Positions 1 through 64,000 of a stretch of 64,000 nt of DNA are shown piece after piece. The notes under the pieces were generated by a model. That model saw nothing but the letters and a program-made list of their open reading frames with translations, was not told the origin of the DNA and did not search any database. The first letter of the stretch is position 1. The number at the start of each line of letters is the position of its first letter. The stretch spans positions 1,384,501 through 1,448,500 of the forward strand of contig NZ_MUBG01000001.1 in the NCBI RefSeq assembly GCF_002022415.1. Direction: 5' to 3'. The stretch is from Bartonella sp. WD12.1. Its GTDB lineage: Bacteria > Pseudomonadota > Alphaproteobacteria > Rhizobiales > Rhizobiaceae. The translations under genes were made by a program, and so were the position numbers.

Positions 1-1187
1 ATTGCAGTTTTGACCGGAGATTTGTTCAATACATTTTTGTCTTTAATTGTTATATTTTTCAAAATCTGAGGCACAGGCTCAAAACGCTTACATAGCTCGC
101 TCATCGAAAGTTGGCTTTCTTTCATACACGCCAAAATCTGCAAAGCAACAACCAACCCATCACCCGTTGTCCCAAAATCACTTAAGACAATGTGCCCACA
201 ATTTTCCCCACCAACGTTATACCCCTTCTCACGCATCGCCTCGACAACATAGCGATCCCCAACTTGAGTACGCACCAAATCTAATCCTTTAGCGTTTAAA
301 AAACGCTCCAACCCAAGATTTGCCATAATGGTTGTTACAACACCATTGCACTGCAACCGACCAATTTTGTGCCAATGTTCAGCAAGCACCGCAATCAATT
401 GATCACCATCCACGGTTTGGGCTTTTTCATCAACCATTAAAACACGATCACCATCCCCATCAAGAGCAATCCCCACATCGGCACGCACTTCATGAACCTT
501 TTCTTTTAAAGAGGTCAGATCAGTGGATCCACATTCTTGATTAATATTAAAACCATTAGGCTCATGATTGATCGCAATAACCTCTGCACCCAATTCCCAT
601 AAAGCAAGTGGTGCAGCCTTATATGCAGCACCATTCGCACAATCGACCACAATGCGCAAAGAATCCAAACGCACATCACGCGGCAGCGTGCGTTTTGCAT
701 ATTCGATATAACGGTAAATATCCCCTTCAACCCGTTTTGCACGTCCAATTTCTGCACAATCTGCTAAAGAATGTGAAAGATCTTTCTCAAGTAATTGTTC
801 AATTTTCGCTTCAATTTTATCTGAAAGCTTAAAACCATCAGGACCAAAAAGCTTAATTCCATTGTCGTAATAAGGGTTATGAGAAGCAGAAATCATCACT
901 CCAATATCCGCCCGCAGAGAACGACAAAGCATAGCAACAGCAGGGGTTGGCACAGGCCCAAGCAAAAAAGCCTCCATTCCAGCAGCGGTAAATCCTGAAA
1001 CCAAAGCATTTTCAAGCATATAACCAGACAATCGGGTATCTTTACCAATTACCACACGGCACGGTTGTCCTTGTGAGCGAAACAAAACACCCACAGCCAT
1101 CCCCACTTTCATGGCAAAATCTGGTGTCATAGGAAAACAATTGGCTTTCCCCCGAATACCATCTGTTCCGAAATATTTTTGCGCCAT
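1..1187 (-). CDS. glmM: Phosphoglucosamine mutase GlmM (3' end outside window)
   Basis: Interconverts glucosamine-6-phosphate and glucosamine-1-phosphate in the cytoplasm, feeding UDP-GlcNAc for peptidoglycan and lipid A. The frame is open from ATG at 1187 to the window edge, about 395 codons of a family usually near 450, so only the C-terminal phosphate-binding domain end is missing. It begins [13 protein letters not shown]; the catalytic phosphoserine loop SASHNP is at residues 100-105 and the metal-binding DGDGDR follows near residue 240. A purine-rich GGAAAGGGA lies just upstream of the ATG. It is the last gene of the minus-strand pal-ybgF-tilS-ftsH-glmM series but is separated from ftsH by over 1.3 kb of tandem repeats, so it may need its own promoter. 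Identity is certain. Confidence 0.96.
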
Positions 1188-1204
1188 CTTTTTTCCCTTT
1201 CCAC

Positions 1205-2235
1205 CCAGAAGACCCTTCGGGTCATGGACCTCTCAAATGAATCACCAACCACTCAAACCACAGCCCCTTCGGGGATCATCGATCACCTTAAACCATCACC
1301 CTTTAAACTACAATCACCCAACTCACCAACCTGCCTCATCAATCTACCAAGTTGCTAACCGCTCTTACAAACTTTTCTACCCAGAGCCTTTTCAACTTAT
1401 CAACCCCCCAAATTACCAACCACTCAAACCACAGCCCCTTCGGGGATCATCGCCTCTCTCAAACCATTACCCTTTAAACTACAGACCACCCAACTCACCA
1501 ACCTGCCTCATCAATCTACCAAGTTGCTAACCGCTCTTACAAACTTTTCTACCCAGAGCCTTTTCAACTTATCAACCCCCCAAATTACCAACCACTCAAA
1601 CCACAGCCCCTTTGGGGGTCATCACCCCCTCAAACCATTACCCTCTAAACTACAATCACCCAACTCACCAACCTGCCTCATCAATCTACCAAATCGCCAA
1701 CTGCTCTTACAAACTTTTCTACCCAGAGCCTTTTCAACTCATCACCCCCCAAATTACCAACCATTCAAACCACAGCCCCTTCGGGGGTCATCGCCCCCCT
1801 CAAACCATCATCGCTTTAAACTACAATCACCCAACTCACCAACCTGCCTCATCAATCTACCAAATCGCCAACTGCTCTTACAAACTTTTCTACCCAGAGC
1901 CTTTTCAACTCATCACCCCCCAAATTACCAACCATTCAAACCACAGCCCCTTCGGGGGTCATCGCCCCCCTCAAACCATCATCGCTTTAAACTACAATCA
2001 CCCAACTCACCAACCTGCCTCATCAATCTACCAAATCGCCAACTGCTCTTACAAACTTTTCTACCCAGAGCCTTTTCAACTCATCACCCCCCAAATTACC
2101 AACCATTCAAACCACAGCCCCTTCGGGGTCATCGCCCCCCTCAAACCATCATCGCTTTAAACTACAATCACCCAACTCACCAACTTGCCCCCACCAATCT
2201 ACCAAGTCACCAACTGCTTTTACAAACCTCGCTTC
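1205..2235. repeat. Six-copy ~171-bp tandem repeat between ftsH and glmM
   Basis: The landmark CAGCCCCTT recurs at 1261, 1432, 1604, 1773, 1944 and 2115, giving a period of 169-172 bp. The later copies (from about 1690) are nearly identical and the outer ones more diverged. Each unit carries a small hairpin, CCCC-TTC-GGGG, and a degenerate relative GACCC-TTC-GGGTC sits at 1211-1223 just before glmM. The plus strand is C-rich and very poor in G. Because 171 is divisible by three, long frames stay open by chance through the array; none has a convincing start or a recognisable product. Function unknown. Confidence 0.9.
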
Positions 2236-2303
2236 TCAAGACCATTCCTCACAAAGCTACCAATCTTCAGAAAAGACTAGTCTTTCGTATAAAGGCCTAT
2301 TGA

Positions 2304-2543
2304 TAAACAATTTTACCTCCACGCACAAAAATCCTGATCCCTATAGACAACTCATAAAGCAATACCCCAAACACCCTTCCATCTTTTCAAAACTTGTCTG
2401 CACACAAAAAAACCTACGCAATTAGCCAAAGACCTCTCACTTATTGTTAAAAAATCTCCGACTTAATTAGTAAAATCTCCTGCTTACCACTTTACTCAAA
2501 TTTTAGAGGGAAGTTTTTTGCATCGAGTACTATTTACCCATTT
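2304..2543. other. Spacer downstream of ftsH
   Basis: AT-rich, non-repetitive sequence between the tandem array and the ftsH stop codon. No gene and no clear hairpin-plus-T-run terminator seen. Confidence 0.5.
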
Positions 2544-4598
2544 CTAAGCATCTGGATTGTTCTTAGAATCACTCTTTGCTTTCACCTTCTTGTCATCACC
2601 TGCTTTTAGCGTACTTTTAGAAGTACCTTTAGAACTACGCGCTTTCTTTTCAGCAGCATCAGTTTTCTTCTCAGTAACATCAATTTTCTTTTCTGCAACA
2701 TGAGATTTGGGTTTTTCTTTTCCACCCTTACCACCTGTCTTAGGCACAGATGAAGTACGGGCAGGCACATGATCATTGCCTTGGGTGCGTGAAGGTGGTT
2801 TGCCCGCAATCACTTCGTTAATTTCTGCACCAGTTAATGTCTCATATTCTAACAAGCCTTGGGCCAACGCGAACCACTGTTTCTTTTTTGTTGTAAGTAT
2901 TTTTTTTGCACTTTTATAAGCATCATCAATGAGTCTGCGCACTTCCGTGTCGATCATACGTGCCGTTTCTTCAGAGATATTCTGCGTTCTTGCAACCGAA
3001 TGACCTAAAAAAACTTCATCCTGATTATCACCATAAGCAACATTGCCAAGCATATCAGAAAATCCCCACCTTGTGATCATAGCACGCGCCAATTTTGTAG
3101 CTTGTTCAATATCAGAAGCCGCACCAGATGTGATATTTTCCTTTCCAAATTTTAATTCTTCGGCCACTCTTCCACCCATCATAATAGCCAAGCGTGAAAT
3201 CATCCACCGATAGCTCATGGAATAACGATCGCCTTCAGGCAATTGCATAACCATCCCCAAAGCTCTTCCTCTTGGCACAATTGTTGCTTTGTGAACAGGA
3301 TCGGCAACAGGCACATTTAAAGCCACAATAGCATGCCCCGCTTCGTGATAGGCGGTTAATTCTTTTTCCTCTTGTGTCATAGCGGTTGAACGGCGTTCAG
3401 CCCCCATCATGACTTTATCTTTTGCATCCTCAAACTCTTGCATTGTCACCACTCTTTTGTTGCGGCTTGCAGCCATTAAAGCAGCTTCATTAACAAGGTT
3501 CATCAGATCAGCACCGGAAAATCCCGGCGTTCCTCTTGCCAATACTTTCAAATCAACATTGGGCGCTAAAGGCACATTGCGCACATGAACTTTCAAGATC
3601 TGCTCACGCCCAGCAACATCAGGGTTTGGTACAACAACTTGTCGATCAAACCGCCCTGGTCTTAACAAAGCAGGGTCAAGCACATCTGGCCGGTTTGTTG
3701 CAGCAATTAAAATAATGCTTTCATTAGGTTCAAACCCATCCATTTCAACAAGCAACTGGTTTAATGTCTGCTCACGCTCGTCGTTTCCACCGCCAAGTCC
3801 TGCACCACGATGACGCCCAACCGCATCAATTTCATCAATAAAGATAATGCAAGGAGCATTTTTTTTAGCTTGTTCAAACATATCACGAACACGGCTTGCC
3901 CCAACCCCCACAAACATTTCCACAAAATCTGACCCTGAAATGGTAAAAAACGGAACATTAGCTTCCCCAGCAACAGAGCGTGCAAGCAAGGTCTTTCCAG
4001 TTCCTGGTGGCCCAACGAGTAAAACCCCACGGGGAATACGCCCGCCTAAACGTTGAAATTTTTGTGGATCACGTAGAAAATCGACAATTTCTTGCAAATC
4101 CTGCTTTGCTTCTTCAACACCAGCAACATCTTGAAAGGTGACCCGCCCATGCGCCTCACTTAGCAATTTTGCTTTTGATTTCCCAAACCCCATTGCACCA
4201 CGTGATCCATTTTGCATTTGTCGCATAAAAAAGATCCACGCCCCAACGATAATAATAACAGGAAGAAGAGAGAATAATAAATTCAGAAAAATACTATTCC
4301 CAGAACTTTCAGGCACAGCCTTCACATTAACCTTCTTATTTTCCAATTTTTGTACCAAAGAGGGATCTCTTGGTGCATAAGTTGAAATGATTCGACGATC
4401 AGCCGTATGTCCTGTTAACTTTTGACCCTGGATGGTCACAGTTGTAAATTCGTTATTCTCGACTTTTTTTAAAAAATCAGAATAGGAAAGCTCACCATTC
4501 CCAGTCCGCTGGGTGCTTCCATTAAAAAAAGAAAATAACGCAATGAGTACTAAGGCAATGAGCCCCCAAATCATGAGGGAGCGGTAATTGGAATTCAT
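2544..4598 (-). CDS. ftsH: ATP-dependent zinc metalloprotease FtsH
   Basis: Membrane-anchored AAA+ protease that degrades misfolded membrane proteins and short-lived regulators. The 684 residues show an N-terminal membrane segment (about 8-26), a periplasmic domain, a second membrane segment (about 104-125), Walker A GPPGTGKT (196-203), Walker B with DEID (251-258), the second region of homology ending RPGRFDR (313-319) and the zinc site HEAGH (418-422). The last ~75 residues are a lysine/serine/alanine-rich low-complexity tail with imperfect AEKK/VTEKK repeats, longer than in E. coli. It follows tilS on the same strand with a 137-bp spacer. Identity is certain; the tail is dispensable-looking and probably variable between strains. 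Confidence 0.98.
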
Positions 4599-4735
4599 AT
4601 TCAGTCCATTTATCAGATATAAATTTTTATAGAATTATGAGTAACATATAATCTTGTCCACGCCTTGCCAAGATATGAATGAGATGTTTATCATTTTTTA
4701 AAACGATTTTTCTTCATCTTTTTCACATAATGTTT

Positions 4736-6603
4736 TCACGTAATGTTAAAAAAAGGTTCTACAGCATTAATAAGAGCAGCATCTTCGCACAATGATAGCC
4801 AATTAAAAGGTGCAAGAATGCGCTGCACAGTCACTTTATGGCAACAAGAGCGATGAGAAAGCTCTGGAATATCAATGCCTTTGGCACCTAAAACCAATGG
4901 AAGAGATTGCAACGAAGGAAAATGAGGTCGTTTACGATCAACCATAGCTTCAAAATCAACCATATCCCCAATCACCTCACCCTTCTTAATTATATGAGTA
5001 TTGGAAAAATATTTTCCATACCTAAAAAACTGTTTTAAATGAACAAGATCAGCTGCACGCACTTTAAGGGCATCTCTCTCATGATTGGTGATCTGATAGC
5101 GCCCATCCCATAAAAGGGTTTGCCCAGGAAGGATGATTGCTTCTTGAATGTTTCGTGCTTCACGCCAAAAAGCAATTCCCTTTTGACTATATTCAATAAG
5201 AGACCCAGCCAAAGTAAAGCGCTTTTTTTCTAAAGAGTGGAGACACAATTTTTGATTAAGAGCATTCAATTTTTGAGATGCAAGCAAATAAGAACGGCCT
5301 CCCATTAACACAGCAAATAGCCCCACCACAAATGGAAAACCGGGATGACAGCGTAAAAAGGGCGCAGGCCTTTCAATAAAACATCGCCCATACTCAACAA
5401 CAATATCTAAGGCTAGAATCAAATCAGCAATCATCTGTGCGTATTGACGTCGTTTTAACGCAGCTTCATTGACTTTTTGAGCAACTTCGAAAAAGCTTTT
5501 AAAGCGTATAGAATGGCGCACACGTACGCGTTCAAAACGCAAATCATCATTTGTCGGATCATCAATCCACGCTATTCCTCGCAAACGCAAATAAGCGTGC
5601 AATGTGTCGCGCTTAATGCCAAGAAGTGGGCGAATCAAACGCACTTTTCGGCGCAACAATGCTTCACGCGCAATACAAGACAAACCACGTTCAATCAATT
5701 CACCATTATCTTTTAAGACACCAACGTCTTTTAATGGGCTTGTTACACCCATCTCTTCCCATGTATTATTATAATCACCCCACCCCTCCTGTTGTGAAAT
5801 ACCCGCAACCTCAACCCCACACTGTGCATCAACAGCCCCATCATCACCCTGCTCTACACCAACACCCCCCCATCCTTTGATCTTAAAGCAAAAACCTCAT
5901 CTCCCCACCCCTCCTGTTGTGAAATACCCGCAACCTCAACCCCACACTGTGCATCAACAGCCTCATCACCCTGCTCTACACGAACACCCCACCCATCCTT
6001 TGATCTTAAAGCAAAAGCCTCATCTCCCCGCCCCCCCTGTTGTGAAACACCCGCGACCTTAACCCCACACTGCGCATCAACAGCCTCATCACCCTGCTCT
6101 ATACGAACAAAAACCCCACCCTTTGATCTTAAAGCAAAAGCCCCATCACCCCGCCCCTCCTGTTGTGAAACCGCTTTATCCTTTAAGACACGTTGGCAGC
6201 GCATATAATAGGTTTCGACCTGATCATTGAGGGTGTGCCCTGTCATAATGAGCTTTGCACCCTGTCTTTCAGCTTCTTGGAACAATAAATCATACCGTGC
6301 AACACGTGCTTTTTGAGAAATATCCGTCTTTGGCTTCGTGCCTTCCCACCGCACAATGACATGCTTAATCTGATAAGCGCGACAAATCTCTGCCACCTTC
6401 TGAGCCTCACATGCTGATTCTTCACGCAATTGATGATCAACCGTAACAACAATAATCTCAGGGGGAGAAAGCAGTGTCTTAAAATAATCTTTAAGCAAAA
6501 ACAACAAAGCCAGCGAATCACCCCCACCAGAAGCTGCCACAATCAACTTCTGACAATGGGTAAAATCTGACTTCTTAAAAATTTTTGCTAATTGAATGAG
6601 CAC
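4736..6603 (-). CDS. tilS: tRNA(Ile)-lysidine synthase TilS, repeat-expanded, apparent frameshift
   Basis: Converts C34 of the CAU-anticodon tRNA(Ile) to lysidine so that AUA is read as isoleucine; normally essential. The N-terminal part (GTG start at 6603, overlapping the ybgF end by 16 nt) has the PP-loop motif SGGGDS and GHTLNDQVET; the C-terminal part (from about 5752) has the RRKVRLIRPLL region and the tRNA-binding half. Between them sit three full and one partial 41-codon repeats (SQQ...GDEAVDAQCGV) of 123 bp. The frame breaks in a run of seven G (minus strand; 5865-5871): sister repeats read GGGTGGGG there, so one base is missing. Adding one base joins both halves into a ~620-residue protein. 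An assembly error is more likely than loss of an essential gene. Confidence 0.9.
5785..6165 (-). repeat. 123-bp in-frame tandem repeat inside tilS
   Basis: The marker CTGTTGT occurs at 5789, 5914, 6037 and 6160 (spacings 125, 123, 123 bp). Each unit encodes about 41 residues containing ALRSKDG and EQGDEAVDAQCGV. The last spacing, 125, is 123 plus an in-frame triplet minus one base, which is the frameshift. The units lie between the catalytic HTLNDQVET motif and the conserved RPLL segment, a place where TilS normally has a short loop. Confidence 0.93.
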
Positions 6604-8125
6604 TGAGAACGACTCTGTTCTTGTTTAAGACGTTTACAAAAAACGCACTCTAACGTTTGGTAGTGTTTTGGAATGTCAGCAAAAACATCACAAGCCGCTT
6701 TATTTTGACCAAGAGCAGCTACACTCATTGCTAATTTTAGCAAAATTTCAGAACCATATAAGGTATCTTTATACGTATACCATACATACAAATAAACCTG
6801 CGCGGCTTCATGATAGCGTTCTTGCCCAAGTAAAGATTCTGCCAACCAAAAAACAGCATCACCAACTAAAGGATCTTGCTTATAACGCTTTTGAAAAGCA
6901 CAAAAAACTTTTTCAGCTTCAGCATAATCGGCAGAAAGAATAAAATCATAGCCCTTTTTATACAGTTTTTTAGGCAATAAGCGCTGATCTTCATCCCCAT
7001 CCACCTGCTTGGCAGCACCATTCTTTTCACCCTCCTCCCCACGCAGTACATGCTCACCATGCCTTGCTTTTATGCCATTTTTACGCTCATCACCCATACC
7101 ATCAACAGCACCACTCTTACCCCCTTTTTTACTGTGCTTTTTTTCCTGACTGTGCTCCTTATTGTGCTTGCCACCTTGAATCGCTTCATCTTGGCTTCCA
7201 CCTTGCCCCTTAATCACCTGAGCTGTCTCCTCTAAATAAGGATTATTCGAAGGGCAATAATAACGAAAAGAGCCCTCTTGATTAAAAAGATCAAGCAAAT
7301 GTTGTCGAAACAAACGCTCTTCTCTCTCTCCTCGTTTATCCCGCTCTAGCACCCCCTGTATCGCACGCAAAAGAAGATCCAAATCTTTGTCTTGAAGAAA
7401 AGTATCCTGCCGATCCACAGCCACCTTTTGCGCCGCATCTACACTGTAAACAAAAAGTGGGCCCATACTCGGGGGAAGAGATGGACCCACGTTTTGGGCA
7501 ACCAATGTGCCCAAACTCTGATCAGAAGATGGACCCCTGCTCGGGGGGAGAGGCGGGTCCATACTATGGGCGGACGATATGCCCAGACTCTGACCAGAAA
7601 ACGGGCCCACACTCGGGGGAAGAGTTGGACCCACGCTTTGGGCAACCAATGTGCCCAAACTCTGGTCAGAAGATGGACCCCTGCTCGGGGGGAGAGGCGG
7701 GTCCATACTGTGGGCGGACGATATGCCCAGACTCTGACCAGAAGACGGGTCCACACTCGGGGGAAGAGATGGACCCATACTTTGGGCACTCAATATGCCC
7801 AAATTGAGATCAGAAAATGGATCCATACTCGAAGGGGGGGAGATGGACCCACACTTTGGGCACCCAATGTACCCAAACTCTGATCAAAAGCCGAATCCAT
7901 ACTCTGGGGGAGAGATGGATCCATGCTGTGGGCAACCCATGCGCCCAAACTGTGACCATAATATGAATTTAAATCGCGATCAGAAAATTGAATAACATTT
8001 TGAGGTGTACTTTGAACAGGCCAAAAGAGACAAACCACCACAATTAATGTAAAAACGCAAGCATGCCAGAATGATAATTGATACAAAAAACTAGCTTTCC
8101 AGCTCTTTTTGCGCCCAGCATGCAA
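6588..8125 (-). CDS. cpoB: Tol-Pal accessory protein YbgF/CpoB, repeat-rich, apparent frameshift
   Basis: Periplasmic coordinator of peptidoglycan synthesis with outer-membrane constriction. The C-terminal ~130 residues form the typical TPR block (KGYDFILSADYAEAEKVF..., GDAVFWLAESLLGQERYHEAA). The N terminus at 8125 uses TTG with AGGGGAG 8 nt upstream and encodes a basic stretch plus a hydrophobic signal segment (HACVFTLIVVVCLFW). Between them are proline/serine-rich repeats (PPSxGPSSxQSLG) instead of the usual coiled coil, then a Gly/Lys-rich linker. The frame breaks at a run of seven G on the plus strand (7834-7840); eight would restore it. Repaired length is about 512 residues. It lies between pal and tilS, as in other alphaproteobacteria. 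Confidence 0.85.
7450..7940 (-). repeat. Pro/Ser-rich tandem repeats in ybgF
   Basis: A nested repeat: a ~24-residue motif (PPSxGPSSxQSLGxxxAQS) alternates in two variants, making a 48-residue (144-bp) higher-order unit that is present about twice almost perfectly and then in decayed form toward the gene start. All other frames also stay open through this tract, which produces long spurious frames on the plus strand. Confidence 0.85.
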
Positions 8126-8183
8126 AATTTTTTCTCCCCTAAATAATTGTTAATGATCTCTAACAGACTGTTGATTTCACTTT

Positions 8184-8744
8184 TTAACTACCATCCACCC
8201 CGGCTTTAATCCACCGGTTACGGACATAACCCCTATTTGCGGAATCGATTGTCAAAACAACACGCCGATTTTGATTCCAACATGAAATATCATCACATAC
8301 AGCAACAGGTCTTTCTTTTCCATAAGAAATTGTTTTCATCCGCTGTGAAGAAACACCAAGAGAAACGAGATAATCGCGAACAGCAATAGAACGGCGCTGC
8401 CCAAGGGCTAAGTTATATTCACGTGTTCCACGGTCATCAGCATGCCCTTCAACAGTAACAAAATAATGAGGATAACGCAATAACCACTCAGCTTGACGCT
8501 TCAAAACATGCTCAGCATCAGGCTCAATAGAAGAAGAATTAAGACTAAAGAAAACACGGTCTCCCACATTCACCGTAAAATCTTGTGTTGAACCACTTAC
8601 AGCACTACTAAAATTTGCATTCCTCATAGAAGAATGCATACCACCAGTTTCATCCAAATTCTTTTTGGCACAACCAACAACACTCAACAAAACAAAAAAG
8701 ACCACAATCAGTGGACGACAAAGTATGTTCTCAATAAACCCCAT
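8184..8744 (-). CDS. pal: Peptidoglycan-associated lipoprotein Pal
   Basis: Outer-membrane lipoprotein that binds peptidoglycan and pairs with TolB to draw the outer membrane inward at division. I chose ATG 8744 because TAAGGAG lies 10 nt upstream; the frame extends 10 codons further without a better start. It has a hydrophobic signal with lipobox LSVVGC, then an OmpA-like domain with VEGHADDRGTREYNLALGQRRS and NRRVVLTI. About 20 extra residues follow the usual C terminus. The gene upstream of pal is normally tolB, but here tolB ends at 27712 on the other strand. Identity is certain. Confidence 0.96.
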   Translation of the reverse strand: MGFIENILCRPLIVVFFVLLSVVGCAKKNLDETGGMHSSMRNANFSSAVSGSTQDFTVNVGDRVFFSLNSSSIEPDAEHVLKRQAEWLLRYPHYFVTVEGHADDRGTREYNLALGQRRSIAVRDYLVSLGVSSQRMKTISYGKERPVAVCDDISCWNQNRRVVLTIDSANRGYVRNRWIKAGVDGS

Positions 8745-8774
8745 ACGCTGATTCTCCTTAATAAAAAGCACCAA

Positions 8775-9372
8775 AGTTAAGGAATTTTAACACATTATCC
8801 CCTAAAAATTTTTATTACAAAAAAGTAAATATTTGACTTAAAACAACACTTTCTTTGTCATTTACATATCTTTTTCTTTTTTGCATTCTCTTCCTTTTCG
8901 CGGCCCTTTTCAAGTCTTCTCGCTCTGTTCTTTATTATTTTTGCGCAACCTTAGTGCTTTACCCCCTTAAAGTCCAAAGTCCTTTCAAGCTGTAAATATT
9001 CTACACGCTCACTTTAGCTATCTGAATGGCTTCTTAAAAGCATATTGAGCTTGGCAAAAATATTACAAGTTTTCGCCCACAATTGATTCACCCTTGATTC
9101 CCTTAAACATTGGCAATTAATTTCAACCTCACCAACATTTAAATCACCCTCGTTTGAGATACGCTATCATTTGAAATATGCTAATATGCTTTTATTTGAA
9201 ATGCACGATCATGTGATAACCACCTCACTTGCAATTCACAATCACTTGAGATTTGCCAATTATTTGAGATGCAATTTTTTATCAAAATTTTCTTCTTAAA
9301 CAAGAGAGATGCGAAATCCTAAAGCCCCTTTGCATAAGAATAAACCACTACCATTTTTAACGCTAAATAATA
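8775..9372. other. Gene-free region with short ATTTGARAT repeats at a rearrangement edge
   Basis: No coding frame recognised. Between 9151 and 9272 about six degenerate copies of ATTTGARATRC occur (starting near 9152, 9169, 9193, 9227, 9243 and 9262) at irregular 16-35 bp intervals. This gap lies where tolB would be expected upstream of pal, so it contains one edge of the inferred rearrangement, and it should also hold the pal promoter. Confidence 0.6.
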
Positions 9373-10092
9373 CTAATGTTCATTATCAGAATGGTCCTTT
9401 TTAAGCGCATTTAGTTTGGCAAAAACCTTATCAGCATCAAAATTGTTGTCCACAATTGGTTCATCTTCAACATGAGCAGCCGATTGAGACTCACCATCAC
9501 TAAGAACAAAATTTTCTGTCACCGATGCAGGAAGCAAAGTTTCACTTTTCTGTCGTGTAGGAAGAGGACGATTTTTTGCAGCCCGTTGGAGTTCAATATC
9601 CAAATCAATTTGCAAACACAAACCAAGCCCCACAGGGTCCAAAGGAACTAAATTAGCACTGTTCCAATGTGTCCGATTACGAATTTGCTCAATGGTTGTT
9701 TTTGTTGTTCCAATCAATCGTGAAATTTGCGCATCTTTTAACTCAGGGTGATTAAGTACTAACCATAAGATCCCATTGGGGCGATCTTGGCGTCGAGACA
9801 AAGGGATGTAGTGAGCACGCTTGCGTTTTGGTGTTGGAATACGCACTCTTGATTTGCAAACCTTTAAACGTGCTTTTGGATCAGCCTCCACACGAGCAAT
9901 CTCATTGCGTGTCAATTGCCCAGAACTAATGGGATCAAGACCTCTAACCCCATGAGCAGATTCACCATCAGCAATGGCTTTTACTTCCAAAACATGCAAC
10001 TGACAAAATTCTGCAATCTGATCAAAAGAAAGTGCCGTGTTATCAACCAACCACACAGCTGTCGCTTTGGGCATCAAAAGTTTTGTTGCCAT
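9373..10092 (-). CDS. trcR: TrcR/DUF1013 family cell-cycle transcriptional regulator
   Basis: The 239-residue protein matches the alphaproteobacterial DUF1013 family, annotated as cell cycle transcriptional regulator TrcR. The N-terminal ~150 residues carry the conserved core (MATKLLMPKATAVWLVDNTALSF, FCQLHVLEVKAIADGE, a basic PTPKRKRAHYIPLSRRQDRPNG stretch and a helix-turn-helix-like ISRLIGTTKTTIEQI). The C-terminal ~90 residues are acidic and low in conservation. AGGA sits about 10 nt before the ATG. It is transcribed divergently from yebC. Family assignment is strong; the exact regulatory targets are not visible from sequence. Confidence 0.88.
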   Translation of the reverse strand: MATKLLMPKATAVWLVDNTALSFDQIAEFCQLHVLEVKAIADGESAHGVRGLDPISSGQLTRNEIARVEADPKARLKVCKSRVRIPTPKRKRAHYIPLSRRQDRPNGILWLVLNHPELKDAQISRLIGTTKTTIEQIRNRTHWNSANLVPLDPVGLGLCLQIDLDIELQRAAKNRPLPTRQKSETLLPASVTENFVLSDGESQSAAHVEDEPIVDNNFDADKVFAKLNALKKDHSDNEH

Positions 10093-10402
10093 CTTTATAC
10101 TATCCTTTTGTTTGCTTTTTTTAAGACTAAAAGCAAGTTACTGCCCACTTTAGGAACTCTGGGCGTTTATCTCTGAAATGCATAATGGCTTATCACGGCT
10201 TCCAATGAAGAACCATAGAGTAAACCATTTTTCCACGAAATCTCCTCCTTTTTCATGAAACTACCCGTCTTTATAGCGTGATTTTTCTACCACGACAAGA
10301 CACATGTCTTTGGATGATCATGGCAAGAGTGTATTTACCTTTTTCATGAATCTTCTTATAAGGTTTTTTTCAATTTGCGCACCCTAGTTGCAATACATAT
10401 AT

Positions 10403-10481
10403 TTTTGTTAGACAACATATATTATTTTGCTAAACAATATATTTTGCCAGACAACCTATAAGCGTATACTTTGCCAGACAA
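10403..10481. repeat. Four direct repeats TTTTGYYARACAA upstream of yebC
   Basis: Thirteen-base elements at 10403-10415, 10425-10437, 10442-10454 and 10469-10481 (TTTTGTTAGACAA, TTTTGCTAAACAA, TTTTGCCAGACAA, CTTTGCCAGACAA). Spacings are 22, 17 and 27 bp. They sit immediately before the yebC start in the trcR-yebC divergent region, a position suited to regulator binding or to a processed leader. No protein partner can be named. Confidence 0.7.
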
Positions 10482-10513
10482 GGTGTGTGATCGTCCAAAC
10501 TGAAAGGGAAGCC

Positions 10514-11260
10514 ATGGCAGGCCACTCACAATTTAAAAATATTATGCACCGTAAAGGGCGTCAAGATGCGATACGCTCAAAAATGTTCTCTAAGCTTGCA
10601 CGTGAAATTACAGTTGCAGCCAAACAAGGTGCTCCTGATCCGGCAATGAATCCGCGTTTAAGACTAGCTATCCAAAACGCTAAATCACAATCTATGCCCA
10701 AAGATAACATTGAACGCGCCATTAAAAAAGCCTCAGGCGGTGATGTCGAAAATTATGATGAAGTGCGCTATGAAGGCTATGGTCCAGGCGGTGTTGCAAT
10801 CATTGTTGAAGCTTTAACCGATAACCGCAACCGCACCGCCTCTAACGTGCGTGCTGCCTTTACCAAATCCGGCGGTGCTTTAGGGGAAACAGGGTCTGTC
10901 AGTTTCATGTTCAACCGAATCGGTGAAATTATCTATAATCTTGAAGCAGGCACACCAGACACTATCATGGAAGCAGCCATTGAAGCTGGTGCTGAAGATG
11001 TTCAAACAGAAGAGACTGGCCACCACATTCTATGTGCCTTTGAAAATATTGGTGAAGTTTCAAAAATATTAGAAGCAACACTTGGTGAAGCGCAGTCCAT
11101 TAAAACCGTTTGGAAAGCAACCACCCTTGCACCCGTGGATGAAGAAAAAGCTTTATCTATCTTACGCCTTCTCACCACATTAGAAGACGATGATGATGTG
11201 CAAAATGTTTATGCCAATTTTGATGTCAGTGATGAAATTTTAGCCAAGCTATCTCCATAA
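10514..11260 (+). CDS. yebC: YebC/PmpR family DNA-binding regulatory protein
   Basis: Probable transcriptional regulator of the YebC/TACO1 family. The family start [18 protein letters not shown] is at ATG 10514, with GAAAGGGA just upstream; the open frame before it is not conserved. The 248 residues cover all three family domains, including [21 protein letters not shown] and the [14 protein letters not shown] segment. In many bacteria yebC lies directly before ruvCAB; here ruvC is 9.3 kb downstream, with eight other genes in between. Identity is certain. Confidence 0.97.
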
Positions 11261-11711
11261 AACTGGCTCTAAATCATCACCTGCTCTACTACCACGAAGT
11301 TTGATTGAATGCGTCAAAGAGTATCTCTTTGAAAGCAGCAAGGGGCTTTTTTAATTTTTTTAGTTTTTTGTAATTTACACGCTTGAGCATTTTTAATTAA
11401 GCATTTCCAACGCATGCGTTGAGCATTCGGTACGCAAAACTCTTTCACCACACGCATATTCACCACATGCATAAAATGTTAATTGTCCATTCCCCCTTCA
11501 AACATCCACTCACCCCACGTGATTTCAATGCTCACAAATCGCCTCAAGCCTCATACGCCTGTGTTTTTGAAAGCTGAACTTTACGTCTGAAAGTTTGAAT
11601 GCCCCCTCCTACAACATCACGCGCCAAATCCATTGCGCTCACATGAGCTCAATTCTCACATTGCAAACTTCAAAATACTATCTTTAATATTATCTTTAGA
11701 GATTGAATATT
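11261..11711. other. Gene-free spacer, yebC to rpmE (convergent)
   Basis: No gene seen. CAAAGAG-TAT-CTCTTTG (11315-11331) is a small stem-loop followed about 15 nt later by a T-rich stretch (from 11347), a weak candidate terminator for yebC. The rest is AT-rich with scattered CTCAC/CACGC words. Confidence 0.4.
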
Positions 11712-11933
11712 TTAGACACCGAGATTACCGAAGCGATTTTTAAATTTAGAAACACGACCACCACGATCGACCAATGTTTGAGAACCACCAGTCCACGCTG
11801 GGTGGGTTGTAGGGTCAATATCCAGAGAAAGGGTATCTCCCTCTTTTCCCCATGTTGAGCGCGTCTCATATTTAGTTCCATCAGTCATAACAACATAAAT
11901 CATATGATAATCAGGATGAATATTCGGTTTCAT
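11712..11933 (-). CDS. rpmE: 50S ribosomal protein L31 (cysteine-free type)
   Basis: Large-subunit protein at the intersubunit bridge. The 73-residue protein starts [10 protein letters not shown] at ATG 11933 and ends [11 protein letters not shown]; the frame is open for 48 codons upstream, but that part does not look like L31. The zinc-binding cysteines of the C+ form are absent, as in other alphaproteobacterial L31 proteins. It is divergent from the ABC exporter gene. Confidence 0.95.
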
Positions 11934-12138
11934 ACGGCATACTTTCGCTTTTACACAACGAAAAAGCGCTGTTTTGCTTTTTTTAAGTGCGCTCGCTTCG
12001 TCTTTTTGATACATTAATTGAATTAAGATTTTTATAACTGAGCGTACATAAAAAAACAAGTGTGCAAAGCTCATCAATCCATAAAGTCTTATAAGAATCT
12101 ATAAAACTTTATAAGAAATCAAGATAAAAAGGAATAAG

Positions 12139-13956
12139 ATGAACGAGCACCCCCCCACAACGTCATTAAATCACTCTGCCAAATCTACACAACCTCCTAA
12201 AAAAAGAGTTTCTTTTGCTTTACTTGCAACTTTTGCTCCTTATATTAAACGCAATCACTGGCTTGTTCTTTATTCCTTTGTAGCTTTATTTATTGCCGCT
12301 TCTGTCACATTGGCCTTGCCTCTTGCTATTCGTCAGATGCTTGACCACGGTTTTTCCGCTTCAAGTCACGGTAATATTAATTTTTATTTTGGCATTTTAT
12401 TTGTATTAGCCTTACTTTTAGCACTTGCTTCAGCATGCCGTTATTATTGTGTCATCACATTGGGCGAGCGTATTGTTGCTGATTTACGCCGTGATCTTTT
12501 TGTCCATATCACACAGCTTTCACCTGCTTTTTTTGACCATTCTCGCTCTGGTGAGATTATGTCTAGGCTTTCCACAGACACAATACAAATTAAAACAGCT
12601 GTTGGGTCAACAACTTCAACAGCTTTGCGTCATCTCATTGTGGTAATTGGCGCAATTGTGATGATGGTCATCACCAATCTTAAACTATCTCTTCTTGTTG
12701 TGCTTGCCATTCCCCTTGTTGCCATTCCATTGATTATCTTAGGGCGTAAAGTTCGCCAACGCACACGCACTGCACAAGATTGTTTAGCAGATGCAAATGC
12801 TCTTGCCTCTGAACAGATAAACGCCATTCGAACTGTACAAGCCTTTACGTCTGAGAATTTTATTTCTGCTCGTTTCACATCTCTTATTGAACGCGCTTTT
12901 CAAACAGCGCAATTTTCTGTCGTTTTGCGCTCCTTTTTCACCGGCTGTGCAATTTTTCTTGTTTTTGGGAGCATTGTTGCCGTCTTATGGATTGGATCAC
13001 GTGATGTTTTAAATGGCACCATGTCTGGCGGTACACTTGGTCAATTTGTACTCTATGCAATTTTTGGCGCCATGACCTTTGCACAATTATCCGAACTTGG
13101 AGCAGAATTAGTACAAGCAGCAGGTGCAACAGAACGAATTGCCGAATTGTTGCAAGAAAAACCAACCATCACAACACCAGATTCCCCTTTACCCTTAGCT
13201 CACCCCGTTCAAGGAGCTATTGTCTTTGATCAGATTGATTTCAACTACCCCTCCAGGCCCCAAGAAAAGGTCTTGCAAAATTTATTCTTTTCTATCAAAC
13301 CCGGTGAAACTGTTGCTTTTGTAGGTTCCTCAGGGGCAGGAAAAAGTACTCTTTTTTCTCTCATTTTGCGTTTTTACGATCCCCTAAAAGGGAAAATCCA
13401 ATTTGATGGCGTTGATCTTAACCGACTTTCTCTTTATGATCTACGCTCATCAATCGCTTATGTCCCGCAAGAGGTTGTTATTTTCGAAGGCACACTGCGC
13501 GAAAACATCATCTTTGGTACAAAAGATGCTGATGAAGCACAGGTCATTGCTGCAGCAAAAGCAGCAAATGCACTTGAATTTATCGAATCTCTTCCAGAAG
13601 GCTTTAACAGCCAGGTTGGAGAACGTGGAATCATGCTCTCCGGTGGGCAAAAACAACGTATCGGCATCGCACGGGCAATTTTAAGAAATGCCCCGCTATT
13701 GCTTCTTGATGAAGCCACATCAGCTTTAGATGCACATAACGAAAGGCTTGTGCAAGAAGCCTTGGAAGGGCTCATGCATAACCGAACAACATTGGTGATC
13801 GCACACCGTTTGGCAACAGTTTTAAAAGCAGACCGCATCCTCGTTCTCGACAAAGGAACTATCATTGAAGAAGGAACCCATTCCCAATTGATTGAGCAAA
13901 ATGGGGTTTATGCACATTGGGCTCAACTGCAATTTTCACCAGACCAACAATCATAA
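12139..13956 (+). CDS. ABC exporter, fused permease/ATPase (MsbA/LmrA-like)
   Basis: A 605-residue half-transporter expected to work as a homodimer in the inner membrane. The N-terminal ~330 residues contain six hydrophobic segments (ABC type-1 exporter fold). The ATPase follows with Walker A GSSGAGKS (396-403), signature LSGGQ (500-504) and Walker B LLLLDEATSALD (about 520-531). Substrate is not predictable; this subfamily is annotated as multidrug or lipid exporter. An rpmE-ABC exporter-rcdA neighbourhood is expected in Rhizobiales, but here suhB, efp and others separate it from rcdA. Family is certain, substrate unknown. Confidence 0.92.
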   Translation: MNEHPPTTSLNHSAKSTQPPKKRVSFALLATFAPYIKRNHWLVLYSFVALFIAASVTLALPLAIRQMLDHGFSASSHGNINFYFGILFVLALLLALASACRYYCVITLGERIVADLRRDLFVHITQLSPAFFDHSRSGEIMSRLSTDTIQIKTAVGSTTSTALRHLIVVIGAIVMMVITNLKLSLLVVLAIPLVAIPLIILGRKVRQRTRTAQDCLADANALASEQINAIRTVQAFTSENFISARFTSLIERAFQTAQFSVVLRSFFTGCAIFLVFGSIVAVLWIGSRDVLNGTMSGGTLGQFVLYAIFGAMTFAQLSELGAELVQAAGATERIAELLQEKPTITTPDSPLPLAHPVQGAIVFDQIDFNYPSRPQEKVLQNLFFSIKPGETVAFVGSSGAGKSTLFSLILRFYDPLKGKIQFDGVDLNRLSLYDLRSSIAYVPQEVVIFEGTLRENIIFGTKDADEAQVIAAAKAANALEFIESLPEGFNSQVGERGIMLSGGQKQRIGIARAILRNAPLLLLDEATSALDAHNERLVQEALEGLMHNRTTLVIAHRLATVLKADRILVLDKGTIIEEGTHSQLIEQNGVYAHWAQLQFSPDQQS

Positions 13957-14334
13957 AAGATTTGTAAAATATCCAGAACCTTAAAACACATCAAAACATA
14001 GCACTCAAATAATCTTAAAACATTTAGAGTGCTATCAACCATATCCCCCTCACCAGCCTATCAACATATCCATCACGAACTCTAAACATACCCCTCACAA
14101 ACTCTCACTCACGCTGAAAACATATACCTCCTACCCTTACTCCTCACAAGCAAGTAGGCAAATCTCCTTCCTCATCACCAACTAACAACCACCCCCTCCA
14201 CCAGCTTCAACCAGCGCTCATAACAGACAACCCCTGCCCTTGCTCCTCACAGGCCAGCGGGCAAGCCCCTTCCCCTTTCACCTTACCACTCACAGGCTTG
14301 ATGTGCGTCTGATTACCAGTTATCGCCTAACTTT
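13957..14334. repeat. Gene-free C-rich spacer with an imperfect ~115-bp duplication
   Basis: Between the convergent ABC exporter and suhB genes. Two related stretches near 14117-14180 and 14230-14290 share CTCCTCACA(A/G)GC...GGCAA...TCC, i.e. a decayed tandem duplication. The plus strand is C-rich and G-poor, like the other intergenic repeats in this window. No gene seen. Confidence 0.55.
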
Positions 14335-15126
14335 TCACACACCTTTTTTAAGGGTTTGACTTAATTGAGCGTGAATAAATTCATTACCAGCGATGATGTT
14401 TTTTATGCCAAACATAGCGTTCCCACCATTTTTATCACTGACAAAACCCCCTGCTTCACGAACGATGATGATTCCAGCAGCCATATCCCAAATTTGAAGA
14501 TTATCTTCCCAGTATCCATCTGTTCTTCCAGCAGCCACATAAGCTAAATCAAGAGAAGCCGCACCAAAACGACGAACACCAGAAACTTCACTCATAACAT
14601 TGCGCAATTCAACAAGGTAGTGTCCATGATTGCGACCTCCAAAATGGGGCATTCCTGTTGCAATCACGCATTCTCCCAATTTACGCCGTGCTGCCACACG
14701 GCAGCGCCGATCGTTTAAAAAAGCTCCACACCCGCGTTCAGCTGTAAAAAGCTCATCTAAAATAGGGTTATAAATTACGCCAGCAACGATCTGCCCTTGA
14801 CGTTCCAAAGCAATAGAAACAGCAAAAAAAGGAATACCATGTAAGAAATTTGTTGTACCATCTAGAGGATCAACAATAAAACGATGCTGAGAATCTTCCC
14901 CAATAATTTCTTCTGACTCTTCCATCAGAAAACTAAATTTAGGCCGTGCCTTTATCAATTCAGTAAAAATAATTTTTTCAGCTTTGCGATCTGCCTGGCT
15001 CACATAATCAGCCGGCCCTTTTAAAGAAACCTGTAAGTTTTGAACCTCACCATAATCACGCACCAGAGAGCGGCCAGCCTTAAGGGCAGCTTGAACCATG
15101 ATATTCATGATTGCAGAACGTGCCAT
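14335..15126 (-). CDS. suhB: Inositol monophosphatase family protein (SuhB-like)
   Basis: Mg-dependent Li-sensitive phosphatase of the inositol monophosphatase family, 263 residues. Metal-site motifs are visible: EES near residue 70, DPLDGTTNF near 86-94, and the C-terminal WDMAAG near 209-214. Substrate could be inositol-1-phosphate or a related sugar phosphate; SuhB homologues also act as ribosome/transcription factors in enterobacteria. The start lies 3 nt after the efp stop, so the two are probably co-transcribed and translationally coupled. Confidence 0.92.
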   Translation of the reverse strand: MARSAIMNIMVQAALKAGRSLVRDYGEVQNLQVSLKGPADYVSQADRKAEKIIFTELIKARPKFSFLMEESEEIIGEDSQHRFIVDPLDGTTNFLHGIPFFAVSIALERQGQIVAGVIYNPILDELFTAERGCGAFLNDRRCRVAARRKLGECVIATGMPHFGGRNHGHYLVELRNVMSEVSGVRRFGAASLDLAYVAAGRTDGYWEDNLQIWDMAAGIIIVREAGGFVSDKNGGNAMFGIKNIIAGNEFIHAQLSQTLKKGV

Positions 15127-15129
15127 ATT

Positions 15130-15702
15130 TTATCCCTTTTCATTCGTGCGGCGCACATAAATTAATTCATTGGTGTCAACAACAACACGTTCACCAACCT
15201 GAATAAAAGGTGGTACAAGAATACGAATACCATTTTCTAAAATTGCGGGCTTATAAGATGAGGTGACAGTTTGCCCTTTAATTGCAGGTTCAGTCTCAGC
15301 AATTGTCACAACAACTTGATCAGGCAGCGATATGCCAATTGGTTTTTCTTGATAAAGCTCAACAGTGACAACCATTCCATCTTGTAAAAAAGCAGCACGA
15401 TCACCGACAAAATCCTTATGCAATTCAAGCTGTTCATAAGAACTTGAATCCATAAAAACCAACATATCACCTTGCTCATAAAGGAATGTGAAATCCTTTT
15501 GTTCAAGCCGTACTCTTTCAACAGTCTCAGCAGCACGAAACCGCTCATTGAGCTTTGTTCCATCAATCAGATTTTTCATCTCAACCTGGTTAAAGGCACC
15601 CCCCTTTCCTGGCTTGACAGCATTGCATTTAACAGCAACCCACAAACCTCCTTGATGCTCGATAACATTTCCAGGGCGAATTTCATTACCATTAATTTTC
15701 AT
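15130..15702 (-). CDS. efp: Translation elongation factor P
   Basis: Stimulates peptide-bond formation at stalled (polyproline) ribosomes. The 190 residues begin [12 protein letters not shown] and include the KPGKGGAF loop, with the modifiable lysine at about residue 33, followed by OB domains ending [17 protein letters not shown]. First gene of a tight efp-suhB pair. Proline-rich proteins encoded nearby (YbgF, TolA) are the kind of product that depends on EF-P, but that link is inference. Confidence 0.97.
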
Positions 15703-16076
15703 CGTTTATATTCCATCTGGTCCCTTTAAAAACCCATTAATTTTTCCAGGTCTTACCTGACTTTTTCAAACCATTGCATCTTTTAAAACTTATTTTATTC
15801 TTTCAAACTATTATATTTTCTTAAACCATTATGGTTTTTAAAACCTCATTTGGTTTTTTTTAATAAGAGTTGTTGTGTACCTTAGTCTTTCAGCTTTTTG
15901 CAAGACTATAAAACACCCTGGAAGAAAACCTTAAACAATTTTGCAAAAAACCACCCTTATATGAACAACCACCCTATAGGATTTGCCTAAAAACTACCTC
16001 TTTATGAGAAGAGCCCAAAAATGATTTGGTGAAAATGATTTCCTAAAACCACTAATTAATTTTACCCAAAATACAT
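15703..16076. other. Gene-free T/A-rich spacer upstream of efp
   Basis: Contains loosely repeated TTTCAAACYATTR/TTTTAAAACC words (15760-15860) and the expected efp promoter region. No gene and no strong terminator for the Sel1-repeat gene seen. Confidence 0.45.
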
Positions 16077-17162
16077 TTAAAGAACAGGTATAAATGCAAT
16101 TGCTTTTCGTTCTGCTTCCTTCAATTGCTCTTTGTTCATTCCCTGGAGCATCACTTCAAGATCAGAAGCTTGCACTTTCGCCTGCTTTGCTACCATATAC
16201 CATGCAGCAGCAGTAACAATATCGCCTTCTACCCCTATTGCATCGCGATAAAGTCTTGCCAGATTAACTTGTGCCACCGCAACCATTTTAACGGCATTGT
16301 CAAAGAGCAAATAAAAAGCCCGTTTAAAATCGGTTTCTCCACCACGACCTTCAATTAACCATTGTGCCAACAGCATTTGAGCCATAAGGTGCTTATTTTG
16401 AGCTGCAATCTCAATCAATCTTCGTGCATTATAATCATCTTTTGGTTTTGTTAAAGTTCCCTCAGACAAAATTTTTGCAGCAGCAAAAGCGGCTTCAGGA
16501 TCACCAAGAGCAGCACCTTTTAAAAACAACCTCAAAGCTTGTTCTTTTGCTTCATCTTGCTGGTTTTGTACAGTCACACCTTCAAGATGTTTTTTTTCAT
16601 CGAAAGCTTTATGAAGAAGAATTTGCCCATAATAGAAATAGGCTTCCCTCACACCAGCGTGCAGTGCCTTTTGAACAAATTCTATGCCACGCTCTTTGTC
16701 TTTTGTAACAAAGGCCCCACTAAATAACATAAGACCATAGCGCAGTTGTGCTTGTGGGTCACCGTGCCTTGCAGCACTCCCAAACCATAAAGCAGCGCGC
16801 TCACCATCAAGGGGAACAGCATATCCTTCCATATACATTTGACCAATCAAAGTTTGCGCAGCTGGATCATTGTATTTAGCACGTTTGAGCGCTTCATGAA
16901 AAGCTTTTAAATAATCGCCTTGCATATAATAATTATAGGCTTCATCATATTGCCCTGCTTTTAATATTTGAGCAGAACTCTCACGATCTTGCATTTTTGT
17001 CGTGCTTTGAGATACCTTTAAAGTGGATTTATCTTGTGATTCTTCTGTCTTACCAGATTCAGCTTCAACATTTGATGCTGCTTCTTCTCCAACAGGGCCT
17101 GCAACAGCAGAGCAAGACAAAAAAGTTGTAAAAATCAACACATACGTAAACAATTTGATCAT
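16077..17162 (-). CDS. Secreted Sel1/TPR-like repeat protein
   Basis: A 361-residue protein with an N-terminal signal peptide (MIKLFTYVLIFTTFLSCSAVAG), a Ser/Glu/Lys-rich linker to about residue 70, then five or so Sel1-like repeats (for example AAQTLIGQMYMEGYAVPLDGERAALWF, AQLRYGLMLFSGA, AQVNLARLYRDAIGVEGD). Sel1 proteins are usually periplasmic scaffolds. It lies 43 nt downstream of the thiE-like gene on the same strand and is probably co-transcribed with it. A protein of this type beside thiE and fba recurs in Rhizobiales. Molecular role unknown. Confidence 0.85.
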   Translation of the reverse strand: MIKLFTYVLIFTTFLSCSAVAGPVGEEAASNVEAESGKTEESQDKSTLKVSQSTTKMQDRESSAQILKAGQYDEAYNYYMQGDYLKAFHEALKRAKYNDPAAQTLIGQMYMEGYAVPLDGERAALWFGSAARHGDPQAQLRYGLMLFSGAFVTKDKERGIEFVQKALHAGVREAYFYYGQILLHKAFDEKKHLEGVTVQNQQDEAKEQALRLFLKGAALGDPEAAFAAAKILSEGTLTKPKDDYNARRLIEIAAQNKHLMAQMLLAQWLIEGRGGETDFKRAFYLLFDNAVKMVAVAQVNLARLYRDAIGVEGDIVTAAAWYMVAKQAKVQASDLEVMLQGMNKEQLKEAERKAIAFIPVL

Positions 17163-17205
17163 GGATGCCCTCTACCCGCTCATTATGGATATCCTTATCC
17201 CTTCC

Positions 17206-17868
17206 CTATAAAGGGTGATTTTTGCATTTTTCTTTAACCTTATCAAGCACAATAAAAGGGTGATCATGAGCAAAAATCATCTCTTCAATGGCAATAAATT
17301 CGCATGCTGTTTCTAAGGCTTCATCAACAGTTGCAAGATCACTACCTGCTTGGATAATAGCAGGCACTTCCATAATCTCAGCCCACCATTTTGCTAACGC
17401 AATATTTCGAGGATGGGAAGATGGTTTTTTATCAGCACCCAGTTTTCCAAAAAACACATAATCAACCCCAGCTTCAGCAACACTCATAGCACAATGGCGT
17501 GTTCGTAAATTCCCAAAACCGACTATTTTTTGGTTTTTTTTCTGATTCTCCAACACGTCAAAAGCATCAAGACCACCCTCCAGATGCATCCCATCAGCTT
17601 TAATTCTGCCAGCAATACGGCTATCTTCAGCAATAATAAGGGCAGCCCCATTGTATTGAATATCATCAGCATACATTTCAGCACTATTTTGTAAAAAAGC
17701 ACCATCGCCCTGATCAACAAATGAATCATATAAAATAACGCAAGCAAAGGACTTTGTTTGCAAAAGTTGACGTAAAAATGCAGGCTCAATAATACGTCGA
17801 ACGTCCAATGTTAGAACCAACTGAGGAAAAGAATAATGTTCAATTGGTTTATTTTTCTGATGGACCAT
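17206..17868 (-). CDS. Thiamine-phosphate synthase-like protein (divergent ThiE)
   Basis: A 220-residue TIM-barrel protein of the ThiE/TenI family. Start ATG 17868 is chosen for the GGGAGG 7 nt upstream. Preserved family features include DGMHLEG, a glycine-rich FGNLRTRH strand, DYVFFGKLG and the C-terminal phosphate-loop region. The N-terminal pyrimidine-phosphate motif (QLRxK of true ThiE) is not recognisable and the ND pair is replaced, so classic ThiE activity is doubtful. Rhizobiales carry this gene next to fba; here fba is separated from it by a 10.7-kb block. Family certain, enzyme activity uncertain. Confidence 0.75.
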   Translation of the reverse strand: MVHQKNKPIEHYSFPQLVLTLDVRRIIEPAFLRQLLQTKSFACVILYDSFVDQGDGAFLQNSAEMYADDIQYNGAALIIAEDSRIAGRIKADGMHLEGGLDAFDVLENQKKNQKIVGFGNLRTRHCAMSVAEAGVDYVFFGKLGADKKPSSHPRNIALAKWWAEIMEVPAIIQAGSDLATVDEALETACEFIAIEEMIFAHDHPFIVLDKVKEKCKNHPL

Positions 17869-17966
17869 AAAGCCTCCCTTCAAGATTAAATTAAATAAAG
17901 ATTTATTTTATCGTCACGCTTTGTTAAAGGCAGATTTACCCATTTGATCATGAAGAAGGATTTTTG

Positions 17967-19139
17967 ATGGCACATCATAGCACTTCCCCTCACAGTACAC
18001 TTCCTTCAAATTATAATAGCCATATCCCTCCTTTATCTCATCGTGATACCCGTATTGATGTGTTGCGTTCTTTAGCGCTGTTGATGATTTTCATCAACCA
18101 TATTCCCGGAACATTTTATGAACATCTCACACACAAAAACTTCGGCTTTTCTGATTCGGCAGAAATATTTGTTTTGCTTTCAGGTGTTTCTCTTGGGTTA
18201 AGCTTTCATACTCAGACCCTCAAAAACTGTTTTACTTCATATTTGCAAAAACTTTGGAAGAGAGCTTTTGTACTTTATAAAGCACATCTTTTTACCACCT
18301 TTACCACATTAGCCCTCTTTTTGGGAGCCTCTGTCTTATGGCATTCAGAACAACTTTCATCTCAGAATAATGTAGGTATATTTCTAACACAACCTTTCAT
18401 CACATTTTTGAGCATTTTAAGCCTTGGCCATCAACTAGGTTATAATAATATTCTTTCTCTTTATATTGTTTGTATGTTGCTGGCACCTTTTGCCCTTTAT
18501 CTTACAGGCAAACATAAAAGTCTTCTTCTTTTCATATCATTGATGATATACCTTATATGTGGCTTTTATAGCATTGCACCACCTTCTTATCCACTCCAAG
18601 GGCAGTGGTTTCTTAATCCTTTATCGTGGCAATTTCTTTTCATTATCGGGTTAACAAGCGCTGTATATCTCAAACAAGGAGGAAAAATCGTCTTTCGTCC
18701 TTTAATTGTGATTTTCTCAGTAAGTTATCTTGTGTTTGCACTGCTATGGGTGCGCTTAGAATGGTGGGGAAGTTTTGGATCGTCTGGCTGGTCTTCACCC
18801 CTTATGAACTTTAATAAAACGTTCTTAAGTCTTCCCCGCTTGGTACATATTCTGGCCTTAGCATCTTTGATCCTTTGTATCCCCTGCTTGCATGAGCGAT
18901 TTCACGTCTCCCCAAAGCACCCCTTAGCGATTTTAGGCAAACAAAGCTTACCAGTTTTTGTCACTGGCACTATTTTTGCAATGTGCGGACAAATTTTCAA
19001 AACACTAACAACAAGCACATTTTTTTCTGACACCCTCTTGATGATAACCGGTATCGCAATACAATTTACTGTAGCCTACTATTATGAAAGAAAAAAAACT
19101 CATCGTTTTGCACTTTCAAGAAACAAAACAAATTTATAA
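17967..19139 (+). CDS. opgC: OpgC-family membrane acyltransferase
   Basis: A 390-residue integral membrane protein with about ten hydrophobic segments, beginning after a short cytoplasmic tail with the family motif RIDVLRSLALLMIFINHIPG and continuing with FGFSDSAEIFVLLSGVSLG. OpgC proteins add succinyl groups to osmoregulated periplasmic glucans. ATG 17967 has GAAGGA upstream. No opgG/opgH glucan synthesis genes are seen in the window. It is divergent from the thiE-like gene. Family assignment is good; the actual acceptor is inferred from the family. Confidence 0.85.
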   Translation: MAHHSTSPHSTLPSNYNSHIPPLSHRDTRIDVLRSLALLMIFINHIPGTFYEHLTHKNFGFSDSAEIFVLLSGVSLGLSFHTQTLKNCFTSYLQKLWKRAFVLYKAHLFTTFTTLALFLGASVLWHSEQLSSQNNVGIFLTQPFITFLSILSLGHQLGYNNILSLYIVCMLLAPFALYLTGKHKSLLLFISLMIYLICGFYSIAPPSYPLQGQWFLNPLSWQFLFIIGLTSAVYLKQGGKIVFRPLIVIFSVSYLVFALLWVRLEWWGSFGSSGWSSPLMNFNKTFLSLPRLVHILALASLILCIPCLHERFHVSPKHPLAILGKQSLPVFVTGTIFAMCGQIFKTLTTSTFFSDTLLMITGIAIQFTVAYYYERKKTHRFALSRNKTNL

Positions 19140-19284
19140 ATATTTATAAATATTGCCATCTTGCTCATTAACCTTAGCACAAGAAGTGTATTGCGTAATT
19201 GTCTTTAAAAAGGCATTTTCTATAACAATGAGAAAATAAATCTTTAAATAGATCTTTAGTGTCATTATTTTTTCATATTGGAGT

Positions 19285-19818
19285 ATGGAGTATAAAGACG
19301 TGAATGCACACGGACCTTCACAAGATAAAACCATTATCATGATGGAACACGATGCTTTTGAAAGCGTTTTTAACCGCCTCTATGAAGAGACGATGGACCT
19401 TATTGAAGAAACAGCAGATTATATCGATAAAGAAGGTAAATGTGCTGCTCGTCACCTTCCAGTCGAAACTTCTGCACTCTATGCAAAAGAAGCCATGTAT
19501 TTAAGTACACGGCTAATGCAAATCGCCTCTCGACTTTTGCTGTTTCGCGCAGGGCGTGAAGGGGAAATGTCTCCCGAACAAATACAAAAAGAAATTGCAA
19601 AAATTTCTCTTCATACACCATCACTAGGACCTCAGACCGCTCATTGGGCAGAATTGCCAGAAATTTTCCGCCACTTTGTAGCACGTTCTTTACGTTTAGA
19701 AGAACGTATGCGCCATGTCAGTCATGATATCGATCAAGCCTCTTGCAAAACCTTAAAAAAGAACAATCCTGTAAGCAAACAAATTCAATTACTCAAACGT
19801 GCTTTTCGACGCCCTTAA
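19285..19818 (+). CDS. rcdA: RcdA/DUF1465 protease adaptor
   Basis: A 177-residue, mostly helical protein of DUF1465, the family of Caulobacter RcdA, an adaptor that helps ClpXP degrade CtrA and other cell-cycle proteins. Conserved segments include FNRLYEETMDLIEETADYI, a three-helix core (SALYAKEAMYLSTRLMQIASRLL) and EEMRH-like LRLEERMRHVSHDI. Start is uncertain: ATG 19285 has GGAG almost abutting it, whereas GTG 19300, in frame, has GGAG about 9 nt upstream. TrcR and GapR, other cell-cycle or nucleoid factors, are also encoded in this window. Confidence 0.87.
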   Translation: MEYKDVNAHGPSQDKTIIMMEHDAFESVFNRLYEETMDLIEETADYIDKEGKCAARHLPVETSALYAKEAMYLSTRLMQIASRLLLFRAGREGEMSPEQIQKEIAKISLHTPSLGPQTAHWAELPEIFRHFVARSLRLEERMRHVSHDIDQASCKTLKKNNPVSKQIQLLKRAFRRP

Positions 19819-20420
19819 AACCCTCGCCACCACTTTAAAACCAGCTTCTCACTACCACCAGCGCTTTCAGCTCTGTCTCCCCCTCCCTCACCCCTTTAAT
19901 GCCTATCCTCCACCAACGCTCCCCCAAACTCCTGCCCCTCTTCTCCCAAGCCATCTCCCCAATCTTCCCAACCCCCATCCTCTCACATTATAATACCCCA
20001 CCTTCTACCAACACAGCTCAATCTTGCTTTTAAATCTCGCTTCCATCAATGCAAGCTTCATGTTCCTCCATACTCTTGCAAAAACGCCTCCACCAACGTT
20101 TCCCCCAAACTCCTGCTCCTCTTCTTCCAAGCCATCTCCCCAATCTTCCAAGCCCCCACCCTTTCACATCATAATGCCTCCCCTCCACTAACACAGCCCA
20201 ATCTTGCTCTTAAATCTCGCTTCCATCAATGCAAGCTTCCTACTCCTCCACACTCTTGCCAGACACACCCTCCACCAACGCTCCCATCCCTCGCCACGTT
20301 AAAGCCTTTCATTCTTTCCATCCATCCTCAACTTCCTGCCCTTTCCCATCATTTTCAAACCTGTTAAAACCCTCGCCACCACTTTAAAAACCAGCTCCTC
20401 ACCATCAGCGCTTTCAACTC
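19815..20420. repeat. ~180-bp tandem repeat bracketed by ~60-bp direct repeats
   Basis: CTCCACCAAC-type landmarks recur at about 19909, 20089 and 20271 (period 180-182), with units carrying CCCCAAACTCCTG, CAAGCCATCTCCCCAATCTTCC and TCTCGCTTCCATCAATGCAAGC. The whole block is bracketed by a ~60-bp direct repeat starting TTAAAACCCTCGCCACCACTT at about 19816 and again at about 20363. The first copy begins inside the rcdA stop region. The plus strand is C-rich and nearly G-free. Confidence 0.88.
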
Positions 20421-20601
20421 TGTGCCTTTCCCCGCACAAAAAGCTCAACTCTTTTTACAATCATTTTATTACACTCTTTTAGTATTTCATTGTATTCTTT
20501 TAGCGTTTTTACTGTATTCTTTTGGATTGTATTAATGTTTCTATGCTCTTTTTGTGTATTGCATCTATTCAAGAACAAAGAAATAACATAGGCTTAATCA
20601 T
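20421..20601 (+). promoter_or_regulatory. Leader region of ruvC with GTATTCTTTTAG repeats
   Basis: T-rich stretch (20465-20540) with three to four copies of a GTATT(C/T)TTTTRG-like word upstream of ruvC. It must contain the promoter of the ruvCAB-ybgC-tol series, but I cannot place -35/-10 boxes confidently. Confidence 0.35.
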
Positions 20602-21105
20602 ATGGTAAAAGCGATTCGTATTATAGGCATCGATCCTGGGCTACAGCGAACAGGGTGGGGCGTTGTTGATCTATTAGGTAATCACCTACACTTTATCGCA
20701 TCAGGCACACTACGCTCTGATGCAAAAAGCCACCTTGCTTCCAGGTTGTATCAACTTCATCAAGGGCTTTCTGATGTTGTGCACCGTTTTATGCCCCATG
20801 AAGCAGCTGTTGAGAATGTTTTTGTCAACAAAGATGCTACTGCCACTTTAAAACTTGGTCAAGCACGTGCCATTGCACTTCTCGTACCAGCCCAAGCAGG
20901 TCTCCCAGTTTCTGAATATGCCCCAAACACCATCAAAAAATCTGTTATTGGTGTAGGCCATGGCGCAAAAGAACAAATCCATATGATGGTCAAAACTCTT
21001 CTCCCACGTGCTGAATTTGACAGCAGCGACGCAGCTGATGCACTAGCACTGGCACTTTGCCACAGTACCCACCGTACTAACTTATCATACAGTTCACAAG
21101 GTTAA
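20602..21105 (+). CDS. ruvC: Holliday-junction resolvase RuvC
   Basis: Endonuclease that cleaves Holliday junctions symmetrically. The 167 residues hold the four acidic catalytic positions: D11 ([12 protein letters not shown]), E71 (AVENVF), D143 and D146 ([14 protein letters not shown]). First gene of ruvC-ruvA-ruvB, with 3 nt to ruvA. In related genomes yebC would be next upstream. Confidence 0.97.
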
Positions 21106-21108
21106 TAC

Positions 21109-21744
21109 ATGATCGGCAAATTAAAAGGCATACTTGACAGCATCTGTGACGATCATATCATTCTTGATGTGCAAGGTGTGGGGTATAGCGTTTTTGTGTC
21201 AAACAGGCTTTTATCTTCTTTACCAACCCTTGGTGAACATTTAAATCTATTTATTGAAACGCATGTTCGTGCAGAAGCCATTCGTCTTTTTGGTTTTACT
21301 ACAAAAGCTGAACGAGATTGGTTTTGCCTTTTACAAAATGTACCAGGGGTAGGTGCAAAAGTTGCTTTAGCCATTTTAGGAACTTTATCTCCTGGTGAAC
21401 TTGCCCAAGCAATTGCATTAAACGATGTAGCAATGATCAAACGTACCCCTGGCATCGGTCAAAAAGTTAGTGAAAGAATTATAAGCGAATTCAAAAACAA
21501 AACACTGCCCTTTAATGAAGGGAGTAAAAACACCGCACATCTTGCTTCCAATCTCCAGACACAAGAAACCAATCAACCCGTCAATGATGCACTATCGGCT
21601 TTAATCAAACTTGGTTTTGATCGTGATCAAGCAGCACAAGCTCTCTCTTGCGCACTCTCTAACCTTGAAGAAGAAACTGTTTCCTCAGCACTTCTCATTC
21701 GCCATAGTCTTAAATTGCTTTCCAATTCATCCAACACAAGGTAA
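21109..21744 (+). CDS. ruvA: Holliday-junction branch-migration protein RuvA
   Basis: DNA-binding subunit that grips the four-way junction and loads RuvB. The 211 residues start MIGKLKG (OB-fold domain), contain the two helix-hairpin-helix motifs ([17 protein letters not shown] and [15 protein letters not shown]) and end with the RuvB-contacting domain III ([16 protein letters not shown]). Lies between ruvC (3 nt) and ruvB (73 nt). Confidence 0.97.
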
Positions 21745-21817
21745 TTTTTTAAAATACAAACTTTTGTGCCCAGACAATATTCAGACAAATACAAGGTAAC
21801 ATATATACAAGGTAACA

Positions 21818-22906
21818 ATGCGTAAAGATGAAAGCCAACGCCTTCTTGGTGCCATACCCCTTCCCAATGACCCAGACCGTTCCTTAAGGCCACAAACCCT
21901 TGATGATTTTATTGGTCAAGAAGCAGCGCGTGCAAATTTAAAAATATTTATTGAAGCAGCAAAAGCGCGTAAAGAAGCTTTAGATCATGTTTTATTTGTA
22001 GGGCCGCCAGGTCTAGGAAAAACAACACTTTCGCAAATTATGGCTAAGGAATTAGGCGTTAATTTTCGTTCAACATCAGGGCCAGTCATCGCCAAAGCAG
22101 GTGATTTAGCAGCTCTTTTAACCAACCTAGAAGAACGTGATGTTTTGTTTATTGATGAAATTCACCGTTTAAATCCAGCCATTGAAGAAATTCTTTACCC
22201 AGCAATGGAAGATTATCAACTTGATCTCATCATTGGTGAGGGACCAGCAGCACGTTCAGTCAAAATTGAGCTTGCTAAATTCACCTTAGTGGCCGCAACC
22301 ACACGTTTAGGATTATTGACCACTCCTTTACGGGATCGTTTTGGCATTCCCATCCGGTTAAGTTTTTATACCATAGAAGAATTGGAATATATCGTTAAGC
22401 GTAATGCCCGCCTTTTTTCAGTCCAGATAAGTGATGATGGTGCTCATGAGATTGCATGTCGTGCACGTGGAACTCCGCGGATTGCAGGAAGATTGTTGCG
22501 CCGGGTTTGTGACTTTACCCTGGTTAAAGGCGCAGAAAAAATTGACCGCTTCATTGCAGATGAAGCCCTTTCGCGCCTTGAGGTTGACCACCTTGGTCTT
22601 GACCCTCTAGACCGGCGCTACCTAATCCTCATTGCAGAAACTTTCCTAGGTGGCCCCGTTGGCATTGAAACAATTGCAGCTGCTCTCTCAGAACCACGTG
22701 ATGCCATTGAAGATATTATTGAACCTTATTTGCTGCAACAAGGTTTTATTCAGCGTACAGCTCGCGGACGAATTATTACAGAAAAAGCTTGGGCGCATTT
22801 AGGGCTTTGTGCCCCTGAACCAGCAGCCTCACAAAAATCTACGCCATCAGCTGACACAGATCATTCCTCAATACAACCCACTCTATGGGAAAAAGAAGAT
22901 GACTAA
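21818..22906 (+). CDS. ruvB: Holliday-junction branch-migration motor RuvB
   Basis: AAA+ hexameric motor. The 362 residues show Walker A GPPGLGKT (62-69), Walker B DEIH (113-116), sensor [17 protein letters not shown] and the C-terminal winged helix ([16 protein letters not shown]). The final ~30 residues (after LGLCAP) are low-complexity. The stop overlaps the ybgC start as ATGACTAA, implying translational coupling into the tol-pal genes. Confidence 0.97.
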
Positions 22907-23743
22907 AACCACCACCAATAACACACACACAACCAACTCTTGCACCAACAATCATCCCAACAACCATCCCACTTATAACACGCACATCGATATCCCCCAT
23001 ACCAATAACACACTCCCCAACACCTCTCTTACCCATAATACTCACACCCACGATATACACCCCAACAATACTCGCGCTAACAACCACCCCAACAATACTT
23101 ACACCGATAACACGCACACTCATAATACGCCCCTCAACGCCCCCCACCATACCAACGATACTCCCAATACTCACACCAACGACACTTGCGCCAACAATCA
23201 CCCCAACAACTCCCATACCAATAACACACCCCCCAACACCCCTCTTGTCCATAATACTCGCACCAACAACACTCACACCAACGATACCTCAACCGATCAT
23301 AGTGGTGGTAGTTTAACTTATGTTCATGATCTTCCAACAAGAGTTTATGTTGCAGATACTGATTTTTCTGGTGTTGTGTATCACGCACGTTATTTGGAAT
23401 TTTTGAGCGTGGACGCTCAGAATTCTTGCGAAAAATAGGGTGTAATAACATAGAGTTAGCATCAGGCACACGATCACCGTCAGACATACAAGGAGAAAAA
23501 CTATTTTTTGTCGTGCACCGCATAGACATTACTTATTCCCGCCCTGCACACATGGATGATCTTTTAACGATTAAAACACGACTAGAGCGTGTTCAAGGGG
23601 CACGCTTTTTGATGAATCAGCAAATCATGCGTGATAACACCTTGTTGGTCGAAGCAAAAGTAACGCTTGCTATCATGAATCAATCAGGAAAACCTCGCCG
23701 TTTACCCAAAGATCTTTTTTCTTCCACACTTGTTTCAAAATGA
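22899..23743 (+). CDS. ybgC: Acyl-CoA thioesterase YbgC with Asn/Thr/His-rich N-terminal extension, apparent frameshift
   Basis: Hot-dog-fold thioesterase usually encoded at the head of tol-pal. ATG 22899 overlaps the ruvB stop. The first ~140 residues are an N/T/H/P-rich low-complexity tract not found in ordinary YbgC (~135-150 residues in total). The true domain then starts at [22 protein letters not shown], containing the catalytic Asp. At 23401-23408 the sequence TTTTTGAGCGT breaks the frame; TTTTTGGAGCGT would give the family-typical [12 protein letters not shown] and join the second half (to 23743). One missing G is therefore inferred. Repaired length about 281 residues. Identity is good; whether the extension is translated is untested. 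Confidence 0.82.
22905..23310 (+). repeat. AC-rich low-complexity repeat at the ybgC N terminus
   Basis: Dense ACCAACAAT/CACCCCAACAA words, almost free of G on the plus strand. A larger duplication is visible: CATACCAATAACACAC starts near 22998 and again near 23214, a 216-bp (72-codon) period, so the reading frame is preserved between copies. Confidence 0.8.
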
Positions 23744-23918
23744 AACTGACTTATTTTTAAAATAAAGAGGCAAAACAAGCCGGTTTTGAGCGTTTTTTCT
23801 GCTTGAATCTCTTTTTGTTTAGAAACTTAAAACTTTGTTTTGTCAAATTTAGAAACTATAAAACAATATGCTTTAATGAGATTTTATAAATAAATCTTTC
23901 ATTTAAAGGAACGATACC

Positions 23919-24632
23919 ATGGCGCACATAGAACTTGCCTCTCCAAATACCCTTGGAATGTGGAGCTTGTTTATGCAAGCCAATTGGGTTGTTAAAGCTG
24001 TCATGATTGGGCTTATTCTTGCATCAATATGGAGCTGGGCGATCATTATCGATAAAATATCCACTTACCGAAAAATACGCTATGACATCAAACAGTTTGA
24101 GCAAATTTTTTGGTCAGGCAAATCTTTAGAAGAGCTTTATGTCACCTATCAAAACCAGCATACCAACAGCATCTGCGTTGTTTTTATAGCAGCAATGACG
24201 GAGTGGAAAAAATCCCTCACCAAAAGGGTGCAACCATCGTTGAATTTACAAAGCAGAATCGAAAAAGCCATGGACTTAGCCTTAGGGCGTGAAAGTGCAA
24301 AAATAGAATCAAAATTAGGCTTTCTAGCTACACTTGGATCAGCTGCCCCCTTTATCGGTTTATTTGGAACAGTTGTCGGAATTATGAATTCATTTCTTTC
24401 AATTTCAGCTTCTCAAAATACATCCCTTGCAGTGGTAGCACCAGGCATTGCAGAAGCTCTTTTAGCAACAGCAATTGGCCTGCTGGCCGCCATCCCCGCT
24501 GTGATTGCTTACAACAAACTCATGCATGAAAGTACTCAAATCATAACGCATATAGAAGGCTTTGCTGATGAATTTTCAGCGATTATGTCACGGCAAATTG
24601 ATGAAAAAATAACCTCAAATTCATTGCAATAG
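23919..24632 (+). CDS. tolQ: Tol-Pal system proton-channel protein TolQ
   Basis: Inner-membrane MotA/ExbB-family subunit that, with TolR, converts proton motive force into movement of TolA. The 237 residues contain a first membrane helix near 25-45, a long cytoplasmic region, and two further helices (GFLATLGSAAPFIGLFGTVV and AIGLLAAIPAVIAY). AAAGGAA lies upstream of the ATG. tolR follows after 11 nt. Confidence 0.96.
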   Translation: MAHIELASPNTLGMWSLFMQANWVVKAVMIGLILASIWSWAIIIDKISTYRKIRYDIKQFEQIFWSGKSLEELYVTYQNQHTNSICVVFIAAMTEWKKSLTKRVQPSLNLQSRIEKAMDLALGRESAKIESKLGFLATLGSAAPFIGLFGTVVGIMNSFLSISASQNTSLAVVAPGIAEALLATAIGLLAAIPAVIAYNKLMHESTQIITHIEGFADEFSAIMSRQIDEKITSNSLQ

Positions 24633-24643
24633 GAGGTTTTCCA

Positions 24644-25096
24644 ATGGCACTTTCTCTTGCTTCTCCTTCTCAGAAAAACGCACGAAAACGCCGTCGCTTG
24701 CAAAATCATTTAATCAGTGAAATTAACATAACACCTTTTGTAGATGTCATGCTTGTTTTACTCATTATTTTTATGGTTTCGGCTCCCCTTTTGGTTAATG
24801 GTGTTCCTCTTGATTTGCCTCAAAGCCAAGCAGGACCAGTGCAAACAGACCGCCCCCCCTTAACGGTTTCGCTTGATGCACAAGGGCGTTTTGCAATCAA
24901 TCAAGACTATTACTCTACATCACAAGCATTGATTACAAAATTAAAAAAGCAGCTATCAACCGATCAAACATTGCAAAACCAACGCATTTTTGTGCGCGCT
25001 GCCAAAACTGTTGAATATGAAAAAGTCTTACAACTTCTTGCTGATATTCAAAAGGCCGGTTTTTCACAAGTTGCTTTAGCCAGTTTAGCGCAATAA
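24644..25096 (+). CDS. tolR: Tol-Pal system protein TolR
   Basis: ExbD-family partner of TolQ. 150 residues: a short basic N terminus, a single membrane helix PFVDVMLVLLIIFMVSAPLL with the proton-conducting Asp at residue 34, and a periplasmic domain. A strong AGGAGG ribosome-binding site precedes the ATG. Confidence 0.96.
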   Translation: MALSLASPSQKNARKRRRLQNHLISEINITPFVDVMLVLLIIFMVSAPLLVNGVPLDLPQSQAGPVQTDRPPLTVSLDAQGRFAINQDYYSTSQALITKLKKQLSTDQTLQNQRIFVRAAKTVEYEKVLQLLADIQKAGFSQVALASLAQ

Positions 25097-25202
25097 TAAA
25101 ATCATAAAGAACTAGATGATCGGCAAAAGGCGCACACAAAACCATACAAATAGTACCATACAACAGTCGATCAACAGTAAAAAAGGCTAAGGCTTAAAGA
25201 AG

Positions 25203-26314
25203 ATGAATACCAGTTCTCATCATAACATGAAAAAAAGCTTAGCTTTCTCACTTGCAGCCCATATAGCCATTCTCACCTTAGGTGGGATGCACCTGACACA
25301 TTCAACCTCTTTTCCTCAACACCAATTCGAGGCCATTCCCATTACCTTAAGCCCTCTTGATCAAGAGCTTGCAAGTGCAAAAGGCTCAGAAAATGCGCCA
25401 TTTAACGAACGCCCAGCACCAAAACCAACCACGTGGCCACAAGAAAAAGAAGATGCACGCCACATAGGCGATGGAACACTCGACAGTCAAACCCCCTTAA
25501 AGCCAAAAGAAAAACTACAAAATAAAAATGTTGAGACAACACCTCTCTCCTTTGGTGAAAAAGATGCCTCTGAAACACAAGCACAATCCCTTACAACACC
25601 AGAAATACAAGAGACAAAAACACAGTCCTCTCCACAAACAACGCCAGAAATCACCTCAAAAACCACCGAAAAGATACAAAAAAATGAAAATATAACACTG
25701 CCAGAAGAACCACCAACACCAGAAATACCCGCTCCTGCAGAACCTGAAAAAAAACCACAGCAAATTGTTGAGCTGCCAGCAAGCGCTCCTCTTCCAACTA
25801 TAAAAATGAAGCCAAAACCCACCAAACACGTTTCATCCCAAAAATCTCCTCAAAAAAAGGTGAACAAACAATAGAGGATATCTTAGCAATGGAGGAAAGT
25901 AATCTGATCAATCGTGCACGCACGCAAGGAGGTGGCGCAAAACGCTCTAAAGAACAAGAATCTCAAGGAGCACGAAAAGATATTGGCGATACCACAAAAA
26001 TGGCACAAACCCTTGTCAATCTTGCAGGCGCATGTATTCAAAAAAAGCTTAAACTTGTTGCTATTGGTGGAAATTTAAATAACCGTCCAGTTGTGCGTTT
26101 GCAGTTTCAATTAAACCGTAATGGAATGATTATAGGTACGCCAATCATTGAGCCTCTCAAAGGTGATGAAAGCCAACAAGCTGTCATGATTCAACAAGTA
26201 TATGCAGCCGTTTTTGCATGCCAACCCTACCCAGATCTCCCGCGTGATCAATATAACTTATGGGGGCAAGGTTTTGATTTTAATGTTGATCCCCTTCAAG
26301 AGAAAGTTCTATAA
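25203..26314 (+). CDS. tolA: Tol-Pal system protein TolA, apparent frameshift
   Basis: Links TolQR to TolB/Pal across the periplasm. An N-terminal membrane anchor (LAFSLAAHIAILTLGG) is followed by a ~180-residue Pro/Glu/Lys/Thr-rich linker, then a C-terminal TonB/TolA-like domain (VVRLQFQLNRNGMIIGTPIIEPL...QQVYAAVFACQPYPDLP). The frame breaks at a run of seven A (25852-25858); one more A, or a -1 slip, joins the linker to EQTIEDILAMEE and the C domain. In the upstream frame the bases read A AAA AAG, a classic slippery heptamer. Repaired length about 370 residues. Homopolymer miscall or true frameshifting cannot be separated from sequence alone. Confidence 0.85.
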
Positions 26315-26377
26315 TCCAAGACAAAACTCATATAATATGAAGATATTGTTTTTCTTAAAAGAAAGGATAAACCCAAG

Positions 26378-27712
26378 ATGACAGGAATGAGATACACTCT
26401 TTTTTCTTGGTTAATTGTTACCATAAGTGTATGGCTTTCCAGTTTTTCATCAGCACACGCACAGCTGAAGGGGACCATCGCCAGTGCTGATTTTAACCCT
26501 GTCTCAATCGCAATTACAGATTTCATATCCAATGATTCAATAGGGCTGAAGATTGCTGCTGTCGTTGCAGCAGATCTTGAGCGGTCTGGACTTTTCTTAC
26601 CCCTAAACAGAGCATCCTTTCCTGAAACAATCATCAATCCCGACAGTCAACCACGTTTTCTTGAATGGCAGCATACGAATATTCAGGGGTTGGTCACCGG
26701 GCATGTCAATAGAGAAGCAAGTGGACGACTGAGAATTGACTTTCGTTTATGGGATGTCTTTGGCAACCGCCAAATCAAAGGGCGGCGATTTTATACAACT
26801 CCAGAACACTGGCGACGCGTTGCACATATGGTTGCAGATGAAATCTACTCTAAAATGACAGGCGAACGCGGCTATTTTGATACACGCATTGTTTTTGTTG
26901 ATGAAACAGGCCCGCGCGATACACGGGTTAAACGCTTAGCCATTATGGATCAAGATGGCGCAAATCTAACCTATCTTTCCGATGGAAGCGAATTAGTCCT
27001 CACACCTCGTTTCTCACCCAATAGGCAAGAAATTACCTATATGGCATATGATAAGAATAAAACGCCTCATGTGTATCTTCAGCAAATTGAAATGGGGCAA
27101 AGAGAATTAATTGGAACTTTTGACAATATGACAATTGCCCCTCGCTTTTCGCCAGATGGGCAAAAAGTAATTATGAGTTTATTACAAAATAATGGCAGTG
27201 CAAACCTTTACACGATGGATCTACGCACACGCACCATGACGCGCCTGACCACAACTAAAGCCATTGATACCTCAGCCTCTTATTCACCTGATGGAAAACA
27301 GATCGTCTTTTCATCCGACCGCGATGGCACACCACAAATTTACGTCATGAATGCCGATGGCACTAACCCTCACCGTATTTCTTTTAATGAGGGCAACTAT
27401 TCCACCCCCGTTTGGTCACCGCGCGGTGACTATATCGCTTTTACAAAACAATTTCAGGGACAATTCTCCATTGGCGTTATGCACCCTGATGGGCAAGGCG
27501 AACGACTTTTAACCACAGGTTTTCATAATGAAGGGCCCACTTGGGCACCCAATGGTCGTGTGCTCATGTTCTTTCGTCAAAATGCGGGTGTAGGAACAAA
27601 AATTTACACAATCGATATTACTGGACGCAATGAACGCCAATTACCAACCCCCCATGATGCCTCTGACCCAGCATGGTCAGCCTTGCTCACTGTGCATTCA
27701 TATAGCAAATAA
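26378..27712 (+). CDS. tolB: Tol-Pal system translocation protein TolB
   Basis: Periplasmic beta-propeller that binds Pal and TolA. The 444 residues begin with a signal peptide cleaved after AHA (about residue 28), then the N-terminal domain ([13 protein letters not shown]) and five or six propeller blades with the repeated [15 protein letters not shown] pattern. AAGGA lies upstream of the ATG. pal, which should be the next gene, is absent downstream; repetitive DNA and then fba on the opposite strand follow. Confidence 0.97.
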
Positions 27713-28578
27713 ATAAAACCAACTCACACATATCTTTCAACGGCGCTTCATTAATCTTCTACAATTACAATGAAGCCATACCCACTCTAAATACTGCCAC
27801 TCTTATAATCACCGCCCCCACTCTCATTCTATATACTGCACCTCATACCTTATGCACCACACTTATAACCACACCCATTCTACGCACACTTTCACACCCA
27901 ACACATCTACTCTATCATCACCCCCACCCAATACATCGCGACCACTCTCCATATCGCATCTCTCATACGCCATCTATCACACGTTTTCACACCATGGCCA
28001 TGGCTTCTACCCTACATAGACTTCCACACCCCATACATCCACCCGATGCACACATCCCCACCCATGGGTATATGCTTGAAAAACCTTCACTTGAATACCA
28101 TCAACCACAGCTTCTATTACATGACACAAACAGACACACGCTTTAAGGGCAAAACACAGCCCCAATCATGATGATGCACATGAGTCAACGCATCAACAAT
28201 GACTGGCCACTCTCACAATCACCGCATCTACCTATCACCATACCTACTCTATACACTACACCCCCACTCAATACACCACACCCACTCTACATATCGCATC
28301 TCTTATACGCCATCCATCACACGTTTTCACACCATGGCCATGGCTTCCACCCTACATAGACTTCCACACCCCACGCATCCACCCTATGCACACATCCATA
28401 CCCGTGGGTATACTTGAAAAGCCTTCACTTGCATCATCAACCACAGCTTCTATTACATGACACAAACAAATGCACTTTAAGGGCAAAACACAACCCCAAC
28501 CATGATGATGCACATGAGTCAACACGTCAACAACAACTGGCCACTCTCACGATAATCGTATTTTGCTCATATAAATAG
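27713..28578. repeat. Gene-free region with a ~340-bp tandem duplication
   Basis: The segment from about 27905 to 28245 is repeated from about 28245 to 28556: CATCTC(T/A)CATACGCCATC at 27957 recurs at 28297 (340 bp apart), and long stretches such as CACACGTTTTCACACCATGG and the palindrome CCATGGCCATGG match almost exactly. The first ~190 bp are CAC/CTC-rich filler. This gap is the other edge of the inferred tolB/pal rearrangement and also separates fba from thiE. Short frames within it look accidental. Confidence 0.85.
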
Positions 28579-29610
28579 TCAAGTACAAGAATGTTCGTGC
28601 TCTTTTGTCCATTGTCCTAAAGCTGCCAGATGGTTCATCCGTGCACGGTGATAAAAAACCTTTTGTGCAGCTGCAACATTGTCCTGTTTTCCACCCCATG
28701 CTTTCAAAGCAGCAGATTGCAACGCACGACCATAAGAAAAAGTCAATGCCCAAGGCCATGGACCTGAAGCATTCATAGCTGATAAATGCGCCGTGGCTTC
28801 TTCATCTGACTGGCCCCCTGAAAGAAAAGCAATTCCTGGAACAGCAGAAGGAACAGTCTGTTTGAGAACACAAAGAGTTTTTTCAGCCACTTCTTCAACA
28901 CAAGCTTTGCGCGCATCTTTCCCATCAATCACCATATTGGGTTTTAAAATCATACCCTCAAGGACAACCCGTGCCTCGAATAATTCTGTAAATACTGTCT
29001 TTAAAACCGCTTGTGTCACCTCAAAGCAGCGCGCAATTGAATGCTGGCGCGACTGGCCATCCATCAGTACTTCTGGCTCCACAATCGGCACAAGACCTGC
29101 TTCCTGACATAAAGCAGCATAACGCGCCAAAGCTTGTGCATTTTGACGTATCGCTCCTCTTGTTGGTAAAGAACGTTCATCAATAGCAATCACCGCACGC
29201 CATTTGGCAAAACGTGCTCCCAAAGTAAAATAGTCCTTTAAACGTTCCCGAAGACCATCTAACCCTTCTGTAATCGTCTCATAAGGAAAAGCTGCCAAAG
29301 GCTTAGCGCCCGTGTCAACTTTAATCCCTGGCAGGGCACCAACATCTTGAATAAGGTCGGTCAACATTTGACCAGAGGATGCTTTTTGACGAATGGTTTC
29401 ATCAAATAAAATCACACCAGAAATAGCGCACTTCATAGCATCCTTTGCAGTAAAAAGCATTTCACGGTAAGCCCGGCGATGATCCTCATTTGCTTCTAAA
29501 CCAATTGATTCAAACCGTTTGCCAATTGTCGCATTGCTTTCATCTGCCGCTAAAATACCTTTTCCTGCACTCACCAAAGAAAGCGCTATATCTTCAAGAC
29601 GTTCTTTCAT
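28579..29610 (-). CDS. fba: Class I fructose-bisphosphate aldolase
   Basis: Reversible cleavage of fructose-1,6-bisphosphate to DHAP and glyceraldehyde-3-phosphate. This is the Schiff-base (class I) type: the catalytic lysine is in ILKPNMV (K223). ATG 29610 is preferred because GAGGAG lies 8 nt upstream; the frame extends 8 codons further. The 343 residues include the family N terminus LVSAGKGILAADESNATIGKRF. It follows pgk by about 100 nt in the tkt-gap-pgk-fba cluster. Confidence 0.96.
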   Translation of the reverse strand: MKERLEDIALSLVSAGKGILAADESNATIGKRFESIGLEANEDHRRAYREMLFTAKDAMKCAISGVILFDETIRQKASSGQMLTDLIQDVGALPGIKVDTGAKPLAAFPYETITEGLDGLRERLKDYFTLGARFAKWRAVIAIDERSLPTRGAIRQNAQALARYAALCQEAGLVPIVEPEVLMDGQSRQHSIARCFEVTQAVLKTVFTELFEARVVLEGMILKPNMVIDGKDARKACVEEVAEKTLCVLKQTVPSAVPGIAFLSGGQSDEEATAHLSAMNASGPWPWALTFSYGRALQSAALKAWGGKQDNVAAAQKVFYHRARMNHLAALGQWTKEHEHSCT

Positions 29611-29714
29611 AAAAAAGCTCCTCTTTTTTCCCAATTTTTCTCAACAACAATGGCTTATCAAAAAACTTCCCACAAGCCGTTATAATACCATAACTTATTT
29701 AAGCCTGAACTTAT

Positions 29715-30908
29715 TTAAGCCTGCATTAAAGCCAAAATACCAGGAAGGCTCTTGCCTTCCATCCATTCCAAAAAAGCCCCTCCAGCGGTCGAAAGATAAG
29801 TAAAATCATCTGCAACACCCGCATGATTGAGCGCAAAAACTGTATCACCACCTCCAGCAATCGACACTAACTTACCTTGTTGCGTACGTTTTGCAACGTG
29901 GCGCGCAACTGCAATCGTCCCCTGATCAAAGGGAGGAACCTCAAAAACACCAAGCGGCCCATTCCACACAACAGTTGCAGCAGTATCAATCATCTCATTA
30001 ATCTGAGCAATAGAACGGGGACCAACATCCAAAATCATCTCATCTTTAGAGATATCTTCAAGATCACACTGACGATGCGGGGTATTTTTTTCACAACGCA
30101 ATCCAACCACCACATCCACCGGTAAAATAAGCTCACAGTTATATTCGTGCGCTTTCTCAATAATCTCTTCAACCGTTTCCATTAAAGTATGCTCATAGAG
30201 CGATTTACCAATAGCATAGCCTTGTGCTGCTAAAAAACTATTAGCCATACCGCCACCAATCACCAAAGCATTAACTTTTTGAACCAAATGATTGAGTACA
30301 AAAAGCTTACTTGAAACCTTAGCACCACCCACAACAGCTGCCAATGGATACGTCGGGTCACCAAGCCCTTGTTCTAAAGCATGCAATTCGCGTTGCAAAG
30401 AACGCCCCGCATAAGAAGGCAAAAAATGCGTAATTCCCTCTGTTGATGCATGAGCACGGTGAGAAACAGAAAAAGCATCATTCACATAAATGTCAGCACT
30501 GCATGCTAAAGCTTCAGCAAAAGCATCATCATTGTCCTCTTCATCTTGATGAAAACGCAGATTTTCAAGAAGCAGAATCTCACCCTCTTTCAAAGCCTGA
30601 ACAGCAGAACGCACCTCAAGACCAAAACATTTGTCCAAAAAAGAAACTTCCTGCCCCATGATTTTAGAAAGAGCCTGCGCAACAGGACGAAGCGAAAGTT
30701 CTGGAACCTTCTGCCCTTTAGGGCGACCACAATGGGAAATCAGTATAATCTTAGCACCGCGCTTTTGCAGCTCAATTAACGTCTCTTTATGTCGCTTAAG
30801 ACGCGTCTCATCACATACTTTTCCCTCTAACATCGGGACATTAAAGTCCACCCGTACCAGCACACATTTTCCTGCAACATCAGCCTCATCAATTGTCTGA
30901 AATCCCAT
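29715..30908 (-). CDS. pgk: Phosphoglycerate kinase
   Basis: Transfers phosphate from 1,3-bisphosphoglycerate to ADP. The 397 residues carry the N-terminal VRVDFNVPM substrate loop, the basic-patch region SHCGRPKG, GGAKVSSKL and the C-terminal SIAGGGDTVFAL nucleotide loop. Third gene of the glycolytic cluster, preceded by a ~275-bp spacer after gap. Confidence 0.97.
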   Translation of the reverse strand: MGFQTIDEADVAGKCVLVRVDFNVPMLEGKVCDETRLKRHKETLIELQKRGAKIILISHCGRPKGQKVPELSLRPVAQALSKIMGQEVSFLDKCFGLEVRSAVQALKEGEILLLENLRFHQDEEDNDDAFAEALACSADIYVNDAFSVSHRAHASTEGITHFLPSYAGRSLQRELHALEQGLGDPTYPLAAVVGGAKVSSKLFVLNHLVQKVNALVIGGGMANSFLAAQGYAIGKSLYEHTLMETVEEIIEKAHEYNCELILPVDVVVGLRCEKNTPHRQCDLEDISKDEMILDVGPRSIAQINEMIDTAATVVWNGPLGVFEVPPFDQGTIAVARHVAKRTQQGKLVSIAGGGDTVFALNHAGVADDFTYLSTAGGAFLEWMEGKSLPGILALMQA

Positions 30909-31184
30909 TATTGCTCTCTCTTTTTGATTCTTCTTATCAATTGTTTTAGCTTAACTCTTTTACCCAAAAAATTCTCACAATCCACATACCTCTTCTTAAA
31001 ACCTCTCAATTACACAGCAATACTTCTCTCAAGTCCAAGAGTAAAAAACAGCGCTCATCTCCATTCTTTTGAAAAAAGACTCCTCTCTTCAAAAGAAATT
31101 TCATGAAGCTTGCTGCACAAAGAAAACTCTCGCTAGCATGCCCATCAAAAAAGAAACCAAAGCGTCTCTTTTAGTCCTCTTTCT

Positions 31185-32192
31185 TTACAAGGTTTTGGCA
31201 AAAGCCACAGCAGTATCAGCCATGCGGTTTGAAAAGCCCCATTCATTATCGTACCAAACAAGAACGCGGCAAAGCTTACCATCAACAACTTTGGTTTGCT
31301 CAGCTTGAACAATGGCCGAATGCGGATTATAATTAAAATCACTGCTGACAAGTTTTTCTTCTGTATAATCTAAAATTCCCTTAAGCTGGCCTTGCGCAGC
31401 ATCACAAATGGCAGCATTAATCTCTTCAACAGTTGTGAAGCGCTGAGCCATAAAGGTCAAATCAACAACAGAAACATTAGGCGTTGGAACACGAATAGCC
31501 ACCCCATCTAACAAACCTTTTAATTCTGGCAAAACCAATCCCACTGCCTTGGCAGCCCCTGTTGATGTAGGGATCATAGAAAGAGCAGCAGCACGAGAAC
31601 GGTAAAGATCACGGTGCATTGTATCCAAAACAGGCTGATCCCCCGTATAGGAATGGATTGTCGTCATAAAGCCCTTTTCAATGCCAACAGCTTTGTGGAG
31701 CACTTGCGCAACAGGTGCCAAACAATTGGTTGTGCAAGAAGCATTCGACACCACCTGATGTTCTTTACTTAAAGTCTGGTGGTTAACCCCATACACCACA
31801 GTCAAATCAGCATCATTAGAAGGTGCAGAAATAAGAACACGCTTTGCACCCGCCACCAAATGAGCACTGGCTTTATCACGCTCGGTAAAAAAACCTGTAC
31901 ATTCCAGAGCAACATCAATACCCAAATCCCTCCAAGGTAAATGCGCCGGGTCACGCTGTGCTGTTACCTGAATCAAACCATACCCAACATCAAGTGCATC
32001 ACCCACCACCTTAACAGGCGCACCAAAACGCCCGTGCACTGAATCATAGCGTAATAAATGGGCATTGGTTTCTACAGGACCTAAATCATTGATCGCAACA
32101 ACCTCAATATCTTTGCGTCCACTTTCAACAATAGCACGTAAGATAGAACGCCCAATACGACCAAATCCATTAATTGCAACGCGAGTACTCAT
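31185..32192 (-). CDS. gap: Glyceraldehyde-3-phosphate dehydrogenase, type I
   Basis: Oxidative phosphorylation of glyceraldehyde-3-phosphate. 335 residues with NAD-binding GFGRIGR, catalytic cysteine C153 in [12 protein letters not shown], and [12 protein letters not shown]. The acidic residue after the second strand (AINDLG) suits NAD rather than NADP. Its ATG overlaps the tkt stop by 4 nt (ATGA). Confidence 0.97.
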
Positions 32193-34194
32193 TTGATTTT
32201 TCCCTCATTGATTTTTTTCAATCTTTCTTCAACAACAGCAACTACATTTTCACATGTAATTCCAAAATGCATATAAAGGTCATCCATCGGTGCACTTGCA
32301 CCAAATCCTTCCATACCAATAAACACACCATCACTGCCAATAAAATAATCCCACCCTTGCCGGACAGCCGCCTCAACGGCAATTTTAAGGGGCGCATCAC
32401 CAATTAAAGCATTTTGATAGGAAGCAGATTGTTCAAAAAACAGCTCAAAACAAGGCACAGAAACCACACGCGTTGGAATACCCTTCTCTTCTAAAATAGC
32501 ATGAGCTTTTACAACAATTTCCACTTCTGAACCTGAAGCAAAAAGGGTAACTTGAGCCGTATCACTTGCCATCAATAATTCATAAGCACCAAGCATACAC
32601 AAATTGTCTTCTTTATAATCCCGGCGCAAAAGCGGTAAATTTTGCCTACTTAAAGCCAAAGTAGAAGGCGTCTTGCGTGCTTTCAAAGCCAATTGCCAAC
32701 ATTCCACCGTTTCCATAGCATCAGCAGGCCTGAAAACAAAATGATTAGGAAGCGCGCGCAAAGCAGCCAAATGCTCTACTGGCTGATGAGTTGGCCCATC
32801 CTCACCAAGACCAATGGAATCATGGGTCATTACATAAATTACCCGCAACCCCATTAAGGAAGACAAACGCATGGCAGGACGCACATAGTCAGAAAAACAT
32901 AAAAAGTCCCACCATAAGGAATGAACCCTCCATAAAGAGCAAGGCCATTCATCACTGCACCCATTGCGTGCTCGCGAATACCATAGTGCAAATAACGGCC
33001 TGAAAAATCCTCAGCAGTAATGCTTTTCATCTGGCTTGTTTTTGTACAGTTGGAACCGGTTAAATCAGCAGAACCACCAATGGTTTCAACAACCACCCCG
33101 TTAATAACTTCAAGAGCCATTTCAGAAGCTTTACGCGTTGCAACACGCGGACAATCTAGAACCAATTGTTTTTTATATTCATCAAGCACACTCTCAAAGT
33201 TACTTACAAGATCGCCACGCATCAACCGTTCAAATTCAGCCCGCTTTGACACAGGTAAAGCAGAAAGCTGTGCTTCCCATTTTTTGCGCTTTTTTGCAGC
33301 ACTAAGACCTGCCAAACGCCAACTATCAAGAATATCAGCAGGAACAACAAAAGGCTCTGGTGCCCAACCTAAAGCTTTACGGGTTGCAGCAATTTCTTCT
33401 GCCCCCAAAGGTGACCCATGAACCTTATTGGTGCCCCCCTTATGAGGTGCCCCAAAACCAATAATTGTTTTACACGCAATGAGAGTAGGTTTATCAGAAG
33501 TTTTTGCCGTCTCAATGGCTCGTGCCAATGCACTTTGATTATGCCCATTGACCTTAATGGTATTCCAACCACACGCTTTAAAACGCGCCACTTGGTCTGT
33601 ACTATCTGTAAGAGAGATAGCCCCATCGATCGATATATCATTATCATCCCAAAATACAATCAGCTTATTTAGTTTTAAATGACCAGCAAGCGAAATTGCT
33701 TCTTGGGCTATGCCTTCCATTAAACATCCATCGCCGACTAAAACATAAGTATAATGGTTGATCAAATCACCAAAACGTGCGTTTAACAAACGCTCACCCA
33801 ATGCCATTCCCACAGCATTGGCAAGCCCCTGCCCAAGCGGCCCGGTGGTTGTCTCAACTCCTGCACCATGACCATATTCTGGATGCCCAGCAATTTTAGA
33901 ACCCATTTGGCGAAAATTGCGGATATCATCAAGAGAGATATCTTCATAGCCTGAAAGATACATTAAAGCATAAAGCAACATTGACCCATGCCCAGCCGAT
34001 AAAATAAAGCGATCGCGGTTGGGCCAACGAGGTTTTTTGGGGTCATGAACTAAAAATTTTGTGTAAAGAACTGTAGCAATATCAGCTGCCCCCATTGGCA
34101 AGCCAGGGTGACCAGACTGTGCTTTTTCAATCGCATCAATAGCAAGAAAGCGAATAGCATTGGCCATTTGATTTTGTTGTTCAGTATTTGTCAT
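32189..34194 (-). CDS. tkt: Transketolase, apparent frameshift
   Basis: Thiamine-diphosphate enzyme of the pentose phosphate pathway. The first part shows [26 protein letters not shown] and the ThDP motif [13 protein letters not shown]; the second part shows [26 protein letters not shown]. They are in different frames because a T run in GTTTTTCT (minus strand; 32895-32899) is one base short: GTTTTTTCT yields the expected [15 protein letters not shown]. Repaired length about 668 residues, normal for the family. A real disruption is unlikely given the coupled downstream gap gene. Confidence 0.93.
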
Positions 34195-34544
34195 GAATAA
34201 TCGACCATTTTTTTAATTTGTTATTTTTCCACAACTTGAAGACATTTTATAATACGTATATACTTTAGTGTGTATGTCTTGTAATTACGTCTTTCTACTT
34301 TCTTTCTTATACTTTTATGCCTCTAATTTTACGTTTTACACCCTTAAATTATGCCCCTAACATGATGCCAATTATACTTATAATATTTATGCCAACAGTG
34401 TTTAAAAATCCAGTTTTTAATTAATATCAACATCCTGTTTTTCTTGCCAAAATATTCTTTATCTTTCACAATAAAATCTAGGCAATAAAAGAGAATGAGT
34501 GATTCGTCTTTATAAAAAGGCTTAAGTTAAAGGATATAATCACT
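34195..34544. promoter_or_regulatory. Divergent promoter region, tkt / DUF4164 gene
   Basis: AT-rich non-coding gap between two divergent operons; expected to contain both promoters. AAAGGATATAATC just before the plus-strand ATG supplies its ribosome-binding site. No repeats or hairpins of note. Confidence 0.4.
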
Positions 34545-34820
34545 ATGAACCAAGAGACTGATATTCTGCCACAAGCTTTAAAGCAACTAGAAAAAGCACT
34601 CAGAAATTTAGAAGCTGCCATTACCAATCAGCATACTATTATCGACAAACACAATGAATGGGAAGCAGAAATTCAACAAATCAACGCTGATCGTAGCCGT
34701 CTTGCTCAAGAACTTGATAAATCAGAAGCCCATGCAGAGCGGCTAGAGATAACCAATAAAGAGGTTTCCAAACGTCTGATTCGTGCTATGGAAACAATTC
34801 GTATTGTACTTGACAGATAA
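34545..34820 (+). CDS. DUF4164 coiled-coil protein
   Basis: A 91-residue, highly charged protein predicted to be a single long coiled coil (heptad pattern through EKALRNLEAAI, LAQELDKSEAHAERLE, SKRLIRAMETI). It belongs to the alphaproteobacterial DUF4164 family, commonly encoded just before zapA, and lies 11 nt upstream of zapA. A role at the division site is an inference from that neighbour only. Confidence 0.8.
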   Translation: MNQETDILPQALKQLEKALRNLEAAITNQHTIIDKHNEWEAEIQQINADRSRLAQELDKSEAHAERLEITNKEVSKRLIRAMETIRIVLDR

Positions 34821-34831
34821 AGGTTTAAACC

Positions 34832-35197
34832 ATGGAAACTGTTTCTGTCACTATTGATGGTAAAATTTATCGTATGGCTTGCGATAAAGGGCAAGAAAGC
34901 CACCTTCAGCAGCTTGCTGCCCAATTAGATCAATATATCACACACCTGAAAAATGATTTTGGGGAAATCGGTGATCATCGTTTATCCGTTATGGCTGGCA
35001 TTATGATTATCGATGAAATGGAAGAAATAAAACGAGAAAATAAAAAATTGCAAGAAAGCTACGCAACTCTCTTACAACAAAACTCTAAACGAGACCAAAC
35101 CTTCAGCCAAATTGTGCAAGAAACAACTGAGCGTATTGAAAAACTGACCAACCAATTACTCCTGCAAGACGATGAGGCTAATCTCACACCCTCTTAA
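34832..35197 (+). CDS. zapA: Cell division protein ZapA
   Basis: FtsZ-ring-associated protein that crosslinks FtsZ filaments. 121 residues: an N-terminal globular part (SVTIDGKIYRMACDKGQE, the typical ZapA opening), then a coiled coil (EIKRENKKLQESYATLL...). Family members are about 110-125 residues. Confidence 0.88.
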   Translation: METVSVTIDGKIYRMACDKGQESHLQQLAAQLDQYITHLKNDFGEIGDHRLSVMAGIMIIDEMEEIKRENKKLQESYATLLQQNSKRDQTFSQIVQETTERIEKLTNQLLLQDDEANLTPS

Positions 35198-35230
35198 AAT
35201 AACAGAAAAAAGCATAAAGCATAAGGTTCT

Positions 35231-35290
35231 CATGCGTCCAAATAATCACTCGAATCCAAAGAGTTACTCACGAATCCAAAGCGTTACTCA
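35231..35290. repeat. 20-bp tandem repeat after zapA
   Basis: CGAATCCAAAGAGTTACTCA (35251-35270) is followed directly by the same 20 bases with one change (35271-35290); a third, degenerate copy precedes them. In some bacteria the 6S RNA gene lies at this position, but I do not recognise its conserved bulge here. Confidence 0.6.
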
Positions 35291-35427
35291 CAATTGAGTA
35301 TTGTAGCTTGCAAATACTCAAAAGCACAAACCACACATTTTCTAAGCCTTATACCTTTCAAGCTTCTTGCTAAAAGTTAAGGGTATGCATCTGTTCAACA
35401 GGTTTCTTTGAGCACCTTTTTTAAAAT

Positions 35428-35442
35428 ACCCTTTAAAAGGGT
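35428..35442 (-). terminator. Hairpin at the 3' end of pyk
   Basis: ACCCTTT-A-AAAGGGT is a near-perfect palindrome abutting the pyk stop codon; on the minus strand it is followed by ATTTTAAAAAA. It may serve as a terminator for pyk and, read the other way, for zapA. The T tract is weak. Confidence 0.4.
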
Positions 35443-36878
35443 CAAACACTTTTTGAATTGTTTGAACAACAAGAAGCAATACGCAATAAATTTGTTGCAC
35501 CAGGCGTTCCAAAGGGAACCCCAGCAATCACAATAAACCGATCACCCTCCTGACAAAAACCTTCCTGAAAGGCAATTGCAGCTGCACGATGAACCATATC
35601 ATCTAAATCATGCGCATCCTCACTAACCACACAATGAAGCCCCCAAACCAAAGCTAGCCGTCGTGCTGTTTTAATAATCGGCGATAAAGCAATGATGGGT
35701 CTGTTTGGGCGTTCACGTGATGTACGCACACCCGTTGCACCTGAAGCAGTATAGGCAACAATAGCTTCTAACTGCAGCGTTTCAGCTATTTGACGGGCTG
35801 CAAAAGAAATAGCATCTGGCCCTGTTGCCTCTGGTTTGGGGCGCTGTGCATTAACCATTGTAGCATAGATGTGATCACTCTCAACCTGCTTTGCAATACG
35901 ATCCATCATGCCCACAGCCTCTTCAGGATAAAGACCAGAAGCTGATTCTGCCGATAACATCACCGCATCAACACCAGCATAAACAGCCGTAGCCACATCA
36001 GAAACTTCTGCCCGTGTTGGTACAGGCGCTGTAATCATCGATTCAAGCATTTGCGTTGCAACAACCACAGGTTTTCCTGCCAAACGACACGCTTTGATAA
36101 TCTCCATCTGAAGAGATGGCACTTGTTCTAAAGGTACTTCCACCCCAAGGTCTCCCCGTGCAATCATCAGACCATCAGAAACATTAATAATGTCTTCTAT
36201 ATGCTCTAAAGCCTGAGGTTTTTCGATCTTCGCCATCAAGGATACTTTGCCTTGTGTCAGCTTGCGAACCGACAAAATATCTTGTGGATGTTGGATAAAA
36301 GAAAGCGCCACCCAATCAACTGACTGTTCTAAAACAGCCATAAGATCAGCATGATCTTTTGATGTCATCGTCCCACAAGGCAAAACCGTATCAGGAAGAT
36401 TAATCCCCTTGCGATCAGAAATATGTGTTCCAGCAATCACACGGCACTCAATAGAAGCACCATTACAGACTTCAGCCAAAAGTTCAAGCTTCCCATCATC
36501 CAGCAATAAACGATCACCTGGTTTAACAGCCGCTAAAACTTCCTTATGGGGTAAAAAAACACGCCGCGCATCACCAAGCACATCTTTATTATCTAATGTA
36601 AAACTCTGCCCAATAATCAAATTCTCTTTGCCATTTTCAAAACGTCCGATCCGTAATTTTGGCCCTTGCAGATCTGCTAAAATGCCAATAGGCCGACAAA
36701 CCGCCTTTTCAACAGCCCGTATACGCTCAACCACATCACGCATTGTCGCATGATCTGTGTGGCTCATATTAATCCGAAAAACATCCGCTCCAGCTTTAAA
36801 AAGCTTTTCAATCATTGATACTGAAAAAGAAGAGGGACCAAGTGTGGCAATAATTTTAATGTTACGTGCGCGTTTCAT
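35442..36878 (-). CDS. pyk: Pyruvate kinase
   Basis: Phosphoenolpyruvate plus ADP to pyruvate plus ATP. 478 residues with the N-terminal RNIKIIATLGPSS and RINMSHTDH, the catalytic MAKIEKPQALEHIEDI segment, MIARGDLGVEVPLEQV and the C-terminal allosteric domain. The ATG overlaps the stop of the DUF1036 gene by 4 nt, so the two are probably co-translated, an arrangement I recall from other Rhizobiales. Confidence 0.97.
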   Translation of the reverse strand: MKRARNIKIIATLGPSSFSVSMIEKLFKAGADVFRINMSHTDHATMRDVVERIRAVEKAVCRPIGILADLQGPKLRIGRFENGKENLIIGQSFTLDNKDVLGDARRVFLPHKEVLAAVKPGDRLLLDDGKLELLAEVCNGASIECRVIAGTHISDRKGINLPDTVLPCGTMTSKDHADLMAVLEQSVDWVALSFIQHPQDILSVRKLTQGKVSLMAKIEKPQALEHIEDIINVSDGLMIARGDLGVEVPLEQVPSLQMEIIKACRLAGKPVVVATQMLESMITAPVPTRAEVSDVATAVYAGVDAVMLSAESASGLYPEEAVGMMDRIAKQVESDHIYATMVNAQRPKPEATGPDAISFAARQIAETLQLEAIVAYTASGATGVRTSRERPNRPIIALSPIIKTARRLALVWGLHCVVSEDAHDLDDMVHRAAAIAFQEGFCQEGDRFIVIAGVPFGTPGATNLLRIASCCSNNSKSV

Positions 36879-37435
36879 GGCGAACCCTCCCCTGAAGAAC
36901 CCCCTGAAGAAGTATTAGGAGCCTTTGAAGTTGAATTATTCAAAAAAGGCTTATCAGTTAACTGGACCATCCAACTGGTTTGATCACCTGTATCAATTTC
37001 TTCAAATGTAGCCTTTTGAAACCCCCTAGCAAAACAATCATGAACGCCCTCAATGACAAATTTGCTATCCTTTACACACATTGTTATAGAACCAACCCAA
37101 CTTCCTTTTTTCTGCGCATCTTCTGCATATAAATAATAAAACCGTGATGAAAGAGGCCCATCAATCAGGGATTTACACACTGCAGGTGGAATAACCCACC
37201 AACCTTCACTCACCCAGTCTGAAAGTGTACGATAACCAAGAGCAATACCCACTGTTTTTTGAGTCATATTACAAACCCGAAAATCAGCTTTTACATATCC
37301 GGTAAATAAGAACAAAATAAGAACGTTCAACAGAAAAACCTTCAACTTTTTATGCCTTCCCTGTTCAAATATACTTTTGTGCTTTTTAACATTTCCAAGC
37401 CCAATCTTATAAAAGCAGTCCTTACAATAAAACAT
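36875..37435 (-). CDS. DUF1036 secreted protein
   Basis: A 186-residue protein with a hydrophobic segment at about residues 31-50 (KVFLLNVLILFLFTGYVKA) that looks like a signal peptide, preceded by an unusually long N terminus, so the real start may be further downstream. The mature part has the DUF1036 pattern: FRVCNMT, a GWWVIPPAVCKSLIDGPL segment, YYLYAEDAQ, and cysteines near FVIEGVHDCFARGF. The tail is Ser/Gly-rich. Coupled to pyk by a 4-nt overlap. Function unknown. Confidence 0.82.
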   Translation of the reverse strand: MFYCKDCFYKIGLGNVKKHKSIFEQGRHKKLKVFLLNVLILFLFTGYVKADFRVCNMTQKTVGIALGYRTLSDWVSEGWWVIPPAVCKSLIDGPLSSRFYYLYAEDAQKKGSWVGSITMCVKDSKFVIEGVHDCFARGFQKATFEEIDTGDQTSWMVQLTDKPFLNNSTSKAPNTSSGGSSGEGSP

Positions 37436-37707
37436 TCATCCCTTCTTTTCTTTTTTCTTCAAAATATTGCAGCTTTAAAGTGTGATTTATCATATTTTTA
37501 TTTTATTTCTTTTTTATCTTTTCTTTATTTTCTCTTTATTCACGCATATATTTTTTCATTCACATTACTTAGAGCGAATTTGTAAAAAAGTGAAACGATT
37601 GACTTTTTTCCCACTCCTCAGGCATTTCTAATGTATCAGGCATCCTTAATGTAAGAGTTTATTATTCAAAGAACCAATTTATAACACATACCTTGGAGAA
37701 AAATATA

Positions 37708-37965
37708 ATGAGCACTCTAACCGATGAAACACAAACCGTATCTGCCAACCAATTGCGCGCTTTTATCGAACGTATTGAACGATTAGAAGAAGAAAAAAAA
37801 GCAATTTCCGACGATATTAAAGACGTTTATACGGAACTTAAAGGATCTGGTTTTAACAGTAAAGCCGTGCGACACATTATACGACTGCGCAAAAAAGAAG
37901 ACCATGAACGCAGCGAAGAAGAAGCTATCATCCAACTTTATAAAAATGCACTCGGCATGGATTAA
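37708..37965 (+). CDS. gapR: GapR/DUF2312 nucleoid-associated protein
   Basis: An 85-residue charged helical protein of DUF2312, the family of Caulobacter GapR, which binds overtwisted AT-rich DNA ahead of forks and transcription. Conserved features are [26 protein letters not shown] and [23 protein letters not shown] [22 protein letters not shown] 37708 is chosen because GGAGA lies 8 nt before it. The acidic end [16 protein letters not shown] is typical. Confidence 0.9.
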
Positions 37966-37978
37966 TTTAAGCAATGCG

Positions 37979-39821
37979 TTAACTTAAGCAATTGTCTTTT
38001 TCAATAGCTTCACGTAAAAGTTCAAGATCCAACCACTCTTCTTCTTTTTGTGTGCACAAATTCTTTTTCTCTTCCAATGCCGCAGATAAATACTCAAAAC
38101 GAACCTGATCACAGTTATAAAGTGCAGGATCAGACAATTCTTTTTCAAGGTTTCTGATCTCATTTTGCAAAAGCGTTATGTCTTCAGGCAAGTGCTCCAG
38201 CGCATAAACTTGCTTATAAGACAATTTGCGCGTCGTCACTTTTGAGGAAGAAGCTGTTTGTTTTTTCCGATCACGTGCAATAGGCTTTTGCAATTCTTGA
38301 CGCTGCGAAAGCTCAGCGTGCTTTTTTGTGCCATCATATCACTATAACCACCAGCATAGAGGGTCCAGTGCCCATTACCTTCAGGTGCCAAAACATGAGA
38401 CACGGTTCGATCTAAAAAATCCCTATCATGGCTAACCACGATCACTGTCCCTGCAAAATCAGCAATAAGTTCTTGGAGCAAATCCAATGTTTCCATATCA
38501 AGATCATTGGTTGGTTCATCTAAAATCAAACAATTTGCAGGCTGTAATAAAAGCCGCGCTAACATTAAACGGGCTCTTTCCCCCCCTGATAATTCCTTAA
38601 TAGGGGTATAAGCTTGCTCGGGTAAAAACAAACAATCTTTAAGATAAGAAACAACATGGCGCTGTTGCCCATTAATGAGCACACTATCACCCCTGCCACC
38701 TATTAAATAATGTGCTAAAGTTTCTTCCTCATTTAAAATCCGCTGTTGATCAAGCAAAGCCATGGCCACATTAACCCCATGCTTAATCACCCCACTGTCT
38801 GCCAACTCGCGACCAATCAAAACAGAAAGCAGCGTCGTTTTTCCAACACCATTGGAGCCTACAATACCAATCTTGTCACCACGCTGCAGACGCAATGAAA
38901 ATCTTTAACAATAACGCGCTCACCATAAGACTTAAAAATCCGCTTTGCTTCAAGCACCAATTGACCACAATCTTGTCGTTCAGAAACCGCAAAAAGCGCG
39001 TGCTCTGCAGGCCCTTTATAGCCTCGATGAAGCTTTCGCATCTCCTTTAACGCACCCAAACGCCGTTCATTACGCTTGCGCCGTGCGCTTACTCCATAGC
39101 GTACCCATTGCTCTTCACGAACAATCTGACGCTCCAATTTATGATGATCACGAGCCTCTTTTTCCAGCTCTTTATCACGCCAACTTTCAAATGCAGAAAA
39201 ACGCTTTTCAACCCTTTTAGTCACACCCCGATCAAGCCATACTGTCGAATGTGCCACCGTTTCTAAAAATCGCCGATCATGCGAAATGACAACAATAGCT
39301 GAACGTAAAGAACACAAAATACCTTCAAGCCACTCAATGGTTGATACATCAAGATGATTCGTCGGCTCATCTAATAAAAGAATATCTGGCTTTGCTGCAA
39401 TCGCCTGCAGCAAGGATACACACCGCTTTTCTCCACCAGAAAGCGTTGCTAATTTCTCAGTCCCTACAAAACCAAGATCTCTAAGAAGGGTCTGCACCCA
39501 TTGAACATCATACCCATCGTTTAAACCAGCCTCTACACAAGTATAAACATCATCACCCCCTGAAAAATCAGAATCAACTCCTGAAAAATCAGAGCTTTGT
39601 GATACATAACGCATACAAGCACGGGGGTGGTGAAAAATTTCACCCTCACTGGGCTCTAACAGACCAGCTGCAATTTTTAAGAGCGTTGACTTTCCACACC
39701 CATTGCGGCCAACAAGTGCAATACGCTCCCCCTGCCCAACCGATAAGCAAGCCTGATTGAGCAAAGGGGTTGTTCCGAAAGTTAAAACAATACGATCAAG
39801 TCGTAAAAGCGGTACACCCAT
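37979..39821 (-). CDS. ABC-F ATPase (Uup-like), two apparent frameshifts
   Basis: Soluble protein with two ABC domains, of the ABC-F family that acts on ribosomes or on DNA structures. Domain 1 has Walker A GRNGCGKST, LSGGEKR and LLLDEPTNHLDV; domain 2 has GSNGVGKTT, LSGGERARLM and LILDEPTNDLDM; a C-terminal coiled coil (LPEDITLLQNEIRNLEKEL) marks the Uup subgroup. The frame breaks at 38898-38901 (T run, minus strand, one short) and 38322-38327 (A run, minus strand, one short); one base at each restores VKDFSLRLQRGDK and AQKKHAELSQRQELQ. ATG 39821 overlaps the preceding lipoprotein stop (TAATG). Repaired length about 614 residues. Confidence 0.9.
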
Positions 39822-40216
39822 TAATAAGGTTGTACAGGTTGTGGGCAAGGAGCCTGATAAAGCTGACCTCTCACATCACGATAGGTGCATAATTGTGGTA
39901 CAGGTTGCGGACAAGGAGCTTGATAGAGTTGACCTCTCACATCACGATAGGTGCACAATGGTACCTGCTGCTGAGACATTTGCTTTTGCTGTTTTTTCTG
40001 AACAGCAGCAGCACCTGTTACTGTACCTGCAATAGCACCAATTGCTGCACCTGGAACCGCTCCAGAACTGCTTCCACTAATCGCTGTGCCGGCCAAAGCA
40101 CCTAATGCAGCACCACCAACACCATATCCTGCAACTGTTTGTTCGTTCGTTGTACAAGCTACCGAACTTACCCCAACGATTGCAACAACCGTCATTGTTA
40201 AAATTGATTTTAACAT
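39821..40216 (-). CDS. Small glycine-zipper lipoprotein (array copy 1, intact)
   Basis: A 131-residue predicted lipoprotein: signal MLKSILTMTVVAIVG with lipobox SSVAC, then a glycine-zipper stretch (GYGVGGAALGALAGTAISG...GAAIGAIAGTVTGAA), a Gln/Lys-rich segment, and two copies of a 22-residue C-terminal repeat, CTYRDVRGQLYQAPCPQPV. It resembles SlyB/17-kDa-antigen type outer-membrane lipoproteins. Its stop overlaps the ABC-F start. It is the only clearly intact member of a four-copy array running to 41.5 kb. Confidence 0.83.
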   Translation of the reverse strand: MLKSILTMTVVAIVGVSSVACTTNEQTVAGYGVGGAALGALAGTAISGSSSGAVPGAAIGAIAGTVTGAAAVQKKQQKQMSQQQVPLCTYRDVRGQLYQAPCPQPVPQLCTYRDVRGQLYQAPCPQPVQPY

Positions 40217-40345
40217 ATCAAAAACCCTTTCTTTGTTAAAAACAAAATAAAGTTACATGCATCTATCAACCCTTACCCTTTTTGCTCTCACTATTTTATT
40301 CTTATACATTGAAAAGAGCTTCGTAGAATAAGTATAGATATTCAT

Positions 40346-40375
40346 AATATAACTTTGCTATACCATAAATGGCAA
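40346..40375 (-). promoter_or_regulatory. Putative promoter of lipoprotein copy 1
   Basis: On the minus strand, TTGCCA (40370-40375) and TATATT (40346-40351) are 18 bp apart, about 130 bp before the ATG. Related sequences recur ahead of the other array copies (TTGCTATTTATA, TTGTCATTTATA), so the conserved leader probably carries the promoter. Prediction only. Confidence 0.35.
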
Positions 40376-40529
40376 TAAAAAGTTCTACAAATACAATTAG
40401 CTTACAATGCTATAAATCATAATAATATGAATATTGCACCAGGAGCCACTTTTAAAAAAACTCTTGAAATTTCTGTATCTGCTTAAAGCACCCTCAACCA
40501 AAACATTCATAGGGCACCATGAACACTAT

Positions 40530-40615
40530 AATCTGCAATTTATATTTAGTTGTTGTATAAATCACTCAATTCAACGATTGAAACAACTACCATTTGTTAA
40601 AACTGATTTTAACAT
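40530..40615 (-). pseudogene. Lipoprotein remnant (array copy 2)
   Basis: Begins like its neighbours at ATG 40615 (MLKSVLT) and the DNA is close to copy 1 for about 60 bp, but the frame is broken after seven codons and no lipobox cysteine or glycine zipper remains. The upstream leader (CTATTTTATTTTATG..., near 40680) is still recognisable. Confidence 0.65.
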
Positions 40616-40785
40616 ATCAAAACGCCCTCCTTGTAAAAATAAAACCATACGCTTTATTAGCGCTTATCTTTAGGCCCCCACTATTTTATTTTATGGATAA
40701 GAGAAAGCTTGGTGGAATTAAATATAGATGCTCACTCTATTAATTTTGCCACACTATAACATGGCAAAAAAGCTCACAAATACAG

Positions 40786-40985
40786 TTAATTCGCAACAGC
40801 ACCAATTGCTGCACCAAAAGCCGCTCTAAGAGAAGTTTTGCAGGAATCTGCAACCCCTGTAAAACTATTTATTTTAACATTCTAGAGCTATATGCTTCAA
40901 TCTGTTCTTCAGTAGGATGATTACAAGCCACTACACTCAAACCAACGATTGAAACAGCTGTTAATGCAAAAATTGATTTTAACAT
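40786..40985 (-). pseudogene. Short lipoprotein (array copy 3), frame broken
   Basis: ATG 40985 opens MLKSIFALTAVSIVG with lipobox LSVVAC, then NHPTEEQIEAYSS; the frame stops after 38 codons at 40869. Adding one A in the AAAA run at 40872-40875 extends it to 66 residues ending in a small-residue zipper (SLRAAFGAAIGAVAN). It could be an intact gene with a sequencing error or a decaying copy. Confidence 0.6.
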
Positions 40986-41238
40986 ATTAAAACCCCTTCT
41001 TGTTACAAATAAAACAAAATTACACCCCATCAGCACATATCTTTCTGCCCCCGCTATTTTATTTTATGCATTAAGAAGAGCTTTATGGAATTAAGTATAA
41101 ATGCTTATAATATAAGTAATATACTATAGATTTCGGTAATATAGTCTCCACATTATAAATAGCAATAAAGAGCTGCATAAATATTTAGCATTCAGCCCAA
41201 ATTGCGCTGCACTCACAGCTATCGCAAATTTTTCTAAG

Positions 41239-41400
41239 TTATCTCCAAGAATTATCTGTCCTATTACAAATGCCTGACCCCTGACTAACTGACAAATCAC
41301 TAAAAAGAGCCTCTAACAATTCTGGATCAACGCGCCTACAAGCCATCGAACCTAAACAAACAACTAAAACAATGACCATTGTTAAAATTGGTTTTAACAT
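41239..41400 (-). CDS. Short lipoprotein (array copy 4)
   Basis: ATG 41400 encodes 53 residues: MLKPILTMVIVLVVCLG with lipobox GSMAC, then RRVDPELLEALFSDLSVS. No glycine zipper in frame; a zipper-like stretch (FAIAVSAAQFG) occurs in another frame just downstream, suggesting loss by an indel. AAAGGGC lies upstream of the ATG as in the other copies. Confidence 0.55.
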   Translation of the reverse strand: MLKPILTMVIVLVVCLGSMACRRVDPELLEALFSDLSVSQGSGICNRTDNSWR

Positions 41401-41483
41401 ATCAAAGCCCTTTCTTGTTAAATACAAAATGAATTCATATGTTTTATCAGTCCTTATACCCTTGTATTTTCGCTATTTTATTC

Positions 41484-42140
41484 CTATACACATTCAGAAG
41501 AACTTTGCGAAGCAGGTATAGATGCTAATATTATAGCTCTGCCATAGTATAAATGACAATAAAAAGTTCCACACACACGGTTAGAAAGTGTCAAAGAAGA
41601 CCCAAAAGACACATTTTGGTTCAAAATGGGCCATTGAACACCTGACATCGTTAAACCTTGCAAATCAGAAAATCCGATAACACTTAGCAGACAACCGTCA
41701 GGTAAATCACATGAAAAAGGCTTTGACACAATCGGCCATCCTTCTTCGCGACCACTGGTCAACAAAACTGAAATACCTTGCTCTTCCATGGCTATTGCTT
41801 GTGTCATATGAGAAAGACTATGATCACTGCGCTCACCTCCAAAAGCACCGCATAAAATAAGCCGTTGAGCTCCCTCGTGTAGAGCTCTCTGACATGCTAA
41901 TGCACCATCTGTTGCATCTTTATCGGCAGGAAAAGCTTCACAGGGAACATCACCATATGTGTGCAGTAAAGCCTGATCACAAGAATCAAAATCTCCTAAC
42001 CAAAGTTCAGGTACCACATTTAATGCCGCAGCATGGCGCATTCCCCCATCGGCAGCAATGACTCGACTTTTGTGAATTTGGTTGAGCAAACGATTAGTGA
42101 CAAAAATATCTCCATTTAACAATATTGTAAATGTTGTCAT
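41484..42140 (-). CDS. thiN: Thiamine pyrophosphokinase
   Basis: Transfers pyrophosphate from ATP to thiamine, making thiamine diphosphate directly from salvaged thiamine. 218 residues with ADGGMRHA, the LGDFDS motif, FPADKDATDGALA and GAFGGERSDHSLSH. The last ~35 codons are translated from the lipoprotein-array leader sequence, so the original C terminus may have been replaced. It supplies the cofactor for transketolase encoded nearby. Confidence 0.92.
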   Translation of the reverse strand: MTTFTILLNGDIFVTNRLLNQIHKSRVIAADGGMRHAAALNVVPELWLGDFDSCDQALLHTYGDVPCEAFPADKDATDGALACQRALHEGAQRLILCGAFGGERSDHSLSHMTQAIAMEEQGISVLLTSGREEGWPIVSKPFSCDLPDGCLLSVIGFSDLQGLTMSGVQWPILNQNVSFGSSLTLSNRVCGTFYCHLYYGRAIILASIPASQSSSECV

Positions 42141-42288
42141 GACATATTATGCCTTTCATAAAGCTTCTTTTATTATCATTTCTATAAGCTATCATCATAA
42201 AGAAGCCAAAAGGATCCTCGATTGTAACAAAACAAATACAATACACATGAAATTTTTAAAGAAAAATATTCAACAAACAAGGTGTGCA

Positions 42289-43826
42289 ATGATCCAAGGC
42301 GTCAGATTTCTGATCCAAAGCATCAGATTTTTTCAGCAAATAGGCGTTTTTAGCAAAATCTGGTCAATAGCGATCATAAGCTTCTTGTTTTTATTGTCTG
42401 CATGTCACACTGCTTTCCAAGTGAACAATAAGCTTCATTCCTCCCGCTCTTCTGTTACAGAAGAGCATACTGGTGAAATAGTCGACCAAACCAACAACAA
42501 AAATGATCTCTATACAACATTGGGCGCTACATATCATTCACGTATTTTGCAAACATATGGTGGTCAATATTACAATCCAAAACTTGAACACATGTTAGCA
42601 AAAATCGTAAATAGACTGACAGCTGCTTCACAAAATCCTGACCAAACCTATCATGTCACTATTTTAGACACAGAAAATATCAACGCATTTGCCCTTCCAG
42701 GTAGCTATATTTACGTCACCCGTGGCATGTTGGCATTAGCCAATGACACTTCAGAAGTTGCAGCAATCTTAGCCCATGAAATAGCACACATTACAGCCAA
42801 TCATGGCATCTTGCGTCTTCAAAAAGAAATTGAGCTAAAACTTGCAGATCATGCTGCTACAAACATACTAGAGCATTCTAGCACCAAATTGCACAATATT
42901 TTGAAAGATAAGAAACAACTAGCGCAATTTACGCGTAGTCAAGAACTCCAAGCCGATTCAATTGGGATCGAAATGCTTAACCAAGCTGGCTATGATCCAT
43001 TTGCATTTCCACGCTTTCTAAAATCAATGGAAGCTTATAGTGATTTTCGCAATAGCGCATCATCCACAAATGTTTCACTTGATTTTTTGGCAACCCATCC
43101 AACCACTCCACAACGAATCCAACTTGCTATAAAAAAGCTCATGAAATCAGTACACCTAACATTGGAGAAACCGATCGTGATAGTTTTTTAAAATATATTG
43201 ATGGTATGATTTTTGGTGGAAACCTTCACGAAGGATATATCCGAGGAAACCAATTTATTCATCCACAATTGCATATAGCTTTTTCTATCCCCAATAATTT
43301 TACTATAAACACGTCAGGGTATGCTGTTGTCGCCAGTGGCCCAGACAAAACCGCCATGCGTTTTGATGCAGTACCTCTGCCTGAAAACATGTCTGCTAGT
43401 GATTATCTAAAAAGTGGATGGGTCGCAGGGCTTGACCAAGCCTCTGTTAAGCCCATCACTATTCAAGGTTTAGCCGCAGCTTACGCCCACGCATCCAATG
43501 AACATTGGCAATTTGATGTTGTTGTCATTCCCATTAAAGACCAGGTCTTGCGTTTTCTCACTGCCGCCCCTCATCACCCTCAAAACTTTAATCACATTAC
43601 CAAAAGCACAATCAAAAGTTTTCATTTACTTTCATCGCGAACGTTAAGTAAACTCAAACCTCTAAGGCTTCGTGTTATACGCGTAAAAAAAGGAGAAAGC
43701 GTCGCAGACCTTGCTGAAAAAATGCAAGATACAGTCCATAAAGAAAAACTGTTTCGCATTATAAATGCACTTTCTCCAACCCAAACTTTACATGAGGGAG
43801 AACGTGTCAAAATCATTGCTGAGTAG
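42289..43826 (+). CDS. M48 family metalloprotease lipoprotein with LysM-like C-terminal domain, apparent frameshift
   Basis: Predicted envelope zinc protease of the BepA/LoiP type. ATG 42289 has AAGGTG 6 nt upstream and gives a membrane-export signal with lipobox LLSAC. The zinc site HEIAH is at residues 163-167, followed by the distal ligand in SQELQADSIG. A run of six A at 43131-43136 is one short: with seven, LAIKKAHEIS... continues into a second half with a domain of unknown role and a C-terminal LysM-like motif (VKKGESVADLAEKMQ...LHEGERVKII). Repaired length about 512 residues. BepA-like proteases clear stalled outer-membrane proteins; that role is inferred. Confidence 0.85.
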
Positions 43827-43877
43827 GTGCAAACATCTCAATTCTTAAAGCAAACTTTTAAGGCTGGTTTGAGCACT

Positions 43878-43975
43878 TCAAATACCTTACACTAAATACC
43901 TTACACTGTAAGCTTAATACCTTACATTTCAAGCGCTTACACTCGAGATTCATTACATTTAAAATGCTTACACTT
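43878..43975. repeat. Short repeats ATACCTTACACT after rpoH
   Basis: AATACCTTACACT(AA/GT) occurs in tandem at about 43880 and 43895, with looser versions (AATACCTTACATT, GCGCTTACACT, AATGCTTACACTT) up to the rpoH stop at 43968. Convergent intergenic spacer between the M48 and rpoH genes. Confidence 0.6.
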
Positions 43976-44879
43976 CATAAGCATCAGCAGGATTAACATT
44001 AAGCAAAGCGCAACGCAGCTTTTGTAAAGCACGCGCTTCAATCTGGCGCACCCGCTCTTTTGAAATTCCTAATTTCTCACCTAAAAATTCTAAAGTAGCA
44101 CTTTCTTCATTTAAGCGGCGGAAACGAATAATTTCAAGTTCTCGCTCATTCAAAATTTGTAAAGCATCATAAAGCCACTGTGTGCGTCTTTGACCATCAA
44201 TCTCTTTTTCAATTAAAGAATCAGGAAGAGGCTGTTCATCCACTAAAGTATCAATTTTAGTAACTGAATTGTCATCATTTTCAGAAATAGATGTACTCAA
44301 TGAATTATCAGCACCAGAAAAGCGGAAGTCCATCGTTTCAACATCACTTACTGAAACACCAAGCTTTTCAGAAATGATACGAAAAATATCTTGTTTACTC
44401 ATGGTGCTATCATCTTGCACCAATTGAGCCCGCAAACGACGAAGATTAAAGAAAAGAGCTTTTTGAGAAGAACTCGTTCCCCCTCGAACAATCGACCAAT
44501 TGCGCAAAATATAATCTTGAATAGAAGCACGAATCCACCATGTCGCATAGGTTGAAAAACGCACATCCCGGTCCGGTTCAAAACGTGCAGCCGCCTCTAA
44601 GAGGCCCACATATCCTTCTTGAACCAAGTCACTTAACGGCATTTTAAAGCGTTTAAAACGACTAGCAATTGAAATAACCAAACGCATATGAGCTGCTGCA
44701 ATTTGGTGCATAGCATTATCATCACGCTTGTCCTTCCAGCGTAAAGCTAAATCATGCTCCTTCTTTTTCTCAAGATAAGGCGCCTGCATTGCAGAACGCA
44801 TCATATTGCGCCCCAGACTTTTGTCAGCATCGCTATAATTTTTGCTACTTTTGTAAACTGCATTGGAAAGATTACGCAT
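43968..44879 (-). CDS. rpoH: RNA polymerase sigma-32 family factor RpoH
   Basis: Heat-shock/stress sigma factor. 303 residues: region 2 (LVQEGYVGLLEAAARFEPDRDVRFSTYATWWIRASIQDYILRNWS in part), an RpoH-box-like QKALFFNLRRLR, and the region 4 helix-turn-helix (LGEKLGISKERVRQIEARAL). Rhizobiales often carry two RpoH proteins; the TSSSQKALFF variant suggests RpoH2 type, but this is a guess. Divergent from the helicase remnant. Confidence 0.92.
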   Translation of the reverse strand: MRNLSNAVYKSSKNYSDADKSLGRNMMRSAMQAPYLEKKKEHDLALRWKDKRDDNAMHQIAAAHMRLVISIASRFKRFKMPLSDLVQEGYVGLLEAAARFEPDRDVRFSTYATWWIRASIQDYILRNWSIVRGGTSSSQKALFFNLRRLRAQLVQDDSTMSKQDIFRIISEKLGVSVSDVETMDFRFSGADNSLSTSISENDDNSVTKIDTLVDEQPLPDSLIEKEIDGQRRTQWLYDALQILNERELEIIRFRRLNEESATLEFLGEKLGISKERVRQIEARALQKLRCALLNVNPADAYEV

Positions 44880-45444
44880 TACAACCCCTGCGATTTAAAT
44901 TATCAAATTTGGTTTGATAACGGCCCACTTGCTCTCTCATATAAAAGAACGTAAAAATTGTTTATTGCGTATATACTACTTTAACGTGTAGTTTGCAACT
45001 TATAATTGTTTTTATTGTGAGAACCCAATTTATATGATGAAAACTTAAAGGGTGAAGTGCAATAAAAAATAGAGAAAACCTCGCCCTCAACAGTAAAGCA
45101 AAGCGCTCTCTCCTCACATCTTTATCGCTACAAAAACAAGGCTATGAAGAATGTAAAAAACACAGATTTTTTTTGTTGAAGGATTCATAAATTGTTGTTT
45201 ATGTTGGAAGATCCATCTTTATGCTGGCGCTCTTTTAACACAACCTATACTTGTGAATATATACATGCAAAGGGTCTAGCTGAATAAAGCAAAGAAGAAA
45301 TTTTCAAGCAAAAATGATGCAAAGACACATTAAAAACTACAAGAATGATTGAAGAAAGCGCAACAAATGTGCTAGAGAAACGGCACAGATATTAAAGTGC
45401 CCAAAACACATCTTCTTGCCCATAAAAAGCCGAGAAAGAAAACA
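44880..45444. other. Spacer between rpoH and the helicase remnant
   Basis: AT-rich; must contain the rpoH promoter. I looked for the lost ATPase half of the helicase here and found no trace. A 40-codon open stretch near 45070-45190 has no start codon or recognisable product. Confidence 0.45.
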
Positions 45445-47012
45445 ATGATGGATAGCGAAACTGTTCACAAGAATGATCTTCGTGTCGAAAACCCTGAAAA
45501 TAGCAGATTTGAGGGATTGCGTTTTTATGCCCATAAAAGCGACACAGATACAAAAACTGAAACACACAATACAATAGATAATGAAGATTTAGCCACCGCC
45601 TTTGCTCAACGTGTTACACGTTTTTGCGCTTCAGCTAATGGCGATTTTACCCTTAGCTCTAATGGAATTGTACGCTGGATCGGCCAAGCAGTGGCACAAT
45701 TAGCCTCAACTGATAATATTTTAAAGCCCAAGCTCATTCTCTTAGCAGATGCACAATTAACTGGAGAAGCCCGCGATAAAGTGGTCGCACGATTGGAGCG
45801 TTTTGTAACTTTCCATTTTGAAACAGCCTTAAAACCACTTTTCGATTTACGTAATGCTGATACTTTGAGTGGACCAACACAGACTCTTGCTCTACAACTT
45901 GTAGACAATTTGGGCATTTTACCGCGTCGAAAAGTAGCTGAAACTGTCAAGAATCTTGATCAAGAATCACGTGCCGTTCTACGACAACTAGGAGTTCGTT
46001 TTGGCGCTTTTCATATCTACGTCATAGGAGTGCTCAAACCTACTGCAGCCCAAGCGATCACACTTCTTTGGAGCCTTCAGAAAGAAGAGCATGATCAAGT
46101 TGGTTTAAGTGAAATTTTAGCCGCTTTAACTGCTGGGCGAACTTCACTGATTATTGACCCAACATATAATCCTCAAATTTATCATCTCGTTGGCTATCAA
46201 ATTTTAGGGCAGCGTGCTGTACGCATCGATATTTTAGAACGTCTTGCCAACCTTATTCGCCCTGCACTTCATTGGAAGCCAGGTATAGAGCCCAAGCCTG
46301 AAGGTGCCTATGATGGCAAAAGTTTTTTTGTCACACCAACGATGATGTCCATTCTTGGTGCCAATAATACAGACATGAAAGAAATTCTCAAAGGTCTTGG
46401 TTATCAATCACAACCCAAAAGTAGCGCTGAACTTCAAAAAGAGCTTACACACAAAGAATCCCGTGAAAATGATTTGATAACAAAAGAGAACTATCCTGCA
46501 GCAGAATTTGTGGGCAATCAATGGCAAGACATCCTAGCATCAGACACAACACAGGAAGAAAAAAGACTGCATCTATTTGTATTGAAGAACCATCTTGCAT
46601 AAAAGATCATTTACCAGCTGCTGAACCTGATTTACCAGCTGCTGAACCCGTTGGTGCTTTTGCACACCAAAACTGTGTAGCAGCAGAAGATAAAATTGTT
46701 TTATTATGGCGTTATAATTATCAGCACAATCGCCATAGCAATCGCGGTAAATCCGATCAAAAACGGCAAAACAAGCATAGAAAAACTTTCAAAAAAGAAG
46801 CAAGTACAAGCAAAGTCCCCTTCAAAAAAGAGGCATCACAAGCCACTTCTGCCCATAAATATACTAAAACACCCACTCAATACACAAAGAACAAACCATC
46901 TCAGACGCGAAAAACCCCTGATCCTGATTCACCTTTTGCAAAATTAGCAGCGCTTCGTGACCAACTTCAAAGTGATAAGGATGTACATATCATTCCCTTT
47001 AAAGATCATTAA
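45445..47012 (+). CDS. C-terminal part of an SUV3-like helicase (ATPase half missing), apparent frameshift
   Basis: Matches the C-terminal non-motor half of the large alphaproteobacterial DEAD-box/SUV3-like helicase usually found near fdxA and carD: FAQRVTRFCASANGDFTLSSNGIVRWIG, LADAQLTGEARDKVVARLERFV, LGVRFGAFHIY and RPALHWKPGIEPKPEGAYDG. No Walker A, DEAD/DEAH or helicase motif VI is present. The frame breaks at an A run (46559-46564) one base short; repaired, it continues through a Lys/Gln-rich tail to the family-typical DPDSPFAKLAALRDQL. ATG 45445 is a best guess; the frame is open from 45397. About 523 residues remain of a family near 1000. It may be a functional domain or a remnant. Confidence 0.75.
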
Positions 47013-47033
47013 AATGGGAAATGGAGTTTAATC

Positions 47034-47372
47034 TTGGCCTACGTTGTAACCGACAATTGTATCCAGTGTAAGTACACTGATTGTGTTGAAGTTTGCCCCG
47101 TTGATTGTTTTTATGAAGGTGAAAATATGCTTGTTATTCACCCTGATGAATGCATCGACTGTGGTGTATGCGAACCAGAATGCCCTGCTGAAGCCATTAA
47201 GCCTGATACAGAACCAGGACTAGAAAAATGGTTAGAACTCAATCGTGAGTATGCAACTAAATGGCCCAATTTAACCACCCAAAAAAATCCTCTTCCTCAA
47301 GCAAAAGAAATGGATGGTGTTCCCAATAAATTAGAAAAGTATTTTTCAGAAAATCCAGGAAGTGGTGAATAA
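47034..47372 (+). CDS. fdxA: Ferredoxin FdxA (7Fe-type)
   Basis: Small electron carrier. 112 residues with two cysteine clusters, [20 protein letters not shown] and [17 protein letters not shown], the first with the substituted spacing typical of [3Fe-4S][4Fe-4S] ferredoxins. The start is TTG 47034 with GGAG 8 nt upstream, giving the family N terminus MAYVV. Lies 21 nt after the helicase remnant. Confidence 0.95.
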
Positions 47373-47679
47373 TAACTCCATAATGTATTGTTCTCTTTTA
47401 AAAAAAACTTAGATTATTTCATGTAATAACAAAAATCTTGAGTGAAATGATTGATTTTTTTCATTTTAAATGTTAAAAATGTCTTAATAAAGCCATTTTG
47501 CTAAGTATTTTGTTTTGCTTTTTTATAAAGTGAAGTGTTTTTTTATTTGTAACTGGAAACACTCAACTTTTATGCTATATCAGCGAGCATAATATGCATA
47601 AGTTGCAGAAGACTCTAGTTTTCAGGCGTTTTAACTTGTTCTCCGACATCATTGTTGGTTACAAAGGGAGTAAATTAAT
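47373..47679 (+). promoter_or_regulatory. Spacer upstream of carD
   Basis: T-rich non-coding region between two plus-strand genes; probably holds the carD promoter. No clear hairpin terminator for fdxA seen. Confidence 0.35.
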
Positions 47680-48264
47680 ATGGCGTCCCAGCAAAAGAAA
47701 ACCTCTAGTGTTAAAGGGTTTTCAACCTCTGAATATATCGTCTATCCCACACATGGCGTGGGGCAAATTATAGCAATTGAAGAGCAGGAGGTTGCAGGGC
47801 ATAAATTAAAGCTTTTTGTCATCCACTTTGCTAAAGATAAAATGGACGTAAAAGTGCCAGTTGCAAAAGCGCTTTCCATTGGAATGCGTAAATTATCTGA
47901 ATCTGATTCTGTTGAGCGTGCATTAAAAACCCTACAAGGGAAAGCACGTATTAAACGGGCTATGTGGTCACGCCGTGCTCAAGAATATGACACAAAAATC
48001 AATTCGGGAAATCTTGTCTTCATCGCTGAAGTAGTGCGTGATCTTTTTCGTTCAGAATTACAATCTGAGCAATCTTATTCCGAGCGCCAACTCTACGCTG
48101 CTGCACTTGATCGAATGGCCCGTGAAATTGCTATCATCAATAACCTTTCTGAAACAGAAGCCATCAATTTGATAGAGACGCACCTTACCAAAGAATCCAA
48201 GCGTAAATTTAAAGCTGGAATCGATAAAGAAAAAAATGATAGCAGTGCTGTCTATGCCGCGTGA
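47680..48264 (+). CDS. carD: CarD family transcriptional regulator
   Basis: RNA-polymerase-binding protein that stabilises open complexes. 194 residues: an N-terminal Tudor-like RNAP-interaction domain (EYIVYPTHGVGQIIAIEEQEVAGHKLKLFVI) and a helical DNA-binding C-terminal domain (WSRRAQEYDTKINSGNLVFIAEVVRDLFR). AAAGGGAG precedes the ATG. Next to fdxA, as commonly seen in Rhizobiales. Confidence 0.95.
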   Translation: MASQQKKTSSVKGFSTSEYIVYPTHGVGQIIAIEEQEVAGHKLKLFVIHFAKDKMDVKVPVAKALSIGMRKLSESDSVERALKTLQGKARIKRAMWSRRAQEYDTKINSGNLVFIAEVVRDLFRSELQSEQSYSERQLYAAALDRMAREIAIINNLSETEAINLIETHLTKESKRKFKAGIDKEKNDSSAVYAA

Positions 48265-48312
48265 TAAACTATAAGCACTGTATAACAAAAAGCATCACAA
48301 GAATATACTAAA

Positions 48313-48356
48313 ACCCGTGCACTCTTTATTTTATGAGCACGGGTATGTCTTTTTTT
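48313..48356 (+). terminator. Rho-independent terminator of carD
   Basis: Stem ACCCGTGC / GCACGGGT (48313-48320 and 48337-48344) with a 16-nt loop, followed by ATGTC and seven T. Located about 50 bp after the carD stop. Confidence 0.75.
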
Positions 48357-48594
48357 GCTTAACACAAAGCCTGCTAGAAAATAAAAACACTCGTAAAAAA
48401 GTACTTCTAAAGCGCTCTTTATTGAGCGCACAAATAGCTTTCTTCAAGCGCCTTTCCACACACAAAGAGCTCAACATACACGCGCACGCGTTGCTGCAAA
48501 AGCCCTTGCTTTATAGTAATCTAATTTATCGGTAATTTTATACCCCACTTAAAAGCCTTACGCCTCAACAATGAGACTTGTTTACAAGAAACAT

Positions 48595-48640
48595 TAAAAA
48601 ACTCCCCGTTATTCATCCACTCTATTGGATTATCGGGAGT
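48595..48640 (-). terminator. Rho-independent terminator of rpmF
   Basis: On the minus strand ACTCCCG pairs with CGGGGAGT across 48601-48640 (with an internal TCCA/TGGA pairing), followed by TTTTTT. Located about 15 bp after the rpmF stop; convergent with the carD terminator. Confidence 0.75.
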
Positions 48641-48653
48641 GAAATTTTAGCAC

Positions 48654-48833
48654 TTAATCTTTAGGGGGTAAAACTGAACGCCCGCGATACATACCTGTTT
48701 TTAAATCAATATGATGAGGGCGACGCAATTCACCAGAATTCTTATCTTCAATATAAGTTGGTGCTTTCAAGGCATCAGCCGAACGGCGCATACCCCGCTT
48801 CGATGGAGAAGTTTTTCGTTTAGGTACAGCCAT
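48654..48833 (-). CDS. rpmF: 50S ribosomal protein L32
   Basis: 59 residues starting [20 protein letters not shown] at ATG 48833, with GGAG about 10 nt upstream. The C-terminal part ([19 protein letters not shown]) is the alphaproteobacterial form without the zinc cysteines. Confidence 0.96.
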
Positions 48834-49513
48834 AAAGAGATACTCCAAATAGACTCGAAAAAGAACAAATAATACTTAAACAATAACACTTGTTGTCATT
48901 TTTATGCCATTTTTGACAACAGTAATGTCACTTTTGACAATAATGTTATAGCTTCCTATACACTGATTAAAATCTTTTGACCAGACTTTCGTTTAATTTT
49001 TTATCTGATTTTACAAGTGTACCTAAACATTTTTAATAAAAACAATATCGGTTAAGCATTAAAAAGAGAAAATCATTTTTCAACAAGCCGGGTTAAAAGC
49101 AAAAAATGATCTGTAGATTTGTAGATTAATGCGAATAATCCCAATAAAGTTCTTTTAAACTGGTTGCAAGAATTGTGACTTCCCTTAAACAAAACAGATC
49201 AACCCTACTCCCTAAAAAACTAAACATATATTATAAATAAGCACAATCTTTTTCCCGCTTATAGCTACCTATCTTTATCAAATCACGCATCATCAAACTG
49301 CAAATCACGCATTATCATGTAAAAACATCCAAATAAAAAAGACAAAAACAAAGATCATACTAAACTTGAAGCATCCTCAAAGGCTAGGTACTCAAAACCA
49401 TCTGACATTATTTTTGTCTGATAGAACTTAAAGATCATTAAAAAACCGTTTCATTCTTCGTTTTCCTATCCTAAAAAGAGCTCACTCATTTTGCAAAAAC
49501 AAAGGAAGAAACG
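48834..49513. other. Long gene-free divergent spacer, rpmF / ispA
   Basis: Very AT-rich. Near 48895-48945 the phrase GTCA(T/C)TTTT(A/T)...TTTTGACAA occurs about three times, a small imperfect repeat. Promoters for both flanking genes are expected. No gene recognised. Confidence 0.45.
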
Positions 49514-50416
49514 ATGCATGAATTCACGGCCCTTCTTACAAAACATACCCACAATATTGAAAAAAGGCTTGATACGCTTTTAAACTATAAAGCTCAAAAC
49601 AATGAAATTGTCCGTCCTGAAATCTTAATCAAAGCCATGCGTCACGGCACGCTCAATGGCGGCAAACGCTTGCGTCCTTTTTTAGTTATCCAAAGTGCTG
49701 CACTTTTTGACATCCCCCTTGAACAATCTCTTGATATTGGCGTTGCATTGGAATGTGTTCATTGTTATTCGCTTATTCACGACGATCTTCCTGCCATGGA
49801 TAACGACATACTACGGCGTGGAAAACCCACCGTTCATAAAGAATTCAATGAAGCTACAGCCATCCTAGCAGGCAATGCCCTTTTAACCCTTGCTTTTGAA
49901 ATTATTGCCCACAAAGCTTGTGACTTGAGCTCCAAAATAAGAATTGACCTTATCACAGCTCTTGCGCAAGCAGCAGGACTTGGTGGTATGCTTGGCGGAC
50001 AAATGCTTGACCTTGAAGCAGAAAATAAACCACAAGATCATCATGCAATCATCATGCTACAGCGCATGAAAACAGCCGCTCTTATTAGTTTTGCATGCCA
50101 AGCGGGCGCTATAATCGGCAATGCTTCTAAAACTCAGATTGAGCAACTTTCCACCTTTGGTACACATCTTGGGCTGGCTTTTCAATTAACAGATGACCTT
50201 CTTGATGTCACCATGAGTACCAAAACTCTTGGCAAAACTGCTGGAAAAGATAAAGAAGCAAATAAAGCCACTTTAGTCAGTCTTCACGGGATTGAAGAAA
50301 CACAAAAAAAACGAGATACACTCATTACTCAAGCAGAAGAACTTCTTCACCCCTTTGGTGATAAAGCTAAACCACTCAAACAAGCAGCACACTTTATTGC
50401 CACCCGTAATAATTAA
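49514..50416 (+). CDS. ispA: Farnesyl/geranyl diphosphate synthase (polyprenyl synthetase)
   Basis: Condenses isopentenyl and allylic diphosphates. 300 residues with the first aspartate-rich motif DDLPAMDND and the second DDLLD, plus GGKRLRPFL and GGQMLDLEAE. Length and the short DDxxxxD motif fit the IspA farnesyl-type. GGAAGAA precedes the ATG. Together with ispG downstream it supplies isoprenoid precursors. Confidence 0.94.
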   Translation: MHEFTALLTKHTHNIEKRLDTLLNYKAQNNEIVRPEILIKAMRHGTLNGGKRLRPFLVIQSAALFDIPLEQSLDIGVALECVHCYSLIHDDLPAMDNDILRRGKPTVHKEFNEATAILAGNALLTLAFEIIAHKACDLSSKIRIDLITALAQAAGLGGMLGGQMLDLEAENKPQDHHAIIMLQRMKTAALISFACQAGAIIGNASKTQIEQLSTFGTHLGLAFQLTDDLLDVTMSTKTLGKTAGKDKEANKATLVSLHGIEETQKKRDTLITQAEELLHPFGDKAKPLKQAAHFIATRNN

Positions 50417-50544
50417 ATGCCTCTCCCTCTCTTAAAATTATCGCTTACTCTAAAACGCGTTACACTACTTCAACAACCAAACCACTTCAACAACAAAAGA
50501 AAAGCAGAACAAACCACTTGTTTTCCTAGCTCTGCCCAATTTGT

Positions 50545-51786
50545 CTAGCTCTGTCCAAAACGCGTGTGAATATAATCACCTAATATACCTTCGAACTCTT
50601 CAGCAATATGGGGCCCACGTAAAACCTTCACCTTTTTGCCTTCAATAAAAACCGGTGCTGCTGGTTGTTCACCCGTTCCAGGTAGAGAAATACCGATATC
50701 AGCATGTTTTGATTCCCCCGGTCCATTGACAATACATCCCATAACAGCCACCTTTAAACCTTCAACGCCAGGATATTTTTGACGCCAAACTGGCATATTC
50801 TTGCATAAATCGGCCTCGATTTTTTGTGCCAATGTCTGAAAAACCGTTGAAGTCGTACGCCCACACCCAGGACACGCAGTAACCACAGGCATAAATTGTC
50901 GAAATCCCATAACCTGCAAAAGCTCTTGGCACACCTTCACCTCTTGAGTCCTGTCACCTCCTGGCTCAGGTGTAAGTGAAATGCGAATCGTATCACCAAT
51001 TCCTTGCTGTAACAAAACTCCCAAAGCCACTGAAGAAGCAACAATCCCCTTTGTTCCCATTCCCGCTTCTGTTAAACCCAAATGAAGTGCATGATCACAA
51101 CGCTTCGCTAAAAGGCCATATACAGTAATTAAATCTTGTACATCACTCACTTTAGCCGAAAGAATAATTTGATCACGCCCCAATCCTAACTCTTCAGCAA
51201 AAAAAGCTGACTGCAGCGCCGACTGAACCACAGCTTCCCGCATGACTTCAACAGTCGATAAAGGCTTTTCTTGCTTTGCATTTTCATCCATAAGCCGGGT
51301 TAATAACCCCTCATCCAGTGACCCCCAATTTACTCCAATGCGTATAGGTTTATGATAACGGCAAGCCATCTCAATAATTTCACTAAACTGTTGATCCTTT
51401 TTTGAACCAAAACCAACATTTCCAGGATTAATCCGATATTTTGACAAAGCCTCAGCACATGCAGGGTGTGCTGCTAAAAGTTTGTGTCCAATATAATGAA
51501 AATCTCCCACCAACGGCACAAAAATGCCTAATTGTTCCAATCGTTCGCGTATCTTAGGCACAGCCGCTGCCGCTTCATCCCGATCAACAGTTACCCGTAC
51601 CAATTGTGAACCTGCACGCCAAAGAGCACTAATTTGCATAACTGTCGCATCAATATCGGCAGTATCTGTATTTGTCATAGACTGGACAACAATCGGGTTA
51701 TCACCACCAACAATCACATCACCAACTTTGACTCCAACAGATCGGCGACGCTCTAAAGGCTTAGATAAATAATATGGCGTGCTCAT
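50545..51786 (-). CDS. ispG: 4-hydroxy-3-methylbut-2-enyl diphosphate synthase IspG
   Basis: Iron-sulfur enzyme of the MEP pathway. 413 residues from ATG 51786, with GGGGAG upstream. Shows [31 protein letters not shown], and the [4Fe-4S] cysteines in [10 protein letters not shown] and [11 protein letters not shown]. Convergent with ispA. Confidence 0.96.
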
Positions 51787-52057
51787 CAACTCCCCAATTT
51801 TTAAAAATTCACTTTATTTTTTCATCACACAAGTCATCATTATACGACCACAATACTATCCGTATCATAGAATAATTTGAACAAACAAATGAGTCAAAAA
51901 TTGACTTAAAACAATCCAACACTCGCGCAATAATCAATATAAACCAACAAGTAGCGTTTTTCTCATGCAACTTTTCAATTTTCAAGTCGTTTAACACGTC
52001 AGTCTTTCAATAAAATTCTAATTTAGAAGACGCTAACAACACGAAGGAGTCAATCTT

Positions 52058-52345
52058 ATGTGCACATTTCAGTCCCCCTGTTGCAGAGATACTAAAATTA
52101 AAAAACATATCGCACAATTAAAAGATGAACTGGTAACAATCAGCCGTTGGCGTCATGATAACAATACTTCAAATACCATTTTTGACCTCTTTGATACATG
52201 GAAACAAAAAAGTCGTCACGTTCTTCATCACATTAACAATCACACTGAAGATCTGAAAAAAAGTAAAAGAAAATCCTAAACAACAATCGCACTTATCACC
52301 GGTGTTGTTCTAGCAAGCTGCCTGTTGACGCGTAAAATCAAATAA
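52058..52345 (+). pseudogene. DUF883 (ElaB/YqjD)-like small membrane protein, interrupted
   Basis: ATG 52058 (GAAGGAG upstream) opens a 73-residue helical segment (IKKHIAQLKDELVTISRW...) ending at TAA. Immediately after the stop, in the same frame, comes a membrane helix TTIALITGVVLASCLL ending RKIK at 52345. Between them a shifted frame reads VKENPK, the family-like loop before the helix. Two small compensating indels in A runs would give one ~95-residue protein of the ElaB/YqjD type (inner-membrane, ribosome-associated in E. coli). Family assignment is tentative. Confidence 0.5.
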
Positions 52346-52359
52346 TCAGCTCCTCTAAA

Positions 52360-52378
52360 GCCCGCCCAAAAAGCGGGC
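52360..52378. terminator. GC hairpin after the DUF883-like gene
   Basis: GCCCGC-CCAAAAA-GCGGGC forms a 6-bp stem 14 bp after the last in-frame stop. No T run follows on the plus strand, so it is only a possible terminator. Confidence 0.4.
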
Positions 52379-52538
52379 ATCCCCCTTCTCCAAATCCTAA
52401 AAATAACTTACACCCCATATACCATAACGCAAATACTATAAACCCGACGACATCCTCTAATATCAGCAACCCTTTGCTATAAACAAGCAGTATAAAAATC
52501 AAACCCAAAATAAATATCCTTTAGCCTTTTTAAATACG

Positions 52539-53519
52539 TTACGAAGTATCCACATATGTAACCACTGACATACCAGGAATAAGCCGCTCAGCCCCTATTT
52601 GCCCTGGATCTAAAGCAATACGAACTGAAATACGTTGTGCAATTTTAGTAAAATTTCCAATTGCAGTGTTTGTCTTCAACAATGAAAACTCCGAACCTGT
52701 CGCAGGGGCAAAACGTACTACACGACCTGTTAACTTTTGATTATTTAGTGCATCAACAAAAAAAACAACAGGCTGTCCAACGCGCATATGAGCAAGCTGT
52801 GTTTCTTTATAATTAGCAACAATCCAAATATCATCAGAAATAACAGCCACCAATTGCGTTCCAGGTAAAACATATTGCCCAACCCGCGCTCCAACAAGCC
52901 CAACTTGCCCAGCGCAAGGAGAAACAATTTTGGTATGCGCCAAATTAAGCTTTGCCAATTCAACTCCTACTTTTGCCCCAGCAACATCTGACTGTAAGCT
53001 TTGTCGTTCAAGATCCAATTGTTTTTGCAATCGTCTCTTTACTTCAAGTGCTGCTAATAATTGTGAAAGAGAAGAAGGTACACGCGCTTCATCAGCTCTT
53101 GAATTCTTCTCTCCAGAAGTAACATTTGATAGCTTTTGCAAATGCGCCAATTCTGACTCTGCTGCATCAATTTCTTCTTGCAAAAGCTGAGTTTGTAATA
53201 AAACACTTGCAAGCTTTGCATTTTTTGAATCAAAAATTGCTTGCGCTTGAGAAAGTTGTTGTCGAAAAAGAGTATCATCCAATTCAAATAAAACGGTGCC
53301 CTTTTCAACTCTTTGATAATCTTGAACATAAATCTGTGTAACCACACCAGAAATCTGTGGGCTTACTAAAGTGACATCCCCTTTAACTGAAGCATTATCG
53401 GTTATTTGAATAGTACTCACAAATGGTGGCAGCTTCCAAGCCCACAAAATCAATAAAATTCCAGCAATTCCTGATATAAATGCAACAATTGTCGATTTTG
53501 ACCGCAATGCCCTTATCAT
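52539..53519 (-). CDS. emrA: HlyD/EmrA family membrane fusion protein
   Basis: Periplasmic adaptor of a drug efflux system. 326 residues: an N-terminal membrane anchor (about 12-30), a biotinyl-lipoyl-like half (VSPQISGVVTQIYVQDYQRVEKGTVLFELD), a coiled-coil hairpin, the second half (IVSPCAGQVGLVGARVGQYVLPGTQLVAVI) and a beta-barrel. The ATG overlaps the emrB stop by 4 nt (ATGA), so the pair is translationally coupled. Confidence 0.9.
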   Translation of the reverse strand: MIRALRSKSTIVAFISGIAGILLILWAWKLPPFVSTIQITDNASVKGDVTLVSPQISGVVTQIYVQDYQRVEKGTVLFELDDTLFRQQLSQAQAIFDSKNAKLASVLLQTQLLQEEIDAAESELAHLQKLSNVTSGEKNSRADEARVPSSLSQLLAALEVKRRLQKQLDLERQSLQSDVAGAKVGVELAKLNLAHTKIVSPCAGQVGLVGARVGQYVLPGTQLVAVISDDIWIVANYKETQLAHMRVGQPVVFFVDALNNQKLTGRVVRFAPATGSEFSLLKTNTAIGNFTKIAQRISVRIALDPGQIGAERLIPGMSVVTYVDTS

Positions 53520-55192
53520 CTTTTTTCACTTTTCTTCACTAAAATTGCCTTATCTTTCCAGGTCGGCTTCACAAAAATAAAAGGGCGTAATTGATAAATA
53601 ATTTTGACAAGAAAAATAATTAGTACAACCGCTGCAATATAAAAATAAAGCCGAAAAACATCATCATAAGCCAAAATATTTGCTGTCAACTTCAACTGCC
53701 CAATCAGATCAGATATGAATTGCCCGCCCCCAACACTATCAGGATTTAAAACATTATAAGAAGACGATAATAAGGCATTTATCTCATGTAAAATAAGAGG
53801 ATCTGTAACAACAATTTCTTGCTTTAAACACTCAAAATACTTATAGGCAAAAATAAATTGCAGACTCCCAAAAAAAGCCGCACTCATTAACCCTCCTGTC
53901 ACCTGAGTTAGCAGAAAAATAGCAATAAAGCTTAAAACATAACTGGGGCCTCGTACATTTGCTCTCACAAATCCATTAAACAAAGCAGGAGGTAAGAAAA
54001 GTGCATAACCAAAACCTATCAAACCTTGACTCAACATCAAATCCTCTGGGCGCGTTAAGTGATTTACATAACTATCTAAATAAGACCCAAGCGCCAAACA
54101 GCTTAAAGACATAAAATAAAAATAGTCTTCACGACCAGCGCGTAAAAAACAGACACAAATCCCACCCCCTAAAAGCGTCCCAATGGTAACGGCAAAATAC
54201 ATCGGCGCCATATCACCATTTAACAAACCAAAAAGACCAAAAAAATCTGCTGCTAAAGTCGACTGCTCCGATAAAAGAATCCTAAAGATTAACAACACCA
54301 AAACAACTTGCACCATTTCTTTACTAAACAGCCAACGTAAATCAATCAGTGGGCATTCTCTATTTAACTCAAAAATGGTCGCAATCACTAACGACAAAAC
54401 TGCAAGAGCAAGCCCCCAACCAATCCATGGTGCTTCATGCCACCAATAAAGCTTACCAACAGACATAATCATTGCATTTAAACCAAGCCCAAATGCAATC
54501 AAACTATAACTCACCCAATCGAACTTTCTAATTACTTTGTTACACGCAACAGGCGTAAGCGGAAGAAAAAAGATACACCCCAAACTCATTAAAACAAGCC
54601 CCATTTCCATTGCCGAAAGACTAGAAAACCCTCCATTATTTTCCAGCAAATGAGGTGATATCAAACGCGATAAAGGAACCGCCAAAGCTGCATTCATATA
54701 ATTCAAACTAAGACCAACCGTGAATTTTTTCTCCGGCGCAAAAGCCTCTAACATATATAAAAACGCCAATGAAGCCATCGGGGCTGCAGTAATACCAGCA
54801 AAAAAACGAATAATCAGAGCTGAATGTAAATCTGTGACAAATAATTGCAAAACACAGACCAAAACAAATCCAAGAATTGATAATTCAGCAAAAGACCGTA
54901 ACCCAAATTGATAACGAATCTTAATCAACATAATCGCAACACTGACATTGGGTGCCATATAAGCAGCAACCAACCATGTCGTTTCAGTAAGTGTTGCACG
55001 AAAATTACCAGAAAGTTGAAGAATGTTGGACTGAACCATATTTGCCCCTAAGCCATAAGCCCATTGCAAAATAAAAGAGGCAAAAATATAAACAAAACAT
55101 TTCGGCAAAGGCCCTGCAAAAATAGGACCAGACTGGGAAAGATCCCCTTCACTTTTTCTAGCAGACATAATCGCGCTTTTTTTGCCGTTCAT
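53516..55192 (-). CDS. emrB: MFS transporter, DHA2 (EmrB-like) family
   Basis: A 558-residue inner-membrane drug:proton antiporter-like protein with about 14 hydrophobic segments, beginning near FVYIFASFILQWAYGLGANMV. The loop after helix 1 (ETTWLVAAYMAPNVSVAIM) fits DHA2 family proteins. AAGGAG lies before the ATG, and the gene starts only 22 nt after atpC, so it may be read through from the ATP synthase operon. Substrate unknown; partner EmrA follows. Confidence 0.88.
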   Translation of the reverse strand: MNGKKSAIMSARKSEGDLSQSGPIFAGPLPKCFVYIFASFILQWAYGLGANMVQSNILQLSGNFRATLTETTWLVAAYMAPNVSVAIMLIKIRYQFGLRSFAELSILGFVLVCVLQLFVTDLHSALIIRFFAGITAAPMASLAFLYMLEAFAPEKKFTVGLSLNYMNAALAVPLSRLISPHLLENNGGFSSLSAMEMGLVLMSLGCIFFLPLTPVACNKVIRKFDWVSYSLIAFGLGLNAMIMSVGKLYWWHEAPWIGWGLALAVLSLVIATIFELNRECPLIDLRWLFSKEMVQVVLVLLIFRILLSEQSTLAADFFGLFGLLNGDMAPMYFAVTIGTLLGGGICVCFLRAGREDYFYFMSLSCLALGSYLDSYVNHLTRPEDLMLSQGLIGFGYALFLPPALFNGFVRANVRGPSYVLSFIAIFLLTQVTGGLMSAAFFGSLQFIFAYKYFECLKQEIVVTDPLILHEINALLSSSYNVLNPDSVGGGQFISDLIGQLKLTANILAYDDVFRLYFYIAAVVLIIFLVKIIYQLRPFIFVKPTWKDKAILVKKSEKR

Positions 55193-55214
55193 GTCTGCAC
55201 TCCTTACATTCGCG

Positions 55215-55631
55215 CTACACCGCTGTTAACACGCCACCAACAGTCGTCAGTTGATGTAAAAATTCCTCCACCGGGTCATTAACCCCATCATTTAAACCCT
55301 CTTTTAACGCTGCTCGAACTTTCAAAATCCGTTGTTCAAGTTCATCAAAAGAAAGCTGATCAACAGCAACAACAGCCTCAGCCAAAAGAGAACATCTTGA
55401 AGGTGTAATATCCGCAATCCCTCCACAAAGAGCAAACAACTTTTCACCTGAAGATGATAAAACGCGAATACTTCCTGGCATAAGACGAACCATTAAAGGC
55501 GCGTGATTGGCCATAACTGTCAAATAGCCTGAAGCTGAAGGAAGAACAACCGATACCACTTGATCTGAAAAAATAAGTTTCTCAGGTGAGACAAGCTCAA
55601 ACAAAAAACGCTTTGCTCTATTGTTTTCCAC
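55215..55631 (-). CDS. atpC: ATP synthase epsilon subunit
   Basis: Central-stalk subunit of F1. 138 residues with FELVSPEKLIFSDQVVSVVLPSASGYLTVMANHAPL and the helical C-terminal part. Start is GTG 55631 with AGAGG upstream. Last ATP synthase gene of the atpHAGDC operon. Confidence 0.95.
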   Translation of the reverse strand: MENNRAKRFLFELVSPEKLIFSDQVVSVVLPSASGYLTVMANHAPLMVRLMPGSIRVLSSSGEKLFALCGGIADITPSRCSLLAEAVVAVDQLSFDELEQRILKVRAALKEGLNDGVNDPVEEFLHQLTTVGGVLTAV

Positions 55632-55723
55632 AGCAACCTCTTGTCATTTCTACGACGAACATCTTTCACACAATTCTTTTGACATCCGTCGCAGCAATTT
55701 CTTTATTTACCACAAAATTCCTC

Positions 55724-57340
<1,617 letters not shown>

Positions 57341-57353
57341 CTACCTTCTCAAT

Positions 57354-58264
57354 TTAAAGCGCTTCAGCGCCCGCAATAATTTCAACTAACTCTGTGGTAA
57401 TCTGCGCCTGACGCTGACGATTATAAGTCACTGTCAATTTATTAATCATCTCACCGGCATTGCGCGATGCATTATCCATAGCACTCATTTTTGCACCCAT
57501 TTCACCCGCGACATTTTCAAGCAAAGCACGAAAAATTTGCGCAGAAAGATTACGTAAAACAAGTGTCTCTAGAAGAGAAGCTGCATCAGGCTCATAACTA
57601 TAAACAGCCGATTGCAAAGCTTCCCCCTTACCCCCTTCTCACAAACACCAACTTCTCCAACAGAACATTTTTGAACAACAGATGGAATTAAACCCAAAGC
57701 TGTTGGACGCTGGTTAATCACAGAAACAAATTCAGAGTAAAAAAGCGTACATACATCAAAAGCACCCTCATTGAATAAATCAATAATGCGCTCACCAATT
57801 CTTTTTGCATCTGCAAAACCTATAGATTTTACACAACGTAAATCAATATGGTCAATCATCAGAGCTTTAAAATCACGGCGCAAAATATCAGCACCTTTTT
57901 TACCCACAGTTAAAATTTTAACTTTTTTACCCTTAGAGAGAAGAACGTGAATATGCTCACGTGCACAACGAGCAATATGCGCATTAAAAGCACCACACAA
58001 ACCGCGCTCAGCCGTGCAAACCACCAAAAGATGCACATCATCGCGGCCCGTGCCACGCATTAAAAGCGGCGCATCAACCCCATCAACATTAGCGCTAACA
58101 TTTGCCAAAACATGAGCCATACGCTGAGCATAAGGTCGCGCAGCCAAAGCCGCCTCTTGTGCACGGTGCAATTTTGTGGCTGCAACCATTTGCATGGCTT
58201 TAGTAATCTTTTGCGTTGCCTTAACCGAGGCAATACGGTCTCTTAAAGTCTTCAGCGATGCCAT
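57354..58264 (-). CDS. atpG: ATP synthase gamma subunit, apparent frameshift
   Basis: Rotary shaft of F1. The first part starts [29 protein letters not shown]; the second contains the conserved C-terminal helix ([44 protein letters not shown] in part). They are out of frame because one of two runs of five G on the minus strand (57623-57635) is a base short; adding one G gives [16 protein letters not shown]. The subunit is indispensable to the operon's product, so an assembly error is likely. Repaired length about 303 residues. Confidence 0.93.
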
Positions 58265-58288
58265 TCAAACATTCCATCAATCCGTGTT

Positions 58289-59824
58289 TTAAGAAAAATT
58301 CTTTTTGTAAGCATCAAGAACATCAACCAATTTACCTTTTAGAGCATCCGTAAGTTGCTTTTGATCACCAATCGCATCCAAAAGATCTGGATAATCTCTA
58401 CGTAAAAGCGCCAACAACCCCTGCTCAAATCGACCAACATCACAAACAGCCAATGAATCAAGATAACCATTCACACCAGCAAAAATCACAACAACCTGCT
58501 CTTGTATTTTAAGTGGTGAAAATTGCTTTTGCTTTAAAAGCTCAACCAAACGAGCACCACGATTTAAAAGACGTTGTGTTGATGCATCTAAATCTGAACC
58601 AAACTGTGCAAAAGCTGCCATTTCACGATATTGTGCTAATTCACCCTTGATCGAGCCAGCAACTTGTTTCATCGCCTTAATTTGTGCAGCAGAACCAACA
58701 CGTGACACAGAAAGACCAACGTTAATAGCAGGGCGTATTCCCTGATAAAATAAATTGGTTTCTAGAAAAATCTGACCATCTGTAATCGAAATAACATTAG
58801 TCGGAATATAGGCAGAAACGTCATTGGCCTGTGTCTCAATCACTGGCAAAGCAGTCAAAGACCCAGCCCCATGGTCGCCATTAAGCTTTGCAGCTCGCTC
58901 TAAAAGACGAGAATGAAGATAGAAAACATCCCCCGGGTATGCTTCACGACCAGGTGGGCGACGAAGCAAAAGAGACATTTGGCGGTAAGCCACAGCCTGT
59001 TTTGAAAGATCATCATAGCCAATCAAAGCATGCTGACCATTATCTCGGAAGTATTCCCCCATAGCACAACCCGCAAGAGGTGCAATAAACTGCATTGGCG
59101 CCGGATCAGAAGCTGTAGCTGCCACAATAATCGAATAGTCAAGAGCCCCACGCTCTTCTAAAACTTTAACAAATTGCGCAACCGTTGAACGCTTTTGACC
59201 AACAGCCACATAAATACAATAAACTTTATCCTGATCATGCTCAGCGCCTTTTTCATGGAAAGGCTTTTGATTCAAAAATGCATCAAGCAAAATTGCTGTT
59301 TTACCTGTTTGACGATCACCAATCACCAACTCACGCTGACCACGTCCAATGGGAACTAACGCATCAATAGCCTTCAACCCTGTCACCATCGGTTCATGCA
59401 CCGACTGACGTGGAATAATACCAGGGGCTTTCACATCCACCCGGCGACGATGCGGCGTCTGAATAGGCCCTTTTCCATCAAGGGGGTTGCCCAATGCATC
59501 CACAACACGCCCGAGCAAAGCCGGCCCCACAGGAACATCAATAATAGACCCAAGCCGTTTAACGCAATCACCCTCACGAATATCGCGATCTGACCCAAAA
59601 ATCACCACCCCGACATTATCCATTTCCAAATTAAGTGCCATACCACGCACACCATTTGAAAAGGAAACCATTTCACCCGCTTGGACATTATCCAAACCAT
59701 AAACGCGAGCGATACCATTACCTACAGACAAAACCCACCCAATTTCTGAAACTTCAGCTTTTTGGTCAAAGTTCTTTATTTGCTCTTTTAGGATTTTTGA
59801 AATTTCAGACGGTCTAATATCCAT
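58289..59824 (-). CDS. atpA: ATP synthase alpha subunit
   Basis: Non-catalytic nucleotide-binding F1 subunit. 511 residues with Walker A GDRQTGKT (169-176) and the signature [17 protein letters not shown]. The ATG overlaps the atpH stop by one base (TGATG). Confidence 0.97.
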
Positions 59825-60408
59825 CAGCTGACCTCTTTTTTCAATGCAAGCTTAAGCGAAGACAATTTCCCCTCAAGAGAGGCATCAATCTGACATGACC
59901 CCAAGCGGACAATAAGCCCACCCAAAATCGTCGAATCGACAGATAAGCGTAGTGAAATTTTTCTCCCAACAACACCTTCCAAAGCCACGCGTAACCCCTT
60001 TTGTTGATGCTCATCCAACGGATGTGCAGAAATAATATGTGCCGATGCTTCCCCACGAAACGAAGCAACACAACACTGAAAAGCACGTAAAATATCAGAC
60101 AAAGCAAAAAGTCGACGATTTTCTACAATAACACGCAAAAAATTGCGCATAATTTGACTTGCCCCTTTGTCAGAAAACCTAAAACTCTCACAAATAGAAT
60201 CAAGCGTTTGAACCTGTTCTTTTGTTGAAAAAAATGGGCTTTGTATTAAGCGCTTTAAATCTGTATTGCGATCTAAAATATCCAAAAAAGATGTAAATGC
60301 CTTTTCGAAATCTTTTACATAGCCTGCTTCTTGAACCAAATCAAAAAGCGCTTGCGCATAACGTCGGCTCGCTAATGGCAACGGCATACGAGAAAATGAA
60401 TTCGACAC
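59824..60408 (-). CDS. atpH: ATP synthase delta subunit
   Basis: Peripheral-stalk connector. 194 residues if started at GTG 60408, which has GAGGCGAGG 4-12 nt upstream; the open frame extends 15 codons further from ATG 60453 with poorer context. Contains [16 protein letters not shown] and the conserved C-terminal [25 protein letters not shown]. First gene of the ATP synthase operon. Confidence 0.95.
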
Positions 60409-60593
60409 GAAACCTCGCCTCTTTCCTTTTAGCGATTCTTTAATCTTGATCAAACAAAATGGATCAAATATCTCAAATTTTAAGAATCTTCTTCTTGAAA
60501 TTCAGAATGAACAAATTTCTTCACTCCTAGCATAGACACAATCGACTCGCAACACCACAAAGCAATGCTTTTTGAAAATTTTAAATGAAATAT

Positions 60594-61259
60594 TTACAAT
60601 GCCCCTGAAAATTGCTCTTCTAACTCGCTATCAGGTCCACATTTTTCTCTCAAGCCCTGTTTGATATCTTCAGACATATTTTTCAACTGGTCCATATGAT
60701 TCATATCTGCATCATGAAAAGTATCAAACACTAAAGCAGCAATATCAGCCCCAAACTTAGACAACAATACATCTATTTTTAAATTTTCATCTGTCAAAAA
60801 AGCTTCCACCACATCTGCAGAAAGGTTGAGTATATGAGCCTTTTCCATCAATTTACGATGGGTGTGCAAATGCTCTAAAATTTGTGCTGTCATCACACCC
60901 TTCCTCTTTGTTCCATTAAGACTCAGCTCCTTATTAAAAGCCATAATATTGTGCTCAAGCACACTGTCATAAAAGGCTGCATATTGATAAATCAATTGGC
61001 GTGAATACGCCACGGGAAAACCACAAAGAGACTGCATCGTTTGTTGTGGAGAAGTAATCATTGGTTGAAAAATTTTTTCGCTTTCTTTCATTAAGCGATA
61101 GGCAAAAACAAAAACTGTTGCGTCAATGCTTTGCATTTCTTTTGTTTCATTGCTTTTAATCACATCTGTAACCGATGACAGGATAACCGATGACTGTACT
61201 CCTACTCCTCCTAAAAGCCAAGCAACAATAAAAACCACAAACCTCATCATCTTATTCAA
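60594..61259 (-). CDS. Secreted protein of unknown function
   Basis: About 220 residues with an N-terminal signal-like segment (MRFVVFIVAWLLGGVGVQSS) and then a wholly helical, domain-free sequence with two cysteines (SLCGFPVAY and EKCGPDSE). TTG 61259 has AGAGGA 5 nt upstream; ATG 61250 is the alternative. I recognise no family. It lies between priA and atpH, which are normally neighbours, on the same strand. Confidence 0.6.
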   Translation of the reverse strand: MNKMMRFVVFIVAWLLGGVGVQSSVILSSVTDVIKSNETKEMQSIDATVFVFAYRLMKESEKIFQPMITSPQQTMQSLCGFPVAYSRQLIYQYAAFYDSVLEHNIMAFNKELSLNGTKRKGVMTAQILEHLHTHRKLMEKAHILNLSADVVEAFLTDENLKIDVLLSKFGADIAALVFDTFHDADMNHMDQLKNMSEDIKQGLREKCGPDSELEEQFSGAL

Positions 61260-61319
61260 AACTATCCTCTCTCAAACAATATTTTTAACAAACGCATTTA
61301 CTTTTTATTGCTTTATTTT

Positions 61320-63521
61320 TTAAAGAAAACTCTGCGGATCAATATCAATTTGAACTTGAACTGAACCAGGTCTTTTGGGTGCATTTGCAATCATTGCACG
61401 AATAAACCCTTGCATATCAAACGAGCGCTGCCCATGCAGCAAAAGCCGAAAACGATATCGCCCACGCACAAGTGCCAGTTGTGCTTCTGCTGGCCCCATC
61501 AGCGAAACACCCTGCACTGTTGGCGCAACCCGGCGCAACGCACGTGCATAATTTTCTGCAGCTTTACGCTCTTTTGAAGATACAATTAAAGATGCAAGCC
61601 GTCCATAAGGTGGTAGATGATAATGCTGGCGTGTGGCAATCTCGCGCGTATAAAAATTCTCGCGCTGTTGAGAAAGCAATGCTTGTATGACCGGATGATC
61701 TGGTTGATAAGTTTGCAACAATCCTAAACTTTCCAACCCCATACGCCCAGCCCTTCCTGTAACCTGAGACAAAAGCTGAAAAGTGCGTTCACTTGCCCGC
61801 AAATCACCATTAGCAAGACCAAGATCTGCATCAATCACTCCAACCAGAGAAAGACCAGGGAAATGATGCCCCTTAGCCACCAACTGTGTTCCAATAATAA
61901 TATCCACATCCTTGTTTGTAATTGCTTCCAATTCTCGTCGCAACTGACCTATTCCACCTTTTAAATCTGTTGATAAAATAAGCAAACGCGCCTGTGGGAA
62001 AAGTTCGCGTACCTCCTCTGCAATCCTTTCCACCCCCGGGCCACAAGCAACAAGATGATCAAGCGTACCACATTCAGGACACGCCTCTGGAATAGGCTCA
62101 TAATAACCACAATGATGACATTTAAGTTGACCATACAAACGGTGTTCAACCAACCAACTTGAGCAATTGATACAATGAAAACGATGCCCACAAATCCGAC
62201 ACAGCGTTAAAGGTGCATAACCCCGCCTGTTGAGAAAAAGAAGAGCCTGCTCTCCTTTCTCCATAGTTTGTCTTAAAGCATGTTCGAGAACAGAAGAAAT
62301 AAAACGCCCTTTTTCTACCCCCCCTTTGCGCATATCCACCACTTGTAAGTGTGGCAGTGCAGCTGCCTGGAAACGCGAGGACAAAGCAACCCGCTGATAA
62401 CGCCCCCACAAAACATTGACCTGGCTTTCAATTGAAGGTGTTGCCGAAGATAAAATAATAGGGCACTTTTCAAAAGAACCCCGTGCAACAGCCATATCAC
62501 GCGCATGATAAAAAACACGTTCTTCTTGTTTGTAAGAACCATCATGTTCTTCATCAACAACAATTAAACCAAGATCTTGAAATGGCAAAAAAAGTGTTGA
62601 ACGCGCACCCGCAACAACCCGCACTTGCCCTTCTGCAACTTGGCGCCACACACGTTCACGACGACGCGGTGTTAAATCTGAATGCCACTCAACCGCTGGT
62701 GTTCCAAAACGTGCATGAAAACGATCTAAAAACTGCTGTGTCAAAGCAATTTCTGGTAATAAAATCAAAACCTGCTTACCACATGTTAGTGCTTGAGCCA
62801 CAGCTTCAAAATAAACTTCCGTCTTACCTGCCCCAGTAACCCCATCAAGCAAAAAAACCTGAAATTGAGCAGACAAAACACCTTCTCGCAGAAGAGCTGC
62901 TGCCGATTTTTGTTCCTCCTCCAAAACAGGCACACAAAAATCAGGATCCGGCATTGCCACAAGTGGAAGAGCTGGCATCATCACTTCTTCAAAAACCCCA
63001 AGCCCTTTTAACCCCTCAACAACAGAGACAGAAGTCCCTGCTGCCCGTGCAAGACCAGAGTGTGTCCACACCAATCCCTCACGTGCCACCTCCAAAACCC
63101 GTGAACGCGCTGGTGTTAAACGACCAACATCGCCCCCACAATAACGCAAACCTAAAGTTTGTGCTTCTGGCTCTAATGCTGTTGGTACACGTAAAACTAA
63201 TCGTGCAACAAAACCAAAAGGCGTCATTGTATAGTGACTGACAAAACGCAAAAATGCGATCATTTCAGCCTTTAATGGTGGACAATCAAAAACATGCGTA
63301 ATCAAGCGCAGTTTTTCACGCGCTATAGGAACATGTCCCTGCCCATCTTGATCTTCTGTCTGCTCATCAACGGCTACCACAAAACCGCAAACCTCACGCC
63401 CCATCACAGGAACACGAACAAAAGACCCAATCTCTACCCTCATAGAAGGAGGGACCTCATAGCTATAAGCATGGGGCACAGGAAGTGGCACCAAAACCGA
63501 AACAATCTTTACCTCTGTCAC
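61320..63521 (-). CDS. priA: Primosomal replication restart helicase PriA
   Basis: 3'-5' helicase that reloads the replisome at collapsed forks. 733 residues: N-terminal 3'-DNA-binding domain (VLVPLPVPHAYSYEVP), Walker A GVTGAGKT (227-234), DEEH (323-326), an eight-cysteine zinc region (CRICGHRFHCINC...CHHCGYYEPIPEACPECG) and VTGRAGR. Upstream of the ATP synthase genes, as in related genomes. Identity is certain. Confidence 0.97.
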   Translation of the reverse strand: MTEVKIVSVLVPLPVPHAYSYEVPPSMRVEIGSFVRVPVMGREVCGFVVAVDEQTEDQDGQGHVPIAREKLRLITHVFDCPPLKAEMIAFLRFVSHYTMTPFGFVARLVLRVPTALEPEAQTLGLRYCGGDVGRLTPARSRVLEVAREGLVWTHSGLARAAGTSVSVVEGLKGLGVFEEVMMPALPLVAMPDPDFCVPVLEEEQKSAAALLREGVLSAQFQVFLLDGVTGAGKTEVYFEAVAQALTCGKQVLILLPEIALTQQFLDRFHARFGTPAVEWHSDLTPRRRERVWRQVAEGQVRVVAGARSTLFLPFQDLGLIVVDEEHDGSYKQEERVFYHARDMAVARGSFEKCPIILSSATPSIESQVNVLWGRYQRVALSSRFQAAALPHLQVVDMRKGGVEKGRFISSVLEHALRQTMEKGEQALLFLNRRGYAPLTLCRICGHRFHCINCSSWLVEHRLYGQLKCHHCGYYEPIPEACPECGTLDHLVACGPGVERIAEEVRELFPQARLLILSTDLKGGIGQLRRELEAITNKDVDIIIGTQLVAKGHHFPGLSLVGVIDADLGLANGDLRASERTFQLLSQVTGRAGRMGLESLGLLQTYQPDHPVIQALLSQQRENFYTREIATRQHYHLPPYGRLASLIVSSKERKAAENYARALRRVAPTVQGVSLMGPAEAQLALVRGRYRFRLLLHGQRSFDMQGFIRAMIANAPKRPGSVQVQIDIDPQSFL

Positions 63522-64000
63522 GTTTGATTTCCCCTTCTATACGAGCACTTTCTTGGCATTGCATTGAGTTTAACAACTCTTATCTTACTTTACTATTCTT
63601 CCTTGTCGTTCCCCCATACCAACAATAATCAACCAATATCCCCATTCTATCCTCACCCAAGCCACCAGCCTTGCCACTCAAAACAACCTTTCTTAAAATC
63701 ATCAACCTCACCACTTCACTCAATCCCTCAAATCACCCCCTCTTCTGCACACCCCTTTTAAAGCCATTACTCTACCCCTAATCTCTCAAAGTCATTACAA
63801 CCTTGCCCCACACACGAAACCTTACAAGGTTATTAAACACTTTATCTTCTACTTTTTCTGTGGCACAAATTCCATAGCTCACTATATAAAAATCAACCAA
63901 CCTGCCTATCCTATTTGATTGCACTTAAACAAGTGCCCATAAAACAGAGACAAAGTGAAATCATCACAAGCTCTCAATGAAGAATTTTTTAAAAATCATG
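63522..64000. other. Gene-free C/T-rich region upstream of priA
   Basis: Similar in composition to the other G-poor intergenic tracts (CTCACC, CACCCC, TCAACC words between 63600 and 63800), but with no clear tandem period. Must contain the priA promoter at its left edge. Confidence 0.45.

Follow-up and report, generated by a model that had tools for sequence, protein, structure and literature searches.

The window analysed here is a 64-kb stretch of the genome labelled G000, and all positions are those of the whole window. On its minus strand lies a tilS gene with a large insert and a tandem array between two conserved motifs of the encoded enzyme:

6603-5854, minus strand: N-part of tilS, an open frame with the SGGGDS PP-loop and HTLNDQVET (ORF list; PF01171 positions 1-120, 3.2e-29, 101.9 bits)
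6237-6211, minus strand: HTLNDQVET motif, directly before the insert (position check)
5690-6198, minus strand: TilS insert of 509 nt, between ...DQVETYYMR and RGLSC (frames, positions; the equivalent site holds 87 aa in G029 and 83 aa in G012, both intact relatives)
5774-6171, minus strand: tandem array (TRF, direct repeats, unit alignment)
6170-6048 (123 bp), 6047-5925 (123 bp) and 5924-5800 (125 bp), plus a partial copy, minus strand: array units in coding order (unit alignment)
5857-5896, minus strand: zone open in both frames, where the frame changes, with a seven-C run on the plus strand (frame analysis)
5896-4736, minus strand: C-part of tilS, open in its own frame and holding RGLSC, RPLL and the C-terminal part; its first ATG lies at 5752 (frames; PF01171 positions 124-181, 1.8e-11)
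5632-5621, minus strand: RPLL motif, after the insert (position check)

The identification of the gene as tilS, made in the original prediction, holds, since both parts match PF01171. The 123-bp tandem repeat that had been placed between HTLNDQVET and RPLL was recovered by TRF as an array with a period of 123 bp, 3.2 copies, 91% matches and a score of 625, made up of three units and the partial copy. The units stand head to tail and are 89 to 96% identical to one another, in keeping with the minisatellite it was taken for. It is also correct that the insert lies inside the catalytic PP-loop domain, at a site where a short loop is usual in other TilS. Three details have to be revised. The repeat was described as in-frame, but its third unit has 125 bp and the 509 nt of the insert are no multiple of three. 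The domain was thought to be left undisrupted, whereas in the present assembly the array divides the gene into two frames. The gain of about 140 residues was too low, as the insert corresponds to approximately 170 codons against a loop of 6 residues in 14 Bartonella genomes.

TilS was found in all 71 Bartonella genomes of our genus sample, in which each locus was read. The loop between ...DQVETYxMR and RGLxC has those 6 residues in 14 genomes, and the remaining 57 contain the insert, with an unbroken frame in 55 of them (the exceptions are G000 and its sister species G038). The short-loop genomes form one clade, which we take to be the bee-gut type, and the insert is found in all 57 genomes of the other, larger clade. 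Its site is identical in these 57 genomes, the R being kept and followed by the insert and then by RGL. Insert length varies from 39 to 201 aa, with a median of 61 and 33 distinct values in the 54 genomes measured. G000 and G038, both lacking one continuous frame, were excluded from the length and dN/dS sets. G001, where the insert was seen on reading, is absent from the sets used for lengths, TRF, the tree and dN/dS (its RGLSCISRE falls outside the pattern). B. melophagi K-2C shows 96% identity over the TilS N-domain. The alignment with other Bartonella TilS, proposed as a check of the original prediction, thus reveals an insert that is common to the relatives but differs in length and repetition, not one conserved, non-repeated insert.

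TRF arrays with a period of at least 60 bp were found in 9 of the 56 Bartonella sequences examined, with periods of 60 bp (G028, G040 and G068), 63 bp (G018 and G050), 122 bp (G038, broken), 123 bp (G000 and G052) and 219 bp (G027). They occupy at least 6 separate places on the tree of the C-part, which was read by eye with no formal count. Some related species have inserts of 61, 81, 101, 121 and 201 aa, that is, in steps of one 20-residue unit. In G027 (L070), the 219-bp duplication takes in the catalytic HTLNDQVET, and the protein has this motif twice.

Within the clade of the window, one unit is found in G012 and in G029, two in G038 and three in G000, so the suggested variation in copy number does exist, here among species with one genome each. 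The units are 89 to 96% identical within G000 and 97% within G038, and 82 to 88% identical between the two genomes. Being more alike within each genome than between them, they either grew after G000 and G038 parted or have been homogenised since. An array that is as such an assembly artefact is unlikely, because the sister species carries an array too, with unit variants of its own. In the one-unit G029 the start of the unit is partly repeated at a distance of 123 bp, and a partial copy of this kind could have been the seed of the duplications.

Other arrays are present in the window, with further minisatellites at 1240-2227, 7459-7955, 19907-20285 and 39832-39959. Including that of tilS, there are 5 arrays in the 64-kb window and none in 100 kb elsewhere in G000 (TRF period of at least 30 bp, score of at least 150). 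In G038, 80 kb around the corresponding zone gave 11 array rows. The gene adjoining tilS (6588-7826, minus strand), presumably of CpoB type, has its own 72/144-bp array in the N-part and, against G012 and G029, cannot be read in a single frame. The plus strand of the window is also asymmetric in its runs, with 59 runs of exactly five C vs 12 of five G, and the corresponding numbers for the G038 stretch are 154 and 16.

Outside Bartonella, two samples were inspected. The first comprised 120 other Hyphomicrobiales genomes, which yielded 112 tabulated N-domains with an undivided match (the other 8 had a weak, absent or broken-up match), and the second covered the alphaproteobacterial class, with 142 genomes, 137 matched and 134 N-domains tabulated. 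No insert of the Bartonella type was found in the 112 Hyphomicrobiales or in the 134 further alphaproteobacterial N-domains. Only 1 of the 112 exceeds the profile by over 15 residues (G109, +31), with the excess located further downstream than the insert site, and none of the 134 of the class sample does. The insert is therefore confined to one Bartonella clade in the samples examined. R-G-S-G is common at the insert site in TilS. An R-[G/S]-x-G loop occupies it in 25 of 33 outside loci, and some loci have K or H for R. In 3 of 30 Hyphomicrobiales loci, one of them (G175) from the family of the window, we found another sequence of similar length, neither R-G-S-G nor the insert, which suggests that the loop could already vary before the insert appeared. 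Two apparent tilS splits outside Bartonella, in G290 (a run of N) and G158, were discarded, having undetermined bases at the site.

Pairs with a core dS of 0.03-0.6 and a length difference of at most 3 aa were used for dN/dS (104 pairs, with 14 non-overlapping ones pooled). In the 14 pairs, pooled dN and dS are 0.195 and 0.320 for the insert vs 0.050 and 0.258 for the core. The pooled dN/dS of the insert is about 0.6, and its amino-acid sites evolve at approximately 4 times the core rate. Protein constraint on the insert is thus far weaker than on the remainder of TilS. Its ends are conserved (QRLQK... at the start, ...YE at the end) and its middle is without conservation. The dN/dS value, the conserved ends and a length that is never below 39 aa indicate that the insert is not wholly free and hint at some role. 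A functional adaptation, for instance in substrate selection or regulation, with adaptive length variation, would fit these ends and this minimum, as well as the presence of the insert throughout the clade. Against it stand the same dN/dS of about 0.6, the unconserved middle, units that differ by clade and the predicted disorder, and we consider such an adaptation quite unlikely.

This predicted disorder comes from AlphaFold2 models of two intact proteins, the kind of structure prediction that had been proposed to see whether the repeat loops out. Residues 141-234 of G029 (539 aa) and 154-352 of G040 (638 aa) have pLDDT below 50, and most residues outside the loop score higher, although 129-139, 238-243 and 265-282 of G029 are also below 50. 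The models are shallow, with 34 and 32 sequences and pTM of 0.52 and 0.58. In a fold search with the G029 model, six TilS chains rank at the top with low TM-scores (0.25-0.27 over the query).

The reading frame of tilS in the window is broken within the array. The ORF of the N-part ends with a stop at 5854-5856, inside the repeats, and the C-part is open only in a different frame, from 5896 on, so that the two frames overlap within the array. R-P-L(L) and the C-terminal part are present, yet not in the frame of the PP-loop. In G038, tilS is broken twice, at the array and in the PP-loop, and the broken stretches contain G-runs of six and seven. The most likely cause of the break in the window, we suggest, is an indel introduced by sequencing or assembly of a G-rich repeat, the main alternative being a recent real lesion, which is possible.

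A real break would mean that tilS is degrading or split, either as a pseudogene or as two polypeptides that reassemble, the latter being conceivable because the break falls in the disordered loop. It would agree with the presence of a break in the array in each of the two sister species, G000 and G038, against intact genes in G012 and G029, and with the position of the break in the part of TilS most tolerant of change. However, both parts of the gene are open across their conserved stretches and remain close to the intact G029 (89% identity for the N-part and 87% for the C-part), and the first listed start of the C-part, the ATG at 5752, has no obvious spaced Shine-Dalgarno sequence by eye. 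The tRNA genes and the further split genes described below also speak against a real break, which we regard as unlikely.

Where the two frames overlap, the coding strand has a run of seven G. The run could act as a contingency switch, with slippage of DNA, RNA polymerase or the ribosome restoring the frame in part of the population, and the G-runs of six and seven in G038 would suit such a switch. If true, the level of TilS and the decoding of AUA would be tunable. On the other hand, the single unit of the intact G029 gene has no G-run at the corresponding place, and about 11% of random window zones as long as the frame overlap contain a run of at least five G or C. By eye, the sequence is not a canonical slippery heptamer, and for an essential gene the off state would kill the cell or carry a very high cost. 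A switch seems very doubtful.

The need for TilS was considered through the tRNA genes and codon use. G000 has 38 tRNA matches, of which 37 were read, and four have the anticodon CAT. Two of these are identical and look like initiators, and another resembles tRNA-Ile2 by sequence. A tRNA with the anticodon TAT, considered as a replacement for TilS, was rejected, as none occurs among the 37 of 38 matches that were read. AUA accounts for 7.9 of every 1000 codons in 48 uncurated window ORFs of at least 150 aa. The retained CAT tRNAs, the lack of TAT among those 37 and this use of AUA speak against a real break. TilS is termed essential in one publication (PMC10128029), and another reports a lysidine-type signal at C34 of the B. 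henselae tRNA-Ile(CAU) (PMC10965804). B. henselae presumably carries the TilS insert.

Other frame breaks in the assemblies were counted as a control, comparing window ORFs with proteins of relatives and dropping ORFs shorter than 120 aa, cover below 75% and matches below 70% identity. With G012 proteins, 3 of 21 window genes need more than one frame (tilS, its array-bearing neighbour and an unknown gene at 25.2-26.3 kb), and with G029 proteins this holds for 1 of 14 (tilS). With G038 proteins, 3 of 29 are split, namely the same unknown gene, the transketolase gene and that of a Uup-type ABC-F ATPase with two frame changes. The last two are located as follows:

32192-34194 and 37982-39848: transketolase gene (tkt) and Uup-type ABC-F ATPase gene (uup), both apparently split (frame comparison, relatives intact)

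Both tkt and uup could be compared with G038 alone, itself a poor assembly. A further 100 kb of G000 outside the window gave 2 split genes among 56 when tested with G012 proteins and 1 among 46 with G029 proteins. Of the former two, recJ is the sole clear case, the second being also split against G029 and apparently G012's own matter. The split recJ, which is intact in relatives, lies in the 690-710 kb stretch (L148), a placement that is probable. Uup and RecJ are linked to repeat stability, and their splits, if true, would be curious given this link.

The relatives differ in the frequency of such breaks. G012 has none in the tilS zone (0 of 14 with G029 proteins, 0 of 45 with G038 proteins) and single breaks elsewhere (1 of 58 and 1 of 50 tested). 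In G038, comparison with G012 proteins shows 7 of 42 genes to be split and comparison with G029 proteins 4 of 14, and since so many of its other genes are split, the double break in its tilS weighs little. Since the window holds several of the breaks seen in G000 and the 100 kb elsewhere one clear case, the break in tilS may be real. It is judged a likely artefact because splits also affect transketolase, uup and recJ, no TAT tRNA occurs among 37 of the 38 matches and AUA use is normal. A genuine split, with TilS working as two chains joined via the disordered loop or rescued by slippage at the G-run, so that a minisatellite sets the reading of AUA, is improbable, and for a broken essential gene an artefact is more likely than a mechanism.

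The reading that we favour, with a probability of roughly two in three, is that of a length-variable, permissive loop in a working TilS, the break in the window being most likely an indel. The loop would be directed away from the fold and tolerated rather than used. The loop length may change through tandem duplications that arise when short direct repeats slip or recombine unequally, and selection would mainly purge changes that break the frame, because reading AUA needs TilS. The array of the window would have reached three units in this way, probably after the split from the sister species.

The original prediction had likened the insert to the palindromic coding elements of Rickettsia. These elements are inserted in conserved protein genes and mostly keep the frame, and an in-frame insertion in a housekeeping gene is an outward likeness to them. 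The comparison does not extend further: no inverted pair was found within the array, RNA folding of the array strand is no better than that of shuffles (z 0.90), and the 123-bp unit was found at tilS alone, with no copy away from it, in the four genomes searched. The insert occupies a single site in the 57 genomes. A mobile coding element of this type is hardly credible, and the Rickettsia-type candidate, with no palindrome and no spread to other loci, was set aside.

In the literature on TilS or mesJ in Bartonella, or on repeats in housekeeping genes, the loop is undescribed in the titles and abstract openings among the matches listed. The interval from HTLNDQVET to RPLL is nearly constant in length in the other alphaproteobacteria tabulated and varies more than fivefold between species of one Bartonella clade. 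The Bartonella loop lengths thus offer a natural series to address the function of the loop and how an array keeps its frame in an indispensable gene. The tilS loop may also be usable as a strain marker.

Compared with known systems, the protein shares with TilS (PF01171, TIGR02432; PDB 3a2k, 2e21 and 1ni5) the SGGxDS PP-loop, H-T-x-N-D-Q-x-E-T, RPLL and the C-terminal part, and the best sequence and fold matches of the intact G029 protein are solved TilS structures. Relative to the TilS of short-loop Bartonella, the insert clade has 33 to 195 more residues after HTLNDQVET. The tilS unit differs from the Rickettsia palindromic elements in being neither palindromic nor dispersed and in occupying one locus. 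It is closer to the coding minisatellites (VNTRs) of bacteria, with which it shares head-to-tail units, a copy number that differs between close relatives and, where the gene is unbroken, long periods divisible by three. Bacterial coding VNTR loci are usually found in surface proteins or spacers. Unlike these, the tilS array sits in the catalytic domain of a housekeeping enzyme, at a site that has been hit in several lineages with different units.
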